Shown: positions 1 to 64,000, counted from the first letter of the stretch. The stretch: DNA of 64,000 nucleotides from Acidobacteriota bacterium (GCA_029781975.1 JAKOVQ010000009.1:1-64000), one strand, 5' to 3'. Notes: generated by a model from the sequence alone, not told the origin. Program-made: numbers and translations.

Positions 1-2
1 CG

Positions 3-143
3 GCCTCGACGTACGTCCAGCGGAGCTACGACGTCACGAGCTACAAGGGGAAGAGCGTCAAGGTCCGATTCGTCGGGGCGAACGACAGCTCGCTCGTCAC
101 CTCGTTCCGGATCGACGACGTCAGCCTGAAGTCGGACGGCTGA
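3..143 (+). CDS. C-terminal end of a secreted beta-sandwich protein (partial)
   Basis: This is the last 46 codons of a gene that begins before the window; it is open in this frame and stops with TGA at 141-143. The visible residues (SYDVTSYKGKSVKVRF, then SFRIDDVSL) have the alternating pattern and the closing 'F-IDDVSL' strand typical of jelly-roll domains found at the C-termini of secreted peptidases and adhesins, for example immune-inhibitor-A-like or MAM-like modules. The enzyme or adhesin it belongs to lies outside the window, so no function can be given. A strong bidirectional hairpin follows it. Confidence 0.6.
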   Translation, partial: ASTYVQRSYDVTSYKGKSVKVRFVGANDSSLVTSFRIDDVSLKSDG

Positions 144-167
144 GCCTCCGGCCGACCCATGACACGA

Positions 168-200
168 AAGGGGGAGGGCGCCCGGCGCCCTCCCCCTTCT
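168..200. terminator. bidirectional rho-independent terminator
   Basis: A near-perfect G/C-rich inverted repeat (AAGGGGGAGGGCG, 5-nt loop, CGCCCTCCCCCTT) lies between two convergent genes. It is flanked by an A-tract on one side and a short T-tract on the other, so it can end transcription from both directions. Confidence 0.75.
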
Positions 201-240
201 CGTCGGTGGTCCGGGGAGCGGAAGTCGATCGGCCGCCCGG

Positions 241-1404
241 CTAGAGCGTCCTCGTCCTCGTCATCATCGAGACGAGCCGCGCCCCCTTCGAGACGGAGGA
301 GAAGGCGTGGAAGAGGAGCGCGACCCCGTCCTCCGGGGCGCGGACCTCGACGATGGCGTCCGACGCCCGCGGCGGCATCCGCCGGCACCGGGACGGGTCG
401 ACGATCCGGGCGAGGACGTCTCCCCGGCGGACCGGCGTCCCGGGCGCGACGGCCGCGTCGACGAGCCCGCCGACCGGGGCGTAGAGCGGGCGGTAGTCCG
501 GCTCGGCGCAGGCGGTGATCCGGTGGGGCGGGATGTCGGGCTCGCCGTCCAGGACCCCGTAGTAGCGGAGCGCGGAGGCGATCCTCCGCGCGTCCTCGGC
601 CCCCTGGGAGAGGGAGAACGCGTTCATCGATCCGAGCTCGACCGTGAAGCCGTCGACGAAGCGGGGGACGTCGGACCGGCCGATCCGGCGGAACGCCTCC
701 GCGAGGTCGTGCCAGGGGACGAACGTGCTCTCGTCGAGGGCTCCGGCGAACCGGGGCGGGACCTCGAGGACGAACGGGAAGCCGAAGGCGCGGGCCGCCG
801 CGATGGTCCCCTCCGGGACGTAGAGGTAGCGGGGAGCCCGGTCGCCCGTGTGGAGGTCCATCACCACGTCGGCCTCCACGGCCATCTTCTGGATCGCCAG
901 GGCGAACTCGAGCCGCCCGTCCGCGCCCCACGTGGCAGCCTCCTGCCCGATCGCGTCGAGGGCCGCGCGGAGCGCCGCCCGGAAGTCCTCGCGGATCTCG
1001 CCGAGGGGCGCCTCCCGGTGGACGTCGGCGAAGGAGTCGACGTCGACGTAGCAGGCGGCGGAGGCCGAGCGCGACGGACCTGTCAGGTAGAGGTAGCCGC
1101 GGTTGAAGTTGTTCCCCGTGTGGAGGTCGTAGACGCCCGCGACGTAGTCGCCCACCTGCTGGTTCGCCGAGACCGGGTTGACCCGCGGCACGAGGACCAG
1201 CGTCCCCCGCGGGGTCTCCTTCTCGAGCATCTCGAGGAGGGCGAGGATGGCGGCGTTCCCCTGGAGCTCCCCGCCGTGGACGTTGGCCTGGAGGTAGGCG
1301 AGCGGGCGGTCGTTCAGGCCGCGGCAGCGGAAGACGGGGGCCGTCAGCTCGTGGCCGGTGGCCGTGGTTCGGACGACGACGTCGTGTCGTTCCCAGGTCG
1401 ACAT
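241..1404 (-). CDS. succinylglutamate desuccinylase/aspartoacylase-family (M14-like) zinc hydrolase
   Basis: Predicted zinc-dependent amide hydrolase of the AstE/AspA family, which removes acyl groups from N-acylated amino acids. The sequence shows NVHGGELQGN near the N-terminus (the His and Glu zinc ligands), a VPRVNP stretch and the later DLHTGD motif carrying the third zinc-ligand type His. The length of about 387 residues fits family members with a C-terminal beta-domain. I chose the ATG at 1404, nine codons inside the longest frame, because it follows a GGAGG six bases upstream and because a TACACT -10-like box at 1439-1444 would put the transcript start downstream of the longer start. 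It is a single gene, convergent with the partial gene. The true substrate cannot be read from sequence. Confidence 0.8.
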   Translation of the reverse strand: MSTWERHDVVVRTTATGHELTAPVFRCRGLNDRPLAYLQANVHGGELQGNAAILALLEMLEKETPRGTLVLVPRVNPVSANQQVGDYVAGVYDLHTGNNFNRGYLYLTGPSRSASAACYVDVDSFADVHREAPLGEIREDFRAALRAALDAIGQEAATWGADGRLEFALAIQKMAVEADVVMDLHTGDRAPRYLYVPEGTIAAARAFGFPFVLEVPPRFAGALDESTFVPWHDLAEAFRRIGRSDVPRFVDGFTVELGSMNAFSLSQGAEDARRIASALRYYGVLDGEPDIPPHRITACAEPDYRPLYAPVGGLVDAAVAPGTPVRRGDVLARIVDPSRCRRMPPRASDAIVEVRAPEDGVALLFHAFSSVSKGARLVSMMTRTRTL

Positions 1405-1438
1405 GGAGGCGCCTCCCATCGGTCCGTCCAAGGGGTCC

Positions 1439-1444
1439 AGTGTA
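1439..1444 (-). promoter_or_regulatory. -10-like box for the zinc hydrolase gene
   Basis: On the minus strand the hexamer reads TACACT and lies about 35 bases upstream of the chosen ATG at 1404. No convincing -35 box is visible. It supports the inner start codon but is weak evidence alone. Confidence 0.35.
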
Positions 1445-1461
1445 ACCCGCGCCGTTCTCGC

Positions 1462-4125
1462 TCAGAGCCCGCCCGCCGCCTCGAGGAGCGAGCGCATCTC
1501 CGCCGCGGAGCGCGGGCGCCGGCGGCGGTCCCGGGCGACGGAGCGGCGCAGGAGCGCGGCCAGCGCGGGCGGGATGCCGGGAGCGAGCGAGGCCGGGTCC
1601 GGGAAGGCCGCGTCGCGGGTCCTCTCGAGCACCTGCAGGGGCGTCCCGCCGAGCAGAGGGTTGACGCCGGTGACGCTCTGGTAGAGGACGACGGCCAGCC
1701 CCCAGAGGTCGAAGGAGACGTCGGGAGGATCCCCGACGACGGCCTCGGGCGAGAGGTACCCCGGCGTCCCGACGACGAAGTCGCTGTTCGTCCCGCCGCT
1801 GACGAAGGAGAGCGTCGATGCGCCCGACCCCGGCCCGGGCGATCCGCTCCGCTCCTCCCGGCGGACGTCCTCCAGGATGCGGGCGAGGCCGAAGTCGAGG
1901 AGCTTCGGCGTCCCGTCGCGCGTGAGGCCGATGTTCGACGGCTTGACGTCCCGGTGGAGGATCCCGCTCGCGTGGATCGCCTCGAGGACCGACGCGAGGG
2001 CGACGCCGATCCGGATCACCTCGGCCGGGGGGAGCGGGCCGGCGTCGAGCCGGTCGGCCAGCGTCCCGCCCACGAGGTACTCGAAGACGAGGATCGGCGA
2101 CCCGTGCCACGACTCGGCCGCGAAGATCAGGGCCAGGTTCGGGTGGGTGAGCGCAGCGGCTGCCCGCGCCTCCCGCCGGAGCCTCAGCGCCCGCTCGGGG
2201 GAGACCTGCGGCAGCACCTTGATGGCGACGGGACGCGCGAGCGTGAGGTCGACGGCGCGGTAGACGACCCCCATCCCTCCCGTCCCGATCTTCCGCTCGA
2301 AGCGGTACTTCCCGCCGAGGACGTACGGGAGCTGGGCCGGGGCCAGGGTCGGCCCGTGCTCTGGGCAGGCGTCTGATCGGGACGGGAGGACGGCCCCGCA
2401 GACGGAGCAGACCTGCGCCACGGCGTCGTCCGGGAGCGGCCGGGGCACGCCCTCGGGGGCGGCGCGTCGCGAGGCCCCGAACGACGAGGAGCGGAGGAGG
2501 CGGTTCTCGAGGGCGAGCGACCCGGACTCCGCGATGGCGGAGAGGAGCGCGAGGTCCTCGGGCTGGAACGGCAGGTCGCTCTTCTTCTCGCCGAGCGCCA
2601 CGACTCCGAGGAGGGACCCGTCGGACGCGAGCATCGGGACGAGGAGGCGGAAACCGCCGTCGGCGAGCCAGACGAGGTCCTCCGGCGGGAGGCGCGAGAC
2701 GGGGGACTCCGCGCGCTCGAGGTCGACGGCGAGAGGCGAGGGCGAGGAGGCGAGGAGCCCCGCCAGGGGCGACGAGGTGTCGACCGGCCGCGCGGAGCCG
2801 TCGGGCGCCTCGAGCCGGGAGGTGACGGGGTCGAGGGTGAGGACCGCCACCGAGTCGAGGTGGAGGGCCCTGTCGATCTCGCCCGAGACGAGGGCCGCGA
2901 GCTCGGCCGGAGTCCCCGCTCCGCGCGAGCGGGCGACGAGGAGCGAGAGGATCCTCTGGGCGTCGAACTGCTCGCGGAAGAACCGGCGGTCGAGCCAGGG
3001 AAGGAGCCTGCCCCGCGCCGCGAGGAGGGCGGCTCCGGCGGCGGTCAGCCCGGCCAGGGCGAGGGGCCTCGAACCCGCGAAGAGCGACGCGACCGTGTCC
3101 GACCGGTGCTGGAAGACGGTGAGGACGAGCGCCCCGAACGGGAGGAGCGTGGCCGCCGCGATCGTCCAGCGCGCCAGGACGTACTGCAGGGCGCGGCGGA
3201 CCACGAGGCGGACGTCGAGGACCCGGTGGACCAGGATCGAGGTGCCCGCCGTGAACGGGACCGACAGGATCGGGAGGATGACGAGGAGCCGGAACGCGAG
3301 GGCGCCCCCGGGGGACTCGATCGCCCCCCACAGACGCGGGACGAGCGCCGCGGCTAGGACGAGGAGCATCGCGGGACCGAGACCCGCGGCGAGCGCCGCG
3401 GCGAAGAGGAGGACGCGGCGCTTCTCGGCCAGCGGCGCCCGGCGGGCCTTCACGAAGGCGGCGGGGAGCGCCGGTGCGAGGAGGAGGAAGAGCAGGGGGT
3501 AGTAGAGCGTCGTCTCGTCCTCGTTGCCGCCGGCCACCCGGGCGAGGAGGGTGCCTCCGGCGCCGGTCGCCACATGGACCGTCTTCGCCGCGCCGAGGAC
3601 GACTCCCGCCGCGAGCGACACGCCGATCGCCCAGCGGACGAGCGCGCGGCCCTTCGTGGTGAGGACCGTCCGCGGGAAGTCGCGGACGAAGAGCCAGAGG
3701 GCCCAGGGGAGGAAGGCGTCGACGGCGAGGGCGCGCAGGAGGACGAGGAGGCTCCGGACGTCTCCCGACGCCGTCTCCTCGAGGCGCCAGACGAGGCGGT
3801 AGGTGAAGGAGCTCCCCGCGAGCGCGAAGAAGAGGCCGAGGGCGCGTGCCCGCGCGTCGTCCCTCCCGGAGACGACGAGGAGGAGGCCGCCGAGGTAGTA
3901 GACCACCGCCTCGGAGAGGAGGAGGGCGGACGGGTTCGGCGAGAGGATGCGGGGGCCGGCCCCTGGGAGGACGAAGGCGGAGACGGCGCCGAGGGCCGCC
4001 GCGACGACCTTGAGCCCGCCCACGAGGAGAAGCGCGCGCGAGAGGAGATTGAACGCAGGCCCCTGGTGCGGGGTCCCGTGCGGGATCCCACCGGCCGCGG
4101 GGACCGGGTCCGCCTCGCCTCCCAT
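1462..4125 (-). CDS. membrane-anchored GAF-containing serine/threonine protein kinase
   Basis: An 887-residue Hanks-type kinase with an unusual order. Residues about 28-370 contain eight or so hydrophobic segments, residues about 390-545 look like a GAF sensor domain, residues 573-590 hold a CxxC...CxxH zinc-knuckle-like motif, and residues 605-887 are the catalytic domain. The kinase has the glycine-rich loop (GTGGMG), VAIK lysine (K636), HRDVKPSN with D726, and DFG at 744-746, so it should be active. The ATG at 4125 is preceded by GAGGAAGG. Most bacterial kinases of this class put the kinase first and the sensor last; here the sensor is N-terminal. It lies 14 bp after a small gene and is probably co-transcribed with it. 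A role in stress or redox signalling is inference only. Confidence 0.85.
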   Translation of the reverse strand: MGGEADPVPAAGGIPHGTPHQGPAFNLLSRALLLVGGLKVVAAALGAVSAFVLPGAGPRILSPNPSALLLSEAVVYYLGGLLLVVSGRDDARARALGLFFALAGSSFTYRLVWRLEETASGDVRSLLVLLRALAVDAFLPWALWLFVRDFPRTVLTTKGRALVRWAIGVSLAAGVVLGAAKTVHVATGAGGTLLARVAGGNEDETTLYYPLLFLLLAPALPAAFVKARRAPLAEKRRVLLFAAALAAGLGPAMLLVLAAALVPRLWGAIESPGGALAFRLLVILPILSVPFTAGTSILVHRVLDVRLVVRRALQYVLARWTIAAATLLPFGALVLTVFQHRSDTVASLFAGSRPLALAGLTAAGAALLAARGRLLPWLDRRFFREQFDAQRILSLLVARSRGAGTPAELAALVSGEIDRALHLDSVAVLTLDPVTSRLEAPDGSARPVDTSSPLAGLLASSPSPLAVDLERAESPVSRLPPEDLVWLADGGFRLLVPMLASDGSLLGVVALGEKKSDLPFQPEDLALLSAIAESGSLALENRLLRSSSFGASRRAAPEGVPRPLPDDAVAQVCSVCGAVLPSRSDACPEHGPTLAPAQLPYVLGGKYRFERKIGTGGMGVVYRAVDLTLARPVAIKVLPQVSPERALRLRREARAAAALTHPNLALIFAAESWHGSPILVFEYLVGGTLADRLDAGPLPPAEVIRIGVALASVLEAIHASGILHRDVKPSNIGLTRDGTPKLLDFGLARILEDVRREERSGSPGPGSGASTLSFVSGGTNSDFVVGTPGYLSPEAVVGDPPDVSFDLWGLAVVLYQSVTGVNPLLGGTPLQVLERTRDAAFPDPASLAPGIPPALAALLRRSVARDRRRRPRSAAEMRSLLEAAGGL

Positions 4126-4139
4126 CCGCGGGGCCTTCC

Positions 4140-4448
4140 TCAGGTGCAGATCGGCGTGCCGGAGTCCCTTTCGACCGTCTCGGCGGCGCGGAAGAAGTCC
4201 GCTGCGAGGATCCGGGTGTCGCCCCGGACGACCGCGAGGTGGGCGGCCAGCCTGCCGACGGCGCGGACCCGCTCGAGCGCCTGGACGGCGTCCTCCTCCC
4301 AGCGGGGGAGCGCCTTGTCGGCCATCGCCAGATAGCGGGCGCGGATCGCCGTGACCGTCTTGCGCGGGACCCGCATCGCCCCCGTTCCCTGCCCGAACGC
4401 GATCAGCACCTGACCAAGGACGTCGTCCACGTCGCCGGGAGAATGCAT
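4140..4448 (-). CDS. small hypothetical protein (102 aa)
   Basis: I do not recognise this protein. It is short, mostly helical by residue pattern (LAMADKALPRWEEDAVQALERV, then RAVGRLAAHLAVV), soluble, and ends with a Cys-Thr. A clear GAGGAGGCG ribosome site sits just before the ATG and a TAGAAT -10 box lies at 4479-4484, so it is probably a real gene. The kinase gene starts 14 bp after its stop, which suggests an operon and perhaps a regulatory or partner role for the kinase. Confidence 0.6.
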   Translation of the reverse strand: MHSPGDVDDVLGQVLIAFGQGTGAMRVPRKTVTAIRARYLAMADKALPRWEEDAVQALERVRAVGRLAAHLAVVRGDTRILAADFFRAAETVERDSGTPICT

Positions 4449-4478
4449 CGTCGCCTCCTCGAGGTCGGTCCGCCGGGG

Positions 4479-4484
4479 ATTCTA
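4479..4484 (-). promoter_or_regulatory. -10 box for the hypothetical-kinase pair
   Basis: The minus-strand hexamer TAGAAT matches the sigma-70 -10 consensus at 5 of 6 positions. It gives a leader of about 24 bases that contains the GAGGAGG ribosome site before the ATG at 4448. No good -35 was seen. Confidence 0.45.
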
Positions 4485-4544
4485 GACGCCTCGCTCGCGC
4501 CCGCCCCGACTGGCCGCCCGGCGAAGGGGAAGAGGAGTCGACCG

Positions 4545-4573
4545 TTGACACCGACGGCTCGCCCGCTCACAAT
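4545..4573 (+). promoter_or_regulatory. sigma-70 promoter of the flavinylation cluster
   Basis: A perfect TTGACA (4545-4550), a 17-bp spacer and CACAAT (4568-4573). The predicted transcript start is near 4580-4582, which is at or inside the beginning of the apbE frame. This argues that apbE begins at the GTG at 4582 on a nearly leaderless mRNA instead of at the GTG at 4576. Confidence 0.7.
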
Positions 4574-4575
4574 CC

Positions 4576-5682
4576 GTGGCCGTGTTGAGATCAAGTCTCA
4601 AAGTATTTCGACCCGGGACGGGCCTCCTCGCCGGGCTCCTCCTGGCGGCCGGGCCGATCGCCGCGGCACCTCCGAGCGGTCCGGCGGCCGTGCGCGGCCC
4701 CGGCGGGTGTCCCGGGCCGGTGGCGGTCCGCGCGCGGCTCGTGATGGGGACGGTCCTCGAGGTCCGCCTCCCCGCGTCGACCCCGGGGTCGGACGCGCTC
4801 GCCGACGCGGTCTTCGACGACGTGAGCCGGCTCGAGCAGGCGGTCTCAACCTGGCGCGACGACGCCGAGCTCCCGCGCCTCGAGGCGGCGGGAGGAGGGG
4901 AGGCCCGCGTCTCCGCCGAGCTCGCCGAGACCCTCGAGGTCGCGCTGAGTCTCCGGGACCAGACCGGGGGCGCCCTCGACCCGGCCGTCGGCGCGCTCGT
5001 CGCCGCGTACGACCTCCACGGGGCGGGGCGGTGGCCGACGGACGCCGAGGTCCTGGCGGCGCGCTCCCTCTCCGGGCGCACGGCGGTCGCGCTCGACCCG
5101 CTCCGCCGTGTCGTCCGGTTCTCGTCCCCCGGCGTGCGGCTCGACCTCGACGCCGTCGCCAAGGGGGTCGCGCTCGACCGGGCGGGCAGGATCCTCCGCG
5201 CGCACGGCGTCGGACAGGCCCTTCTCAACTTCGGCGGCCAGGTCCTCGCCGTGGGCCCGCCGCCCGGGTGCCCGCCGTTCCGGGTCGCGGTCGCCTCGCC
5301 GGACCGCGAGGGAGCGGAGCTCCTGGCGGTCGACCTCCGCGACGCGTCGGTCGCGACCTCCTCGAACGCCGAGCGCGAGCGGGTCGTCGACGGGAAGCCG
5401 GCAGGCCACCTGCTGGACCCGCGCACCGGAGGATTCGTCCCGTTCCGCGGGTCGGTCTCCGTCCTCGCGGCCTCGGCCGCGCGGGCGGACGGGCTGGCGA
5501 CCGCCTGGTTCGTCCTGGGACCCGATCGATTCCGGGCCACGAGCCCCTCCGCGCCGGAGCGCGCGGAGGCGGCGCTGGCGTTCCTCGTCCCGTCGGAGGA
5601 CGGGTGGGGCGTCGTCGCGGACGCCCCCTTCCAGCGGCTCCGGCCGCCGCCGCCCGGGCGCGCGGGCGGATACCCGATGTAG
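4576..5682 (+). CDS. apbE: FAD:protein FMN transferase (ApbE)
   Basis: ApbE-family enzyme that attaches FMN covalently to Thr/Ser of periplasmic flavoproteins. The protein has an N-terminal hydrophobic export signal (residues about 12-30, ending AAA), the early MGTVLEVRL strand, the LDAVAKGVALDR segment, and the LNFGGQVLAVG and ATSSNAER motifs of the family, with HLLDPRTG near the C-terminus. Length 368 is usual. GTG codons at 4576 and 4582 are both possible; the promoter geometry favours 4582. The likely client, an FMN-binding protein, is encoded two genes downstream, so this cluster appears to make and use its own flavoprotein. Confidence 0.92.
   Translation: MAVLRSSLKVFRPGTGLLAGLLLAAGPIAAAPPSGPAAVRGPGGCPGPVAVRARLVMGTVLEVRLPASTPGSDALADAVFDDVSRLEQAVSTWRDDAELPRLEAAGGGEARVSAELAETLEVALSLRDQTGGALDPAVGALVAAYDLHGAGRWPTDAEVLAARSLSGRTAVALDPLRRVVRFSSPGVRLDLDAVAKGVALDRAGRILRAHGVGQALLNFGGQVLAVGPPPGCPPFRVAVASPDREGAELLAVDLRDASVATSSNAERERVVDGKPAGHLLDPRTGGFVPFRGSVSVLAASAARADGLATAWFVLGPDRFRATSPSAPERAEAALAFLVPSEDGWGVVADAPFQRLRPPPPGRAGGYPM
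4585..4601 (+). promoter_or_regulatory. 17-bp dyad overlapping the transcript start (putative operator)
   Basis: A perfect dyad, TTGAGA-N5-TCTCAA, sits right at the predicted transcription start of the apbE cluster, where a bound repressor would block initiation. It has the size of a Fur-family or similar site but matches the Fur consensus only weakly, so the regulator is unknown. Confidence 0.45.
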
Positions 5683-5714
5683 AGAACCGCAGAGAGGTCG
5701 AGAAGGAGCAGAGG

Positions 5715-7091
5715 ATGAGCTCGAAGAGAGGGGGTGCCCTCCCCCGTGTGACGTGTGTTTCGATCCTGGCGCTCGGAGCCCTGGTGGCGCCGCCGGTCCG
5801 TGCGCAGGAGGCTCCGGCGGCGGGCCAGCGGAAGGACGGGACCGCCTCCACGGCCGCTCCCGGAGCGGCCGCCGTCCCCGACAACGAGGAGCTCGCCCGC
5901 AGGATCGAGGTCCTCGCGCGCGAGCTGGAGGCGCGCAAGCTCGGCGAGGTGGCCGACGGGGAGCCGGGCGACGGGAGCAAGGGGCTCCTCGGGCTCGGTC
6001 CCGCGGCGTCGAAGGTCTACCGGAAGGCGTCCGGGCTCTCGGTGGGCGGCTACGGCGAGACGCTCTACCAGGCCTTCGACGGGACGCGCGAGGACGGCGC
6101 GGCCTCGGGGAGGGCGAACACGTGGGATGACCTGCGAGCCGTCCTCTACGTCGGCTGGAAGTTCGACCGGACGTTCGTCCTGAACACCGAGATCGAGTAC
6201 GAGCACGCCTCGACGGAGGGCGGCGGGGCGGTGTCGGTCGAGTTCGCGACGCTCGACGCCCTCCTCCGACGCGAGGTCAACCTGCGGGCCGGCCTGGTCC
6301 TCGTCCCCATGGGGCTGATCAACGAGATCCACGAGCCGCCGACGTACCTCGGAGCCCGGCGGCCGGACACCGAGCGCCGGATCATCCCGGCGACCTGGAG
6401 CGGGAACGGCGTCGGCGTCTTCGGGGAGGCCGGGCCGGTCGCCTACAAGCTCTACGTCGTCGAGGGGCTCGACGCCTCGAAGTTCACGGCCGAGGACGGC
6501 ATCCGGGAGGGACGCCAGGGAGGTTCCGAGGCGCTGGCCGACCACCTCGCCGTCACGGGCCGCCTCGACCTGGTGAGCGTCCCCGGCCTCGTCGCGGGGG
6601 CGGCGTTCTTCTCGGGGAGGTCGGGCGCCTCCGTCCAGGGGCCGAGCGGGGCGGTGGGAGCCCGCACCACGGTCCTCGACGTCCACGCGGACTACCGCCT
6701 CCGGGGCCTCTGGCTCCGCGGGGTCTGGGCCCGGACCCGGGTCTCGGAGGTCGCGCGGCTGAACGAGGCGCTCGGGCTGACGGGGACCGACTCGATCGGC
6801 GAGACGCAGGAGGGGTGGTACGTGACCGCGGGCTACGAGCTCCTCGGCCTCTTCAGGCCCGGCACGTCCCTCGCGCTCACCCCCTTCGTCCGGTACGAGA
6901 GGACGGACACGCAGAGGGCCGTTCCCGCCGGCTGGGAGCGCGACGGGGCCAACGACCGGAAGGTCTGGACGATCGGCCTCGACTTCAAGCCGATCCCCCG
7001 GATCTCGCTGAAGCTCGACTACCAGGACGAGACGACCGCGGCGCGGACGGGCGTGCCGCAGTGGAACGTGGCCCTTGGCTACCTCTTCTGA
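5715..7091 (+). CDS. outer-membrane porin-like beta-barrel protein
   Basis: A 458-residue exported protein. It has a signal peptide (residues about 1-30, cleavage after VRAQ), then a short coiled-coil (NEELARRIEVLARELEARKL), then a long series of alternating aromatic/hydrophobic strands, for example YVGWKFDRTFVLNTEIEYEH and SLALTPFVRYERTDTQ, ending LGYLF with a C-terminal Phe, the usual outer-membrane insertion signal. This resembles phosphate-selective or general porins that trimerise through an N-terminal coil. An AAGGAG-type ribosome site precedes the ATG, 32 bp after apbE. In this cluster it could pass a solute or metal complex to the flavoprotein system; that is inference. Confidence 0.8.
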   Translation: MSSKRGGALPRVTCVSILALGALVAPPVRAQEAPAAGQRKDGTASTAAPGAAAVPDNEELARRIEVLARELEARKLGEVADGEPGDGSKGLLGLGPAASKVYRKASGLSVGGYGETLYQAFDGTREDGAASGRANTWDDLRAVLYVGWKFDRTFVLNTEIEYEHASTEGGGAVSVEFATLDALLRREVNLRAGLVLVPMGLINEIHEPPTYLGARRPDTERRIIPATWSGNGVGVFGEAGPVAYKLYVVEGLDASKFTAEDGIREGRQGGSEALADHLAVTGRLDLVSVPGLVAGAAFFSGRSGASVQGPSGAVGARTTVLDVHADYRLRGLWLRGVWARTRVSEVARLNEALGLTGTDSIGETQEGWYVTAGYELLGLFRPGTSLALTPFVRYERTDTQRAVPAGWERDGANDRKVWTIGLDFKPIPRISLKLDYQDETTAARTGVPQWNVALGYLF

Positions 7092-7677
7092 CACGCGCCT
7101 TCGGCCGAAGCCCTCGGTCCGGCGGTGCCTGGCGGCTCTCCTCCTCGCCGGCGCCGCCCTCGTGCCGTCCGCCCTTCCGGCGGCGGCGGCCGTCTACGAG
7201 ACGAGGGAGAAGGCGCTGGCCCGCGCCTTCCCCCCGCCGGCCCGCGTCGTTCCGGCGACGTCGTTCCTGAGCCCCGAGCAGCTCGAGAGGGCGCGAAAGG
7301 CCGCGGAGGCGCCGCTCGACTCGTCGGTCGTCACCCGCTACGGCGCCTTCGGACCGGACGGGTCGCTCCTCGGGACCGCCTACTTCGACGCGCACGTCGT
7401 GAGGACCGCGACCGAGGTCCTGATGGTCGTCGTCTCGCCGGGCGGCCGCGTGCGGAGCGTCGACGTCCTGGCGTTCGGCGAGCCGGAGGACTACCTCCCC
7501 CGGCCCGGCTGGCTGAGGCGGATCGACGGGAAGGGAGCGGCCGACGAGCTGTTCGTCGGCCGCGCCCTGGCGCACGTGACCGGGGCGACCCTCACCACCC
7601 GGGCCATCGCGGCGGCGGTCCGGCGCGTCCTCGCGCTCGACGCCGTCCTGGGACCGCCCGCCCCCGCGGCCCGATGA
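7075..7677 (+). CDS. periplasmic FMN-binding-domain protein
   Basis: Small exported flavoprotein (200 aa) and the probable substrate of ApbE. It has a signal peptide (residues about 14-39) and the flavinylation core TGAT at 169-172, followed by LTTRAI as in NqrC/RnfG-type FMN-binding domains; T172 is the expected FMN attachment site. The Asp usually found three residues before the S/T of this motif is Ala here. The gene starts with TTG and overlaps the porin gene by 17 bp, suggesting coupled translation. It probably carries electrons in the periplasm, with the following membrane protein as donor or acceptor. Confidence 0.78.
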   Translation: MATSSDTRLRPKPSVRRCLAALLLAGAALVPSALPAAAAVYETREKALARAFPPPARVVPATSFLSPEQLERARKAAEAPLDSSVVTRYGAFGPDGSLLGTAYFDAHVVRTATEVLMVVVSPGGRVRSVDVLAFGEPEDYLPRPGWLRRIDGKGAADELFVGRALAHVTGATLTTRAIAAAVRRVLALDAVLGPPAPAAR

Positions 7678-7684
7678 GGACGAG

Positions 7685-8305
7685 ATGAGGTACATGGAGA
7701 ACGGCGGATTCCAGCACAACCCCCTGACGCGGCTCACGCTCTGGGGGACGTTCCTCTTCCTCTCGGCGCTCTGGGCGTCGAGCTTCGGGATGTACTTCTC
7801 GCGGATGGGCCTCTCCCCCGCCAGCGTCGCGGCCTACTACCGCGGGTCCGACGAGACGTTCCAGCCCGCGCGGACGTTCGGCTCGATGGTGGAGTCGTCC
7901 CACGTCCACTTCGCGATGATGGCGCTCGTCCTCCTCGTCCTCACCCACCTCTTCGTCTTCGTCCCCGCCCGGCGGCGGACGAAGGAGATCGCGATCGGCG
8001 CGACGTTCGGGGCCTCTTTCCTCAACGAGGCCTCGGGGTGGCTGGTCCGGTACGTCCACCCCGGCTTCGCCCTCCTCAAGCCGGCGGCGTTCCTCGCCTC
8101 CCAGCTCCTGACCGGGGTCCTGCTCGGGCTGCTCGCCGCGTTCCTCGTCCGTGCCGGGAGGCGCCTCGAGGGCCGCGCCTCCACCGGCGACGAGCGGCAG
8201 GCTCCGGTGGCCGGCGAGGCTCCGGGGCCGGAAGCGCTCTCCGGCCGGGCGCGGTGGCGGGCGTCCGGGGGAGCGGCGGCGCGGCGCCGGAAGGGCCCTC
8301 CCTGA
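7685..8305 (+). CDS. four-helix membrane protein linked to the FMN-binding protein
   Basis: I cannot name the family. The first ~155 residues hold four hydrophobic helices (about 16-38, 78-99, 104-122, 129-153), with conserved-looking histidines in SSHVHFAMM, LTHLFVF and YVHPGF that could ligate b-type heme. The remaining 50 residues are a basic, low-complexity cytoplasmic tail. The ATG is 7 bp after the flavoprotein stop and follows GAGGACGAG. Location and histidines suggest a membrane electron carrier that serves the FMN protein, but this is inference. Confidence 0.6.
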   Translation: MRYMENGGFQHNPLTRLTLWGTFLFLSALWASSFGMYFSRMGLSPASVAAYYRGSDETFQPARTFGSMVESSHVHFAMMALVLLVLTHLFVFVPARRRTKEIAIGATFGASFLNEASGWLVRYVHPGFALLKPAAFLASQLLTGVLLGLLAAFLVRAGRRLEGRASTGDERQAPVAGEAPGPEALSGRARWRASGGAAARRRKGPP

Positions 8306-8329
8306 CGGGGGAGCCGGCGGGGAGAGGCG

Positions 8330-10138
8330 TCACGCGGCCGTGTCGGTCTCGCGCGGGCTGAGCGCCGGGCCCGGCAGCGGCTCGAACGCCGCCGCGTCGG
8401 TCTCCTCCCGGACCCTGCTCGTCCGGATCTCGACCCGACCGTCGGGGAAGAAGTCGGAGAACTTCGCCCGGGGCGAGGCCTCGAGCCGGCGCGCCACCTC
8501 CCGGGCCCGGTCCAGCCGCAGCGCCATCCCGTGCGACGCGAGGTCGCCCGAGAGGCGGTGCTGGAGGAGCTGGATCCTCTGGAACGTCGAGAGGTACGCG
8601 CCCCGCCAGATGGGGAGGAACGGCCGGTGGTCCATCGGGTTCACCGACATCAGCTTCCGGAGCCGGTTCGCCGGGAGGAACGTGTAGAGGCTGACCTCGG
8701 GATGGCGCCTGAGGACCCAGTTCCGCGTCGTCTCGAACCGGGTGTACGAGACCGTCCGGATGTCCTGGTCGGCGTTGTAGAGGATCCCTCGGTTCTGCGC
8801 GAAGCCGGCGCGCCCCTTCGAGACGTAGGGGACGAGCGGGTCGATGGCGAAGACGAGGTCGCACCCCTTCCTGATCGCCTCGACGAAGTTGGAGGTACGG
8901 GTGACGGCGCCGTCGACGTAGTAGCGGTCGCCGATCTTCGTCGAGCTGAAGGCGGGGTTGATGCTGATCGACGCCTGGACGGCGCGGCTCACGGGGACGT
9001 CGTCGAAGCCCTCGTCGCCGAAGAGGACGTGCTCCCGGGCGTCCTGGTCGGTCGCTCCCACGTAGAGCTTCCGCGGGAGGCCCCGGAAGTCGTTGCTCCT
9101 CCCCGGCCTGTCGAAGAGGTTCCGGAGGATCTCCTCGAACCCGGCGGCCTTGAACGGGGCGCTCAGGAGGTCGGTGTACTCGAGGAGGATCGACTCGAGC
9201 GAGACGGGGACGCGTCCCTTCACGGCGGCCGTCACGGCCGACGCGACCCCCCGGACGATGTTGCGGGCGGGGGAGAGGAGGACCTGCGGGTCGAGGTGCG
9301 AGAGGCGGAGGAGGCTGAGGCTCGTCGGGTGGATCCGCCCGGCTTCGTGCCCCGCGATCCCCGCCAGGAACTCGTCCATGGTGTAGCCGTTGGCGAGGAT
9401 CGAGGTGACGACCGCGCCGGCGCTGATCCCGAAGTACATGTCGAGCGACTCGAGCGCCCCCGGCGGGAGGCAGTCGTCGAGGCACTTCAGCGCCCCCATC
9501 TCGAAGTAGATCCCGGTGATCCCGCCCCCCGACGCGCAGAGGGCGCTCTTGCCCGGATGCCGCTCGAGGGTGGTCCGGAGGACCTCGTCCAGGACGACCT
9601 TCCCGAAGGCGACCGGGTGCGGGAGCCTGCCGCACGAGCGGTCGTGGACGCAGTGCGCGGTGTCGCGCAGGACGCGGCCCACGCCTCGCGCCCCGAGAGT
9701 CCGGATCAGATCGTCGACGTCGGTGGCGTCCGGGCCGGACACGAGGACGAGGATCCGGTGGAACCCGTAGCGCAGCTCGACGTCGGGCTCCTGGTCGATC
9801 CGGTCCAGGAGGCAGAGCGCCTTCTCCACCTCCTGGCGGACCCGCGCCCGCGGGGCATCGGGGGCGCGCAGGTCGAGGACGACCAGGTTGAAGTACTGGC
9901 GATGCAGCGTCTCCAGGGCCTCGCAGGGGTCGTGCCGCAGGACGAACCGGAGCCGGACGTCCCCGTAGGTGAAGCAGGTCCCGCCGCTCTCCCGGGAACG
10001 CGTGAAGCCGGGGACCTCGCCCAGCGTGGCGAAGAACGCCGCGGCCCGGGTCCGGTCGAGCCCGCAGTAGAGGACGTTCTTCCCACGGGAGCGGGAAGGG
10101 CCGCCGACCGCGACGGGCGCTTCACGGGTTCGTCTCAC
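8330..10138 (-). CDS. patatin-like phospholipase with an extra N-terminal domain
   Basis: Predicted acyl hydrolase of 602 residues. The patatin domain (about 195-480) shows the oxyanion loop CASGGGITGIYFEMG, the nucleophile elbow GISAG (S239) and the catalytic DGA (D409), so the Ser-Asp dyad is intact. Residues about 18-190 form a separate alpha/beta domain with strands such as KNVLYCGL, FNLVVLDLRAP and ILVLVSGPDA, reminiscent of a receiver domain, and a Cys/His-rich stretch (AHCVHDRSCG). I chose the GTG at 10138 because AGGAGG lies six bases upstream; the longer frame begins with an implausible Arg-rich stretch. It is transcribed toward the flavin cluster (convergent). Substrate unknown; cytoplasmic by lack of signal peptide. 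Confidence 0.85.
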   Translation of the reverse strand: MRRTREAPVAVGGPSRSRGKNVLYCGLDRTRAAAFFATLGEVPGFTRSRESGGTCFTYGDVRLRFVLRHDPCEALETLHRQYFNLVVLDLRAPDAPRARVRQEVEKALCLLDRIDQEPDVELRYGFHRILVLVSGPDATDVDDLIRTLGARGVGRVLRDTAHCVHDRSCGRLPHPVAFGKVVLDEVLRTTLERHPGKSALCASGGGITGIYFEMGALKCLDDCLPPGALESLDMYFGISAGAVVTSILANGYTMDEFLAGIAGHEAGRIHPTSLSLLRLSHLDPQVLLSPARNIVRGVASAVTAAVKGRVPVSLESILLEYTDLLSAPFKAAGFEEILRNLFDRPGRSNDFRGLPRKLYVGATDQDAREHVLFGDEGFDDVPVSRAVQASISINPAFSSTKIGDRYYVDGAVTRTSNFVEAIRKGCDLVFAIDPLVPYVSKGRAGFAQNRGILYNADQDIRTVSYTRFETTRNWVLRRHPEVSLYTFLPANRLRKLMSVNPMDHRPFLPIWRGAYLSTFQRIQLLQHRLSGDLASHGMALRLDRAREVARRLEASPRAKFSDFFPDGRVEIRTSRVREETDAAAFEPLPGPALSPRETDTAA

Positions 10139-10329
10139 GGAGCCTCCTGCGGACGGACGCGATTCACGTTGCCGGCGCCCCCGCTTCCGGCGCCGGCAGG
10201 CCCTGCCCCCGCGCCGCCGCCGCGCGGGGCCACCTTCCAATGTCGTCTTCCGCGGCGTCCGAGTCAAGCGGCCCATGGGGCTCTCGCCGGGGCCGGGGCC
10301 GTGCGAAACTCCCGCCCCGGGGGTAGTTC

Positions 10330-11784
10330 ATGCCGACGATGAGAGAACGGGGCCTCGTGTGGGGCCGGACGATCTTCCGGGTGCTGGGGCAGAACCGGCT
10401 GAGCCAGGCGGGGGTGGTGGTGACCACCGCCACCGGGATCAGCATGGTCTTCCTCTGGCTCATCGAGATGCTCCGGGGGGGGCACGAGCATCCCTACTCG
10501 GGGATCATCCTGTTCCTCATCCTGCCGTCCCTGTTCGTCTTCGGCCTCGTCCTGATCCCGGCCGGGTTCTTCCTCCAGAGGATCAAGGACAAGCGGGAGG
10601 GGAAGGCCCAGGAGCCGCCGCCCCCGATCGACCTCTCCTCGCCCCGGTTCCGCCGCGTCTTCACGTTCGTCGCGATCGCGACGCTGGCGAACGCGACGAT
10701 CGTGGGCTTCGCGTCGTACCGCGGCCTCGAGGTGATGGACTCGGTCAGCTTCTGCGGCGAGGCGTGCCACTCGGTGATGGCGCCCGAGCTCACGGCCTAC
10801 CGGGACTCGCCGCACTCGCGGGTCGCCTGCGTCGAGTGCCACATCGGCGCGGGGGCCTCGTGGTTCGTCAAGTCGAAGCTCTCGGGGACCCGCCAGGTGA
10901 TCGCCGTCGCGCTGAAGACCTACTCGCGGCCCATCCCGTCGCCCGTCCACCAGCTCCGGCCCGCGCGGGAGACCTGCGAGCAGTGCCACTGGCCGCAGCG
11001 GTTCACCGGGGACCGGGTCGTCGTCAAGCGAAAGTACGCGGAGGACGAGAAGAACACCCCCCTCACGTCCGTCCTCGTGATGCACATCGGCGGCAAGAAC
11101 GCCCGGGGAGCGGCCGGGATCCACGGTCGCCACCTCGACGCGGGCTCCCGCATCGAGTACGTCGCCGTGGACGACCGGCGGGAGAAGATCGCCGAGGTGC
11201 AGTACCGCGAGAACGACGGGACGACGACGACCTTCGACTCCACGGAGATCAAGGCCACGCCCGAGCAGCTCGCGAAGGGGGAGCACCGGGCGATGGACTG
11301 CGTCGACTGCCACAACCGGCCGACCCACGCCTTCGAGCTCCCCGGCCGCGGCGTCGACCGGATGATCACCGCGGGCGCGATCAGCCGGGACCTGCCGTTC
11401 GTCAAGAAGAAGGCCGTGGAGCTCCTGAAGGTGGAGTACCCGACGCGCGACGCGGCCGTCCGCGACATCGCCGCCGGCCTGAAGGCCTACTACGACACGA
11501 CCTACCCGGACGTCGCGAAGACGAAGGCGAAGGAGCTCGACGAGGCGATCAAGGCCGTCCAGTCCGTCTACCTGCGGAACGTCTTCCCCTCGATGAGGCT
11601 CACCTGGGGGACGCACCCGAACCACATCGGCCACGAGGACTCCCCGGGCTGCTTCCGCTGCCACGACGGGAACCACACCTCCAAGGACGGCAAGACCATC
11701 TCCTCCGACTGCGACGCCTGCCACCAGGTCCTCGCCATGGAGGAGGAGAACCCGGAGATCCTCGGCCAGCTCGGCCTGAAGTAG
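10330..11784 (+). CDS. NapC/NirT-family hexaheme inner-membrane cytochrome c (ImcH-like)
   Basis: Predicted quinol-oxidising membrane cytochrome of 484 residues. Three hydrophobic segments (about 26-48, 58-82, 108-130) precede a periplasmic domain with six heme sites: FCGEACH (a C-X3-CH form, 142-147), CVECH, CEQCH, CVDCH, CFRCH and CDACH. The three helices, the C-X3-CH first heme and the ETCEQCHWPQRF segment resemble ImcH of Geobacter, a gate from menaquinol to extracellular electron transfer; classic NapC/NrfH has one helix and about 200 residues. It is followed by a hairpin and then by a giant c/b cytochrome on the same strand. Whether it serves extracellular acceptors here is inference. 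Confidence 0.88.
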   Translation: MPTMRERGLVWGRTIFRVLGQNRLSQAGVVVTTATGISMVFLWLIEMLRGGHEHPYSGIILFLILPSLFVFGLVLIPAGFFLQRIKDKREGKAQEPPPPIDLSSPRFRRVFTFVAIATLANATIVGFASYRGLEVMDSVSFCGEACHSVMAPELTAYRDSPHSRVACVECHIGAGASWFVKSKLSGTRQVIAVALKTYSRPIPSPVHQLRPARETCEQCHWPQRFTGDRVVVKRKYAEDEKNTPLTSVLVMHIGGKNARGAAGIHGRHLDAGSRIEYVAVDDRREKIAEVQYRENDGTTTTFDSTEIKATPEQLAKGEHRAMDCVDCHNRPTHAFELPGRGVDRMITAGAISRDLPFVKKKAVELLKVEYPTRDAAVRDIAAGLKAYYDTTYPDVAKTKAKELDEAIKAVQSVYLRNVFPSMRLTWGTHPNHIGHEDSPGCFRCHDGNHTSKDGKTISSDCDACHQVLAMEEENPEILGQLGLK

Positions 11785-11832
11785 GGGACCGGAACCGCGG
11801 ACGCCGTCGCGGCCCGTCTCGCGTTCCGCCCG

Positions 11833-11861
11833 CGGCCCCGCCTCCCCCCGAGGCGGGGCCG
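11833..11861 (+). terminator. hairpin after the hexaheme cytochrome gene
   Basis: An 11-bp perfect stem (CGGCCCCGCCT with its complement) around a 7-nt loop lies 48 bp after the stop codon. There is no T-run, so termination may be partial. Confidence 0.5.
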
Positions 11862-11898
11862 TCCTGCGCTCGGCGCCTGCGGCTCGATCGACCGGGGC

Positions 11899-11914
11899 TG
11901 ATGCGAATGCATCA
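11899..11914 (+). promoter_or_regulatory. 16-bp perfect palindrome (putative operator)
   Basis: TGATGC-GAAT-GCATCA, upstream of the 19-heme cytochrome gene. The outer TGAT/ATCA halves recall FNR/CRP-family or Rrf2-type sites, but the spacing does not match a known consensus exactly. The binding factor is unknown. Confidence 0.35.
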
Positions 11915-12091
11915 CCTCGACGCCGGGAAAGGCTCCGGAACGGTGTGTTTGGCTCGTTCCCGGCGCTCCGGCCGGTGGGTACCATGAACGGTCGTGGTTG
12001 CGGCCTCGCGTCCCCCGTCCGTCCCCCGGAAGCCGGCCCGTCTCGCGCCGCCGCCCGTTCCCCATCGCCCCATCCGAACGCAGAGGTGACC

Positions 12092-14920
12092 GTGTCTCAT
12101 CCCGAAGCTCCCCGCGTCGTCCCGTCCCGATCGGCGCCCCGCGTCCTCGGCCTCGCGATCCTCCTCGCCGCCGGCCTCCTCGCGGCCCCGCGCGTACGCG
12201 CCCAGGAGAACTCCGACTGCCTCTCCTGCCACTCGGACGAGACGCTCACGAAGAAGAAGGCCGGAAGGACGGTCTCGCTCTTCGTCGACGAGAAGACCCT
12301 CAAGGGCTCGGTCCACGCGGACGCCCCCTGCGTCGGCTGCCACTCGGACCTCTCCGGCAAGGAGCTCCCGCACGACGAGAAGCACGCGGCGCCCACCTGC
12401 GACGCCTGCCACGGCGACATCGTCGAGCAGTACGCCCAGAGCCTCCACGGCAAGGCGGTGAAGAAGGGCGATCCGCTGGCGCCGCGCTGCTGGACGTGCC
12501 ACGGCAGCCACGGCATCGTGAAGGTGAAGAGCGCGGCCTCGCCGGTCCTGCCGGCGAAGATCCCGTTCCTCTGCGGGAAGTGCCACCGGGAAGGGACGCC
12601 GGTCCAGCTCCAGCACGAGATCCCGCAGGACCGGATCCTCGAGAACTACACCGAGAGCATCCACGGCGAGGCGCTCCTGAAGAAGGGCCTCGTCGTCGCC
12701 GCCACGTGCGTCTCGTGCCACACCCCCCACCTCACCCTGCCCCACACCGACCCGAGGTCCTCGATCGCCCGGCAGAACATCGCGAAGACCTGCGCCGTCT
12801 GCCACGGGAACATCGAGAACGTCCACCAGAAGGTCATCAAGGGGGAGCTCTGGGAGAAGGAGGCCCACGTCCTCCCGGCCTGCGTCGACTGCCACCAGCC
12901 CCACAAGATCCGGAAGGTCTTCTACGACGTCGGCATGGCGGACGCCGAGTGCCTCTCCTGCCACGGGAAGAAGGACCTCAAGGCCCGGGACGGGCGGTCG
13001 ATGTTCGTCGACGCCGCGGAGCTCGCCGCCTCCCGTCACAAGGAGAAGCGCTGCTCGCAGTGCCACGTCGAGGTGAGCCCGACGGCCAAGGACCGGCCCT
13101 GCGCGACGATCACCCAGAAGGTCGTCTGCGGCACCTGCCACGAGGGGGTCGTGCAGCAGTACGCGCGGAGCACGCACGGCCAGCTGGTCGCGCAGGGCGA
13201 CCCGAACGGCCCGCCGTGCGTCGAGTGCCACGGGACGCACGGGGTCAAGGGGCGGACGGACCCCTCCTCGCCGACGTTCGTGAGGAACGTCCCCGTCCTC
13301 TGCGCCCGGTGCCACCGGTCGGGCGAGAAGGCGGCCCGCCGCTACGCGGGCGACCAGAAGCAGATCGTCGAGAGCTACGGCGAGAGCATCCACGGGCAGG
13401 GGCTCCTCAAGGGGGGCCTCCTCGTCACGGCGTCCTGCACCGGCTGCCACACGGCGCACAGCGTCCTGCCGGCCTCGAACCCCGAGTCGACCGTCAGCCG
13501 CCAGCGCCAGCCGGAGACGTGCGGGCGGTGCCACCACGGGGTCGAGGAGCTGTTCGAGAAGAGCATCCACTCGGTGAAGGTCTCGAAGTCGAACGAGAAG
13601 CTCCCCGTCTGCGAGGACTGCCACTCGGCCCACGGCATCCGCCGGACCGACGAGATCGGCTTCAAGCTCACGGTCCTCCAGAGCTGCGGCAAGTGCCACA
13701 AGGAGGTGACGGAGAGCTACTTCGACACCTTCCACGGCAAGGTCTCGCAGCTCGGGTACGCCAAGACCGCCAAGTGCTACGACTGCCACGGGGCGCACGA
13801 CATCCTGCCGCCGTCGGACCCCGCGTCGCACCTCTCGCGCGAGAACGTCGTGAAGACCTGCCAGAAGTGCCACGAGGGGGCGACCCGCCGGTTCGCCGGC
13901 TACCTGACCCACGCGACGCACCACGACCGGAACAAGTACCCGATCCTCTTCTTCACGTTCTGGGGGATGACGCTCCTCCTCGTCGGGACCTTCACGGTGA
14001 GCGGCCTCCACACCCTCCTCTGGCTCCCGCGCGCCCTGAAGATGCGGCGCGAGCTGAAGGCGGAGGAGGCGTCCCACGCGGTCGCCGACCCGAAGGAGCC
14101 GCAGTTCGTGAGGTTCACGCGGCTCGAGCGGGCGATGCACATCTCCCTCATCGTCAGCTTCATCAGCCTCGCGCTGACCGGGCTGACGCTGAAGTTCTCC
14201 TTCACGCCGTGGGCGCGCGTCATGTCGAAGCTGTTCGGCGGCTTCGAGGGGGCCGGGTTCATCCACCGCGCGGCCGCGACGCTCATGTTCGCGATCTTCG
14301 TCACGCACATCGTGGACGTGCTGAAGCGGAAGTCCCGGGAGAAGAAGAGCTGGAAGGAGCTCTTCGCCGGCCCGAACACGATGATGCCGACCATGAAGGA
14401 CGCGCGCGACGTGGCCGGGACCGTGAAGTGGTTCCTCGGCCTCGGCCCGCGCCCCCAGTACGGCCGCTGGACCTACTGGGAGAAGTTCGACTACTTCGCG
14501 GTCTTCTGGGGCGTCTTCGTCATCGGGTCGACGGGGGTCCTCCTCTGGTTCTCCGAGACCCTCACGCACCTCCTGCCCGGCTGGCTCATCAACGTCGCCA
14601 CGATCATCCACAGCGACGAGGCGCTCCTGGCCGTCGGCTTCATCTTCACGATCCACTTCTTCAACACCCACCTGAGGCCCGAGAAGTTCCCGATGGACAT
14701 CGTGGTCTTCACGGGCCGGATGTCGGTGGAGGAGCTGAAGAGGGACAAGCCCGCCGAGTACGAGGCGCTCGTGGCGAGCGGCAAGCTCGAGGAGAGCCTC
14801 GGCGAGCCCTACCAGCCCGTCGTCCTCAGGGCCATCCGCTTCTTCGGGTGGACGGCGCTGACGATCGGCTTCCTCACAGTCCTCTGGATCATCTACGCGA
14901 TGCTCTTCGCGTACCGGTGA
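12092..14920 (+). CDS. 19-heme cytochrome c fused to a cytochrome b membrane domain (CbcL-like)
   Basis: Predicted quinol dehydrogenase/electron conduit of 942 residues. After a signal peptide (about 1-37) come 19 CxxCH heme-binding motifs, from DCLSCH to CQKCH, in a repeated pattern in which paired CxxCH sites are joined by SxHG segments (SLHG, SIHG, STHG, TFHG) whose His can be distal ligands. The C-terminal ~300 residues hold about six membrane helices with histidines (AMHISLIV, FIHRAAAT, VTHIVDV, IIHSDEAL, TIHFFNTHL) suited to b-hemes. This c-then-b layout is that of Geobacter CbcL, which has far fewer hemes. The GTG at 12092 follows GAGGTGA; the longer frame is not credible. Together with the hexaheme protein upstream it probably moves electrons from menaquinol to periplasmic carriers. 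Confidence 0.9.
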   Translation: MSHPEAPRVVPSRSAPRVLGLAILLAAGLLAAPRVRAQENSDCLSCHSDETLTKKKAGRTVSLFVDEKTLKGSVHADAPCVGCHSDLSGKELPHDEKHAAPTCDACHGDIVEQYAQSLHGKAVKKGDPLAPRCWTCHGSHGIVKVKSAASPVLPAKIPFLCGKCHREGTPVQLQHEIPQDRILENYTESIHGEALLKKGLVVAATCVSCHTPHLTLPHTDPRSSIARQNIAKTCAVCHGNIENVHQKVIKGELWEKEAHVLPACVDCHQPHKIRKVFYDVGMADAECLSCHGKKDLKARDGRSMFVDAAELAASRHKEKRCSQCHVEVSPTAKDRPCATITQKVVCGTCHEGVVQQYARSTHGQLVAQGDPNGPPCVECHGTHGVKGRTDPSSPTFVRNVPVLCARCHRSGEKAARRYAGDQKQIVESYGESIHGQGLLKGGLLVTASCTGCHTAHSVLPASNPESTVSRQRQPETCGRCHHGVEELFEKSIHSVKVSKSNEKLPVCEDCHSAHGIRRTDEIGFKLTVLQSCGKCHKEVTESYFDTFHGKVSQLGYAKTAKCYDCHGAHDILPPSDPASHLSRENVVKTCQKCHEGATRRFAGYLTHATHHDRNKYPILFFTFWGMTLLLVGTFTVSGLHTLLWLPRALKMRRELKAEEASHAVADPKEPQFVRFTRLERAMHISLIVSFISLALTGLTLKFSFTPWARVMSKLFGGFEGAGFIHRAAATLMFAIFVTHIVDVLKRKSREKKSWKELFAGPNTMMPTMKDARDVAGTVKWFLGLGPRPQYGRWTYWEKFDYFAVFWGVFVIGSTGVLLWFSETLTHLLPGWLINVATIIHSDEALLAVGFIFTIHFFNTHLRPEKFPMDIVVFTGRMSVEELKRDKPAEYEALVASGKLEESLGEPYQPVVLRAIRFFGWTALTIGFLTVLWIIYAMLFAYR

Positions 14921-14965
14921 CCCGCCGTCGTCCGCGCGAGGGCGGACGGGTCGAAAGGGCCTGAC

Positions 14966-15000
14966 GCGGCCGCCCCGGGGAGCCGGGGCGGCCGTCCTTT
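14966..15000 (+). terminator. rho-independent terminator after the 19-heme gene
   Basis: An 11-bp perfect stem (GGCCGCCCCGG, loop GGAG, CCGGGGCGGCC) followed by TCCTTT, 46 bp past the stop and before the convergent CLC gene. Confidence 0.75.
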
Positions 15001-15037
15001 CCCGGGCGCGGCCCTCCGCGTCCGACCCCCTCCGAGG

Positions 15038-16912
15038 TCAGCGTCCGGCGGCGTCTCCGGCGCCCGCCGGACGCCGCGCCCGCCCGAGGGGAAGGACGCG
15101 CCGGGCCCGCCGTCCCTCGTCGAGGCGCGCCCGGTGCGCGGCGAGGAGGTCGCTCCGGGTCAGGATCCCGACGACGAGGTCGGGCGCCCTGCGGCTCACG
15201 ACCGGCAGGCGCCCGATGCCCTCCTCGACCATCCGGTCCGCCGCCTCGCGGAGCGACTCGTCCTCGAAGGCGACCACCGGGGGGCGGCGGACCGCGGCGG
15301 AGACGGGCTCCGAGCCGGGGCGGGCCGGGTCGAGGAGGTCGCGCCGCGTGACGACGCCGACGAGGCGGCCCGCGGCGTCGACGACGGGGAAGCCGTTGTG
15401 CGAGGGGACGCCCGGTCCCTCGCGGAGCCGCTCCCGCGCCCGCGCGAGGGGCTCCCCCGCGGCGAGGGTCACGACGGGGGCGCTGCAGCCCTTCCGGACG
15501 GGGACGCGGTCGAGGTAGTCGGCCGTCACCTCGACCGGCACCCGGACGCCCCGCCGGGCGATCTTCTCGGTCATGATGCTCTCGCGCATCAGGAGGCAGG
15601 AGGCGAGGTGCGCGGCGGCGCATCCGCCGAGGAGGGCGGGGAGGGCTGCGGGCTGGAGGGTCACCTCCAGGGCGAAGACGACCGACGCGAGCGCGGCGCG
15701 CGAGGCCCCGGCGAAGAGCGCCGCCATCCCGACGAGCGCCGCCAGCCTCGGGTCGACGCCCGCGGCCGGGAACGACCGGGCGAGCGCGGCGCCCGCCAGG
15801 GCCCCGACGCCCCCGCCGAACGTGAAGAGGGGAGCCAGGGTCCCGCCGGACGTCCCGCTTCCGAGCGCCACGACCCACGAGAGGAACTTCGCCCCGCACA
15901 GCAGGGCGAGCCCCGTCCCCAGGAGGCCGCCGGAGAGGATGCCGTCGATGTTGTCGTACCCCACCCCGAGGGTCCGCGGGACGGCCCATCCGACGGCGCC
16001 GACGAGGAGGCCGCCGAGCGCGGGCCAGAGCGGCCACGGAACCGGAAGCTTCTCGAAGGCGTCCTCCACGCGGTAGACCGCCCGCGTCACGCCGACGCCG
16101 AGGACGCCCGCGGCCGCGCCGAGGACCGTGTAGGCCGTCAGGGCGGCGAGCGGCGGGGCCGCGACGGCGGGCATGGGGAAGATCGGCGCCGTTCCGAGCA
16201 GCGCCGCCCGGACGCCGGCGGCGGTGGCGCTCGCGAGCGCCACCGGGACGAGGGAGCGGGGCCTCAGCTCGAAGAGGAGGAGCTCGACGGCGAGGAGGAC
16301 GGCGGAGACGGGGCTGCCGAAGGTGGCCGACATCCCGGCGGCGGCGCCCGCCGCGAGGAGGGTCCGTCTCTCCGCCGCCGTCGTCTCGAGGAGCTGGCCG
16401 ACGAGCGAGCCGAGCGCGCCTCCGGTGGCGATGATCGGTCCCTCGGCGCCGAACGGCCCGCCCGTTCCGATGGCCACCGCCGCCGAGAGCGGCTTCAGGA
16501 AGGTCACGCGCGGGGGGACGCGCCCCTCGTTCAGGAGCGACTGCTCCATCGCCTCGGGGATGCCGTGCCCGCGGATCGCGCGGGAGCCCCACCGGGCCAT
16601 CGCCCCCACCACGAGCCCCCCGGCCGCGGGGACGAGGACGACGCGCCACCCGAGGGCGTTCCCGGCGGGCGAGACGAAGGCGGGGGAGAGCCTGCCGTAG
16701 AAGGCCGCGTTCGTCACGAGGCCGATGAGCGCGGTGAGGGCGCGGGCGACGAGGGCCGCCGCCCCCCCGACCGCCACCGCGACGGCGGCCACGGCGACGG
16801 TCCGGCGGTCGGCCGGGAGCGCCGGCGCGGGGATCCCGGCCGACCGGGCCGCCGGCTCCATCGAGGGGGAGACGGGGAGGGCCCCGGCGTCCGCCCGCTC
16901 CGGGGCGCTCAT
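15038..16912 (-). CDS. CLC-family chloride/proton antiporter with CBS pair
   Basis: Predicted inner-membrane H+/Cl- exchanger of 624 residues. It carries the three CLC filter motifs: GHGIPE (near 115-120), GGPFGAEGP with the gating glutamate E157, and GTSGGTLAPL in the second half, on a background of many hydrophobic helices. A pair of CBS domains (about 475-610, with GFPVVDAAGRLVGVVT and RLPVVSR...VVGILTRSDLL) forms the cytoplasmic end and may sense nucleotides. The gating Glu argues for a coupled antiporter, not a channel. Its ATG overlaps the stop of the upstream marR-like gene by 4 bp, so the two are co-translated. It sits between two cytochrome genes and may help charge balance or acid tolerance; that is inference. 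Confidence 0.9.
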   Translation of the reverse strand: MSAPERADAGALPVSPSMEPAARSAGIPAPALPADRRTVAVAAVAVAVGGAAALVARALTALIGLVTNAAFYGRLSPAFVSPAGNALGWRVVLVPAAGGLVVGAMARWGSRAIRGHGIPEAMEQSLLNEGRVPPRVTFLKPLSAAVAIGTGGPFGAEGPIIATGGALGSLVGQLLETTAAERRTLLAAGAAAGMSATFGSPVSAVLLAVELLLFELRPRSLVPVALASATAAGVRAALLGTAPIFPMPAVAAPPLAALTAYTVLGAAAGVLGVGVTRAVYRVEDAFEKLPVPWPLWPALGGLLVGAVGWAVPRTLGVGYDNIDGILSGGLLGTGLALLCGAKFLSWVVALGSGTSGGTLAPLFTFGGGVGALAGAALARSFPAAGVDPRLAALVGMAALFAGASRAALASVVFALEVTLQPAALPALLGGCAAAHLASCLLMRESIMTEKIARRGVRVPVEVTADYLDRVPVRKGCSAPVVTLAAGEPLARARERLREGPGVPSHNGFPVVDAAGRLVGVVTRRDLLDPARPGSEPVSAAVRRPPVVAFEDESLREAADRMVEEGIGRLPVVSRRAPDLVVGILTRSDLLAAHRARLDEGRRARRVLPLGRARRPAGAGDAAGR

Positions 16913-17466
16913 GGCCCGGGCCTCCGCCCGCCGCGGGGCCCGGGGCGGCGCGGCTCCTCGTCGGCGAAGAAGAGCGGCGCCTGGCGGCCGCGGACCCCCA
17001 TCCCCCGGACGACGCGATCGAGGAGGCGGGCGAGGGCCCTCCGGTCGGCGCTCCCCAGGGCCTCCACGGCGGCGACGAGCGGACCCTGAGCGGGGTCGGG
17101 CGCCCCCCGGACGAGACGCCGGCCCGCCGCGGTGAGGGAGAGGGAGAAGCGCCGGCGGTCCCGCGGGTCCCGCCGCCGGTCGACGAGCCCCCGCTCGTGG
17201 AGGCGGGCCACGACGACGGAGACCGAGCTCTGGTCGGTCGCCGTCAGCGAGGCGAGCTCGCCGGGAGAGGTCTCGGGGCGCCCCTCCAGCGACTTGAGGA
17301 CGAAGAGCTGGGCGCCGCTCAGGCCGACCGTCCGCTCCGCCTCGCGGGCGGAGAGGCGGAGGGCGCGGACGAGGCGCCGGACGCCGTCCAGCACCTCCCG
17401 GACCTCGCGGGGCCGGCCGGCGCGCGGGGACGTACCCGGGGACGAAGTGTATGGGCTCCCATGCAT
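16909..17466 (-). CDS. MarR-family transcriptional regulator
   Basis: A 185-residue winged-helix regulator. The DNA-binding part shows SPGELASLTATDQSSVSVVVARLHERGLVDRRRDPRDRRR, here quoted only by its key turns: TDQSSVSVVVARL as recognition helix and RDPRDRRRF as the wing. N- and C-terminal helices would form the dimer. The start is uncertain: no ribosome site precedes the ATG at 17466 and the first ~24 residues look unlike MarR. It overlaps the CLC gene by 4 bp and most likely controls this two-gene operon. A short ATGGG-CT-CCCAT dyad lies at its beginning (17451-17462) and could be an autoregulatory site. Confidence 0.85.
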   Translation of the reverse strand: MHGSPYTSSPGTSPRAGRPREVREVLDGVRRLVRALRLSAREAERTVGLSGAQLFVLKSLEGRPETSPGELASLTATDQSSVSVVVARLHERGLVDRRRDPRDRRRFSLSLTAAGRRLVRGAPDPAQGPLVAAVEALGSADRRALARLLDRVVRGMGVRGRQAPLFFADEEPRRPGPRGGRRPGP

Positions 17467-17531
17467 CGGCGCGCAGGGTACCGGTGCGGCCGGGCCGGCG
17501 CAACCGGCGCCGGAGAGGCCCCGGAGAACGG

Positions 17532-17562
17532 GGAGGGCCGCCGCGCGCGGCGGCGGCCCTCC
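17532..17562 (-). terminator. terminator after the 13-heme cytochrome gene
   Basis: A 12-bp perfect stem (GGAGGGCCGCCG with its complement) around a 7-nt loop, 25 bp beyond the stop of the minus-strand cytochrome gene. Confidence 0.6.
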
Positions 17563-17586
17563 GGGGGACGGCGGGCGGGAGCGGCG

Positions 17587-19785
17587 TCAGCCCTTCTGCT
17601 TCGGGTCGGTCCCGGCCGCCGACTCGGCCTCGGCCTCGGCCTTCGCCGCGAGCAGCGCCTCGGCCCGGTGGATCTCCGCGAGCTCGAGCGGGTGCTCCTC
17701 GAGCATCTCGCGCTCGGAGAGCTTGCCGGTCAGCCAGGCGGTGTTCATCGGGTACGCGTCCGGGTTGAAGATCACGAAGTAGATGTGCCAGACGAGGATG
17801 GCCAGAGTCGCGAGCCAGGCCTCGTAGTAGTGGACGAGGCGGGCGACGTCGTAGCCGAGCTTCGAGAGGAGGTTGATGAAGGTGTTGTCGAACCACATGA
17901 TGAAGCCCGTGGCGGCCATCACGACGGTCCCCCAGACGAGGGCCCAGTATTCGCTCTTCTCGATGTAGCTGAACCGGCCGAACTTCGGCTTCACGGGTGA
18001 CAGGCCGAGGTTGTACCTGAGGACGGCGACGGCGTCGCGGGCGTCCTGGAGAGAGAACCAGAGGTCCTTCACGAGCTTTCGCCCCCGCGCCGTGGCGGTG
18101 ATGTAGGTGAGGTGGTAGACGGCCGCGAGGCACATCCAGACGGCGGCGATCCGGTGGACGAGGCTCCGGTACTCGAACGCGTTCGTCGAGAGGCTCCGGA
18201 TCCCCTGGACCCACCAGGAGTCGGGGAAGCGGAGGCCGAAGCCCGTCAGGACGAGGAGGAAGAAGCTGACGAGGAGGGAGCCGTGCTGGAGCCGCTCCTC
18301 CCGCGTCATCCGGACGTAGAGGCGGTGCGAGACGGGGTGGTCCTCCTCCAGCTCGCCGCGGCGGAACGCCAGCTGGCGCCGGGACTTCTTGACGAAGTCG
18401 AGGACGTTGTGGAGGCCCATGGCGCCGATCGTCCCGACGATGAGGCCCAGGTAGAGGGTCGCGATCCAGTAGAGGAGCGGCTCCTCCTTCCTGCTTCGGA
18501 TGTCGACGTGGACGGCGCCCATCGTGAAGCGCGTCCCGGCGCCCGGGTGGCACGTGCCGCAGGTCCGGGCGAGGTTCGCCTTGTTGATCGTGGAGGCGGG
18601 GTCGCTCGAGGGGAGGATGTTGTGGGAGCCGTGGCAGGAGGCGCAGTTCGCCACCTCGACGTCTCCCCCCTTCACCGCGAGGCCGTGGAAGCTGGCCTCG
18701 AAGGTCTGGAAGCGGTCGCTCTCGATGCCGTACTTCTCCGTCAGGCGGAGGGAGCCGTGGCAGGGGGTGCAGACCTTCGCGGAGACGTTCGCGGCGGCGA
18801 CGGGAGAGCGCGGGTCGGTGTGCTTGAGGATCCCGTGCTCGCCGTGGCACGTCGTGCAGGTCGGGGCGTCGGCGTTCCCGTTCGCGAGGGCCTTGCCGTG
18901 GACGCTGGAGGCGAACGTCTCGGCGATCTTCGTGTGGCACTTCGCGCACGCTTCCTGGATGTGGCGCCTGTTCGTCCGGGAGTCGGACTTGTCTCCGGCG
19001 AGGATCTCGTGCGAGCCGTGGCAGTCGACGCAGTTGGCGGCATTCGCGTTCCCGGCGAGGAGGGCCTTCCCGTGGACGCTCGACTCGTACGACGCGATGA
19101 ACCCGGCGGACATCGGGACGCGCGCGCGCACCTCGGGGCTGTCGAGGTGGCAGGAGAGGCACATCTTCTCCTGAGCCTGCTTGCGGGCCGCGGCCGTGGC
19201 CCCCTCCTGGTCGCTGGCGACGGGCCGGCTGTGGCACGTGGCGCAGGTGGGGGCCTCCTTCTCGCCGCGCTTCACCGCCTGCCCGTGGACGGAGGCGCCG
19301 TACCGCTCGACCTCGTCCTGGTGGCAGCTGGCGCAGGCCGCCATCAGCTTCGCGGACGCCGCCTTCGGCGAGGCGACCGTGTGGCCTCCGTGGCACTCCT
19401 GGCACGGGACGGCCTCGGGGTCCGCCTTCATCGACGGGTGGAACGGGTGCTTCTCCGCCATCCCGTCGTGGCAGCTGCTGCACGAGACGGGCTTCAGCTT
19501 CTCCTTGTGCGGGAGCTCCTTGAGCTTCGCGAGGTCGGCGTGGCAGTCGACGCACGAAAGGCCCGCCTCGCCGTGGACGGAGGCGGCGAGGTCGGCCTTC
19601 TTCACGTAGACCGACGCGCCGCCGGAGCGGGCGGCGGACTTGTCGCCGTGGCAGCCCAGGCAATCCTCGTCGGTGGGCGGCGCACCCGCCGCGGAGGACG
19701 CGGCGAACGCCGCCAGGACGAGGAGGATGACGACGAAGGTCGCCCGGATGCGAGCGACGAGCTCGTTTCGCGAAAGATCGGTCAC
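17587..19785 (-). CDS. 13-heme cytochrome c fused to a cytochrome b membrane domain (CbcL-like paralogue)
   Basis: A 732-residue relative of the 19-heme protein. It has a signal peptide (about 1-35), then 13 CxxCH sites (CLGCH to CGTCH) again joined by SVHG/SFHG segments, then about five membrane helices with histidines (GLHNVLDF, LQHGSLLV, LVHRIAAV, VYHLTYI, LVHYYEAW, VWHIYFVIF), and a charged cytoplasmic C-terminus. It lacks the last helix of the 19-heme protein. The GTG at 19785 follows a run of six Gs and a well-spaced promoter, which fixes the start. Likely role: another branch from menaquinol to periplasmic carriers, perhaps tuned to a different potential. Confidence 0.9.
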   Translation of the reverse strand: MTDLSRNELVARIRATFVVILLVLAAFAASSAAGAPPTDEDCLGCHGDKSAARSGGASVYVKKADLAASVHGEAGLSCVDCHADLAKLKELPHKEKLKPVSCSSCHDGMAEKHPFHPSMKADPEAVPCQECHGGHTVASPKAASAKLMAACASCHQDEVERYGASVHGQAVKRGEKEAPTCATCHSRPVASDQEGATAAARKQAQEKMCLSCHLDSPEVRARVPMSAGFIASYESSVHGKALLAGNANAANCVDCHGSHEILAGDKSDSRTNRRHIQEACAKCHTKIAETFASSVHGKALANGNADAPTCTTCHGEHGILKHTDPRSPVAAANVSAKVCTPCHGSLRLTEKYGIESDRFQTFEASFHGLAVKGGDVEVANCASCHGSHNILPSSDPASTINKANLARTCGTCHPGAGTRFTMGAVHVDIRSRKEEPLLYWIATLYLGLIVGTIGAMGLHNVLDFVKKSRRQLAFRRGELEEDHPVSHRLYVRMTREERLQHGSLLVSFFLLVLTGFGLRFPDSWWVQGIRSLSTNAFEYRSLVHRIAAVWMCLAAVYHLTYITATARGRKLVKDLWFSLQDARDAVAVLRYNLGLSPVKPKFGRFSYIEKSEYWALVWGTVVMAATGFIMWFDNTFINLLSKLGYDVARLVHYYEAWLATLAILVWHIYFVIFNPDAYPMNTAWLTGKLSEREMLEEHPLELAEIHRAEALLAAKAEAEAESAAGTDPKQKG

Positions 19786-19804
19786 GAGTACCCCCCGGCC
19801 GCGA

Positions 19805-19833
19805 ATTATTGGGATGAGGGGCGGAAGCCTCAA
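19805..19833 (-). promoter_or_regulatory. sigma-70 promoter of the 13-heme cytochrome gene
   Basis: On the minus strand: TTGAGG (-35, 19828-19833), exactly 17 bp, AATAAT (-10, 19805-19810). The start would fall near 19798, leaving a leader of about 13 bases that contains the G-rich ribosome site before the GTG at 19785. Confidence 0.7.
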
Positions 19834-19913
19834 TGATTCGGGGGCATCAAACGAGCCGGGACGCTGAGTCGCCGTCTCGTCCCGGACCGCTCGCCCGGCG
19901 GCGCGCGGACGCC

Positions 19914-19919
19914 TAGAAT
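19914..19919 (+). promoter_or_regulatory. -10 box just before the binding-protein gene
   Basis: TAGAAT ends only 10 bases before the ATG at 19930, so the mRNA would have almost no leader. No clear -35 box. Confidence 0.4.
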
Positions 19920-19929
19920 CGGTTCGTTC

Positions 19930-21585
19930 ATGCGCGAACCGAGGAAGGGAGGCCCTTTCGAGGGCCCTGCGGCCGCCGGCCCGGCGCGGCGGGGGCTCAG
20001 CGGCCTTCGCGTCCGCGGGCGGCGCCTTCCGGCAGCCCTCCTGGCCGCCGCGTCGCTCGTCGGTCCGGGCGGGGGGGGCTGCCGGAGATCCCTCGGGCCC
20101 GAGCCGGCGATCGCGCTCCTCGCCGAGCGGGGCGCCGAAGGGCTCGACCCCCACACGGCGGGCCAGGTGATCCAGACGTGGAGCCTGCTGTCCAACGCCT
20201 ACGAGGGGCTCGTCGCGCTCGACGCGCAGCTCGCCGTCACCCCGGCGCTCGCGGTCTCGTGGACGAACCCCGACGCCCTCACCTGGGACTTCCGCCTCCG
20301 TCCCGGGGTCCGCTTCCACGACGGGTCGCTGCTCGACGCCGACGACGTCGTCTTCAGCTTCCGGAGGGCCCGGGACCATCCGCGGTCGACGCGACGGGAC
20401 GCCCTCGCGGGCGTTTCCGTGGAGAAGGTGGGCGCCCTGGAGGTCCGCCTCCGGACGCTGAGCCCCGACGCCTTCCTCCTCCCGCTCCTGCGCGAGGTGG
20501 CGGTCGTGTCGCGGCGCTTCGTCGAGCGCGAGGGGGCGGGGGCGCTCGCCGCACGCTCCGCCGGGACGGGGCCCTACCGGATCGTACGCGTCAGGGCCGG
20601 GCCCGTGGTGGAGCTCGAGCGGTTCGACCCGTACTGGGGACCGCGTCCCGCCTTCCGCCGCGCCTACCACGTCGGCCGCTCCTGGGGGGACCCCGAGGTC
20701 CCCTCCCTCGTGCCGCGGGGGACCCGTCTCGTCTTCTTCGCGCGCCCGGGGACGGAACGGTACCGGGAGGCCGAGAAGGTGGCGGTCCCGTCGGCCGTCC
20801 CGGGCCTGTCCGTCGCGTACCTCGGCTTCGACCTGCACGGGGCGGCGACGCCGCGCGTCACGTTGCCGGGCGGGGAGGGCCGGAACCCGTTCCTCGATCG
20901 CCGCGTGAGGCGGGCCGTCGCCCTCGCGGTGGATCCCGCCCGCTTCCTGTCGGAGGCGCGGGGGGGGCGTGGCTTCCTCCCGACGCAGATGGTCCCCGCG
21001 CTCGTCTTCGGCTTCGACCCGTCGGTCCCCTCTCCCCGGCGCGACCTGGCCCGTGCCCGCGCCCTCCTCTCCGAGGCGGGGCTCGCGGGCGGCGTCGAGG
21101 CCGAGGTCGACGTCCGGTCGGTGATGGAGGCCTACGCGAGGCGCGTCGCCGAGGACCTGGGCGCCGTCGGGTGGCGGGTCCGGGTCAACAGCCTCCCGGA
21201 GGAGGAGTTCTTCGAGCGCCTCGCGAGCGGCGGCTCCTCCCTCTACGTCCTCCGGTTCTGGTGCCGGAGCGGCGACGCGCAGGAGATCCTCGACCGCTGG
21301 GTCCGGTCCCGCGACGCCGCGCGGGGCCTCGGGACGGCGAACTTCTCGTACGAGAGGTGCCCGGTCCCGGGCCTCGACGAGAGGATCGACGCCGCCCGCC
21401 GGACCCTCGAGCCGAGCGCGAGGCTCGGCCTCCTCCAGGAGGCGATGCGGCGCGTGAGCGAGGAGGTGCTCGCGGTGCCGCTCTTCATCGAGGAGCACGT
21501 GACGTTCCTCCCGCGCGGCGTCGCCTGGCCCGCCCGGGCCGACGCCGTGAGGCTCTTCGCCGACGCCCGCCCCTCCGTGCCGTGA
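19930..21585 (+). CDS. family-5 (peptide/nickel-type) extracellular solute-binding protein
   Basis: Predicted periplasmic or membrane-anchored binding protein of 551 residues (SBP_bac_5 fold). It shows the family's early GLDPHTAG segment, LLSNAYEGLVALD, DALTWDFRLRPGVRFHDG and SAGTGPYRIV, and later domain-II residues such as RVRRAVALAVDPARF. A hydrophobic export segment (about 33-46) is followed by GGGGC at about 47-51, a poor lipobox, so lipoprotein anchoring is possible. No permease or ATPase genes adjoin it, so it is an orphan; it may serve a transporter elsewhere or act as a sensor. Peptides are the usual ligands of the family. Confidence 0.85.
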   Translation: MREPRKGGPFEGPAAAGPARRGLSGLRVRGRRLPAALLAAASLVGPGGGGCRRSLGPEPAIALLAERGAEGLDPHTAGQVIQTWSLLSNAYEGLVALDAQLAVTPALAVSWTNPDALTWDFRLRPGVRFHDGSLLDADDVVFSFRRARDHPRSTRRDALAGVSVEKVGALEVRLRTLSPDAFLLPLLREVAVVSRRFVEREGAGALAARSAGTGPYRIVRVRAGPVVELERFDPYWGPRPAFRRAYHVGRSWGDPEVPSLVPRGTRLVFFARPGTERYREAEKVAVPSAVPGLSVAYLGFDLHGAATPRVTLPGGEGRNPFLDRRVRRAVALAVDPARFLSEARGGRGFLPTQMVPALVFGFDPSVPSPRRDLARARALLSEAGLAGGVEAEVDVRSVMEAYARRVAEDLGAVGWRVRVNSLPEEEFFERLASGGSSLYVLRFWCRSGDAQEILDRWVRSRDAARGLGTANFSYERCPVPGLDERIDAARRTLEPSARLGLLQEAMRRVSEEVLAVPLFIEEHVTFLPRGVAWPARADAVRLFADARPSVP

Positions 21586-21643
21586 CCGGCCCGGAGGCCG
21601 CGCCGCGGGGGGCGCCGCCGGGGCCTTGACACGCGGCCCGCGC

Positions 21644-21677
21644 TGCATAATCATCCGCGATCGTGAATAATCATCCG
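21644..21677 (+). promoter_or_regulatory. tandem ARG-box-like operator at argR
   Basis: Two 14-bp copies, TGCATAATCATCCG (21644-21657) and TGAATAATCATCCG (21664-21677), repeat with a 20-bp period. Each resembles the ARG box core TGAATAAT-ATTCA, and paired boxes two helical turns apart are how hexameric ArgR binds. The second copy covers the argR start codon and the first also serves as a CATAAT -10 box, so binding would block the operon's transcription and argR translation start. Confidence 0.6.
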
Positions 21678-22172
21678 GCCACGTCCGCGCTCCGGCGGCG
21701 GGACGCCATCGTCCGGCTCGTGCGCGAGGCGCCCGTGAGGTCCCAGGACGAGCTGCAGCGCCTCCTCGAGGGGCGGGGGATCCACGCGACCCAGCCGACG
21801 CTGTCGCGCGACATCCGGGAGCTGGGGCTGGCCAAGACGCCCGACGGGTACGTGGAGCCCGGGGCGGGGGGCGCGGGCCGGCCGGGGGCCGACCCCCGCG
21901 CCGTGGCGCGCCTGGAGCGGGTCCTCCGGGGCTCGGTCCTGTCGGCGAAGCCGGCGGGGAGCCTGGTCGTGGTGAGGACGCCGCCGGCCGAGGCCCATCC
22001 GGTGGCCCACGTCGTCGACGAGGTGGGGCTGCCGGACGTCGTCGGCTCGATCGCGGGAGACGACACCGTCTTCCTCGCCACCTCCGCGCCCGCGAGGGCC
22101 CGCGCCCTGGCCCGCCGCCTGCAGGCCGCCCTCGAGGGGGCGCCGGCTCCGCGCCGGCGCCGCCGCGCCTAG
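21663..22172 (+). CDS. argR: arginine repressor ArgR
   Basis: A 169-residue regulator. The N-terminal winged helix contains the family signature SQDELQRLLEGRGIHATQ and TLSRDIRELGLAK; the C-terminal part ends with VGSIAGDDTVFLAT, the arginine-binding GTIAGDDT-type motif that also drives hexamer formation. With arginine bound it represses biosynthetic genes. It heads the arg operon here and probably controls it through the paired boxes over its own start. The GTG at 21663 has no ribosome site and lies 11 bases after a CATAAT box, so translation may be near-leaderless. The C-terminus is Arg-rich. Confidence 0.92.
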   Translation: MNNHPATSALRRRDAIVRLVREAPVRSQDELQRLLEGRGIHATQPTLSRDIRELGLAKTPDGYVEPGAGGAGRPGADPRAVARLERVLRGSVLSAKPAGSLVVVRTPPAEAHPVAHVVDEVGLPDVVGSIAGDDTVFLATSAPARARALARRLQAALEGAPAPRRRRRA

Positions 22173-22206
22173 GCCGGCCGCCCCGCGGCCGGAAGGAGTG
22201 ATCGTG

Positions 22207-23226
22207 GTGAAGCGTGTCTCTGTCGTCGGAGCGGCCGGCTACTCGGGAGCGGAGCTGGTCCGGATCCTCGCCGCGCACCCGCGCGTCGAGGTCGCCAGCC
22301 TCTTCGGGAGCCCGGGGTCGAAGGGGTGCGCGTTCGAGGCGGTCCACCCCGCGCTCGGCGGGCGGAGCGGGCCCGCCGTCGTCCCGTTCGACGAGGCGGC
22401 GCTGCGGGCGTCCTCGCCCGACGCGGTCTTCCTCGCGACTCCGAACGAGACCTCCGCCTCGCTCGTCCCTTCGCTCCTCGAGGCGGGGCTCCTCGTGATC
22501 GACGTCTCGGGGGCGTTCCGCCTGAAGGACGCCGCCCTCTACCAGGCCTGGTACGGGTTCCAGCACCCGTCGCCGCAGCTCCTCCCCCGGGCCGTCTACG
22601 GGTTGACGGAGCTCTGCGGCGAGGAGCTCGACCGGGCGCGCCTCGTCGCGAACCCCGGCTGCTACCCGACGTCGATCCTCCTCGCGCTCCGGCCGCTCCT
22701 CCCGATCCTCGAGGAGGGGATGCCGGTCGTCGCCGTCTCGGCGAGCGGCGTCTCCGGCGCGGGGAAGCGGGCCGACCTCGCCTACTCGTTCTGCGAGGTC
22801 GCGGGGAGCTACAAGGCCTACGGCGTCGGCGTCCACCGCCACGAGCCGGAGATCCGGCAGGCCCTGGGGCTCCCGGCCGGCTCCCCGTTCGCGTTCGTGC
22901 CGCACCTCCTCCCCGTCGCGCGCGGGATCCTCTCGACGATCCACGTCTCGTTCCGCACCCGGGTCTCCCCGGACGAGGTCGCCGGGCGCTGGGAGCGCGC
23001 GTACGCGGGCAGGCCGTTCGTGCGGGTCCTGCCGCCGGGCCGGCTCCCGGAGCTGAAGGACGTCGTCGGGACGCCGCGGGCCCACCTCGGGAGCGCGCCG
23101 CTCGACGGAGGGCGGCGGGCCGTCCTCGTCTCGGCCATCGACAACCTCCTCAAGGGGGCCGCCTCGCAGGCGGTCCAGAACTTCAACCGCGCCTCCGGCT
23201 TCGCGGAGGAGGAGGGCCTCTCGTGA
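22207..23226 (+). CDS. argC: N-acetyl-gamma-glutamyl-phosphate reductase
   Basis: Third step of arginine synthesis: NADPH reduction of N-acetylglutamyl phosphate to the semialdehyde. The N-terminal GAAGYSGAEL is the nucleotide-binding loop and NPGCYPT contains the catalytic cysteine; SASGVSGAGK and GVHRHEPEI are family motifs. About 340 residues, as usual. GTG codons at 22198, 22204 and 22207 are in frame; the GGAAGGAG site at 22191-22198 best fits 22204 or 22207. It lies 34 bp after argR and its stop overlaps argB. Confidence 0.95.
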   Translation: MKRVSVVGAAGYSGAELVRILAAHPRVEVASLFGSPGSKGCAFEAVHPALGGRSGPAVVPFDEAALRASSPDAVFLATPNETSASLVPSLLEAGLLVIDVSGAFRLKDAALYQAWYGFQHPSPQLLPRAVYGLTELCGEELDRARLVANPGCYPTSILLALRPLLPILEEGMPVVAVSASGVSGAGKRADLAYSFCEVAGSYKAYGVGVHRHEPEIRQALGLPAGSPFAFVPHLLPVARGILSTIHVSFRTRVSPDEVAGRWERAYAGRPFVRVLPPGRLPELKDVVGTPRAHLGSAPLDGGRRAVLVSAIDNLLKGAASQAVQNFNRASGFAEEEGLS

Positions 23227-24002
23227 GCGCGACGGTGGTCAAGCTGGGGGGGAGCCTCCTCGAGAGCCGCCCGCTCCGCGCGGCGGCCCTCGAGGCGATC
23301 GCGACGGCCTGGACGTCGGGCGAGCGGCTCGTCGTCGTCCACGGCGGCGGCAAGCGGATCGACAAGATGCTCGCCGCCCTCGACATCCCGAAGAAGGTCC
23401 AGGGGGGGCTCCGCGTCACCGACGCCGAGACGCTCGACGTCGTGGTCGCCATCCTCTCCGGCCTCGTGAACAAGACCCTCGTCGCCGAGCTCAAGGAGCG
23501 GGGGATCTCGGCCGCGGGCCTCTCCGGCGCCGACGGCGGGACGCTCTGGGCCGAGTTCCACGAGGCGGTCGACGGCGTCGACCTCGGCTTCGTCGGGCGG
23601 CCGGTCAGCTGCGACGCGCGCCTCCTCCGGGCCGTCCTCGGAGCCGGGTTCCTGCCGCTGGTGGCCTCGGTCGCGCTCGGGCGGGACGGGACGCTCCTGA
23701 ACGTCAACGCCGACGCGGCCGCCGCGGCCCTCGCGGTCGCCCTCGGCGCCCGCAAGCTCGTCTACCTCACCGACGTCGAGGGGGTGAGGGACGAGTCGGG
23801 CGAGGTGGCGGACCGCCTCGACGCGGCCGACGTGAGGAGGCTCCTCGGCTCGGAGGCCGTCACCGGCGGGATGCGGCCGAAGCTCGGGTCGGCGCTCGAA
23901 GCGCTCCAGGCGGGCGTGTCGGAGGTCCTCGTCGCAGGCCCGGACCGGCACCGGGCCGCCGTCCTCGAAGGAAAGGGAGGGACGCACCTTGCAGCAGCCT
24001 GA
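23223..24002 (+). CDS. argB: N-acetylglutamate kinase
   Basis: Phosphorylates N-acetylglutamate with ATP in arginine synthesis. The sequence starts VVKLGGSLL (phosphate-binding lysine), has the VVHGGGKRIDKML segment, TLLNVNADAAAAALA, LVYLTDVEGV and a C-terminal GGMRPKLGSAL. It is 259 residues, the usual amino acid kinase size. The GTG start overlaps the argC stop by 4 bp. In organisms with an ArgJ cycle this enzyme is often arginine-inhibited, but the N-terminal helix typical of the inhibited hexameric form is absent, so feedback may act elsewhere. Confidence 0.94.
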   Translation: MSATVVKLGGSLLESRPLRAAALEAIATAWTSGERLVVVHGGGKRIDKMLAALDIPKKVQGGLRVTDAETLDVVVAILSGLVNKTLVAELKERGISAAGLSGADGGTLWAEFHEAVDGVDLGFVGRPVSCDARLLRAVLGAGFLPLVASVALGRDGTLLNVNADAAAAALAVALGARKLVYLTDVEGVRDESGEVADRLDAADVRRLLGSEAVTGGMRPKLGSALEALQAGVSEVLVAGPDRHRAAVLEGKGGTHLAAA

Positions 24003-25200
24003 CGATGCTTCCCGTGACGAGAGCCCGTCTGCCGTCGAGGCCCGCGCCGCCGCCTACCTCCTCCCCACCTACGCCTGGACCCGGTTCCACCCGCGGGACG
24101 GGCGCGGGGCCCGGCTCGTCGACGCCCACGGGAAGGCGTACTGGGACCTCCTCGCCGGGATCGCGGTCAACGCCCTCGGCTACCGGCACCCCGCCCTCGT
24201 GAGGGCGCTCCGGAAGGAGGCGGGCGACCTCCTCCACGTCTCGAACCTCTTCTACCAGCCCGCGCAGGCGGAGCTCGCGGAGAGGCTCGTCACGCTGTCG
24301 GGGCTCTCTCGGGCCTTCTTCTGCAACAGCGGGACCGAGGCGAACGAGGCGGCGCTGAAGTTCTCGCGGCTCCTCGCTCCCGGCAAGCCCGGCGTCGTCG
24401 CGCTCGAGAACAGCTTCCACGGCCGGACGTTCGGCGCCCTCTCGATGACCGGGAACGAACCCTACCGGACGCCGTTCGAGCCGCTCGTCCCGGGCGTCAC
24501 CTTCGTCCCCGCGAACGACGTCGCGGCGCTCCGGGCCGCGGTGACGGAGAGGACCGGGGCGATCTTCCTCGAGCCGATCCAGGGGGAGGGGGGGATCGTC
24601 CCGCTGAGCGACGCCTTCCTCCGCGCCGCCCGCGAGAGGGCCGACGCGGTCGGCGCGGCCCTCGTCTTCGACGAGATCCAGTGCGGGCTCGGCCGGACGG
24701 GGTTCCTCTTCGCCTTCCAGCGGTCCGGCGTCGTCCCCGACGTCGTCACGCTCGCCAAGCCGCTCGGCGGCGGGCTCCCGCTCGGCGCGGTCCTCACCGG
24801 GCCGAGGCTCGAGGGGCTCGTCAGGCCCGGCCACCACGGGACGACGCTCGGCGGCAACCCCGTCGCCTGCCGCCTCGGCCTGACCGTCCTCGACGAGCTG
24901 GTCGAGGGGGCCCTCGTGGCGCGGGTCGCCGACGTGGGCCCCTGGTTCGGCAGGAAGCTCGCCGCCCTGGCGCGCCGCTCCCCGGCGATCGCCGAGGTGA
25001 GGGGCTGCGGCCTCATCTGGGGGATCGAGCTCGACCGCGAGGCGGCGCCGGTCCAGGCGAAGCTCCTCGAGAAGGGGTTCGTCGTCGGGACGGCCCGCAA
25101 GAAGGTGATCCGCCTCCTCCCTCCCTACGTCGTCCCGAAGGCCGCCCTGGCGGCGTTCGTCCTCGCCCTCGAAGAAGCGCTGAAGGAGCCGGTCGCATGA
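23989..25200 (+). CDS. argD: acetylornithine aminotransferase
   Basis: PLP enzyme that makes N-acetylornithine from the semialdehyde with glutamate as amino donor. It has FFCNSGTEANEAALK, the FHGRTFGALSMTG segment, FDEIQCGLGRTG and the Schiff-base lysine K257 in LAKPLGGGLPLGA, then GTTLGGNPVA. The length of 403 residues is standard. It starts with TTG at 23989 after a GGGAGGGA ribosome site, overlapping the end of argB by 14 bp, and its stop overlaps the argG ATG. Such enzymes often double as succinyldiaminopimelate aminotransferase in lysine synthesis. Confidence 0.93.
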   Translation: MQQPDDASRDESPSAVEARAAAYLLPTYAWTRFHPRDGRGARLVDAHGKAYWDLLAGIAVNALGYRHPALVRALRKEAGDLLHVSNLFYQPAQAELAERLVTLSGLSRAFFCNSGTEANEAALKFSRLLAPGKPGVVALENSFHGRTFGALSMTGNEPYRTPFEPLVPGVTFVPANDVAALRAAVTERTGAIFLEPIQGEGGIVPLSDAFLRAARERADAVGAALVFDEIQCGLGRTGFLFAFQRSGVVPDVVTLAKPLGGGLPLGAVLTGPRLEGLVRPGHHGTTLGGNPVACRLGLTVLDELVEGALVARVADVGPWFGRKLAALARRSPAIAEVRGCGLIWGIELDREAAPVQAKLLEKGFVVGTARKKVIRLLPPYVVPKAALAAFVLALEEALKEPVA

Positions 25201-26462
25201 AGACGAAGAACGGAAGGCAGGTCAGGAAGGCCGCCCTCGCCTACTCGGGGGGGCTCGACACCTCGATCATCATCCCGTGGCTGAAGGAGACCTACGGCTG
25301 CGAGGTCGTCGCGGTGGCGGTGGACGTCGGCCAGGCGGAGGAGACGGCGGGCCTGAGGGAGAAGGCGCTCGCCACCGGCGCGTGCGACTTCCACCTCCTC
25401 GACGTGAGGGAGGAGTTCGCGAAGGAGTACCTCTTCCGCGTCCTGCGCGCCGGAGCGGTCTACGAGCACGAGTACCTCCTCGGCACCTCGACGGCGCGGC
25501 CGCTCATCGCGAAGAAGCAGGTGGAGGTGGCGCTCGCGACCGGGTGCGACGCGCTCTCGCACGGCTGCACGGGGAAGGGGAACGACCAGGTCCGGTTCGA
25601 GCTGGCCTACCAGGCGCTCGCGCCCGAGCTGGCGGTCATCGCCCCGTGGCGCGAGTGGGAGATCACCTCGCGCGAGGAGGCGATCGACTACGCGGCCGCG
25701 CGGAAGATCCCCGTGACCGCGACGAAGAAGGAGCCCTACTCGCGCGACCGGAACCTGTGGCACATGTCCCACGAGGGGGGGCCGCTCGAGGACCCGGCGT
25801 TCGAGCCGGAGGAGTCGATGTTCAAGCTGACCGTCGACCCGCGCAAGGGGCCGGACGAGCCCGAGCGGGTGACGATCGGCTTCGAGAAGGGGTTCCCGGT
25901 CTCGGTGAACGGCGAGCCGCTCTCGCCCGCCCGGCTGATCGAGACGCTGAACGCGATCGCGGGGCGGCACGGCGTCGGGCGCGCCGACATGGTCGAGAAC
26001 CGGCTCGTCGGGATCAAGTCGCGAGGCGTCTACGAGACCCCCGGCGGGACGCTCCTCGTCCAGGCCCTCCGCGCCCTCGAGACGCTCACGCTCGAGCGCG
26101 ACGCGATGCACGAGAAGGAGCGGCTCGCGCTCCGCTACGCCGAGCTCGTCTACTACGGCCAGTGGTTCAACCCGCTCCGCGAGGCGCTCGAGGCCTTCAT
26201 GGAGAAGATCACGCAGTCCGTCACCGGCCAGGTCACGATGAAGCTCTTCAAGGGCTCGGCCATCGTGGTCGGCCGGACGGCCGACGACTCGCTCTACTCC
26301 GCCGACCTCGCGTCGTTCAACATGACGGGCTACACGCCGCAGGACGCCGCGGGCTTCATCCGCCTCTTCGGGCTCCAGACGCGCGGGCGCAAGCGGCTCT
26401 CGCCCCGCTCCGCCGAGGCGATGGCGGCGGGCGAGCACCTCCGCCTCGAGCCGTGGGGCTGA
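25197..26462 (+). CDS. argG: argininosuccinate synthase
   Basis: Joins citrulline and aspartate with ATP to give argininosuccinate. The N-terminal ALAYSGGLDTSI is the ATP pyrophosphatase P-loop; GCTGKGNDQVRFE, MSHEGG and GRADMVENRLVGIKSRG are family signatures. It is 421 residues long, slightly above the ~400 average, with a Lys/Arg-rich start and a small C-terminal extension. It overlaps argD by 4 bp. Its aspartate could be supplied by the aminotransferase-PEPC fusion at 51.0-54.6 kb; that link is inference. Confidence 0.95.
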   Translation: MKTKNGRQVRKAALAYSGGLDTSIIIPWLKETYGCEVVAVAVDVGQAEETAGLREKALATGACDFHLLDVREEFAKEYLFRVLRAGAVYEHEYLLGTSTARPLIAKKQVEVALATGCDALSHGCTGKGNDQVRFELAYQALAPELAVIAPWREWEITSREEAIDYAAARKIPVTATKKEPYSRDRNLWHMSHEGGPLEDPAFEPEESMFKLTVDPRKGPDEPERVTIGFEKGFPVSVNGEPLSPARLIETLNAIAGRHGVGRADMVENRLVGIKSRGVYETPGGTLLVQALRALETLTLERDAMHEKERLALRYAELVYYGQWFNPLREALEAFMEKITQSVTGQVTMKLFKGSAIVVGRTADDSLYSADLASFNMTGYTPQDAAGFIRLFGLQTRGRKRLSPRSAEAMAAGEHLRLEPWG

Positions 26463-26474
26463 GGCGGTGACGCC

Positions 26475-27896
26475 GTGAAGAGGCGCCAGCTCTGGGGCGG
26501 CCGGTTCGCGGAGGGGCCGGCGGAGGTCCTCCGGCGCTTCAACGACTCGTTCGCCTTCGACCGCGAGCTCCTCTCCGTCGACGTCGAAGGCTCGGTCGCG
26601 TGGGCCGAGGAGCTCGGGCGGTCGGGGGTCCTCCGTCCGGCCGAGGCCCGGGCGATCGCCCGCGGCCTCCACGCGGTCCGGGAGGAGTGGGCCGCCGGCG
26701 GCGCGCGCGCCGCGGACGCGGCGGTCGCCGCGGGCCACGAGGACGTCCACTCCTACGTCGAGGCGGCCCTGGCGGAGAAGCTCGGGCCTCTCGCGGGGAA
26801 GCTCCACACGGGGCGGTCGCGGAACGACCAGGTGGCGACCGACGTGAGGCTCTACCTGAAGGGCGCCCTCGCCGAGCTCGAGGCGGGGGCCCTGGAGCTG
26901 GCCGGTGTCCTGGCCGTCCGCGCCGCCGACGAGGCCGCCACCCCCATGCCGGGCTACACGCACCTGAAGCGGGCCGAGCCCGTGACGTTCGGACACTGGG
27001 CGCTGGCCTATGCCGAGATGCTCCTGCGCGACGCCGGCCGCGCGCGGGACGCGGCCGAGCGGGCCGACGAGTGCCCGCTCGGGTCGGGAGCCCTCTCGGG
27101 GACGCCCCTCCCGGTCGACCGGGCCCGCCTGGCCGCATCGCTCGGCTTCGCCCGCCCCACGGCCAACTCCCTCGACGCGGTCTCGGACCGCGACGCCGCC
27201 GCGGAGTACCTCTTCGCGGCGGGCCTCCTCCTCGTCCACCTCTCGCGCCTCGCGGAAGACCTGATCTTCTTCACGTCCGACGAGGTCCGTTTCGCCGACC
27301 TCCCCGACCGGCTCGCCACCGGCTCCTCGCGGATGCCCCACAAGAAGAACCCCGACGTCCTCGAGCTCGTCCGCGGGCACGCGGGGCGTGCGGTGGGGGA
27401 GCTGGCGGGGCTCCTCGCCCTCCTGAAGGGGATCCCGCTCGCCTACGACAAGGACCTCCAGCTCGACAAGGAGCCCCTCTTCCGGACGCGCGCGACGCTC
27501 GCGGCGGCGGTCCCGGCCCTCTCGGCGCTCCTCGCCGGGCTGACGCTCCACCGCGAGAGGATGCGCGCGGCCGCGTCGGACGACGCCCTCCTGGCGACGG
27601 AGCTGGCCGACGCCCTGGCGCGCCGCGGGGTCCCCTTCCGCGAGGCGCACGACGTGGTCGGGCGGCGGATCGCCGCCGCCGAGGAGGCGAAGGCGTCCCT
27701 CGCGGGCCTCGGCCCGGGCGACGGCGTCACCTCGGCGGACCTCCGCGCCCTCGACGTGGACCAGGCCCTCGCCCGCCGCGCGGCCGTAGGGGGGACCTCG
27801 CCGAGGCGGGTCCGCGCGGCGGCCCGGGCCGTCCTCCGGAGGATCGAGCGGCAGAGGAGGCAAAGGAGGCGGACGGGGCGAAGGAGGCGTCCATGA
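26475..27896 (+). CDS. argH: argininosuccinate lyase
   Basis: Splits argininosuccinate into arginine and fumarate, the last step of the pathway. It begins with QLWGGRFAEGP, has HTGRSRNDQVATD and the superfamily signature GSSRMPHKKNPD with the flexible catalytic loop. It is 473 residues; the last ~20 are very Arg/Gln-rich and run into the argJ ribosome site, and are probably dispensable. GTG start with GAGGCGGTGA upstream, 12 bp after argG; stop overlaps argJ by 4 bp. Confidence 0.95.
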   Translation: MKRRQLWGGRFAEGPAEVLRRFNDSFAFDRELLSVDVEGSVAWAEELGRSGVLRPAEARAIARGLHAVREEWAAGGARAADAAVAAGHEDVHSYVEAALAEKLGPLAGKLHTGRSRNDQVATDVRLYLKGALAELEAGALELAGVLAVRAADEAATPMPGYTHLKRAEPVTFGHWALAYAEMLLRDAGRARDAAERADECPLGSGALSGTPLPVDRARLAASLGFARPTANSLDAVSDRDAAAEYLFAAGLLLVHLSRLAEDLIFFTSDEVRFADLPDRLATGSSRMPHKKNPDVLELVRGHAGRAVGELAGLLALLKGIPLAYDKDLQLDKEPLFRTRATLAAAVPALSALLAGLTLHRERMRAAASDDALLATELADALARRGVPFREAHDVVGRRIAAAEEAKASLAGLGPGDGVTSADLRALDVDQALARRAAVGGTSPRRVRAAARAVLRRIERQRRQRRRTGRRRRP

Positions 27897-29074
27897 AGCT
27901 CCCGAAGGGGTTCCTCGCCTCGGGGGTCGAGGCCGGCATCGGCAAGAAGCGCCCCGACCTCGCCCTCCTCGTCGCCGAGGGGGGGGCGAACGCCGCGGCG
28001 GTCTTCACGCGGAACAGGTTCCTGGCCGCGCCCGTCGTCGTCTCGAAGGCAGCGCTCCGGAGGAGCGGCGGGCGGGTCCGCGCGGTGGTCGTCAACAGCG
28101 GCTGCGCGAACGCCGTGACCGGCGCCGCGGGCCTCGCCGCGGCACGTGCCGTCCAGCGGCGGGCCGCCGGGCTCCTCGGCTGCCCCGCCCGCGAGGTCTT
28201 CGTTGCCTCGACGGGGGTGATCGGCGTCCTCCTGCCGGACGAGAAGATCCGCGCCCGCCTCCCGGACGCCGTGGCGCGCCTCTCGGCCGGGGGCCTGGCG
28301 GCGGCCTCCCGCGCCATCCTGACGACGGACGCCGGGCCCAAGGTCGCGCAGGCGGCCTACTCGTGGAACGGCCGCCGCGGCCGCGTCGTCGGCTTCGCCA
28401 AGGGGGCCGGGATGATCCACCCCGACATGGCGACGATGCTCGCGTTCGTGACGACCGACGCGCCGGCCGCCCCCGCGGCGCTCAGATCGATCCTGAGGTC
28501 GGCGGTGGGGGAGAGCTTCAACGCGATCTCCGTCGACGGCGACACCTCGACGAACGACACCGTCCTCCTCCTGGCGTCGGGGACGCTCGGCGGCCCCGGG
28601 ATCGCGGCCGCGGAGGAGGCTCCCGAGCTGGCCCGCGCCGTCGCCGAGGTCTGCCGCCGGCTCGCGTGGATGATCGTCCGGGACGGCGAGGGGGCGACCC
28701 GCGTCATGGACGTGGAGATCACCGGCGCGGCGTCGGAACGGGAGGCGAGGCTCGCGGCGCACGCCGTCGCGACGTCGCCCCTCGTGAAGACGGCGCTTCA
28801 CGGCGGCGACCCGAACTGGGGCCGGATCCTCGCGGCGATCGGGAGGAGCGGTGCCCGCGTCTCCACGCGCCGGGTCTCCCTGAAGGCGGGCCCGGTCGTC
28901 CTCGTGGAGTCGGGCGCGCCGACGGCGTACCGGGAGGCGGCCGCCGCGAAGGTCTTCGCGCGCGAGCGCGTTCCGATCACGGCCGACCTCGGGGTGGGGT
29001 CGGCCCGCGCCCGCCTCCTGGCCGCGGACCTCGGTCCCGCCTACGTCTCGCTGAACGCCGACTACCGGAGCTGA
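27893..29074 (+). CDS. argJ: ornithine acetyltransferase / N-acetylglutamate synthase
   Basis: Moves the acetyl group from N-acetylornithine back to glutamate, giving the cyclic, acetyl-saving form of the pathway. The self-cleavage site is in HPDMATML with the nucleophile T181; SGCANAVTG, NAISVDGDTSTND and HGGDPNWGRI are family motifs. Length 393 residues is usual. Whether it is bifunctional (also using acetyl-CoA) cannot be read directly, but no argA is present in the cluster, which favours it. It follows AAGGAGG and overlaps argH; it is the last gene of the operon. Confidence 0.94.
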   Translation: MKLPKGFLASGVEAGIGKKRPDLALLVAEGGANAAAVFTRNRFLAAPVVVSKAALRRSGGRVRAVVVNSGCANAVTGAAGLAAARAVQRRAAGLLGCPAREVFVASTGVIGVLLPDEKIRARLPDAVARLSAGGLAAASRAILTTDAGPKVAQAAYSWNGRRGRVVGFAKGAGMIHPDMATMLAFVTTDAPAAPAALRSILRSAVGESFNAISVDGDTSTNDTVLLLASGTLGGPGIAAAEEAPELARAVAEVCRRLAWMIVRDGEGATRVMDVEITGAASEREARLAAHAVATSPLVKTALHGGDPNWGRILAAIGRSGARVSTRRVSLKAGPVVLVESGAPTAYREAAAAKVFARERVPITADLGVGSARARLLAADLGPAYVSLNADYRS

Positions 29075-29186
29075 CGCGGGTCCCGCCGCGGCGGCCGGCG
29101 TCTCGCCGGGCCTTCGCGCGACGCTTTCCGCCGGGTCTCGGGGCCTGACCGCCGGTGCTACGATCCCGCGCTGCGCGGGTTCGCGG

Positions 29187-32078
29187 ATGAGGCGCGAGGA
29201 GAGGCTCCTGCTGGGCGTCGCGGAGGCGTCGCGGCTCTTCCTGCAAGGGGAGCGCGCGGACGACGTCCTCCCCCGGGCGCTGGGCGTCCTGGGCTCGGCG
29301 GCCCAGGCGGATCGCGCCTACCTCTTCCAGAACGAGACGGACCCGACGTCGGGCGAGCTGCTGATGTCCCACCGGTACGAGTGGGTCCGCCCGGGGGTCT
29401 CCCCCCAGATCGGGAACCCGGCCCTGGTGAGGCTTCCCTACAGCCGGGCGATGCCCGCCCCGTGGCTCGGCGAGCTCCTGGCGGGAGAGTCGCTGCCGGT
29501 CCTCGTCCGCGACGTGCCGGAGGAGCGGCGGGCGCTCCTCGAGGAGCAGGGGATCCAGTCGCTCCTCCTGGCGCCGATCCACGTCGGCAGCCGCTTCTGG
29601 GGGACGGTCGGCCTCGACGACTGCCGCGCGGCCCGCGAGTGGACCGAGGAGGAGCGGGCGATCCTCGCGGTCGCCGCCGCCTCCATCGGCGCCTTCGTGA
29701 CGCGCCGGGAGGCGGAGGAGGAGAGGCGGAAGGGGGAGGAGCGCTTCCGGACCCTCGTCGAGGGCTCCGCGGACTGCATCTGGGAGATGGACTCCGGGGG
29801 GAGGTTCACCTACCTCGGCCCGAGCTTCCAGGAGCTGACCGGCATCCCGCCCGAGGAGGCGATCGGGCGGGGAGCCGAGGCCTTCCTCTCCCCTCCGGAG
29901 GCCGAGAGGCTGAAGCTCTTCTTCGAGGAGCTCGGCCGGGATCCCCGGCGCTTCACGTCGCTCCGGGTCGTCATCCAGCGCCGCGACGGACGGGAGGTCG
30001 TCGCCGAGTCGACGGGTCTTCCCTCCCTCGACGCCGACGGGCGGGTGGTCGGGTTCCGGGGGTCGACCCGGGACGTGACCGAGCGCGACCGGGCGGCGCG
30101 CCTTCAGGCGGCGCTCTTCGCCATCGCGGACGCCGCCGGCGCGTCGCAGGACCTCGGCGAGCTCTATCGGCGCGTCCACGAGATCCTCGCGGGCCTGATG
30201 CCGGCGCGGAACTTCTACATCGCCCTGATCGACGGGGAGCGGCAGTGGATCGACTTCGCCTACTTCGTCGACGAGGAGGACCCCGCCCCGCAGGCGCGCC
30301 CGCTCGGCAAGGGGCTGACCGAGTACGTCTTCCGGTCGGGCCGCACGCTGCTGGCGTCGCCCGAGGGCTTCCAGCAGCTCCGGGCGTCGGGCGATGTGGT
30401 GCCGATCGGGAGCCCCTCCGTCGACTGGCTCGGGACGCCCCTGAAGGTCGCGGAGCGGACCATCGGCATCCTCGCCGTCCAGAGCTACACCGAGGGGACG
30501 CGGTACACCGCCACGGACGCGAGGATGCTCGAGTTCGTCTCGACGCACGTGGCCCTGGCGATCGAGCGGACGAGGGTGCAGGACGAGAGGCGCCGGACGC
30601 TGGAGCGCCTCGCCGAGGCGCAGGCGATCGCGCACGTCGGGAGCTGGGAGCTCTTCCCCGGCCACGACCCCGAGGTGCTCCTTTCGGACGAGGGATGCCG
30701 GCTCGTCGGCGCCCCCTCCCCGGCCGGGATCCGGACGGCGGCGGAGTTCTTCTCGCTCCTCGTGCCCGAGGACGGGGAGGCGCTCGCGGCTGCGGTCCGC
30801 CGCGCGCGGGACGAGGGGGCGCCCTTCACCCTCGACGTGAGGACCCGCGCGGCGGCGGACGCGCGCTCCCGGACGCTCCACGTCCAGGGGCGCCCGGCGT
30901 TCCGCGAGGCGGGACGCGCCGACGGGGTGGTGGCGACCCTCCTCGACGTCACGGAGAGGAAGCGGACCGAGAAGGCGCTCCGGGCGGCGACCGGCGAGAT
31001 GACCGAGTCGATCGCCGAGCTCGAGCGCCGGAACCTCGAGATCTCGCTCCTCGCCGAGATGGGGCGGCTCCTCCTCGCCAGCCGCAACCCGGCCGAGGCC
31101 CACGCGGTGACCGCGCGCTTCGGGCCGCGGCTCTTCGAGGGGGCGAGCGGGGCGCTGCTGGTCGTCGAGCGCGAGCGCGACACGCTGCGGCGGGTCGCCG
31201 CCTGGGGCGACGGGGGGGCGACGACGGCGAGCTTCGCGCGCGACGACTGCTGGGCGCTCCGCGCCCTGCGGCCCCACCGCGTCGACGGCCGGCAGGGGGC
31301 CCTCCGCTGCCCGCATTCCTCGCAGCCCGAGCCCTGCTGGTCGCTCTGCCTCCCCCTCGCCGCGCAGGGAGACCTCCTCGGCGTCCTCTCGCTGGAGCGG
31401 ACGACCCCGTTCGAGACGGAGGGGCGGGCCGAGGCGGCCGAGCGGCTGGCGGGGACGGCGGCCGAGCAGCTGGCCCTCGCCCTGGCGAGCCTGGACCTCC
31501 GCGAGATCCTGCGCGAGCAGGCGACCCACGACTCGGTGACCGGCCTCTACAACCGCCGCTACCTGGAGGAGGCGCTCGAGCGGGAGATCCGGCGCGCCGA
31601 GCGGAAGGGGACACGGCTCGGCCTCCTCCTCCTCGACCTCGACCGGTTCAAGCCGTTCAACGACTCCTACGGGCACGACGCCGGGGACGCCCTCCTCCGG
31701 TCGTTCGGCGCGTTCCTCCGCGCGCGGGTCCGCGCCGGCGACGTGGCGTGCCGCTACGGCGGGGACGAGTTCACGGTCCTCCTCCCGGAGGCGAACGAGG
31801 AGAACGTCCACCGGCGGGCCGAGGAGCTCCGGCAGAAGGTCCGCGAGATGCCGATCCCCGGGCTCCCGCCGGCCCGCGAGCCGGTGACGCTCTCGGCGGG
31901 GGGCGCGGTCTACCCCGACAACGGGAAGACCTCCGCCGAGCTGCTCCGGGCCGCGGACGAGGCGCTCTACCGGGCGAAGGCGGAGGGGCGCGACCGCGTC
32001 ACCATGGCCGCCGCGGGATGGCCGACCACCCCGGAGGGGGAGGCGCCGGTCCGGAAGCCGCCGGCGGCCGACGGCTGA
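29187..32078 (+). CDS. multi-sensor diguanylate cyclase (GAF-PAS-GAF-PAS-GAF-GGDEF)
   Basis: Soluble c-di-GMP synthase of 963 residues. Reading along the chain: GAF (about 8-170), PAS (about 180-300, ending RDVTERD), GAF (about 305-462), PAS-like (about 475-592, ending LDVTERK), GAF (about 615-770) and GGDEF (about 775-945). The catalytic motif YGGDEF is intact (858-862) and an RAGD inhibitory site lies five residues before it (849-852), so it should be active and feedback-controlled. It has no membrane segments and no EAL domain. The sensors' ligands are unknown. It stands alone after the arg operon. Confidence 0.92.
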   Translation: MRREERLLLGVAEASRLFLQGERADDVLPRALGVLGSAAQADRAYLFQNETDPTSGELLMSHRYEWVRPGVSPQIGNPALVRLPYSRAMPAPWLGELLAGESLPVLVRDVPEERRALLEEQGIQSLLLAPIHVGSRFWGTVGLDDCRAAREWTEEERAILAVAAASIGAFVTRREAEEERRKGEERFRTLVEGSADCIWEMDSGGRFTYLGPSFQELTGIPPEEAIGRGAEAFLSPPEAERLKLFFEELGRDPRRFTSLRVVIQRRDGREVVAESTGLPSLDADGRVVGFRGSTRDVTERDRAARLQAALFAIADAAGASQDLGELYRRVHEILAGLMPARNFYIALIDGERQWIDFAYFVDEEDPAPQARPLGKGLTEYVFRSGRTLLASPEGFQQLRASGDVVPIGSPSVDWLGTPLKVAERTIGILAVQSYTEGTRYTATDARMLEFVSTHVALAIERTRVQDERRRTLERLAEAQAIAHVGSWELFPGHDPEVLLSDEGCRLVGAPSPAGIRTAAEFFSLLVPEDGEALAAAVRRARDEGAPFTLDVRTRAAADARSRTLHVQGRPAFREAGRADGVVATLLDVTERKRTEKALRAATGEMTESIAELERRNLEISLLAEMGRLLLASRNPAEAHAVTARFGPRLFEGASGALLVVERERDTLRRVAAWGDGGATTASFARDDCWALRALRPHRVDGRQGALRCPHSSQPEPCWSLCLPLAAQGDLLGVLSLERTTPFETEGRAEAAERLAGTAAEQLALALASLDLREILREQATHDSVTGLYNRRYLEEALEREIRRAERKGTRLGLLLLDLDRFKPFNDSYGHDAGDALLRSFGAFLRARVRAGDVACRYGGDEFTVLLPEANEENVHRRAEELRQKVREMPIPGLPPAREPVTLSAGGAVYPDNGKTSAELLRAADEALYRAKAEGRDRVTMAAAGWPTTPEGEAPVRKPPAADG

Positions 32079-32085
32079 CTCCCCG

Positions 32086-32091
32086 TAGAAT
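32086..32091 (+). promoter_or_regulatory. -10 box before the basic-tailed hypothetical gene
   Basis: TAGAAT, 33 bases upstream of the GTG at 32125, with room for the GGGAGG ribosome site in the leader. No -35 seen. Confidence 0.35.
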
Positions 32092-32124
32092 CGGCGCGAG
32101 GCGGAAGGCCGACGGGAGGTGTCC

Positions 32125-32820
32125 GTGGACGGAAAGCTCCAGGTGTCGCTCCTCGAGGTCAGCGTGGAGAGGAACGGGCGCCCCTTCACCGCCCCGCGCC
32201 CGATGGACGTCGGCCTCGTCCTCCAGCTCGTGAACCCGGTCGCGGGGACGGCGCTCGCGCTCGACTCCGTGACGTTCCGGGCGCTCCCGGGCGAGACGTT
32301 CCCCGGGTCGCAGCTCGGCGCCGCCGTCCGGCCGGGCGACCCGCTCCCCCTCTTCAAGGGACCGGTCGCCGTCCCCGACGCGGTCCTCCTCGACGTGCGG
32401 TTCGTCGTCTTCTACCAGAACGACCTGGGGCCGATCGTCGGCGCGGTCGTCAACAAGCTGGTCGACCTCGCGGCGGCGCGGATCCCGGTCCTCGGGGACC
32501 TCGCGTCCCGGCACCTCCACCTGAAGCTCGAGTCGAGGGTCGCGGAGGAGTACGGTCGGCAGAGCGTCCTCGTGAATACACCCGCGGAAGGGCCGGGCCC
32601 CCGGAGCGTCGCGCTGGCCCTCACCGCCCCCGAGACGATCCGGGGCTTCTACATGGCGGACGCGACCGGACGCTCGGCCCCGCGGCCCGCGCCGCCCGCC
32701 GTCTTCATCGAGGAGGGCGAGACGGCGGCGACCGCCGTCCTCGAGCTGCGGCTCCTCCCGCCGGCCGCGAGGAAGGCCCGGAAGGCCGCGGCGAAGCGAG
32801 CCCCCCGGGCCCGCCGCTGA
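32125..32820 (+). CDS. hypothetical protein with basic C-terminal tail
   Basis: Not recognised. The protein has about 231 residues. It has no signal peptide and looks like a beta-rich domain (KLQVSLLEVSV, VLLDVRFVVFYQ, AVLELRLLPP) with one helical part (GPIVGAVVNKLVDLAAARI). The last ~18 residues are Lys/Arg/Ala-rich (ARKARKAAAKRAPRARR), which suggests nucleic-acid or other polyanion binding. I prefer the GTG at 32125, five bases after GGGAGG, over the GTG at 32119. A TAGAAT box upstream suggests its own promoter, so it need not belong with the cyclase gene before it. Confidence 0.65.
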   Translation: MDGKLQVSLLEVSVERNGRPFTAPRPMDVGLVLQLVNPVAGTALALDSVTFRALPGETFPGSQLGAAVRPGDPLPLFKGPVAVPDAVLLDVRFVVFYQNDLGPIVGAVVNKLVDLAAARIPVLGDLASRHLHLKLESRVAEEYGRQSVLVNTPAEGPGPRSVALALTAPETIRGFYMADATGRSAPRPAPPAVFIEEGETAATAVLELRLLPPAARKARKAAAKRAPRARR

Positions 32821-33004
32821 GCCTCGCCGCTCCGGCCGGCGCCGGCCGGCCCGAGGCGTTCTCCGGGTCGTCTCGGTGGCGCCCGTCGCCCCGGCCTGGC
32901 GGCTCCTCCCCGGGCGCGGGAGGTTCCGGGCGCCTCTCGCGCGGGGGGCCGCTCTTCGATCTGCGCCCCACAGGACGCGCCCGTGGGCGATCCCGAGTTC
33001 TTCG

Positions 33005-36000
33005 TCAGGATCTACGAGCGGCGCTCGCCCGCTCCAGGGCCGGCTCCTCGGGCTCCGTGACCCCGCCGCCGCGGGCCCGCGCGACGACGCGCCCCGCGAC
33101 GAGGTAGAAGGCGGGGACGACGAGGAGCGAGAGGAGGGTCGAGACGACGAGCCCGCCGATGACCGCGATCGCCATCGGCGCGCGGATCTCGCTGCCGGGC
33201 CCGAGGCCCAGGGCGGGGGGGATCGCCGCCATCATCGTCGCGACCGAGGTCATCAGGATCGGGCGGAGGCGGACGGGCCCCGCCTTCAGGAGCGCCTCGA
33301 GCGGGCCGAGGCCCTTGGCGCGGAGCTGGTTCGTGTAGTCGACGAGGATGATCGAGTTCTTCTTCACGATCCCCATCAGGAGGAGGAGCCCGATCATCGA
33401 GAAGACGTTGAGCGTCTTCCCCGAGAGGAGGAGCGCGAAGGCGGCCCCCGCCACCGACAGGGGGAGGATGGAGAGGACCGTGACGGGGTGGAGGAACGAG
33501 TTGAACTGCGAGGCGAGGACCATGTAGGCGACGACGATCCCGAGGACCAGGGCGAAGAGGAGGTCGCCCATCGACTCGCGGAAGGCGACGCTCGCCCCGC
33601 CGAGGACGACGCGGTAGCCCGTCGGGAGGTGCTTCCCGAGGGACTCGACCGTCCTCAGGGCGTCGGCCTGCGACTTCCCGGGGGCGACGTTGGCGAAGAT
33701 GGTGATCGCCCGCTCCCGGTCGCGCCGCGTGATGGCCTGGAGGGCCGGGACCTCCTCGGTCGTCACGAGGGACGAGAGGGGGATGAGGGCCCCCGACGCG
33801 CTCCGGAGCCTCAGGCGCGAGAGGTCCTCGGGCCGCGTCCGCTGGCTCGCGAGGAGGCGGAGCCTGACGTCGATCCGGCGGCCGCCGCTCGAGTACTTCC
33901 CGACGCGGAGCCCGCCGACCATGGCGTTGATCGCCGTGGCGACGCTCTCGACCGAGATCCCGAGGTCCGCCGCGCGGGCCCGGTCCGGGACGATCCGCAG
34001 CTCCGGCATCCCGAGCTGGTAGTCGGTGTCGACGTCGACGACGGTGCCGCTCTCCTGGAGCTTCTCGCGGAGCCGCGTCGCCTGGTCGACGAGGACGTCC
34101 CACTCGGGGCCCCGGACGGAGAACTCGACCGGGAAGCCGCGCTGCGCGGTGAAGCCGGCCTGCGAGAGGTCCTGGACGACGGCGCGGACCCCCGGGATGG
34201 CGTTGATCTCCTTGCGGAGGACCGCGGCGAAGCCGGCCTGCGAGAGGCTCCGCTGCCCCCTCGGCACCATCGTGACGAAGACGATCCCCTGGTTGACCGC
34301 CCCGCCGCCGAAGCCGCCGACGATGGCGTAGTTCCTCTCGACCTCGGGGCGCGCGTTGACGATTGCCTCGACCTTCTTGAACAGCCTGTCGGTCTCGCGG
34401 ATGTCGGAGCCGACCGCCGTCTGGATCCGGAGCATCAGCCGCCCCTGGTCCTGCGACGGGACGAACTCCGCCGGGAGCCCCTTGAGGACGACCACCGCGA
34501 CCGCCAGCAGGGCGACGGCGGCGAGGAGGACCGCGACGGGACGCCGGAGAGCGACCTCCAGGGCGCGGCCGTAGAGGGCCGCGCCCTTCGCGAACCCGCG
34601 GTCCACGAGCCCCCCGACGCCGCTGCGCGCCTCGGAGCCGGAGCGGAGGATCTGCGCGCAGCGCGCGGGGGCGAGCGTCACCGCCTCGAGGTAGGAGAGG
34701 GCGATCGCCACGCAGAGGGTCACGCCGAACTGGAGGAAGAACTTCCCGATGACCCCCTTCATGAACACCACCGGGACGAAGATCGCGATGACCGCGATCG
34801 TCGCGGAGAGGGCGGCGAACGTGATCTCCGCCGTCCCCTCCCGGGCGGCCCGCAACCGGTCCTTCCCCTCCTCGAAGTGCCGGAAGATGTTCTCCATCAC
34901 CATGATCGCGTCGTCGACGACGATCCCGACGGCGAGCCCCAGGGCCAGGAGGGTGAACGTGTTCAGCGTGAAGCCGGCGAAGTAGACGACGGCCACCGTC
35001 CCCAGGAGCGACATCGGGATCGCCAGGACGACGTTCAGCGTCGACGAGAGGGAGCCGAGGAACATCCAGCAGACGAGCCCGGTCAGGAGGACGGAGAGGA
35101 GGATCTCGAACTCGATCTCGTGGACCGACTCCTCGATGAACTGGGTGGAGTCGAAGTTGATCCCCAGCTCCATCCCCGGCGGGAGCGTCTTCTGGACCTC
35201 GGCCATCGCCGCCTTGACGCCCCGGGCCACGGCGACGGCGTTGGAGCCGCGCTGCTTCTTGATCCCGAGCCCCTGGGCCGGGAAGCCGTTCACCCGCGCG
35301 ATCCTGCGGACGTCCTCGAAGCCGTCCTCCACGAGCGCGACGTCGGAGAGGTAGACCGGCGCCCCGTCCATCTCCTTCACGACGATCCTGCGGAGGGTGG
35401 CCAGGTCGAGGGCCTCGCCCATCACGCGGACGTTCACCTCGCGTCCCTCGGTCTCGAGGCGCCCGGCGGGGAGCTCGACGTGCTCGCGGCCGAGGGCGCC
35501 GATGACGTCCTGCACCGTCAGCCCCTTGGCGTTGAGCTTGTCGGCGTCGAGCCAGATCCTCACGTTCCGGTCGAGGTAGCCGCCCATCAGGACCTCGCCG
35601 ACCCCGGGGACCGTCTGGAACCTCTCCTTCAGCCGGTAGCGCGCGTAGTCGGCGATCACCTGCTGGGGGAAGGGGCCCGACACGCCGACCCAGAGGATCG
35701 GGTTGTCCTCGGGGTTCGACTTGCTGATGATCGGCGGGTCGATGTCGCGCGGGAGCCGGCGCTGGGCCTGCGACACCTTCGTCTGGACGTCCTGGAGCGC
35801 GAGGTCGACGTTCCGGTTGATGTCGAGCTCGATGGTGATCGAGGCCTGGCCCTGCCGGGACGAGGAGGTGAGCGACTTCACCCCCTCCACCTGCATCACC
35901 GCCTCCTCGAGGGGCTCGACCACGTCGTGCTCGACGACCTCCGGCGCGGCCCCCTCCCAGGTGACCGAGACGGTGATGGTGGGGAAGTCGACGTCCGGGA

Positions 36001-36109
36001 ACTGGCTGATCCCGATCCGCGACAGCGCGACCGAGCCGAACACGATCGTGGCGGCCATGAGCATCCACGCGAAGACGGGCTTGCGGATGCAGACCTCGGT
36101 GATGTTCAC
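33005..36109 (-). CDS. RND (AcrB/MexF-type) efflux transporter
   Basis: Inner-membrane proton-driven multidrug or metabolite exporter of 1034 residues, the usual AcrB size. It begins with the typical short N-terminal helix (ITEVCIRKPVFAWMLM), has large periplasmic loops, GLAVGIVVDDAIMVMENI with the paired proton-relay aspartates, and LLMGIVKKNSIILVDY carrying the relay lysine. Hydrophobic-substrate type (HAE1), not heavy-metal type. GTG start overlapping the previous gene by 4 bp; last of a four-gene operon with the outer-membrane factor and adaptor. Substrate unknown. Confidence 0.93.
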   Translation of the reverse strand: MNITEVCIRKPVFAWMLMAATIVFGSVALSRIGISQFPDVDFPTITVSVTWEGAAPEVVEHDVVEPLEEAVMQVEGVKSLTSSSRQGQASITIELDINRNVDLALQDVQTKVSQAQRRLPRDIDPPIISKSNPEDNPILWVGVSGPFPQQVIADYARYRLKERFQTVPGVGEVLMGGYLDRNVRIWLDADKLNAKGLTVQDVIGALGREHVELPAGRLETEGREVNVRVMGEALDLATLRRIVVKEMDGAPVYLSDVALVEDGFEDVRRIARVNGFPAQGLGIKKQRGSNAVAVARGVKAAMAEVQKTLPPGMELGINFDSTQFIEESVHEIEFEILLSVLLTGLVCWMFLGSLSSTLNVVLAIPMSLLGTVAVVYFAGFTLNTFTLLALGLAVGIVVDDAIMVMENIFRHFEEGKDRLRAAREGTAEITFAALSATIAVIAIFVPVVFMKGVIGKFFLQFGVTLCVAIALSYLEAVTLAPARCAQILRSGSEARSGVGGLVDRGFAKGAALYGRALEVALRRPVAVLLAAVALLAVAVVVLKGLPAEFVPSQDQGRLMLRIQTAVGSDIRETDRLFKKVEAIVNARPEVERNYAIVGGFGGGAVNQGIVFVTMVPRGQRSLSQAGFAAVLRKEINAIPGVRAVVQDLSQAGFTAQRGFPVEFSVRGPEWDVLVDQATRLREKLQESGTVVDVDTDYQLGMPELRIVPDRARAADLGISVESVATAINAMVGGLRVGKYSSGGRRIDVRLRLLASQRTRPEDLSRLRLRSASGALIPLSSLVTTEEVPALQAITRRDRERAITIFANVAPGKSQADALRTVESLGKHLPTGYRVVLGGASVAFRESMGDLLFALVLGIVVAYMVLASQFNSFLHPVTVLSILPLSVAGAAFALLLSGKTLNVFSMIGLLLLMGIVKKNSIILVDYTNQLRAKGLGPLEALLKAGPVRLRPILMTSVATMMAAIPPALGLGPGSEIRAPMAIAVIGGLVVSTLLSLLVVPAFYLVAGRVVARARGGGVTEPEEPALERASAARRS

Positions 36110-37044
36110 GGGGCCTCGGGTCTCCCGGCGGGAGGATAAGCCCGGCGCGGGGACGGCGCGGGCGGGGGAGGGGGAGCGGCGGGGAGCGGCGAGGCGAGGA
36201 GGGCGGCGAGGTCGTAGCCGAGCCGCAGCTCGCCGCCGAGCCTCCGCGCGCGGGCGAGGAGCGTCGCCCGGGGGACCGCGCGGCGGGTGGCCACGGCCAC
36301 GACGTTCGCGTCCGCGCGGAACGCCTCGACGCGGGGGAGGACGGCGGCGAGGCGCGCGAGGAAGGGGGCGGTCGCGGCGGCGCCCTCCCCGGCCGGGAGG
36401 TTCGCGACGAGGGCGCCCCCCCCGGAGACCAGGGCCGCCGCGCGCGCGAGGAACTCCGGCGTCGCGAGCGCGGCGGGGACCTCCGGGCCGAAGCTCGCGT
36501 CGAGGACGACGAGGTCGTAGGGGGCGTTCCTCTCCTTCACGTACTCCGCGGCGTCGGCGACGTGGACCTCGAGCCCCGGCCGCGCCGGGAAGCCGAAGAG
36601 CTCCCTGGCGATCGGCGGGATCGCCGGGTCGATCTCGACCACGTCGACCCGGGCGCTCGGGTAGCGCGAGGAGAGGAGCCGCGGGAGGACGCCGACCCCC
36701 ATCCCGAGGAAGAGCATCCGGCGCGGCGGCGCGTCGAGGAACGCCAGCCCCCCCACGGCGGTCCGCATGTACGAGAGGAGGAGGCGGTCCGGGTCGTCGA
36801 GCGAGACGGCGCCCTGGACGTAGCCGCAGGAGTCGGTGCAGAGGAAGCGGACCCTCTCCTGGGCGTCCTCGACGACCCGCAGGTCCTGGAACGGCGTCGT
36901 CCGCGAGAGGAGCGTGACCCGTCCCTCGGGCGCGGCGGCCGGGGTCCCGTCCCTCCGCGGGGCCGCGGCGCCGGGAGCTCCGGCGGCGCCCGGGAGGGGG
37001 ACGGCGAGGAGGACGGCCAGGACGGCGCTCGGAGCGAGGGTCAC
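36106..37044 (-). CDS. spermidine synthase-like methyltransferase-fold protein in the efflux operon
   Basis: A 312-residue Rossmann-fold protein of the spermine/spermidine synthase superfamily. MLFLGMGVGVLPRLL is the nucleotide loop, VDVVEIDPAI carries the acidic residue at the end of strand 2, and DLVVLDASFGPEVP the next strand. The first ~28 residues (LAPSAVLAVLLAVPLPGAAGAP) look like a signal peptide, so it may be exported or anchored, unlike true SpeE. Its start and stop overlap the adaptor and RND genes by 4 bp each, so it is tightly coupled to efflux. The C-terminus is Pro-rich. Whether it makes a polyamine is uncertain; key substrate residues cannot be confirmed by eye. Confidence 0.75.
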   Translation of the reverse strand: MTLAPSAVLAVLLAVPLPGAAGAPGAAAPRRDGTPAAAPEGRVTLLSRTTPFQDLRVVEDAQERVRFLCTDSCGYVQGAVSLDDPDRLLLSYMRTAVGGLAFLDAPPRRMLFLGMGVGVLPRLLSSRYPSARVDVVEIDPAIPPIARELFGFPARPGLEVHVADAAEYVKERNAPYDLVVLDASFGPEVPAALATPEFLARAAALVSGGGALVANLPAGEGAAATAPFLARLAAVLPRVEAFRADANVVAVATRRAVPRATLLARARRLGGELRLGYDLAALLASPLPAAPPPPPAPSPRRAYPPAGRPEAP

Positions 37045-38201
37045 GCGCCCGCGGGCCCCGGTGTCGCCGCGACGGACGGGGCGTCTTCCTTCTCGACCTT
37101 CACCTTGAATCCGTCGCGCAGCGCCTCGGCGCCGCGGACGACGAGCTTCTCGCCGAGGGCGAGCCCCTTCCGGACCTCGACGAACCCGTCCGCGGTCCTC
37201 AGGCCCAGCGTGAGGACCCGCTCGCGCGCCGTGTCGCCCCCCTCCACGACGAACGCGAGGAAGCCCCGCTCGGAAGGGCGGACCGCCGTCTGCGGGACGA
37301 CCGCGGCGTGCGCCGTCCCCCCGACCGGGACCGTCACCTCGGCGAAGGCGCCGGGCTTCAGGATCGCGCGGCGCGGGTCGTCGATCTCGGCGGTCACCGC
37401 GACCATCCGCGTCGCGGCGTCGGCCGAGCCCGCGACGTGCGTCAGCCGCGCGGTGAACGACCCGGCCTCACCCGCAACCGTGAAGCGGGCCTCGCGCCCC
37501 GTCCCGAGCCCCCGGGCCTCGGGGGCCGGGACCTGGAACCGGAGGAGGAGCGGGTCGCGGCGGACGAGCGTCGCCAGGACCGTGCCGGGCTGGACGTACT
37601 GGCCGGTCTGGACGGTCCGGGTCTCGATCCGCCCGCCGACCGGGGCCCTCACGAAGGCGTCCCTCAGGTTCAGCTCGGCCTGGTCGAGGGCGGACCTCGC
37701 CTGGCCCACGTCCGCCGCGGCCGTCTGGACGCGGGTGCGAAAGGTCGTGATCTCCTCGCCGGGGATGAGGCCCGGGTTCTTCCGGTCCGCGGCCTCGCGC
37801 CGCGCCAGCCCCGCCTCGGCGTCCGCCTTCGCCGCCCGGGCCTTCTCCCAGGTGGCGCGCGCGAAGTCGACGGCGAGCTGGAAGCGCTGAGGCTCGATCT
37901 CCACGAGCTTCCTCTCCTTCTCCACCTCCTCCCCCTCGGCGAAGAGGACGCGCTCGACGACGCCGGAGACGCGCGCCGTCACCTGCACCTTCTCGAAGGC
38001 CTCCACCGAGCCGACGGCGGTGACGGCGTACTCGACCGGCCGCGACGCGACGGGGGCCACCTCGACGGGGAAGACGATGGCCCCCTTGCCGCCCGGGCCG
38101 CCGGGACCCGCCTTCTTGGCGTCGTTCCCTCCGCACGACGCGAGGAGGAGCCCGACGACGGCGGGGGCGAGGAGGAGTCGGGCGGCGGCGGGTCGCGTCA
38201 C
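37041..38201 (-). CDS. RND efflux periplasmic adaptor (HlyD/AcrA family) lipoprotein
   Basis: Membrane-fusion protein of 386 residues linking the RND pump to the outer-membrane channel. The N-terminus ends in LLASC, a clear lipobox, giving a lipoprotein anchored in the inner membrane. Then come the lipoyl half-motif VQVTARVSGVVERVLFAEGE, a helical hairpin (about 85-155), the second lipoyl half (FVRAPVGGRIETRTVQTGQYV) and the beta-barrel and membrane-proximal domains. The GTG start overlaps the tolC-like stop by 4 bp. Confidence 0.92.
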   Translation of the reverse strand: MTRPAAARLLLAPAVVGLLLASCGGNDAKKAGPGGPGGKGAIVFPVEVAPVASRPVEYAVTAVGSVEAFEKVQVTARVSGVVERVLFAEGEEVEKERKLVEIEPQRFQLAVDFARATWEKARAAKADAEAGLARREAADRKNPGLIPGEEITTFRTRVQTAAADVGQARSALDQAELNLRDAFVRAPVGGRIETRTVQTGQYVQPGTVLATLVRRDPLLLRFQVPAPEARGLGTGREARFTVAGEAGSFTARLTHVAGSADAATRMVAVTAEIDDPRRAILKPGAFAEVTVPVGGTAHAAVVPQTAVRPSERGFLAFVVEGGDTARERVLTLGLRTADGFVEVRKGLALGEKLVVRGAEALRDGFKVKVEKEDAPSVAATPGPAGA

Positions 38202-39544
38202 GGGGTCGGCTCCTTTCCGAGCGGGTCGAGGCCGCGGGCGGCCCTCAGGTCGACGACGGCCAGCGCGAGGCCGAGCCGCTCGCGGACGAGGGCGACGTCC
38301 GCCTCGAAGAGCCGCTGGTTCGCGTCGGCCACGGCGAAGGCCGTGGAGAGCCCCTCGCGGTAGAGGGTCGTGGTCTCCGCGGCGTTCTTCCGGGCGGCCT
38401 CGAGAGCGACGTTCGCCTGCTGGACCGCCGCCCGGGCGTTGCCGAGGGACGCGAGGGCGGTCCGCACGTCCAGCTCCACGGCGCGGGCCTGCGCCTTCGC
38501 GTCGAGCGAGGCGGCGCGCGCGAGGGCCTCGCGCTCGGCCTTGTCCGCGAAGCGGATCCCGCTGTCGAAGATCGACCAGGTGAGGTCGAGGCCCCACGTC
38601 CAGGACGTCTGCCGTCCGGCGGGGCCGAGGTCGTTCGTGAACCCGTAGTCGGCCCGCGCGGTGACGGACGGGTAGAACCGGCTCATCGGCTCCTGCGCGG
38701 CGAACCGGAGCGCCTCGGCCCGTTTCACCTTCGCGGCGACGTCGAGCCTCCGTCCGCGCGCCTCGTCCACGAGCGCGTCGGCGGCGGGCGCCCCGGCCTC
38801 CGCCTCGGCCAGGAGCTCTCGCGGCGGCGCCAGGTCGCCGGAGAGCGGGGCGTTCAGGAGGTTCGAGAGGGCGAGGAGGGCGGTCTCCACGTCGTTGCGC
38901 GCCCTCACCTTCTCCCGGTCGGCCGTGGCCTGCTCCAGCGCCGCGCGGGTGACGTCGTTCGAGCCGACGATCTGCGCCTCGAACCGCGCCCGGGCGTCGG
39001 CGAGGCTCTCGGCCGCGAGCTGGGCCCGGCGGTCGGCGGCGGCGGCGGCCTGCTCGAGGGCGAGGGTCTGGAGGAAGGCGGTCGCCGCGTCGCGGGCCAC
39101 CGAGCGGCGGTCCTCCGAAGCCTCGAGCCGGGCCGCGTCGCGGTCGCTCCGGGCCGCGCGGTAGAGCGGGAGGGCACGGGCGTCGAACAGGACCTGCCGG
39201 GCGGTCGCGGACGCCGTGAGGACGTCGAGCCGCTGGGGGGAGAGGTCGGAGTCGGAGAGGCCCGAGACGACGGTGGAGGCCCGTCGGACGTAGCTGCCCT
39301 TCGCCGAGAGGTCGGGGAAGAAGAAGGCCTTCGCCTTCGAGACGCGCGCCTCGGCCGCCGCGAGGCGCTCGCCCGAGGCGAGGGCCCGCTCGTTTCGCGT
39401 CACGGCGAGACGGACCGCCTCGTCGAGCGTGAGCGGGACGTCCGCCGCGGGAGCCGCCGGGGAGAGGAGAGAGGGCGCGAGCAAGACGAGGGGCGCGACG
39501 GCGAGCCGCGCCCCTCTCGGGGATCTCCACATGCCGGAGCTCAT
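38198..39544 (-). CDS. TolC-family outer-membrane efflux protein
   Basis: Outer-membrane channel of the tripartite pump, about 448 residues. A signal peptide (ending PAAPAAD) is followed by [14 protein letters not shown], the standard TolC repeat start, long heptad helices rich in Ala/Glu/Arg, and a second repeat ([16 protein letters not shown], then [22 protein letters not shown]). ATG codons at 39544 and 39532 are both plausible. It is the first gene of the operon, divergent from the PPDK gene, with 116 bp between them. Confidence 0.92.
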
Positions 39545-39660
39545 CTTACCGGACGGGCGTTCGGCTGCCGGGCGCGGACACCGCCCCGGCGTTAAGATCG
39601 GCGAGGTTTGGACCTCTCTTCCACCCATTCCGCGACACGTCGCAGACACGGAGGCACTCG

Positions 39661-42600
39661 ATGAGCAGGACAGCCGTCCCGAGATCGGCCGGGACGACCT
39701 CGGCGAAGTACGTCTACTCCTTCGGCGGCGGCTCCGCCGAAGGGAACGGCAGCCAGAAGGACCTCCTCGGCGGCAAGGGAGCGAACCTCGCCGAGATGGC
39801 GCGGATCGGGCTCCCCGTCCCGCCCGGCTTCACGATCACCACCGAGGTCTGCACCTGGTTCTACGCCCACGGCAGGAGCTACCCGAAGGGGCTCGAGAAG
39901 GACGTGGCGGCGCACCTCGCCCGCGTGGAGAAGCAGCTCGGGAAGCGGTTCGGCGACCCGAAGGACCCGCTCCTCGTCTCCGTCCGCTCCGGGGCGCGCG
40001 CCTCGATGCCCGGGATGATGGACACGATTCTCAACCTCGGCCTGAACGACGTGACGGTCGAGGGGCTCGCGGCCGCGTCCGGCAACCCGCGCTTCGCGTG
40101 GGACTGCTACCGGCGGTTCGTGGCGATGTACGGCGACGTGGTCCTCGAGCTCAAGCCGGTCGGCAAGCACGAGCGCGACCCGTTCGAGGTGATCCTCGAG
40201 GCTACGAAGGGGCGCTACGGCGTCCACCTCGACACTGAGCTCCCCGTCGAGGCGCTCAAGGAGCTCGTCGCCGCGTTCAAGTCGGCGATCCGGGAGAAGA
40301 CCGGGCACGTCTTCCCCGAGGACCCGACGGCCCAGCTCTGGGGGGCCATCGGAGCCGTCTTCGGCTCGTGGATGAACGAGAGGGCCATCGTCTACCGCCA
40401 GCTCAACGGGATCCCGGAGAGCTGGGGGACCGCGGTCAACGTCCAGTCGATGGTCTTCGGCAACCTCGGGGACGACTGCGGCACCGGCGTCGCCTTCACC
40501 CGGGACCCCGCCACGGGCGAGAACGTCTTCTACGGCGAGTACCTGATCAACGCCCAGGGCGAGGACGTCGTCGCCGGCATCCGGACCCCGCAGAAGATCG
40601 CCACCCTCGGCAAGGCGATGCCGAACGTCTACGCGCAGCTCCTCGAGATCCGCCAGGCGCTCGAGAGGCACTACCGCGACATGCAGGACGTCGAGTTCAC
40701 GGTGGAGCGCGGGCGCCTCTTCATGCTCCAGACGCGGACCGGCAAGCGGACCGGCTTCGCCGAGGTCCGGATCGCCGTCGAGATGCAGCGCGAGAAGCTG
40801 ATCACCCCGGAGGAGGCGGTCCTGAGGGTCAATCCCGACTCCCTCAACCAGCTCCTCCGGCCCATCTTCGACCCGGTCGCCAAGCGGGCCGCGGTGGAGG
40901 AGGGGCACCTCCTGGCGAAGGGGCTCAACGCGGGCCCGGGCGCGGCCAGCGGCCGCGTCGTCTTCTCGGCGCAGGACGCGTTCGAGTGGGCGAGGCGGGG
41001 CGAGAAGGTGCTCCTCGTGAGGGAGGAGACGAGCCCCGAGGACATCAAGGGGATGAACGCCGCCGAGGGGATCCTCACCGCCCGCGGAGGGATGACCTCC
41101 CACGCGGCGCTCGTCGCGCGCCAGATGGGCAAGGTCTGCGTGGTCGGCTGCGAGGCGCTGAGGGTCGACTACGCCGAGCGCTGCATGACCGTCAGGGGTG
41201 ACGCGAAGAACCGCGTCGTGATGGAAGGGGACTGGGTGTCGATCGACGGCTCGACGGGCGAGGTCCTCGAGGGGCGGATCGCCACCCGGCCCTCCGAGGT
41301 CCTCCAGGTCGTCCTCGAGAAGAGCCTCGCCCCCGAGGCGAGCCCGGTCTACACCCTCTACGCCACCCTCATGGGCTGGGCCGACAAGGTGAGGCGCCTG
41401 AAGGTCCGCGCGAACGCCGACCAGCCCGACCAGGCGTCCAACGCCGTCGCCTTCGGCGCCGAGGGGATCGGCCTCTGCCGGACCGAGCACATGTTCTTCG
41501 GCGGCGACCGGATCACGGCCGTCCGCGAGATGATCCTCGGCGACTCGGTCGAGGCGCGGGAGAAGGCGCTCGCCAAGCTCCTCCCGATGCAGAGGGGGGA
41601 CTTCGAGGGGGTCTTCCGCGCGATGGGCCCGCGCCCGGTGACGATCCGGACGATCGACCCGCCCCTCCACGAGTTCCTGCCGCACACGGCCGACGAGCAG
41701 GCGGCCGTCGCCCAGACGCTCGGCGTCTCGCCCGCGGCCGTCGCCCAGAAGGTGAACGAGCTCCACGAGATGAACCCGATGCTCGGCCACCGCGGGTGCC
41801 GCCTCGGGATCGTCTACCCCGAGATCACGCGGATGCAGGCGCGGGCCATCCTCGAGGCGGCCTGCAACGTGAAGAAGGACGGGGTCGACGTGAAGCCGGA
41901 GATCATGATCCCGCTCGTCGGCCACGTGAACGAGCTGAAGGACCAGGAGAAGGTCGTCCGCGAGACCGCCAGGGACGTCTTCGCCAGGGCCGGCATCACG
42001 GTCGACTACCTCGTCGGGACGATGATCGAGCTCCCGCGCGCCGCCCTGACCGCCGACGAGATCGCCGTGGTGGCCGAGTTCTTCAGCTACGGAACCAACG
42101 ACCTGACGCAGACGACCTTCGGCCTCTCCCGCGACGACGCCGGGAAGTTCCTCCCCGAGTACGTCCGGCGCGAGATCCTCCCGGCCGACCCCTTCGAGAA
42201 GCTCGACCAGACCGGCGTCGGGAAGCTCGTGAAGATGGGCGTGGAGCTGGGGCGGAGCACGCGGCGCGGCCTGAAGGTCGGCATCTGCGGCGAGCACGGC
42301 GGCGAGCCGTCGTCGGTGGAGTTCTGCCACCGGACGAACCTCGACTACGTCAGCTGCTCCCCGTTCCGGATCCCGATCGCCCGCCTCGCCGCCGGACAGG
42401 CGGCCGTCCGCGGCGGCGCGACGATCTCCGGCCGCCCCGCGAAGCCGGCGGCGAAGGGAGCGGCCAGCGCCCCGTCGACGGCCAAGCCGGTCGCGAAGCC
42501 GAAGCCCGTGCATGAGTCGAAGACGGCGCCGAAGAAGGCCTCGAAGCCCGCGAAGAAGGCCGTGAAGAAGGTGGCGAAGAAGGTCGCGAAGGCCGCGAGC

Positions 42601-42693
42601 CCCGCCCCTCGGGCCAGGGGACCCCTCGCGCGCAGGCCCGCCTCCGGGCGGAAGGCCGCGGCGAAGGCTCCCGCGAGGAAGGGAAGGAAGTAG
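39661..42693 (+). CDS. ppdK: pyruvate, phosphate dikinase with a histone-H1-like C-terminal tail
   Basis: Interconverts pyruvate, ATP and Pi with PEP, AMP and PPi. It has [14 protein letters not shown] (ATP-grasp start), [17 protein letters not shown], the phospho-carrier H481 in [12 protein letters not shown], and the PEP-binding barrel with [16 protein letters not shown] and [10 protein letters not shown]. The enzyme core ends near residue 924, as in other PPDKs; a further 86 residues made almost only of Lys, Ala, Pro and Arg follow in the same frame. The ATG follows GGAGGCACTCG. It is monocistronic, ended by a perfect 34-bp palindrome. Likely links glycolysis/gluconeogenesis to the PEP carboxylase fusion at 51 kb. 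Confidence 0.95.
42433..42690 (+). other. Lys/Ala/Pro-rich H1-like tail within ppdK
   Basis: Codes for residues 925-1010 of the dikinase. It contains repeated KKA/KKV and AKP units ([16 protein letters not shown], then [15 protein letters not shown]), like eukaryotic histone H1 tails and AlgP/HctB-type bacterial proteins. The reading frame is open throughout and the tail ends just before the terminator, so it is part of the gene, not a read-through. Confidence 0.85.
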
Positions 42694-42698
42694 CTCCC

Positions 42699-42732
42699 GT
42701 GCGCGGGGCCGGCTCGAGCCGGCCCCGCGCAC
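42699..42732 (+). terminator. perfect 34-bp palindrome after ppdK
   Basis: GTGCGCGGGGCCGGCT followed directly by CG and the exact complement, five bases after the ppdK stop. It can form a 16-bp stem; there is no T-run, so it may act mainly as an mRNA 3'-stabilising hairpin or a two-way terminator. Confidence 0.6.
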
Positions 42733-42807
42733 GCCCTCCGGGGCGCCTCCCGGACGAGGATTCGCGCTGGGACGCCGGGTAGCTCTTGCCGCTTCGTCGT
42801 AGCTTTT

Positions 42808-42836
42808 TCACCGGCCGCGCCAAGCGCGGCCGGTGA
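42808..42836. terminator. 13-bp hairpin between convergent genes
   Basis: TCACCGGCCGCGC, loop CAA, and its exact complement, two bases beyond the stop of the minus-strand small secreted protein gene. A T-run lies on the plus-strand 5' side only, so termination strength on the minus strand is uncertain. Confidence 0.5.
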
Positions 42837-42838
42837 CG

Positions 42839-43207
42839 TCAGCGCGGAAGACGTCTCCTCGCCGGCGTGCTGCCGTGAAGCACCGTGACGGTGAGCGTCC
42901 GGTTCCCCCGGGCGTCCCGCCCCTCGACCACCCTCACCTCCGCTCCGACCGCGAGGCGGTTGTCGAGGCTGGCGAGGAGCGACCTGTCGTCGAGCCAGTA
43001 CGTGCAGGCGGTCCTCTCGTGGGTCGTGACGGTCAGGACCTTGCCTTCGGTGAACTCCGTGACGGTCCCCTCGACGGCCTTCGAGGGAGCGGCCCTTCGA
43101 GCCCCAACCTTCGCGGGCCCCGCGCGGTCCGCGGCCGTGGCGTCCGGCGCGACCCCGCAGAGGGCGATCCCCGAGACGAGGGCGGCGGCGGAAACGAGCA
43201 CTCTCAT
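42839..43207 (-). CDS. small secreted hypothetical protein (122 aa)
   Basis: Not recognised by name. It has a signal peptide (MRVLVSAAALVSGIAL, cleavage near TAAD), a basic stretch and then a compact beta-rich domain (EGTVTEFTEGKVLTVTT, AVGAEVRVVEGRDARGNRTLTVTVL) that looks like a small OB-fold or DUF5666-like barrel. The ATG at 43207 follows GAGGTGACAGG; the longer frame adds a non-credible leader. Acts outside the cytoplasm; role unknown. Confidence 0.7.
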   Translation of the reverse strand: MRVLVSAAALVSGIALCGVAPDATAADRAGPAKVGARRAAPSKAVEGTVTEFTEGKVLTVTTHERTACTYWLDDRSLLASLDNRLAVGAEVRVVEGRDARGNRTLTVTVLHGSTPARRRLPR

Positions 43208-43353
43208 CCTGTCACCTCGACGGGCGCCGGCTCGGGGAGGAGCGCCGACCGGCCCCTCGTCCGTGCCCGTTCGAGGGACGAGGCGCAAGAACGGTGCCCG
43301 GTCACGGCCCGCCCCCGCCGCGCCGGCGTCGCGGAGCCGCTGCGGGTGCCCCT

Positions 43354-44493
43354 TCAGCGGGCCACGGCCGAAGGGTCGATCTCGACCGAGAAGAGGTCCG
43401 GGACGTGCTGGTAATGGGCGAGGGCGTCGGCCGTCTCAGGGGAGACGGTCCGGAGGAGCCTTCCGAGGGGGACCCGGACCTCGGGCCCGATCGGAGGCTT
43501 CGAGACGACCTCGACCGTCACCTTCGTCCGGGGATGGCGCCTCTCGCCCCCCTCCCGAAGGGTCTGCTCCGTCATCAGCGGGTTGGGGTCGATCACCGTC
43601 ACGCCCGGGTAGCCGAGCTCGGCGAAGGTGCTCTTCCAGACGTCGCGGGCGTATCCGAAGTGGGTGCAGTTGAGGCTGACGACCAGCGGGCCCGGCTCCT
43701 TCGGGAGCTTGGCGATCGCCTCGGCCACGAACCGGCGGATGGCGGCCTTCGTCTCGTCGCTGTCCGCTCCCCGCTCGATCGCGCCGGTCAGGCGGGGGCA
43801 CGCCTCCCCGACGATCCTGTCGGCGGGGTAGCCCTTCGCGACGAGGAGGGCCTTGTGCGACCCGGCGTCGATGGTCGTCTTCGTCCCGAAGAGGACCGCG
43901 GTCCCGCCGGGGTGCGCGTCGAGCGTCCGCGCGATCAGGTCGGCCCCCATCCCGACGATCGGGACCACCTCGGGCCCCGGGGCCTTCGCGTGGCGGGTGT
44001 CGTCGTAGAGGACGGAGAGGGTGTTGCAGGCGACGAGGATGAGGTTGGGGTGGTAGCGCCTCTCCATCGCGTCGAGGGCGGCGTCGAAGACGCGCAGCTT
44101 GTCCGACCTCCTCTTGAGGTCGTTGTAGCCGATGGCGTCGTCGAGGAGGGCGTTGACGAAGACGATCCGCGCGGATCTTGCGATCCCGCTCGCGGGGAGC
44201 TCTCTCGCGAGCTCCGCCACGACCGAGAGGCCGCCGAGCCCCGAGTCTGTGACGACGATCGTGACGTCCGGCTTCGTCCGGACGGCCTCGGCGAACGAGG
44301 CGGGCCTCTTCGGCTCCGTGTGGCATCCGGCGAGGAGGGCCGCCCCGAGCCCCAGCGCGACGGCGAGCCCCGTCGCGAGAGGCAGGCGGGGCCGGTCGGC
44401 CCGTCTCGCCCCGACGGCCGTCCCCCCCTTCGTCGCCACGATCGGTCCGTCCGCCCCGTCCCTCCCCGTCGCCGGGCCCCCGAGCTGCCGCAT
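43354..44493 (-). CDS. glutamate/aspartate racemase-fold lipoprotein
   Basis: A 379-residue protein with the MurI/Asp-Glu racemase fold. TDSGLGGLSV (D83, S84) matches the racemase substrate loop, VACNTLS holds the first catalytic Cys (C156) and LNCTHFGY the second (C276), so both acid/base thiols remain. Unlike cytoplasmic MurI (~260 aa) it starts with a ~56-residue leader ending ALLAGC (C57), a good lipobox, which predicts a lipoprotein outside the cytoplasm. The ATG at 44493 follows GGGAGGGG. About 90 extra residues follow the core. It may be a binding protein or a periplasmic racemase; which cannot be decided here. Confidence 0.8.
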   Translation of the reverse strand: MRQLGGPATGRDGADGPIVATKGGTAVGARRADRPRLPLATGLAVALGLGAALLAGCHTEPKRPASFAEAVRTKPDVTIVVTDSGLGGLSVVAELARELPASGIARSARIVFVNALLDDAIGYNDLKRRSDKLRVFDAALDAMERRYHPNLILVACNTLSVLYDDTRHAKAPGPEVVPIVGMGADLIARTLDAHPGGTAVLFGTKTTIDAGSHKALLVAKGYPADRIVGEACPRLTGAIERGADSDETKAAIRRFVAEAIAKLPKEPGPLVVSLNCTHFGYARDVWKSTFAELGYPGVTVIDPNPLMTEQTLREGGERRHPRTKVTVEVVSKPPIGPEVRVPLGRLLRTVSPETADALAHYQHVPDLFSVEIDPSAVAR

Positions 44494-44507
44494 CCCGGTC
44501 CCCTCCC

Positions 44508-44529
44508 GGGGCGCCTCGCGGGGCGCCCC
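44508..44529 (-). terminator. hairpin at the end of the glycan cluster
   Basis: An 8-bp perfect stem (GGGGCGCC with its complement) around 6 bases, between the nucleotidyltransferase stop and the racemase-like gene. No T-run follows, so this is a weak call. Confidence 0.35.
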
Positions 44530-44582
44530 TCGTCGCGGGGAGCGAGGATAGACGATGGCGGGCCGGCCCGATGCCGGCGCGG

Positions 44583-45302
44583 CTACCCCTCGGCGGGGAG
44601 GAACTCCGCCCGCCGGGACCGGAAGAGCTCGGCCGCGTGGCGGTAGTCGTCGACCCGGCCCAGGTCGAGCCAGAAGGCGTCGAGGCTCCGGCAGACGACC
44701 CGCTCGCCCCGATCGCGCAGGCGGAGGAGGAGGTCGGGCATGTCGAGGCGCTCTCCGGACGCCACGTGCGCCCTCACCGCGCGCGCCGAGAGGACGTTGA
44801 TCCCCATGCTCACCTCGAGGCCGAGGGCCGGCTTCTCGTCGTACCCCAGGAGGGTGCCGTCGGGGCCGGCCCGGACGACCCCGAAGTCCACCGCGAGCTC
44901 GCGGCGGCAGGTCGCGATCGTCGCGGCGGCGCCCGAGGCCAGGTGGTCGGCGTGGAGCGCGGCGAAGTCCGCTTTGGTCAGGAGGTCTCCGTTGACGACG
45001 AGGAAGTCTTCGCCCAGGTGGTCGAGCGAGGCGCGGACGGGCCCCGCCGTCCCGAGGGGCTCGGGCTCGACCGCGTACCGGATCCTCAGGCCCAGCCGGT
45101 GGCCGTCCTGGAAGAGCGCCTCGAAGAGCTGCGGCAGGTAGCCCACCGCCAGCGTGACGTCGGTGACGCCGGCGGCACGGAGCTGGCGGAGGACGATCTC
45201 GAGGACCGGGAGGTCGTCCAGCGGGAGGAGGGGCTTGGGGAGGACGGTGGTGTAGGGCTGGAGCCTGACGCCCCTCCCTCCGGCCAGGATCAGCGCCCGC
45301 AC
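44583..45302 (-). CDS. NDP-sugar nucleotidyltransferase
   Basis: Predicted sugar-1-phosphate nucleotidyltransferase of 239 residues. It begins with ALILAGGRGVRLQPYT, the nucleotide-binding signature, followed by LPKPLLPL with the sugar-phosphate lysine, then GTAGPVRASL and the metal-binding VVNGDLL. This is the short mannose-1-phosphate guanylyltransferase or glucose-1-phosphate thymidylyltransferase-like class without a C-terminal left-handed helix. GTG start, 19 bp after the epimerase gene. It supplies an activated sugar for the cluster; the exact sugar is unknown. Confidence 0.88.
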   Translation of the reverse strand: MRALILAGGRGVRLQPYTTVLPKPLLPLDDLPVLEIVLRQLRAAGVTDVTLAVGYLPQLFEALFQDGHRLGLRIRYAVEPEPLGTAGPVRASLDHLGEDFLVVNGDLLTKADFAALHADHLASGAAATIATCRRELAVDFGVVRAGPDGTLLGYDEKPALGLEVSMGINVLSARAVRAHVASGERLDMPDLLLRLRDRGERVVCRSLDAFWLDLGRVDDYRHAAELFRSRRAEFLPAEG

Positions 45303-45321
45303 GCCGGGCGCTCCTCGTGCC

Positions 45322-46311
45322 TCACGTGGCGTAGACCTCCGGGCGGTAGAGCGCCCGGTTCTCCGAGACGAATCGGACCACCGCGGCGAGCCCGTCGCGA
45401 AGCGGCGTGACGGGCGCCCAGCCGGTCAGCTCGCGCAGCAGGCCCGCGTCGCAGACGAGCCGCTCCACCTCGCTCCCGGCGGGACGAAGGCGCTCGGGGT
45501 CCTCGACGATCGGCCGGTCGACGCCGAGGAGCGAAAGGACCTCGCGCGCCAGGGCGCCGACCGAGATCCCGGTCCCCGAGCCCGCGTTGACGACGCGGCC
45601 GACGGTCCCGGCCGATTCGGCCACGACGAGGAAGGCGTCGACGAGGTCCGAGACGAACGTCAGGTCGCGGACCGGGTCCCTGGCCCCGATCCGGACCTCG
45701 GGGCCGAAGAGGGCCTGGCTGACGATCGCCGGGACGACCGCCCGCGCCGACTGCCGGGGGCCGTAGGCGTTGAAGGGGCGGATCACGGCGACCGGGACGC
45801 CGAAGGAGCGGCCGTACGCCTCGCCGAGCGCGTCGGCGGCGACCTTGGTCGCCGCGTAGGGGGAGTGCGCCCGGAGCGGGTGGCCCTCGTCCATCGGGAC
45901 GCGGAGCGCCGTCCCGTAGACCTCGGAGGTCGACGTCAGCACGACGCGCGCCGTCCCGTGGCGACGCGCCGCCTCCAGGACGTGGAGCGTCCCGTCCACG
46001 TTCGTCCTCACGTAGCTGCGGGGGGCCTCGTAGGAGTAAGGGATCCCGATCAGGGCGGCGAGGTGGAACACCACCTCCTGCCCGGCCACCGCGGCCTCGA
46101 CGAGGGCGGCGTCCTCCACGTTCCCGCGGACGACGCGGAGGGAGTCCCTCAGCCCCCTCGGGACGAGCTCGAGGTTGCCGGCGTCGGCGCGCGACCCGTA
46201 CCTCACGAACGCGGTGACCTCGGCCCCGCGCGCGGCGAGCCGCTCGCAGAGGTGGCTCCCGAGGAAGCCCGCCGCCCCGGTCACGAGGACCCTCCGTCCG
46301 CTCCAGCTCAT
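45322..46311 (-). CDS. NAD-dependent epimerase/dehydratase (extended SDR)
   Basis: Acts on a nucleotide sugar, probably as a 4-epimerase, 4,6-dehydratase or decarboxylase. RRVLVTGAAGFLGSHL is the NAD-binding loop, LTSTSEVYG the active-site Ser/Thr strand and YAATK the catalytic Tyr-Lys pair; IRPFNAYGPRQ binds the sugar part. It is 329 residues. Homologues of this type often sit beside aminotransferases for rare amino sugars, but here the partner is the nucleotidyltransferase downstream. A methyltransferase pseudogene lies just upstream. Confidence 0.88.
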   Translation of the reverse strand: MSWSGRRVLVTGAAGFLGSHLCERLAARGAEVTAFVRYGSRADAGNLELVPRGLRDSLRVVRGNVEDAALVEAAVAGQEVVFHLAALIGIPYSYEAPRSYVRTNVDGTLHVLEAARRHGTARVVLTSTSEVYGTALRVPMDEGHPLRAHSPYAATKVAADALGEAYGRSFGVPVAVIRPFNAYGPRQSARAVVPAIVSQALFGPEVRIGARDPVRDLTFVSDLVDAFLVVAESAGTVGRVVNAGSGTGISVGALAREVLSLLGVDRPIVEDPERLRPAGSEVERLVCDAGLLRELTGWAPVTPLRDGLAAVVRFVSENRALYRPEVYAT

Positions 46312-46384
46312 CGCACCATCGACTCCCGGAGGCGGGGAGGATATCCCGCGACCGCCCGGCCCGGACGGTGCGCCCGTCCCGCCG

Positions 46385-47012
46385 TCAGCCGGATGCCGGC
46401 CGCCATGCCTCGATGAAGAGCGAGCCAGCCGCGTGCCGCAGCGGCGTTCGGCTGACCTGCCCCTCGAGACGGGAGACGAGGCCGATGAGTTGGACGGCGT
46501 CGCGGGGTGGAGGAACTCGAACGGCTCGACCCGGACCCGGACGAAGCCCCCGGTCGCCAGGGACCTCTCGATCTGCCGTGCGGTGACCGCGTACTCGTCA
46601 GGGCTGTCGCCCGCCAGTCGCTTCAGCGACGGGACGCTCTTCTGGAGGAAGATCCGTGGGTTTGCGAGGTTCGGCTCGGAGAACCGGATCCATCCGACGG
46701 GCTTGCGGACGCGCGGGACGTTGCGGAGCGCCCGGTCCCAGTCGAAGTCGTGGAGGACCGAGCAGCCGACGACCGCGTTGAAGGTCCGGTCGGGGAAAGC
46801 GAGGCGATGGGCGTCCATTCACCCGTACGCGGGGCCGGGAACGCGGCGGCCCGCGACGCCGAGGAGATCGACGGCGAGATCGATCGGGACCAGCCCCAGC
46901 TGCTCTCTTCGGTGTCGAGGATCGTCCGCGCATGGAGGCGCTGGCGGGCGAGCCGGTCGGAGTCCCGAGCCGCGTGCTCCGGAGGCCGCTCGGGGGAAGG
47001 AGGGGGCGGCAT
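46385..47012 (-). pseudogene. decayed SAM-dependent methyltransferase
   Basis: This 733-bp gap between genes holds pieces of one methyltransferase in different frames. An N-terminal piece (DRLARQRLHARTILDTEESS) reads in one frame, but the SAM loop is gone. A second piece in another frame reads VDLLGVAGRRVPGPAYG, meets a TGA at 46819-46821, then continues MDAHRLAFPDRTFNAVVG and SVLHDFDWDRALRNVPRV through to VEPFEFLHP. A third frame then supplies the natural C-terminus, IGLVSRLEG to SLFIEAWRPASG, ending at 46385. A deletion, at least two frameshifts and a stop indicate a dead gene. Confidence 0.75.
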
Positions 47013-47044
47013 CTCGTCGACGGATTGTCGCCCATCCGCGCCGT

Positions 47045-47878
47045 TCAGCGCGCCGGCCGGGCCAGGAGATCGACGTAGCCGAGGGGTCCCCGGAGCCGGT
47101 CGAGCGCCCTTGCGTCGAGCGGCCGCTCCTCGCCCCCGGGACCGAGCGAGAGAACGACGTATCCGAGTCGGCGCAGGGACTCGAGGAAGCCCCCCGGGTC
47201 GTAGCCCGCGGCGCGGATCCCGTCCGGGAAGAACTCGAAAAGGAGGACCGGGCGGTGGCCGGACGACAGCGTCGCCTGAAGCCCCGCGAGGACCCGCGGC
47301 TCGTGCCCCTGGACGTCGATCTTGACCAGGTCGACCGCCCGCCCGCGCAGGACGTCGTCCAGGCGTGCGAGCTCGATCGCTACGTCGTCACCGGGTCCCG
47401 GATCCGAGTCGAGGCGGTTGTCTCCCCGGTTCAGCGTGCTTCGGTGAAGGACGCCGTGGCCGTCGCGATCCGAAGCCGCGATTCGGTGGAGCTCGACGTT
47501 GACCGCGCCGTTCTCCCGACAGTTGCTCCCGAGTGCCTCGAACAGTCCCGGGTCCGGTTCGACGGCGACGACCTCTCCGGAAGGCCCCACGAGGCGAGAG
47601 AGGAGGAGGGTGAAGGCCCCCTGGTTCGCCCCGACGTCGACCGCTCGTCCGCCGGGTGGAGCGAGCCGGCGGATCGCGGCCGCTTCGGCCCGGCCGAGGA
47701 GCCCGAGCCGGAGGAGCCAGAGCGCGAGGAGCCTGTCGGCGGAGCACGCCCGCAGCCTGCTTCCCCACAGGTGGATCCGCCGGGAGAAGACGCCGGCCCC
47801 GTTGATGCGCTGGAGGAGGCGCGAGAGCGCACGCGAGGGGGGACGGCCCTTCCGGCCCCGAGGGCTCGCGGGGCTCAT
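47045..47878 (-). CDS. FkbM-family methyltransferase
   Basis: SAM-dependent O-methyltransferase of 277 residues, of the FkbM type often found in glycan clusters. AVDVGANQGAFTLLLSRL is the SAM loop, VVAVEPDPGLFEAL the strand with the ribose-binding acid, and VDLVKIDVQGHEPRVL the family signature. The N-terminal 60 residues are basic and helical. Its ATG overlaps the stop of the TPR membrane protein by 4 bp. It probably methylates a sugar of the surface glycan. Confidence 0.87.
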   Translation of the reverse strand: MSPASPRGRKGRPPSRALSRLLQRINGAGVFSRRIHLWGSRLRACSADRLLALWLLRLGLLGRAEAAAIRRLAPPGGRAVDVGANQGAFTLLLSRLVGPSGEVVAVEPDPGLFEALGSNCRENGAVNVELHRIAASDRDGHGVLHRSTLNRGDNRLDSDPGPGDDVAIELARLDDVLRGRAVDLVKIDVQGHEPRVLAGLQATLSSGHRPVLLFEFFPDGIRAAGYDPGGFLESLRRLGYVVLSLGPGGEERPLDARALDRLRGPLGYVDLLARPAR

Positions 47879-49485
47879 CGGGGCTCCGGTCCGCGGCGCG
47901 CGCGCTTTTCGAGCTCCCGCCGGTCCTTCTCCGCGCGGGCCGCGGCGGCCGAGTCCCCCAGCCTCCCATAGGCGGCCGCCGCGATCGCGAGGAGCTCGGG
48001 GGAGTCCGGGTTGTCTCGTCGCGCGGTCTCGAGCAGGGCCGGGACCTCTCCGCTCCGTCCCTCTTGCTCCAGGACCCTCGCCAGCGTATCCACCGCGGCC
48101 GGCCATCCCGGGCGCTCGCGGAGGGCGAAACGGAGGTGGAGCTCCGCCTCTCCGAGCTGACCCGATGCCGCCAGGACCGTCGCGAGGTTGTATCGGACGA
48201 ACCAGCTCGAGGGTGAGACCAGGACCGCATTCCGGTAGAGCGTGAGGCTGTCCCTCCAGACGGGGAGCTGGAGCGACGTGAGGGCGGCGAAGCCGAGCGC
48301 CGGCGCACCGGCGAGGAGCGAGCCTGCCAGGAGCCTCGGCCGCGCCGGGAGGCCCTCGAGGAGCGCGGCGACGCCAAAGACGGCCGCGATCACGAGGCCG
48401 ACCGACGGGAGGTAGGAGTAGCGGTCGGCCGTCGACTGCCAGCCGGCCTGGACGAGACCGCTCACGGGTGCCAGGGCGACGAGGTAGAAGAGCCAGCCGA
48501 CGAGGACGGCGGGGCAGCGCCGGCGGAGCCCGAAGGCGAGCGCCGTCAGCGCGACGAGGAGGGCCGTGGCGGCGAGGAGCGCCGGGAGGGCGGGCGGGGC
48601 GCCGATCGGGTAGAGGCAGGCGAGGCCCACGGGCCGCAGGCTCTTCCCGAGGTACCAGACCGCCCCGTCGACCGCGAGCGACAGCCTCCTCCCCGGGGGG
48701 ATCGAGCCGAGCGACCAGACCGTCGCCGCGTCGAGCGACGCGAGGACCGTGAGGGCCGCGGAAGCGGCCGCGAAGGGGACGAACGGCAGCTTCTCCCGGA
48801 GGAGCGGCCACCCGGACGCGCGGAGCCCGGCGAGCGTGGGCTCGAGGCGCCGGAAGGGCCAGACGTCGAGGAGGAGGAGGAGGGCGGGGAGCGTCACCAG
48901 CATCGGCTTGGCGAGGAGCGCCAGGGCGAAGAGGGTCAGGGCCGCAGCGTACGCGGATCGCTTTCGCGTCACGACGTAGCGGCTCCACGCCAGGAGCGTG
49001 AGCATCGCGAGGAAGACGGAGAGGACATCCTTGCGTTCGAAGATCCAGGCGACCGATTCGACGCGGAGGGGGTGGACGGCGAAGAGGAGCGCGGCGGCCC
49101 AGGAGGCGCCAACCCTCCGGGAGGCTCGCGCCAGGAAGACGAAGAGAAGCGCCGAGCTGCCGGCGTGAAGGAGGACGTTGATCGCGTGACGCGGTCCCGG
49201 CGCGGTCCCGAAGAGCTCGAAGTCGAGCATGTGAGTCAGCCAGGTCAGCGGGTGGTACTGGACCGACGAGGGGCCGAACGCCCAGAGGACGCCGCGCCCG
49301 GTGAGGCCGGCGCGGACCCAGGGGTTGGCGAGGAGATAGTAGCGGTCGTCGAGGGCCACGAAGTCGAAGGTGACGGCCCGGCCGAAGAGCGCGAGGACGA
49401 TGCCGGCGAGCGCCAGCGCCGGGAGGGCCGTCGTCCGCCCGGGCCCGGCGCCGCTCTCAGACAAACTTGATCCGCGCGGCTGCAA
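47875..49485 (-). CDS. polytopic membrane protein with TPR tail (TMTC/GT-C-like)
   Basis: A 536-residue protein with about ten to twelve hydrophobic helices, then tetratricopeptide-like repeats (about 420-520: WFVRYNLATVLAASGQLGEAE, cited here by WFVRYNLATV, and SPELLAIAAAAYGRLGD). Conserved features are FVALDDRYYL with paired Asp in the first external loop and HPLRVESVAWIFERKDVLS. These are hallmarks of the TMTC-like family related to GT-C glycosyltransferases that use lipid-linked sugars. The only starts are TTG codons (49485 or 49467), overlapping the upstream gene. Possible role: transferring sugars to protein or lipid outside the membrane. Confidence 0.8.
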   Translation of the reverse strand: MQPRGSSLSESGAGPGRTTALPALALAGIVLALFGRAVTFDFVALDDRYYLLANPWVRAGLTGRGVLWAFGPSSVQYHPLTWLTHMLDFELFGTAPGPRHAINVLLHAGSSALLFVFLARASRRVGASWAAALLFAVHPLRVESVAWIFERKDVLSVFLAMLTLLAWSRYVVTRKRSAYAAALTLFALALLAKPMLVTLPALLLLLDVWPFRRLEPTLAGLRASGWPLLREKLPFVPFAAASAALTVLASLDAATVWSLGSIPPGRRLSLAVDGAVWYLGKSLRPVGLACLYPIGAPPALPALLAATALLVALTALAFGLRRRCPAVLVGWLFYLVALAPVSGLVQAGWQSTADRYSYLPSVGLVIAAVFGVAALLEGLPARPRLLAGSLLAGAPALGFAALTSLQLPVWRDSLTLYRNAVLVSPSSWFVRYNLATVLAASGQLGEAELHLRFALRERPGWPAAVDTLARVLEQEGRSGEVPALLETARRDNPDSPELLAIAAAAYGRLGDSAAAARAEKDRRELEKRARRGPEPR

Positions 49486-50917
49486 AGGCCGCCATCCGGA
49501 GGAGAAGGAGACCGTGGCGCCACCGTTTGATGTTCGTCTCCCCGTAGACGCGCTCGCGGTAGCGGACGGGGACCTCGACGATGTCGAGGCCCAGCTTGGC
49601 GGCCCCGAAGAGGAGGTCGAAGTCGCCGAACGGGTCGAAGTCGCCGAGCTGCTTCCGTCCCTCCGAGATCCGCTCCCAGTCGTCCCGCCAGACCGCCTTC
49701 GTCCCGCAGAGCGTGTCGCGGAGTGGCTGGCCGAGGAGGAACGTGAAGGCGGCGCAGAAGGCTTTGTTCCCGAGCAGGTTGAGGAACCTCATCGCCTGCC
49801 GCTCCATCGGGTAGACGAGACGGACGCCGTTCACGAGCTCTCCCGTCCCCTCGCGGAGCACCTTCACGAAGCGGGGGAGGTCTTCCGGGGGGACGGTGAG
49901 GTCTGCGTCGAGGATGACGAGGATCTCCCCGGAGGAGCGGTCGAAGCCGAGCCGGACCGCGTCGCCCTTCCCGCGCCCCTCCTGGACGAGGAGGCGCGCG
50001 CGTCGCGACGGGTGCGCCGCGATCTGCCGCTCGATCTCGGCGCGCGTCCCGTCGGTGGAGTGTCCCTCCACGAAGACGAGCTCCGCGTCGGCTCCGAGCA
50101 CCTCCGTCCGCTCGAAGACGCTCCTGACGTTCCCCTCCTCGTTCCGCGCCGGCACGATCACCGACACTGCGGGACGGACGGTCGCGGCGAGACGCGGCCC
50201 GCGGGCGCGGACGACCGCGAAGTTGGCGACCGCGAAGAGCCGGAAGGGCCAGAGCTTGACGAGGACCTCGTCGGCGAAAGCTGCGAGGAGGGGGACCGGG
50301 AGCGGGAGCAGCACCTCGGTCCACCGCTTCACGGCCTTCAGCTTCGCCAGCTCGAGCAGGTTGTGGACGTCCTCCCCCGTCAGCCAGTTCTGCTCGAGGA
50401 CCTGCTTCGTCAGGCCGAGACGCCGCGCGAGGCGGAGCGGCCACTCCCAGAGGTGGCTGTAGACGTTGAAGACGATCCGCGTCCGCGGCGTCGCGAGGCG
50501 GGCAACCGCCTCGAGGCACCCCTGGACGTCCCAGAGGTCGTTGAGGAGGTCCGACAGGACGATGGCGTCGAACGGCCCCTCGAGCCCGCCGACGTCGTGG
50601 ACGTCGCCCCGGACGAACCGGAGGCCGGGGTGGCGGCGGGCCGCCCGCGCGAGGGCGGCCGCCGAGAAGTCGACGCCGACGCCGAACGACGGCTCGAGGG
50701 AGGCGAGGAGGTCCCCCGTGCCGCAGCCGAGCTCGAGGACCCTGAGCCCCGGCGGGACGACCTGCCTGTAGACCCGCTGGAGGCGGCGCCGGTAGGCGTC
50801 GCCCGGCGCATGCCAGCGCGCGCTCCCAGCGCCGACGGAGTCCCAGCGCGCGATCCTCTCGCGCGTATAGAGGATCCGGGCACGGTCGGCCTCGGCGGCG
50901 GCACCGGGCTCGTTCAT
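49457..50917 (-). CDS. fused SAM methyltransferase - family 2 glycosyltransferase
   Basis: A 486-residue two-domain protein. Residues about 40-240 are a class I methyltransferase (VLELGCGTGDLLASL, GVGVDFSAAAL, DAIVLSDLLND). Residues about 248-486 are a GT2 glycosyltransferase (VSVIVPARNEEGNV, GKGDAVRLGF, VILDADLTVPPEDL with the DxD-type metal site, and LCGTKAVWRDDW), close to dolichol- or polyprenyl-phosphate sugar transferases. The GT part matches what the downstream TMTC-like protein would need: a lipid-linked sugar donor. First gene of the minus-strand glycan operon. Confidence 0.87.
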   Translation of the reverse strand: MNEPGAAAEADRARILYTRERIARWDSVGAGSARWHAPGDAYRRRLQRVYRQVVPPGLRVLELGCGTGDLLASLEPSFGVGVDFSAAALARAARRHPGLRFVRGDVHDVGGLEGPFDAIVLSDLLNDLWDVQGCLEAVARLATPRTRIVFNVYSHLWEWPLRLARRLGLTKQVLEQNWLTGEDVHNLLELAKLKAVKRWTEVLLPLPVPLLAAFADEVLVKLWPFRLFAVANFAVVRARGPRLAATVRPAVSVIVPARNEEGNVRSVFERTEVLGADAELVFVEGHSTDGTRAEIERQIAAHPSRRARLLVQEGRGKGDAVRLGFDRSSGEILVILDADLTVPPEDLPRFVKVLREGTGELVNGVRLVYPMERQAMRFLNLLGNKAFCAAFTFLLGQPLRDTLCGTKAVWRDDWERISEGRKQLGDFDPFGDFDLLFGAAKLGLDIVEVPVRYRERVYGETNIKRWRHGLLLLRMAAFAAARIKFV

Positions 50918-51005
50918 CGCTCCGCCACGTTCCTGCTCTCTCTCCGCGTCGAAGGATAGGGGGGACCTCGTCCCCGTCGCAAGGCCGAGCCTCTGCCCGC
51001 GCCGC

Positions 51006-54000
51006 CTACGCCCCCCTGCTCCCGCGCAGCTTCTCGAGGGCGACGAGGCGCTCGATGGCGTCGAGCTCGAGGTCGTCCTTGCCGAGCTCCCTCAGGCGCG
51101 ACCACTCGCGGCGGAGCTCGCGCGACAGGGCCTCGGGGAGCGAGCGGAGCCATCCTTCGATCCTCAGGTCGACGAACTCGCGCTTCTCCTCGATCGTCAG
51201 CTCGCGAGCGAGGAGGAGGCGGGTGGCGTCCTCGGCGTCGACGAGCCCCTGGAGCACCGTCCAGCGGTCCCCCGGACGCTCGGCGCAGAGGGCCGCGAAC
51301 GAGACGCTCGACGTCTCGCGGATCAGCTCCTCCTCGCGCGTCGTCCGGCTCTCGTGCTCCTTCGTCTCGTCCCAGCTCTCCGAGTCCTCGGCGAGCCAGC
51401 GGAGGTACTCCATGGCGAAGAGGCTGGTCGGCAGGACGAGGTCCTCGCGCGTCCGCGCGTCGACCCAGAGCGCCGCGGCGGCGCGGAGGCACCGCCGCGC
51501 GGTCGTCTCGGCCAGCTTCTTCCCGAAGACGAGGGCGGCCGATTCCTTCACGAACGACGGGAGCTCCGTGGCGACGATCTCGCGGTAGCCCGGGACGTGC
51601 CGCTCGAGGAGGACGGCGGCGCGCCGGTCGAGGGCGACGAGGTCGCTCGTGACGGCCGGGAGGCCGAGCGTCGTGCAGCCCAGGTTGTAGACGATGGCGC
51701 GCGGCAGGGTGACCCCCTCCGGCCACGCGTCGCGCAGGTCGCGGTTGTCGGGCAGGGTCGTCCCGCCGCCCCACTCCTCGGGGTAGGTCGGGATCGAGCG
51801 GCCGTAGCTCACCGAGCCGGTCGCGCGGATCCGCACCCGCGTCTGCGGGACGAGTCCGCCGAACGGCGCGAGGAGGGGCGCGATCCGGAGGAGAGTCTCC
51901 GTGTGGGACCTCACCCCGGCCTCCAGGAGCTTGAAGAAGGCGTCGCGGTCGGCGGCGGAGACGGAGGGGAAGGGGGACGGCTCGGCGACGGCGGCCCGGA
52001 ACGCCGCGGCGAGGCGCCCGGCCTCGGCGGGCGCGTCGGAGCGGATCCCCTGCATCGTGACGCCGTCCGCGCGCGCGAACTGCCGGATGACGCCCGGGTG
52101 GTCGGGGTCGAAGCCGCCCCGGAAGCCGGCCCGCCCCGCGCCGACGAGGAACGTGACGGACGGCGCCGGCTCTCCGGCCTTCCGCGCGAGGAGGGCGAGG
52201 CGCCGCTGGGCCTCCTCGCGTCCCGCCAGCGCGAGCGTGCAGGCGGCGTCCGTGGCGATCTTGCCGCTCTGCTCGGCGGTGTCGGACATCGCGACGAAGA
52301 CGCGGACGACGGCCTCGTCGCGGTCGAACCGGGTCCGGAAGACGGACGCCGTCGGGACGTCCGGCAGGCCGCGTCCCCTCTCGAGGGCGAGGTAGAAGGC
52401 CTCGAGGAACTCGGGGAGGTGCGCGAGGGCGCCGACGTTCTCGCAGAGGGGGACGAGGCGGACGCGCGAGACCTTCTCGATCAGCGCGGCGCGGCGGCCC
52501 TCCTCCACCCTCGGGGCGAGGAAGGCGTCGCCGTGGCCGTCGTCGGCGAAGAGGCTCGCGATGGCGGCGCGGTAGAGCGTCCCGATCTTGACCACGGCGC
52601 CGATCTCCGCTCCGGAGTTGACCTGCGGGACGGTCACCTCCGGGAGGGCGTTCTGGACGGGCGTGACCCCGACCTTCTCGCAGGCGAGGTGGAAGAGGAC
52701 GTTCGCGCGCGCGACCGAGGCGAGGATCTTGACGATCTTCTCCTCGTCCTGCTCGATGAAGGGGTTCGGGACGCGGAAGAGGAGGTGGCGGTCCTCGCCC
52801 GGGACGACGCCGTGGCGGAGGAGCGCGAGGACGACCTTCTCGGGGAGGTCGAGCCACTCCGGGCTGATCTGCCGCCCCTCGAAGTCGAGGAGGACCTCGC
52901 TGCACGGGCCGAGGAGGTCCGCGATCGTCTCCTCGTACTCGAGCCGCGCCTCGACGAGAGGGTTCCACTCCAGGTGCTTCAGGGCGAGCCGCGCGCGGTC
53001 CGGAGCCCCGGCGGGAGCCGACCGGAGGGCCCGCTCGAGCTGCTCGGCGCGGTGGGAGGTGGAGTCGGGGTGCTTCGTGCCGGTCAGGCGAAGGGTCTCG
53101 TGCCGCGGGTCGAGGAGGAACCTCTTCCGGGCGGCGGCGAACGCCTTCGGGTCGAGGCCGTCGAGGGCGTCGTAGCCCTCGGCGGTGCAGACGCTCTCCC
53201 AGACGGCGTCGAGGGGCGACCGCGAGGCCGCGGCGGCGGCCGCGGGGGCGCTGGAGCCGAGGCGCCCCTGCTCCGTGATCCGCGCGCGGACGCGGTCGAT
53301 GAAGACCGCCAGCTCCTTGACGTCCTTCGAGCCGTAGGAGAGGCGCTGCCAGGTGCCGTAGCGGGCCGCGTCGCTCCCCGCGAAGGCGACGAACGGGATC
53401 CCCCCGACGCCGCCCGAGAGGAGGAGCTCGAACGCGTCGACCGAGTCCTTCACGACCGCCCTCTCGTGGACGCCGTTCCGGAGCCGGTCGAACGGCTCGC
53501 CGACGAGGCCGGGGAAGGCGAGGGGCGCGTAGAAGGTCCCGCCGAAGTCCGTCCTCTCGACGCCCAGGGAGGCCAGCTCGTCCGCGGCCCCGGCCATGAA
53601 GTCGCGCCGCTCGCGCATGTAGGGCGACGGGCGGCGGAGGACCGCGAGCGGGCTCTGGAGCGCCGCGAGGGCCCAGTCCTGCGCGAGCGTCGAGGGGGTG
53701 GCGACGAGCCAGGCGGAGAGGTTCGCCAGGATCTCCCGGGCCCTCACGCCGTTCGCGCGGATCTGGTCCGAGATGACCATCCAGCAGGCGCGGGCGCCCG
53801 TGGAGGCGCCGAACATGTCCATCTTCGAGAGGCCCGAGAGGGAGACGACCCAGTCCCGCCACTCGGGGTCGGCGAAGGCGGGGTTGACGAACCAGCCGAC
53901 GTAGTCGAGCCGCTGGTAGACCGAGTCGTAGAGGACGTAGGCCCGGCGCCTCACGGCGACCCGGACGAGCTCCTCGACGAGGGCGCGCGGGTAGACGCGG

Positions 54001-54596
54001 CCCGTCGGGTTGTGGGGGTTGTTCAGGATGACGGAGGAGATCCCCCCCTTCGCGAGGAGGCGGTCGAGCTCCTTCGGGTCCGGGAGGAAGTCGGGAGCCG
54101 ACGTCGGGAGCTCGACGAGGGCCTTCCCCGCCCGCTCGACGTACCAGTCGTACTCCCAGCTGGGGCGGGGGACGACGACCCCCGACCCGTCGGCGCCGAG
54201 GACCTCGAGGACCATCGCGAGGCCGGAGCGGGTCCCGGGGGTGAAGAGGACCTCGTCCGGGAGGAAGCGGACCTGGGAGGCGGGGTAGTCGAGGAGGCCG
54301 TCGCGGTTGAAGAAGTCGGCGACCTCGCTCCGGACGTCCATCCGCCCCACCGCCGGGCCGTAGCTGTGGACGGTGTTCCGGGTGATCCGCTGGGCGGCCC
54401 GGACCACCTCCGGGTGGGGGGCGAAGTCGGCGTTCTTGTAGTCGCCCTGGGTCAGGTCGAGCGCCCCCTCCTGCTGGACCCTCCTCGAGAAGAGGCGGAC
54501 GAACGGCTCCGGCGTGGAGAGGGCGCGGACGGAGAGGCACCTCTCCTGCTGAGGCGCCGCGGCGGCGGATCCGGGGGACGCTGTCTCTGGCTTCAC
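51006..54596 (-). CDS. aminotransferase (class I/II) fused to archaeal-type PEP carboxylase
   Basis: A single 1196-residue frame with two enzymes. Residues about 30-445 are a PLP aminotransferase: NNPHNPTG (193-199), LYDSVY, and the Schiff-base lysine K258 in SGLSKMDMFG with the following STGAR. An Ala-rich linker (448-458) leads to a region (about 500-1000) that matches the short archaeal-type PEP carboxylase: DFEGR (571-575), FRVPNPF (607-613), EVTVPQVNSGAE, VPLCENV, MSDTAEQSG (770-778), GAGRAGFRGG (819-828) and LPRAIVYNLGCTTLGLP. A helical ~190-residue extension ends it. Together the two could turn PEP, bicarbonate and an amino donor into aspartate. GTG start after GGGAGAG. The PEPC assignment is by motif order, not by alignment. 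Confidence 0.78.
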   Translation of the reverse strand: MKPETASPGSAAAAPQQERCLSVRALSTPEPFVRLFSRRVQQEGALDLTQGDYKNADFAPHPEVVRAAQRITRNTVHSYGPAVGRMDVRSEVADFFNRDGLLDYPASQVRFLPDEVLFTPGTRSGLAMVLEVLGADGSGVVVPRPSWEYDWYVERAGKALVELPTSAPDFLPDPKELDRLLAKGGISSVILNNPHNPTGRVYPRALVEELVRVAVRRRAYVLYDSVYQRLDYVGWFVNPAFADPEWRDWVVSLSGLSKMDMFGASTGARACWMVISDQIRANGVRAREILANLSAWLVATPSTLAQDWALAALQSPLAVLRRPSPYMRERRDFMAGAADELASLGVERTDFGGTFYAPLAFPGLVGEPFDRLRNGVHERAVVKDSVDAFELLLSGGVGGIPFVAFAGSDAARYGTWQRLSYGSKDVKELAVFIDRVRARITEQGRLGSSAPAAAAAASRSPLDAVWESVCTAEGYDALDGLDPKAFAAARKRFLLDPRHETLRLTGTKHPDSTSHRAEQLERALRSAPAGAPDRARLALKHLEWNPLVEARLEYEETIADLLGPCSEVLLDFEGRQISPEWLDLPEKVVLALLRHGVVPGEDRHLLFRVPNPFIEQDEEKIVKILASVARANVLFHLACEKVGVTPVQNALPEVTVPQVNSGAEIGAVVKIGTLYRAAIASLFADDGHGDAFLAPRVEEGRRAALIEKVSRVRLVPLCENVGALAHLPEFLEAFYLALERGRGLPDVPTASVFRTRFDRDEAVVRVFVAMSDTAEQSGKIATDAACTLALAGREEAQRRLALLARKAGEPAPSVTFLVGAGRAGFRGGFDPDHPGVIRQFARADGVTMQGIRSDAPAEAGRLAAAFRAAVAEPSPFPSVSAADRDAFFKLLEAGVRSHTETLLRIAPLLAPFGGLVPQTRVRIRATGSVSYGRSIPTYPEEWGGGTTLPDNRDLRDAWPEGVTLPRAIVYNLGCTTLGLPAVTSDLVALDRRAAVLLERHVPGYREIVATELPSFVKESAALVFGKKLAETTARRCLRAAAALWVDARTREDLVLPTSLFAMEYLRWLAEDSESWDETKEHESRTTREEELIRETSSVSFAALCAERPGDRWTVLQGLVDAEDATRLLLARELTIEEKREFVDLRIEGWLRSLPEALSRELRREWSRLRELGKDDLELDAIERLVALEKLRGSRGA

Positions 54597-54669
54597 GTCT
54601 CGGCTCTCCCTGGGGCTCCCTGGCCCTCGCTCCGCCGCGGCCCCCCGGGACGCCCGATCGCCCTCCCGG

Positions 54670-54688
54670 CCCGCTGCGGTGCAGCGGG
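54670..54688 (-). terminator. small hairpin after the glycogen phosphorylase gene
   Basis: CCCGCTGC, loop GGT, GCAGCGGG, 27 bp past the phosphorylase stop on the minus strand. Short stem and no T-run; weak. Confidence 0.3.
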
Positions 54689-54714
54689 AGTGTGCCCGAA
54701 ACGGGGGGAGGAAA

Positions 54715-57243
54715 TCACGTCGGCGCGATCTCGCTCCCCGCCCCCTCCCCGTTCTCGATCGGGACGGGGACCGGCTGGACGTGCCAGACGTCGCGCGCGT
54801 AGTCGCGGATCGAACGGTCCGACGAGAAGCCCCCCATCCGGGCCACGTTGAGGATCGAGGCGCGGGTCCACCCGTCCACGTCGCGCCAGGCCCGCTCGAC
54901 CCGGGCCTGCGCGTCGACGTAGGGGCGGTAGTCGGCCAGGACGCGGAACGGGTCGCTCTCGAGGAGGCCCTCGACGAGCGGGCGGAAGAGGTCGCGGTCG
55001 CCGCGCGCGAAGGCGCCGGAGGCGAGGACGTCGAGCACCTCCCGCAGCTCCGGGTCGGCCTCGTACCGGTCCCGGGGCCGGTAGCCGTCGCGCCACGTCC
55101 GCGCGACCTCCTCGGCCGTCAGGCCGAAGAGGAAGAAGTTCTCGGCGCCCACGGCCTCGCGGATCTCGACGTTCGCGCCGTCGAGGGTCCCGATCGTCAG
55201 CGCCCCGTTCAGGGCCAGCTTCATGTTCCCCGTCCCCGAGGCCTCCTTGCCGGCCGTGGAGATCTGCTCGGAGAGGTCGGCCCCGGGGAAGATGACGAGG
55301 CCGTTCTTCACGTTGTAGTCGGGGAGGAAGGCGACGGAGAGGCGTCCCCGGGTGACGAGGTCCGCGTTGACGACCTCGGCGACGGAGTGGATGAGCTTGA
55401 TGATCAGCTTCGCCATCGCGTAGCCGGGGGCCGCCTTCCCGGCGAAGAGGACCGTCCGCGGCGGGGCGGCGAGCCCCGGGTCGCGCTTCAGCCGAAGGTA
55501 GAGCGTCAGGACGTGGAGGACGTTCAGGTGCTGGCGCTTGTACTCGTGGATCCGCTTGACCTGGACGTCGTGGAGGCTGGCGGGGTCGGCGGTGACGCCC
55601 GCCCGGCGTCCCACCTCGGCCGCCAGGGCGGCCCGGTTCGCCCCCTTGACCGCCCGCCAGGCCTCGCGGAAGCCGGCGTCGTCGGCGAGCGGCTCGAGGC
55701 GCCGGAGCTCGTCGAGGTCGCGGACCCAGGAATCGCCGATCGCCTCGGTGACGAGCCGGGTGAGCCCCGGGTTGGCCAGGGCCACGAAGCGGCGCGGCGT
55801 GACGCCGTTGGTCACGTTGGTGAACTTCTCGGGCCAGAGCTCGGCGAAGTCGCGGAGGACGTCGCGCCGGAGGAGCTCGGAGTGGAGCGCCGCCACGCCG
55901 TTGATCCGGTGGCTCCCGACGGCCGCCAGGTGCGCCATCCGGACCGACCGCGCCCCCTCCTCGTCGATCAGGGAGAGGCGCTGGACGCGGCCCTCGTCGC
56001 CGGGGAAGCGGTCCCTCACCTCGCCGAGGAAGCGGGCGTTGATCTCGTAGACGATCTCGAGGTGGCGGGGGAGCGTCCCGCCGAAGAGCGCGACCGGCCA
56101 CTTCTCGAGCGCCTCCGGGAGGAGGGTGTGGTTCGTGTACGCGAACGTCCTCCGGGTGATCTCCCAGGCCGGCTCCCACTCCATCCCGTGCTCGTCGACG
56201 AGGAGGCGCATCAGCTCGGCGACGGCGAGCGCGGGGTGGGTGTCGTTCAGCTGGACCGCCCAGCGGTCGGGGAGGCTCGCGAGGCCCGGCGAGGCCTGGA
56301 AGTGGATCCTGAGCATGTCCTGGAGCGAGCAGGAGACGAAGAAGTGCTGCTGCGCGAGGCGGAGCGCCTTCCCTGCGGCCGGCTCGTCGTTCGGGTAGAG
56401 GACCTTCGAGATCGTCTCGGACGCCACCTTCTCCTCGACGGCGCCGTAGTAGTCGCCCACGTTGAACGCCCCGAAGTCGAAGGACTCCGTCGCCTCCGCC
56501 TTCCAGAGCCGGAGCATGTTCACGTTCCCCGACCGGTAGCCGAGGATCGGCGTGTCGTAGGCGATGCCACGGACGACCTGCTCCGGGACCCAGCGGACGC
56601 GGTAGCGTCCCGAGGCGTCGGTGGACGCCTCCGTCCGGCCGCCGAGCTTCACGTCGAAGGCGATCTCGGGGCGGGCGATCTCCCACGGGTTCCCGAGCTG
56701 GAGCCACTTGTCGGTCCTTTCGAACTGCCAGCCGTCCCGGATCCCCTGGTCGAAGATGCCGAACTCGTACCGGATCCCGTAGCCGATCGCCGGGATCTCG
56801 AGGGTCGCCAGGGAGTCCATGTAGCAGGCCGCGAGCCGCCCGAGGCCGCCGTTCCCGAGCCCCGGCTCCTCCTCCTGCGAAAGGAGCCTGTCGAGGTCGA
56901 GGCCGAGCTCGGACATCGCCTGCCGGACCTCGTCGAGGACGCCGAGGTTGACGAGGTTGTTCCCGAGGTGGGGGCCGAGGAGGAACTCGGCCGAGAGGTA
57001 GACGACGGACCTCACCCGGTTCCGGAAGTAGTGCTCGCCCGTCCGCATCCAGCGGTGGATCAGCCGGTCGCGCACCGCGTGGGCCAGGGCGAGGTAGCGG
57101 TCGTTCGGGGTCGCGACCGCCGGGAACCGCCCGACGGCGGTGACGAGGCTCTCCTCGAACGCCTTCTTCCAGCGGTCGACGCGCGCGCGGGCCGGGCCGT
57201 GTTCCATCGACTCCGTCGCAGGGGTCCCGGGCTGCTCCGACAT
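54715..57243 (-). CDS. glgP: glycogen/alpha-glucan phosphorylase
   Basis: Releases glucose-1-phosphate from alpha-1,4-glucans. The 842-residue protein has the family layout: SVVYLSAEFLLGPHLGNNL and GLGNGGLGRLAACYMDSLA near the N-terminus, VKRIHEYKRQHLN, and the PLP lysine K675 in EASGTGNMKLALNG. Full length compared with E. coli GlgP. The ATG follows GGAGG. It lies 118 bp before the aminotransferase-PEPC gene on the same strand; separate transcription is likely but not certain. Confidence 0.95.
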   Translation of the reverse strand: MSEQPGTPATESMEHGPARARVDRWKKAFEESLVTAVGRFPAVATPNDRYLALAHAVRDRLIHRWMRTGEHYFRNRVRSVVYLSAEFLLGPHLGNNLVNLGVLDEVRQAMSELGLDLDRLLSQEEEPGLGNGGLGRLAACYMDSLATLEIPAIGYGIRYEFGIFDQGIRDGWQFERTDKWLQLGNPWEIARPEIAFDVKLGGRTEASTDASGRYRVRWVPEQVVRGIAYDTPILGYRSGNVNMLRLWKAEATESFDFGAFNVGDYYGAVEEKVASETISKVLYPNDEPAAGKALRLAQQHFFVSCSLQDMLRIHFQASPGLASLPDRWAVQLNDTHPALAVAELMRLLVDEHGMEWEPAWEITRRTFAYTNHTLLPEALEKWPVALFGGTLPRHLEIVYEINARFLGEVRDRFPGDEGRVQRLSLIDEEGARSVRMAHLAAVGSHRINGVAALHSELLRRDVLRDFAELWPEKFTNVTNGVTPRRFVALANPGLTRLVTEAIGDSWVRDLDELRRLEPLADDAGFREAWRAVKGANRAALAAEVGRRAGVTADPASLHDVQVKRIHEYKRQHLNVLHVLTLYLRLKRDPGLAAPPRTVLFAGKAAPGYAMAKLIIKLIHSVAEVVNADLVTRGRLSVAFLPDYNVKNGLVIFPGADLSEQISTAGKEASGTGNMKLALNGALTIGTLDGANVEIREAVGAENFFLFGLTAEEVARTWRDGYRPRDRYEADPELREVLDVLASGAFARGDRDLFRPLVEGLLESDPFRVLADYRPYVDAQARVERAWRDVDGWTRASILNVARMGGFSSDRSIRDYARDVWHVQPVPVPIENGEGAGSEIAPT

Positions 57244-57329
57244 CGAGCGACCTCCGTGGGGGGCGCAGAGGACCTGCCGGGAAAGAGACGTGCGGGAACG
57301 GCGTGACCCGTGCGCCCTGGATGGGGCTG

Positions 57330-58253
57330 TCAGGAAATGCTACTCCTCGCGCGGCGCGGCGGAGCGGTGGAGGGCCGGGGAGCCCGATCCGCGGGACGGC
57401 GCGCCGGGACGACGATCAGCCCCACTCCCGCGAGGAGGACCGCGGCCCCGAGGAGGAACGGGGCCTTCAGGGGCGTCCCCTCGAAGAGCCACGCCCAGAG
57501 GTTCGCGAGCGGCGGATTGAGGAAGACGAACGCCGCCGTCTCGCCGGCGGGGAGCCGCTTGAGCGCCCAGATCCAGGCGGCGTAGGCGAGGATCGAGCAG
57601 GGGACCGCGAGGTAGAGCGCGGAGACCAGCGCCGCCGGCCGGGAGAGGAGCGTCGCGAGGGTGGCGGGGCGGGCCAGGAAGAGGACGGGGAGGCTCCCGA
57701 CGAAGAGGAGGGCGAAGGTCGTGTCGAACGGGTCGGCGTCCCTCGGGAGCGAGCGCCCAAGGACGGTGTAGACCGCCCAGCAGAGCGGGGCCAGCGCGAG
57801 GAGGAGGGCGCTCGACAGGTAGGGCCAGTCGACCGCGCGGTCGGTCCCGTAGCGGATCACGACGAAGACGCCCGCCAGGGAGAGGCCGAGGCCGGCCAGG
57901 CGCCGCCGGCCGAACGGCTCGCCGAGCGCCACCCGCGCGAGGACCGCCGTGAAGACGGGGTTCAACGCGATGATGAGGGCGGCCGTCCCGGTCGGCACCG
58001 TCTTCAGGCCGTGGAAGAAGAAGACGTTGTAGGCGGGGACGCTCAGGAGCCCCATCAGCGCGACCCGGGGCCACGTCGAGCGCGGCAGGCGGAGCGGGCG
58101 GCGGGCGAGGAGGAGCGCCCCGGTCCCGACCAGGACGGGGACGAACCGGGCGGCCAGCGCCTCCGTCAGCCCGACGGCCTGACGGAGCTGGGCCGCCGCG
58201 AGGAACGAGAAGGACCAGACGACGAGGGTGGCGACGAGGACGACGTACGCCAA
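57330..58253 (-). CDS. EamA/DMT-family transporter
   Basis: Inner-membrane protein of 307 residues with ten hydrophobic helices in two EamA repeats; PTGTAALIIALNPVFTAVLA and PAGETAAFVFLNPPLANLWA are the matching conserved stretches at the start of the fourth and ninth helices. The TTG at 58253 is the best available start. The C-terminus is a basic cytoplasmic tail. Family members export amino acids or other metabolites; the substrate is not predictable. Confidence 0.88.
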   Translation of the reverse strand: MAYVVLVATLVVWSFSFLAAAQLRQAVGLTEALAARFVPVLVGTGALLLARRPLRLPRSTWPRVALMGLLSVPAYNVFFFHGLKTVPTGTAALIIALNPVFTAVLARVALGEPFGRRRLAGLGLSLAGVFVVIRYGTDRAVDWPYLSSALLLALAPLCWAVYTVLGRSLPRDADPFDTTFALLFVGSLPVLFLARPATLATLLSRPAALVSALYLAVPCSILAYAAWIWALKRLPAGETAAFVFLNPPLANLWAWLFEGTPLKAPFLLGAAVLLAGVGLIVVPARRPADRAPRPSTAPPRRARSSIS

Positions 58254-58305
58254 GGGCGGGCGAGTATCGCACGCGGAGACGGGCGCGCCGCCTCGCGGCC
58301 GGCGT

Positions 58306-59238
58306 TCAGGAGGAGACCGGGGAGCGGCCGCCGTCCTCCCACGACGCGGGGTCCTCGATCGGCTCCAGGTGCGTCAGGACCGAGGCCCGCGGGAGCGCCG
58401 CCCGGACCTCCCGCTCGATCTCCTCGCAGAGGTCGTGGCCGCGCTGGACGCTCCAGGTCCCCGGGACGAGGACGTGCATGTCGATGAACCGGATCGGCCC
58501 GGCCTGCCGCGCCCTCAGGGCGTGGACGTCGACCTCGTCGGTCCGGAAGCGCGCGAGGAGCGCGTCCAGCGTCTCCCGCTCTCCGGCGGGGATCGTCTTG
58601 TCGAGGAGCCCGTGGGCGGTCTCGATCAGGATCCGCCCGGCCATCCAGACGATGTTGGTCGCGACGGCGAGGGCGACGATCGGGTCGAGGATGTGCCAGC
58701 CCGTCAGCTGGACGAGGACCACCCCGACGAAGACGCCGGCGGAGGTCCAGACGTCGGTCAGGAGGTGGTGCGCGTCGGACCGCAGGACGATGGAGTCGAG
58801 CCGCCGGCCGGCCCGCATCAGGACGAAGGCGACCGTCCCGTTGACGGCGGACGCGACGGCCGACACGCCCAGGCCCTGCCAGACGTTGGAGAGGGGCTGC
58901 GGGTCCGCGATCCGCTCCCAGGCCGCCACGGCGATCGCCACGGCGGCGCCGAGGATCGAGAGCCCCTCGAAGGCGGAGGCGAGGTACTCGGCCTTGCTGT
59001 GCCCGAAGTGATGCTCGGCGTCAGGGGGGCTGACGGCGACCCGCAGGGCCCAGAGCGCCACGCCCGCCGCGAGGAGGTTCACGAGGGACTCGACCGCGTC
59101 GGAGAGGAGGCCGACGGAGCCGGTCAGGAGCCACGCGACGGTCTTGAGGGAGATCGTGACGACCGCCGCCCCGATCGAGAGGAGCGCGTACCGGGAGGCG
59201 TCTCCTCCCGCCCGGACCGGCGGCACCTTCGTCGTCAT
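58306..59238 (-). CDS. cation diffusion facilitator (FieF/ZitB-like) metal transporter
   Basis: Exports divalent metal (Zn, Fe or similar) in exchange for protons. The 310-residue protein has six helices with the metal-site residues in LLSDAVESLVN (helix 2) and RSDAHHLLTDVWTS (helix 5), the HHFGHSKAEYLAS loop, and a cytoplasmic domain with RFIDMHVLVPGTWSV and DLCEEIEREV. The DAVES variant instead of the usual HAxxD pattern in helix 2 may shift metal choice. Stands alone on the minus strand, 52 bp before the EamA gene. Confidence 0.9.
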   Translation of the reverse strand: MTTKVPPVRAGGDASRYALLSIGAAVVTISLKTVAWLLTGSVGLLSDAVESLVNLLAAGVALWALRVAVSPPDAEHHFGHSKAEYLASAFEGLSILGAAVAIAVAAWERIADPQPLSNVWQGLGVSAVASAVNGTVAFVLMRAGRRLDSIVLRSDAHHLLTDVWTSAGVFVGVVLVQLTGWHILDPIVALAVATNIVWMAGRILIETAHGLLDKTIPAGERETLDALLARFRTDEVDVHALRARQAGPIRFIDMHVLVPGTWSVQRGHDLCEEIEREVRAALPRASVLTHLEPIEDPASWEDGGRSPVSS

Positions 59239-59331
59239 CGACCGGGAAGAGTACAGGGCGGAAGGGGTTCGCGCACCTCCCGGGACCTGCGGCGCCGCGG
59301 ACGGCGTACCTCCCCGGTCTCGGTCGACGGG

Positions 59332-59364
59332 GGAGGATGCGGCCCCGCGTGAGCCGCATCCTCC
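59332..59364 (-). terminator. terminator after the Gly-rich peptide gene
   Basis: A 12-bp perfect stem (GGAGGATGCGGC with its complement) around a 9-nt loop, 46 bp past the stop of the minus-strand Gly-rich gene. Confidence 0.6.
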
Positions 59365-59409
59365 AGGGCCTCCGTCGATCGGGGGAGCCGGAACGGTCCG
59401 GCAGGGCCT

Positions 59410-59784
59410 TCAGCCACGTCCGCGGCGGCCGCCCGAGGATCCCCGCGAGCCGCCCGGTCCCGTGCCGGTGCACGAGCCCGACCCCGAGCCCCGCCGGGCG
59501 CCGTACCCGGTGCCGTCCTTCGGGCCGCTCCCCGCGTTGCCGGCGCCGTTTCCGGGCCCGTAGCCGGAGGCGCTCCCGCCGGCTCCGTATCCGGTCCCGT
59601 CCTTCGGGCCGGCGCCCTGGTTGCCCGTCCCGTCCCCGGGGCCGTTCCGGCCGCTCGCGGAGGGACCGTTGCCCGCCTTGCCGGCGGAGCCGGACCCGGC
59701 CTGCTGCGCGTTCGCCGAGGCCGCGACGGCGAGGGCGATCACCGCCGCGCCGAGGGTCGTGAGGAAGGAAGCCTTGCCGTTCAT
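59410..59784 (-). CDS. small Gly-rich secreted repeat protein
   Basis: A 124-residue protein with a clean signal peptide (TLGAAVIALAVAASANAQ, cleavage after ANA) and a low-complexity mature part made of Gly, Ser, Asn, Thr and Pro. The unit GPKDGTGYGA occurs twice, with looser copies (GPGDGTGNQ, SASGYGPGNGAGN) between them and a single Cys in the C-terminal GSCTGTGPG. It has a strong GAGAGGAG ribosome site, so it is a real gene and may be well expressed. Function unknown; related repeats occur in small secreted proteins of environmental bacteria. Confidence 0.75.
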   Translation of the reverse strand: MNGKASFLTTLGAAVIALAVAASANAQQAGSGSAGKAGNGPSASGRNGPGDGTGNQGAGPKDGTGYGAGGSASGYGPGNGAGNAGSGPKDGTGYGARRGSGSGSCTGTGPGGSRGSSGGRRGRG

Positions 59785-59869
59785 CTTCGTTTCTCCTCTC
59801 GCTTCGTGTCACCGGCTTCTCTCCGCCGGCGCCTTCCGAACTGCACGGTGCATGCCAGCGAAAGGGGGC

Positions 59870-59897
59870 CGTGACGGGCCCCGAGCGGCCCGTCACG
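59870..59897 (-). terminator. rho-independent terminator after the M3 peptidase gene
   Basis: CGTGACGGGCC, loop CCGAGC, and its exact complement (11-bp stem); on the minus strand a C/T-rich tract with TTT follows. Confidence 0.7.
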
Positions 59898-59921
59898 ACC
59901 CGGCGCGCGGGGTCCGGCGGG

Positions 59922-62129
59922 TCACATCGACCCGGCCGGTGGCTGCGACGGGGGAGCGGCCGGAATCGCCGCGAGGCCGCGCTTGACGAGGAGGGGCTCG
60001 ACCGACGGCTCGCGCCCGCGGAACCTCTTGTAGAGGACCATCGCCTCCTCGGTCCCCCCCTTCTCGAGGATCTCCTTCCGGAACGACGCCGCCGTCGCCG
60101 GGTCGAAGAGCCCCTTCTCCTTGAAGAGGGCGAAGGCGTCGGAGTCGAGGACCTCGCTCCAGATGTAGCTGTAGTAGCCGGCCGAGTAGCCGCCGCCGGG
60201 ACCGAAGACGTGGTTGAAGTACGGGCTCCGGTAGCGGACCACGATCTCCCTCGGCATCCCCATCCTCGCCATCGAGGCCTTCTCGAACGCCGTGGCGTCG
60301 GGCTCCTTCGGCTCCGCGAGCGTGTGCCAGTCCATGTCGAGGAGCGCGGCCGAGAGGTACTCGACGGTGGCGAAGCCCTGGTCGAAGGTCGCCGCCTTCC
60401 GGATCTTCTCGACGAGCTCGGCGGGGATCGGCTCCCCCGTCTTCCAGTGCCTCGCGTAGACCGCGAGGACCTCGGGCTCGAGCGCCCAGTTCTCCATGAT
60501 CTGGGACGGCAGCTCGACGAAGTCGCGCGGGACGCTCGCGAGCGAGCGGTAGGGGACGCGGGAGAGGATCCCGGCGAGGGCGTGGCCGAACTCGTGGAAG
60601 AGGGTCTCGACCTCCTCGAGCGAGAGGAGCGCCGGGGCGTCCGCCGTGGGACGGGTGAAGTTGGTGACGTTCGTGACGATCGGACGGACGTCGACGCCGT
60701 CCTTCACCCAGGTGCCCCGGAGCCTCCCGCACCAGGCGCCTCCCCGCTTGCCGGGGCGCGGGTGGTAGTCGACGGTGTAGACCGCGAGGTGGGTCCCGTC
60801 GGCGTCCTTCACCTCGAAGGTCCGCACCTCGGGGTGGTACTTCGGCAGGTCGGTCCGCTCGGTGAAGGTGATGCCGTAGAGCCTGTGCGCGACGAGGAAG
60901 GCGCCCTCGCGGACACGGTCGAGCGGGAAGTAGGGACGGAGCGCGCCGTCGTCGAGGTCGTAGCGCGCCTTGCGCACCTTCTCGGCGTAGAAGCGCCAGT
61001 CCCACGGCTCGAGCGCGAACGTCCCTCCCGAGGCGCGGATCGACTCCTGGAGGGCGGCCGCCTCCTCCTTCGCCACGCCGAGAGCCGGCTTCCAGAGCCG
61101 GTCGAGGAGGCCGTAGACGCCCGCGGGCGTCTTCGCCATGTTCTCCTCGAGGACGAAGTCCGCGTGGGTCCGGTAGCCGAGGAGCTGCGCCCGCTCGGCC
61201 CTCAGCGCCGCCATCCGCGCGAGGATCGCCTTGTTGTCGAGGGCGTCGCCGTGGTCGCAACGCGTGACGTACGCGGTGAGGAGCTGCTTCCTCAGCTCGC
61301 GTCTCTCCGAGTAGGTCAGGAAGGGCCAGATCGACGGCGCCTGGAGGGTGAAGAGCCACTTCCCGTCGAGCTTCTCCCTCCGGGCGGCGTCGGCCGCGGC
61401 CTCGACGACCGCCGGCGGGAGGCCGGCGAGGTCCTCCTTGTTCTCCAGCACCAGCCGGTAGCCGTTCGTCTCCTTCAGGAGGTTGTCCGAGAACTTCAGG
61501 CCGAGCGTCGAGAGCTCCTGGTTGATCTCCCGGAACCGCGCCTTCTTCTCCGGGGGGAGGTTCGCGCCGCCGCGGACGAACTCCTTCCAGGTCTCCTCCA
61601 GGAGCTTCGCCTGCACCGGCTTCAGCCCGAGCGTCGAGCGCCTCTCCCGGACGGCCTTCACCCGCGCGAACAGGGCCTCGTCGAGGAAGACGTCGTCGCG
61701 GAGCGCGGAGAGGCGGGGCGAGACCTTCCGCGCGATCGCCTGGAGGTCGTCGTTCGTCTCGGCCCCGGTCAGGGCGAAGAAGACGGTGCTCACCCTCGCG
61801 AGGAGCTCGCCCCCGTTCTCGAGGGCCTCGATCGTGTTGGCGAAGGTCGGCGGGTCGGGGTTCGCGTCGATCGCGGCGACCTCCCGCTTCCGCTGCGCGA
61901 TCCCTTCGTCGAAGGCGGGGACGAAGTGCTCGGGCCGGATGGCGTCGAACGGCGGCATCCCGAACGGCGTCTTCCACTCCGAGAGGAGCGGGCTCGCCGG
62001 CGCGGGCGACGGGGCCGCGGCGATGGGCGCGGAGGCCGCTCCGGGGCTGGAGGTCGGCTTCGAGGGGTCCTGGCCGAGGAGGGGGAGCGCGACCGCGGCG
62101 AGCGCCGCGGCGCAGATACGCAATCTCAT
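59922..62129 (-). CDS. M3-family oligopeptidase (Dcp/OpdA-like), exported
   Basis: Zinc metallopeptidase of 735 residues that cleaves short peptides. LFHEFGHALAG is the HExxH-type zinc site with the family's FHEFGHA pattern, and the third ligand Glu lies in the MENWALEPEVL segment. FGPGGGYSAGYYSYIWSEV near the C-terminus lines the substrate channel. A signal peptide (RICAAALAAVALPLLG) and a Pro/Ala linker precede the catalytic part, so it works in the periplasm. The ATG at 62129 follows AGGAGG; the longer frame is not credible. Confidence 0.92.
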   Translation of the reverse strand: MRLRICAAALAAVALPLLGQDPSKPTSSPGAASAPIAAAPSPAPASPLLSEWKTPFGMPPFDAIRPEHFVPAFDEGIAQRKREVAAIDANPDPPTFANTIEALENGGELLARVSTVFFALTGAETNDDLQAIARKVSPRLSALRDDVFLDEALFARVKAVRERRSTLGLKPVQAKLLEETWKEFVRGGANLPPEKKARFREINQELSTLGLKFSDNLLKETNGYRLVLENKEDLAGLPPAVVEAAADAARREKLDGKWLFTLQAPSIWPFLTYSERRELRKQLLTAYVTRCDHGDALDNKAILARMAALRAERAQLLGYRTHADFVLEENMAKTPAGVYGLLDRLWKPALGVAKEEAAALQESIRASGGTFALEPWDWRFYAEKVRKARYDLDDGALRPYFPLDRVREGAFLVAHRLYGITFTERTDLPKYHPEVRTFEVKDADGTHLAVYTVDYHPRPGKRGGAWCGRLRGTWVKDGVDVRPIVTNVTNFTRPTADAPALLSLEEVETLFHEFGHALAGILSRVPYRSLASVPRDFVELPSQIMENWALEPEVLAVYARHWKTGEPIPAELVEKIRKAATFDQGFATVEYLSAALLDMDWHTLAEPKEPDATAFEKASMARMGMPREIVVRYRSPYFNHVFGPGGGYSAGYYSYIWSEVLDSDAFALFKEKGLFDPATAASFRKEILEKGGTEEAMVLYKRFRGREPSVEPLLVKRGLAAIPAAPPSQPPAGSM

Positions 62130-62249
62130 CGGATCGTGCCTCCTGTGCGCGGTCCTCTCGGAGGAGCGAAGGCCGGCCGCGCGACCGGTCATGATAGTCG
62201 CCGAAGGCGGACGGCGGAGCGTCCGGACCACGCGGCCGCACCGCGCGCC

Positions 62250-62255
62250 GATAAT
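62250..62255 (+). promoter_or_regulatory. -10 box of the second EamA transporter gene
   Basis: GATAAT (5 of 6 to consensus) ends eight bases before the GTG at 62264, so the transcript would begin at or next to the start codon. No ribosome site is present. Confidence 0.45.
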
Positions 62256-62263
62256 CCCGGCCC

Positions 62264-63157
62264 GTGCGCGAGATGGTCGTCTCCGCCTTCTTCTTCGCGG
62301 TGATGGCCGCCTGCGCCAAGGTGATCGGCTCGCGGATCCCCGCCCAGGAGATCGTCCTGGTCCGCGGGCTGATCAACGTCGCGTTCATGCTCCTCTGGCT
62401 CCGCCGGAAGGGGATCCCGTGGCGCCCGCACCGGCCGGGGCTCCTCGTCCTGCGCGGCGCGCTCGGCCACTTCGCGCTCTCGGCCTACTTCTGGTCCGTC
62501 GCCCACCAGTCCCTCGCCAGGGCCGTCCTCCTCCAGCAGGTCCACCCCGTCTTCACGGCGGTCTTCGCCGCGTGGTTCCTCGGCGAGAGGCCGGGGCGGC
62601 GCTTCCTCCCCGCCTTCCTCCTCGCCGCGTCGGGGGTCGCCCTCCTCCTTCCGCGCGGAGGCGGGGCGGGTCCGGCGAGCGGCCTGGTGCCGCTGGCCGT
62701 CGGCCTGACGGGGGCGCTCCTGTCGGCTGCGGCCTACGTCACGGTGCGCGACGCCTCGCGGACGGAGCGGCAGGAGACGATCGTCCTCTTCTTCCCACTC
62801 ACGTCGGTGCCGCTCGCCGCCCTCGGGACGCTGGTGGAGGGGCCGGTCGTCCCCGCCGCGGGCGACTGGACCTGGCTCCTCTTGGTCGCGGCCACCGGGC
62901 AGCTGGGGCAGCTCTACCTCACGCGGGGGCTGGCGCGCGTCCCCGCCGGCCGCGCCACCCTGGCGAACCCGCTCACCATCCTCTTCGGCGCGCTCCTCGG
63001 GTGGGCGGCGTTCGCCGAGCCGCTCCACGCCGGCGTCGCGATGGGAGGGGTGGCGATCGTCGCGGCGGTCCTCCTGGCGGGATCGAGCGGCGGAGGGGAC
63101 GAGGGCGCGGCGCGACAGCGCCCGGCCGGGGAGGCCGGCCCTACACTCGGCCCATGA
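62264..63157 (+). CDS. EamA/DMT-family transporter
   Basis: A second ten-helix EamA protein of 297 residues, not closely like the one at 57.3 kb. Repeat one contains VLVRGLINVAFMLLWL and VHPVFTAVFAAWFLGERP; repeat two TRGLARVPAGRATLANPLT and LFGALLGWAAFAEPL. The GTG at 62264 lies directly after a -10 box and has no ribosome site; the ATG at 62273 is the alternative. Its stop overlaps the next gene by 4 bp. Substrate unknown. Confidence 0.88.
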   Translation: MREMVVSAFFFAVMAACAKVIGSRIPAQEIVLVRGLINVAFMLLWLRRKGIPWRPHRPGLLVLRGALGHFALSAYFWSVAHQSLARAVLLQQVHPVFTAVFAAWFLGERPGRRFLPAFLLAASGVALLLPRGGGAGPASGLVPLAVGLTGALLSAAAYVTVRDASRTERQETIVLFFPLTSVPLAALGTLVEGPVVPAAGDWTWLLLVAATGQLGQLYLTRGLARVPAGRATLANPLTILFGALLGWAAFAEPLHAGVAMGGVAIVAAVLLAGSSGGGDEGAARQRPAGEAGPTLGP

Positions 63158-63786
63158 GGACCCTTCGCCGCGTCTCCGTCGCCCTCTCGCTCGTCGTCGT
63201 GACGATCGCAGCGTCGTGGACGGCGATGGCGCTCCTGAGGACGCCGTTCTCCGGGACCGAGGCCGAGCGCGCCGCGGTGCGGGACGCCGCCGCCGCCATC
63301 GGCGTCCCCGCCGAGGGGTGGAAGACCCTCGCCGTCGGCGCGACCGCGGTGGCCGCGGCCCCGCGGGAGGCGGTCTGGGCGACCTTCTCGCGTCTTCCGG
63401 ACTGGCCCCGCGTCACGCCGGGCCTCGTGGTCTCCGCCCGCTGGCTCGCCGAGCCGGGCTTCGCGGCCGGGGCGCGCTTCGAGCAGACGCTCGCCCTCGG
63501 GTTCCCGCTCGGGACGGTCGTCTCGCGCGAGGTGGTGACGCAGGTGGTCCCGGGCCGGCAGGCCCTCTGGTGCAAGGACGAGGCGGGGGTCGCCTCGTGC
63601 CACCTCTGGCGCTTCGACGACGTCGGTCCGGGAAGGACCCGGATCGTGAACGTCGAGGTCCTCCACGGGGAGCCGATCGGGGCCGTCGCGCCGTTCGTGA
63701 CCTCCCGGTGGAGCCGGGCGTTCCAGGACGCGGCGTCCGGGCTCGCCGAGGCCGCGGAGCGAGCCGGTGCGCCCCCGGGACGCTGA
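63154..63786 (+). CDS. SRPBCC (START/polyketide-cyclase fold) family protein with N-terminal anchor
   Basis: A 210-residue protein. One hydrophobic helix (about 6-26, VALSLVVVTIAASW) anchors it, and residues 55-205 have the SRPBCC pattern: AAPREAVWATFSRLPDWPRV at the start of the helix-grip fold, GARFEQTLALGFPLGTVVS, and a long C-terminal helix (WSRAFQDAASGLAEAAERA). It overlaps the EamA gene by 4 bp and is probably co-expressed. Such domains bind hydrophobic ligands; the ligand is unknown. Confidence 0.75.
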   Translation: MRTLRRVSVALSLVVVTIAASWTAMALLRTPFSGTEAERAAVRDAAAAIGVPAEGWKTLAVGATAVAAAPREAVWATFSRLPDWPRVTPGLVVSARWLAEPGFAAGARFEQTLALGFPLGTVVSREVVTQVVPGRQALWCKDEAGVASCHLWRFDDVGPGRTRIVNVEVLHGEPIGAVAPFVTSRWSRAFQDAASGLAEAAERAGAPPGR

Positions 63787-63816
63787 GCCCCTCCCGGGCC
63801 CGGCTCGGAGGGCGGC

Positions 63817-64000
63817 CTAGTCGGCGCCCTTCGCCTGGGTCTCGGCGCGCTTGAGGGCCTTCTCGGCCCGCTGCGCGTCCTGCTTCGCCTTCTCGGCGGA
63901 CTCGCGGGCGTCGCGCGCGGCCTCGCTCCGCGCCGCGCGGCTCTTCCGTTCGGCCAGCTCGGCGGCCTCCCGCGCCGCCTTCGCGGCTTCCTCGCCCGTC
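63817..64000 (-). CDS. Ala/Glu/Lys-rich coiled-coil protein, C-terminal end (partial)
   Basis: The last 60 codons of a minus-strand gene that starts beyond the window. The residues (AAKAAREAAELAERKSRA, then EKAKQDAQRAEKALKRAE) form an unbroken charged helix with heptad character, ending QAKGAD. Function cannot be given from this part. Confidence 0.6.
   Translation of the reverse strand, partial: TGEEAAKAAREAAELAERKSRAARSEAARDARESAEKAKQDAQRAEKALKRAETQAKGAD

Follow-up and report, generated by a model that had tools for sequence, protein, structure and literature searches.

The locus lies within a window of 64,000 nucleotides from an Acidobacteriota bacterium (GCA_029781975.1, JAKOVQ010000009.1:1-64000), by which we mean the whole stretch of DNA that was analysed, and it consists of one long gene encoding a class I/II aminotransferase joined, through an alanine-rich linker, to a phosphoenolpyruvate carboxylase (PEPC) domain (Table 1). 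The frame is free of internal stop codons, as the first-pass annotation had stated, and codon-based gene calling, with the gene itself in the training set, picked the same frame with identical boundaries. The motifs named in that annotation, NPHNPTG, K258 in SGLSKMDMFG, FRVPNPF, MSDTAEQSG, GAGRAGFRGG, and LPRAIVYNLG, were all found. Within the window, a glycogen phosphorylase is encoded upstream and a glycosyltransferase/methyltransferase downstream. Apart from close relatives, no gene neighbours were conserved between the loci compared, a set that did not include the lower-GC loci L044, L048, and L078, and none pointed to a pathway. The fusion looks like an independent metabolic gene.

Table 1. 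Positions of the fusion gene, its domains, and selected residues, counted from the first nucleotide of the window.
Feature	Position	Strand	Remarks
Whole fusion gene	51006..54596	-	1196 codons, GTG start; purine-rich GGGAGAG shortly upstream of the start
Class I/II (fold-type I) aminotransferase, residues 22-440	53277..54533	-	N193, D224, Y227, K258, R269, R418 invariant
Arg123	54228..54230	-	Invariant; aligned with Lys101 (Lys109 in pig-enzyme numbering) of the Thermus aspartate aminotransferase
Lys258, PLP Schiff-base lysine	53823..53825	-	Invariant in 19 aligned copies
Ala-rich hypervariable linker, residues 441-465	53202..53276	-	39-68% identity, dN/dS ~0.4-1.0
PEP carboxylase domain, residues 466-1196	51009..53201	-	Residues 499-1196 superpose on the whole 3odm chain
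His509, HPDS motif	53070..53072	-	Aligned with the catalytic His of TAHPTE (canonical PEPC) and TQHPDN (3odm)
Glu719, RLVPLCEN	52440..52442	-	Presumed metal ligand position
Asp772, MSDTA	52281..52283	-	Presumed metal ligand position
Arg822-Arg826, GAGRAGFRGG	52119..52133	-	Arg826 aligns with PFRG (3odm) and RGG (canonical PEPC)
Arg966, LPRAI	51699..51701	-	Aligned with PRAI of 3odm
C-terminal helices, residues 1011-1196	51009..51566	-	Part of the PEPC fold

An assembly artefact or a frameshift joining two genes was ruled out, since separately assembled genomes carry the same fusion at full length, and its 18 aligned homologues share 67-89% identity with the protein studied here. That the frame is open merely by chance, in DNA rich in GC, was ruled out by the dN/dS values. 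In comparisons with four homologues these were 0.08-0.13 in the aminotransferase and 0.40-1.03 in the linker, with 0.20-0.34 across residues 466-1010 and 0.11-0.31 across residues 1011-1196; dS is uncertain in DNA of such GC content. Selection is purifying in both halves, and drift is confined to the linker of about 25 residues. Invariant columns made up 57% of the aminotransferase, 35% and 34% of the two PEPC stretches, and 4% of the linker, and the aminotransferase half, with 78-93% identity, is the most conserved part of the protein. Our confidence is very high that the fusion is real and that the residues predicted to form the active sites of both enzymes are intact.

The N-terminal half had been described as an intact class I/II aminotransferase, and our results agree with this assignment. 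In a Pfam search, residues 46-342 matched PF00155 (E 2.1e-31), and the half carries the PLP lysine (K258), the aspartate that binds the pyridine nitrogen (D224), and the substrate arginine (R418, at the position for the substrate alpha-carboxylate), all of which, together with N193, Y227, and R269, are unchanged across 19 aligned fusions. In a search of solved structures, the nearest proteins were the aspartate aminotransferases of Thermus thermophilus (1bjw/1bkg; E 2.2e-23). The PLP lysine and the substrate arginine are common to the fusion, to these enzymes, and to the plant prephenate aminotransferase (5wmh), whereas the fusion differs from all of them in an identity of only about 25%, in its additional PEPC domain of 730 residues, and in having a substrate that is predicted. 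Arg123 occupies the position of Lys101 in the Thermus enzyme, with no gaps nearby in the alignment; we take this lysine to be the residue that recognises the distal carboxylate, and a K-to-S change at its position is visible in the 1b5o sequence. Judging from the aligned ranges, Arg123 should also correspond to Lys169 of the Arabidopsis prephenate aminotransferase, which is changed in 5wmk. Arg123 is a candidate ligand for the substrate's side-chain carboxylate and would be consistent with a dicarboxylate. Lysine or arginine is common at position 123 among other sampled aminotransferases of the carrier genomes, so this residue is weak evidence for substrate specificity. No curated model for aspartate aminotransferases scored over its cut-off (NF041091, 71.8 against 550 bits; PRK06107, 56.1 against 617 bits), and the best partial NCBIfam matches of the domain, GntC, an alanine aminotransferase, and a mixed set, were all under cut-off. 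Because of the frequency of Lys and Arg at position 123 and of these scores for aspartate aminotransferase equivalogs, the specificity is one that we infer. Action on oxaloacetate and aspartate is plausible.

For the C-terminal half, a profile search proposed in the first-pass annotation gave a match to PF14010 (PEPcase_2) at residues 547-1023, scoring 106.6 bits where the gathering score is 25 (E 1.6e-30). Both Pfam families of the fusion thus lie far over their gathering scores. The sole solved relative found by sequence was 3odm, the archaeal-type PEPC of Clostridium perfringens (profile E 1.3e-18). Structure prediction for residues 457-1196 (pLDDT 71, pTM 0.72) returned the archaeal-type PEPC fold, the model superposing on 3odm_A with a Z of 25.1 and an rmsd of 3.0 Å over 473 of 525 residues, from chain residue 1 to 537. 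The same model matched the maize and Arabidopsis PEPCs (Z ~15-19) to their C-terminal ends, over construct residues 41-740 of 740, while the related barrels of pyruvate phosphate dikinase and pyruvate kinase (Z 15-16) were matched over the first ~420 construct residues only. Since the model superposes on all three PEPCs to their C-terminal ends, the stretch of about 190 residues, earlier set aside as a helical extension without explanation, belongs to the PEPC fold and forms its C-terminal part. The same superposition ruled out a new domain at this place, and matches to PF18908 (DUF5663) in this stretch were too weak to count (E 0.024). The predicted model of the full-length protein had low confidence (pLDDT 63.8), and for this reason the relative placement of the two domains is left uninterpreted.

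The earlier designation of this domain as archaeal-type holds for the PF14010 match, the whole-chain fold, and the positions of the catalytic His, Glu, and Asp and of most Arg residues, and less well for its closeness to the known members. The domain is about 19% identical to 3odm, about 160 residues longer (residues 499-1196) by way of insertions, and located behind an aminotransferase. It scored 101 bits with TIGR02751, the NCBI equivalog model for archaeal PEPC, under the cut-off of 146.05, so the fusion is classed as a divergent relative and not as an equivalog. Archaeal-type PEPC is normally a stand-alone subunit of 55-60 kDa (PMC8100219), whereas here all the full-length copies that were found carry it within a 1196-residue fusion. 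Canonical bacterial and plant PEPCs (PF00311) match in structure, and the His, Glu, Asp, Arg, and Gln positions are common to both, but they are longer and have no aminotransferase, and the fusion protein gave no PF00311 match at E <= 0.1.

A joint alignment, good around the His, Glu, Asp, Arg826, and Gln positions, placed His509, Glu719, Asp772, Arg826, and Gln849 as common to 18 fusions, 3odm, and four canonical PEPCs, and Arg608, Arg852, Arg920, Arg922, Arg933, and Arg966 as common to the fusions and 3odm. The N-terminus of 3odm in this alignment was confirmed separately. As the canonical rows are misaligned near Arg966, this residue is claimed against 3odm only. The roles of these residues, namely the carboxylation histidine, the metal ligands, and the arginines for phosphate and bicarbonate, are presumed from the E. 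coli and maize enzymes. Loss of the active-site arginines or metal ligands, named beforehand as evidence against a PEPC, was not seen; the listed positions are kept and are invariant in 18-19 fusions. In the motif GAGRAGFRGG, Arg822 is replaced by a serine in 3odm (GCGSLPFRGHF). Profile-profile comparison with the four canonical PEPCs gave a probability of 3%, with a single aligned stretch that pairs PLCEN with PLFET and SDTA with SDSA, and it was uninformative for homology because both alignments are shallow.

A survey of the occurrence of the fusion, also suggested by the first-pass annotation, found it at full length in at least 19 further genomes, from Acidobacteriota, Gammaproteobacteria, Myxococcota, Bradymonadales, and Riflebacteria, among them relatives in the same family and one other genus of the class. 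All of the titled carrier records are metagenome-assembled genomes (MAGs), labelled Gammaproteobacteria, Steroidobacteraceae, Lysobacterales, Archangium, Deltaproteobacteria, Bradymonadales, Vicinamibacterales, and Riflebacteria, and there was no cultured isolate among the records found. All 19 aligned rows matched both PF00155 and PF14010. The fusion is rare, being present in 6 of 396 sampled Acidobacteriota genomes and 3 of 195 in the phylum of locus L048, and among 398 sampled Pseudomonadota only in the genome on which the sample was centred. PF14010 was matched in 65 of these Pseudomonadota genomes, and all but the one fusion were short, weak matches within frames of ~860-1290 codons, the size of canonical PEPCs. 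Every full-length relative found was a fusion, and relatives of the PEPC half standing alone were not detected among the 396 Acidobacteriota genomes and the 195 of the phylum of L048, in a genome scan that used six exact peptide patterns, with archaea and Firmicutes lying outside the profile sampling. In a maximum-likelihood tree, the five Pseudomonadota copies grouped as a single clade (99/96) within the Acidobacteriota, a placement that suggests one transfer, errors in MAG binning being a possible source of the same pattern. Our searches found no homologues of the PEPC half on plasmids or phages.

In the host genome (G000, 96% complete), profile searches detected neither a canonical PEPC (PF00311) nor a pyruvate-carboxylase PYC_OADA domain, so the fusion is the only recognisable PEPC of this organism. 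It is not the sole conceivable source of oxaloacetate, since GTP-PEPCK, ATP-PEPCK, and isocitrate lyase are encoded in the same genome. Some other carriers possess a canonical PEPC as well.

We propose that the protein is a soluble bifunctional enzyme of central metabolism, which would probably convert PEP, bicarbonate, and an amino donor into aspartate. The C-terminal domain (residues ~499-1196) would use PEP and bicarbonate, with a divalent metal, to form oxaloacetate and phosphate at a site made up of His509, Glu719/Asp772, and Arg826/Arg966; from what is known of the family, this predicted PEPC activity is likely. At the N-terminal PLP site, oxaloacetate and an amino donor would give aspartate and a 2-oxo acid, the donor being most likely glutamate, although this assignment, like that of oxaloacetate and aspartate as substrates, is a weaker one. 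Aspartate as the product of the whole reaction appears reasonably probable. The short, poorly conserved alanine-rich tether would hold the domains at 1:1 and close together, and for that reason their proximity would pull scarce and unstable oxaloacetate towards aspartate.

In another reading, the PEPC is active and the aminotransferase uses a different substrate pair (pyruvate/alanine, aromatic, or arginine-derived), so that the protein would not make aspartate. Class I/II aminotransferases switch substrate readily, and the mixed NCBIfam matches under cut-off and the commonness of Lys and Arg at position 123 would agree with such a change. We nevertheless consider it unlikely, because the nearest solved relatives are aspartate aminotransferases, this half is the most conserved, and a partner that makes oxaloacetate gives oxaloacetate the strongest prior. 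Still less likely is that the C-terminal domain keeps the PEPC fold and catalyses another reaction, or that it is regulatory, for example by binding PEP or oxaloacetate and controlling the aminotransferase. The retention of the histidine, of both metal acids, and of the conserved arginines, invariant across phyla, argues for carboxylation, as does a host genome in which neither canonical PEPC nor pyruvate carboxylase was found, even though the low identity to 3odm, the equivalog score, the faster evolution of this half compared with the aminotransferase, the difference at Arg822, and the canonical PEPC of some carriers would all be in line with a changed role.

The first-pass annotation had further proposed that the fusion channels oxaloacetate, and this claim found no support. 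The linker is short and hypervariable, and a sequence so free to change speaks against a built-in tunnel formed from it, whereas the data speak neither for nor against channelling by other means. We hold channelling between the domains with low confidence. It is unlikely that the protein is a dedicated anaplerotic and aspartate-forming enzyme of its hosts in which oxaloacetate is passed directly from one domain to the other. The aminotransferase family is known as dimeric. PEPCs are tetramers (PMC8100219), and families with these two states can assemble without a shared tunnel. Together with the hypervariable linker, this fits a situation in which both activities are real, the fusion provides just 1:1 co-expression or co-oligomerisation, and oxaloacetate joins the general pool, to which we give about an even chance. 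Nothing in our data speaks against it, and it is compatible with the bifunctional aspartate-forming enzyme proposed above, which needs no channelling. The two accounts overlap, and a simple co-expression effect competes only with the earlier claim of channelling.

No aminotransferase-PEPC fusion was found described in a literature search that covered openly accessible papers, in line with the first-pass annotation, to whose author no such protein was known. The word 'fusion' is absent from a review of the PEP-pyruvate-oxaloacetate node (PMC8100219), and a paper on the evolution of PF14010 (PMC3521007), searched for such terms, mentions no fusion of this type. The protein is a conserved and undescribed union of two known enzyme families, that is, a new architecture from known families. 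A precedent is found in Mycoplasma penetrans, where an aminotransferase is fused to methionyl-tRNA synthetase (PMC7694997), so that one domain makes the substrate used by its partner. That fusion has another partner and another amino acid, and in the present case the aminotransferase would consume the product of its partner.

Annotation pipelines are likely to label the fusion as either an aminotransferase or a PEPC and to miss the other half. As a natural part, it may serve aspartate-producing strains, and it would offer a clean system to ask whether oxaloacetate passes directly between two fused enzymes. No part of central metabolism varies more than the PEP-pyruvate-oxaloacetate node, where a natural PEPC-aminotransferase fusion would be one means of coupling carbon fixation with the assimilation of nitrogen. 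For several groups of uncultured bacteria, it predicts that aspartate is the product leaving the node.

Among the genomes compared, the nearest free-standing relatives of the aminotransferase domain of the fusion were two unfused aminotransferases, L016 (genome G010) and L018 (genome G032), which share 30-33% identity with it and carry GARP where the fusion has Arg123. Genome G001 contains, in addition to the intact fusion gene on its contig C183, a broken and shortened copy on contig C229, whose fragments are 72-85% identical, with the middle absent and one stop; its appearance is that of a paralogue that has either decayed or been misassembled.

Within the window, a frame of two domains lies shortly downstream of the fusion gene, and a further enzyme of the PEP node, pyruvate phosphate dikinase, is encoded approximately 8 kb from it. 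Judged by eye from their translations, putative ArgR, ArgC, ArgB, ArgD, ArgG, ArgH, and ArgJ are also encoded, and the region reads like an arginine biosynthesis cluster. Aspartate is a substrate of ArgG.

Features in the window, the host genome (G000), and G001
Feature	Location	Strand	Basis
Methyltransferase and family 2 glycosyltransferase domains, single frame	window 49457-50917	-	
Pyruvate phosphate dikinase	window 39661-42693	+	PF01326, PF00391, PF02896
Putative arginine biosynthesis cluster	window 21720-29074	+	translations judged by eye
ATP-PEPCK and adjoining aminotransferase genes (L082)	G000:C27:312286-315035		
Additional, broken fusion copy	G001:C229:21422-22277		

In the host genome, the aminotransferase gene immediately adjoining the ATP-PEPCK gene carries GAKQ, a motif of aspartate aminotransferases of the Thermus type, and the same adjacency was found in five further fusion carriers (G001, G004, G005, G011, and G023). 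This pair is a second link between PEP/oxaloacetate and transamination, here formed by two unfused genes.
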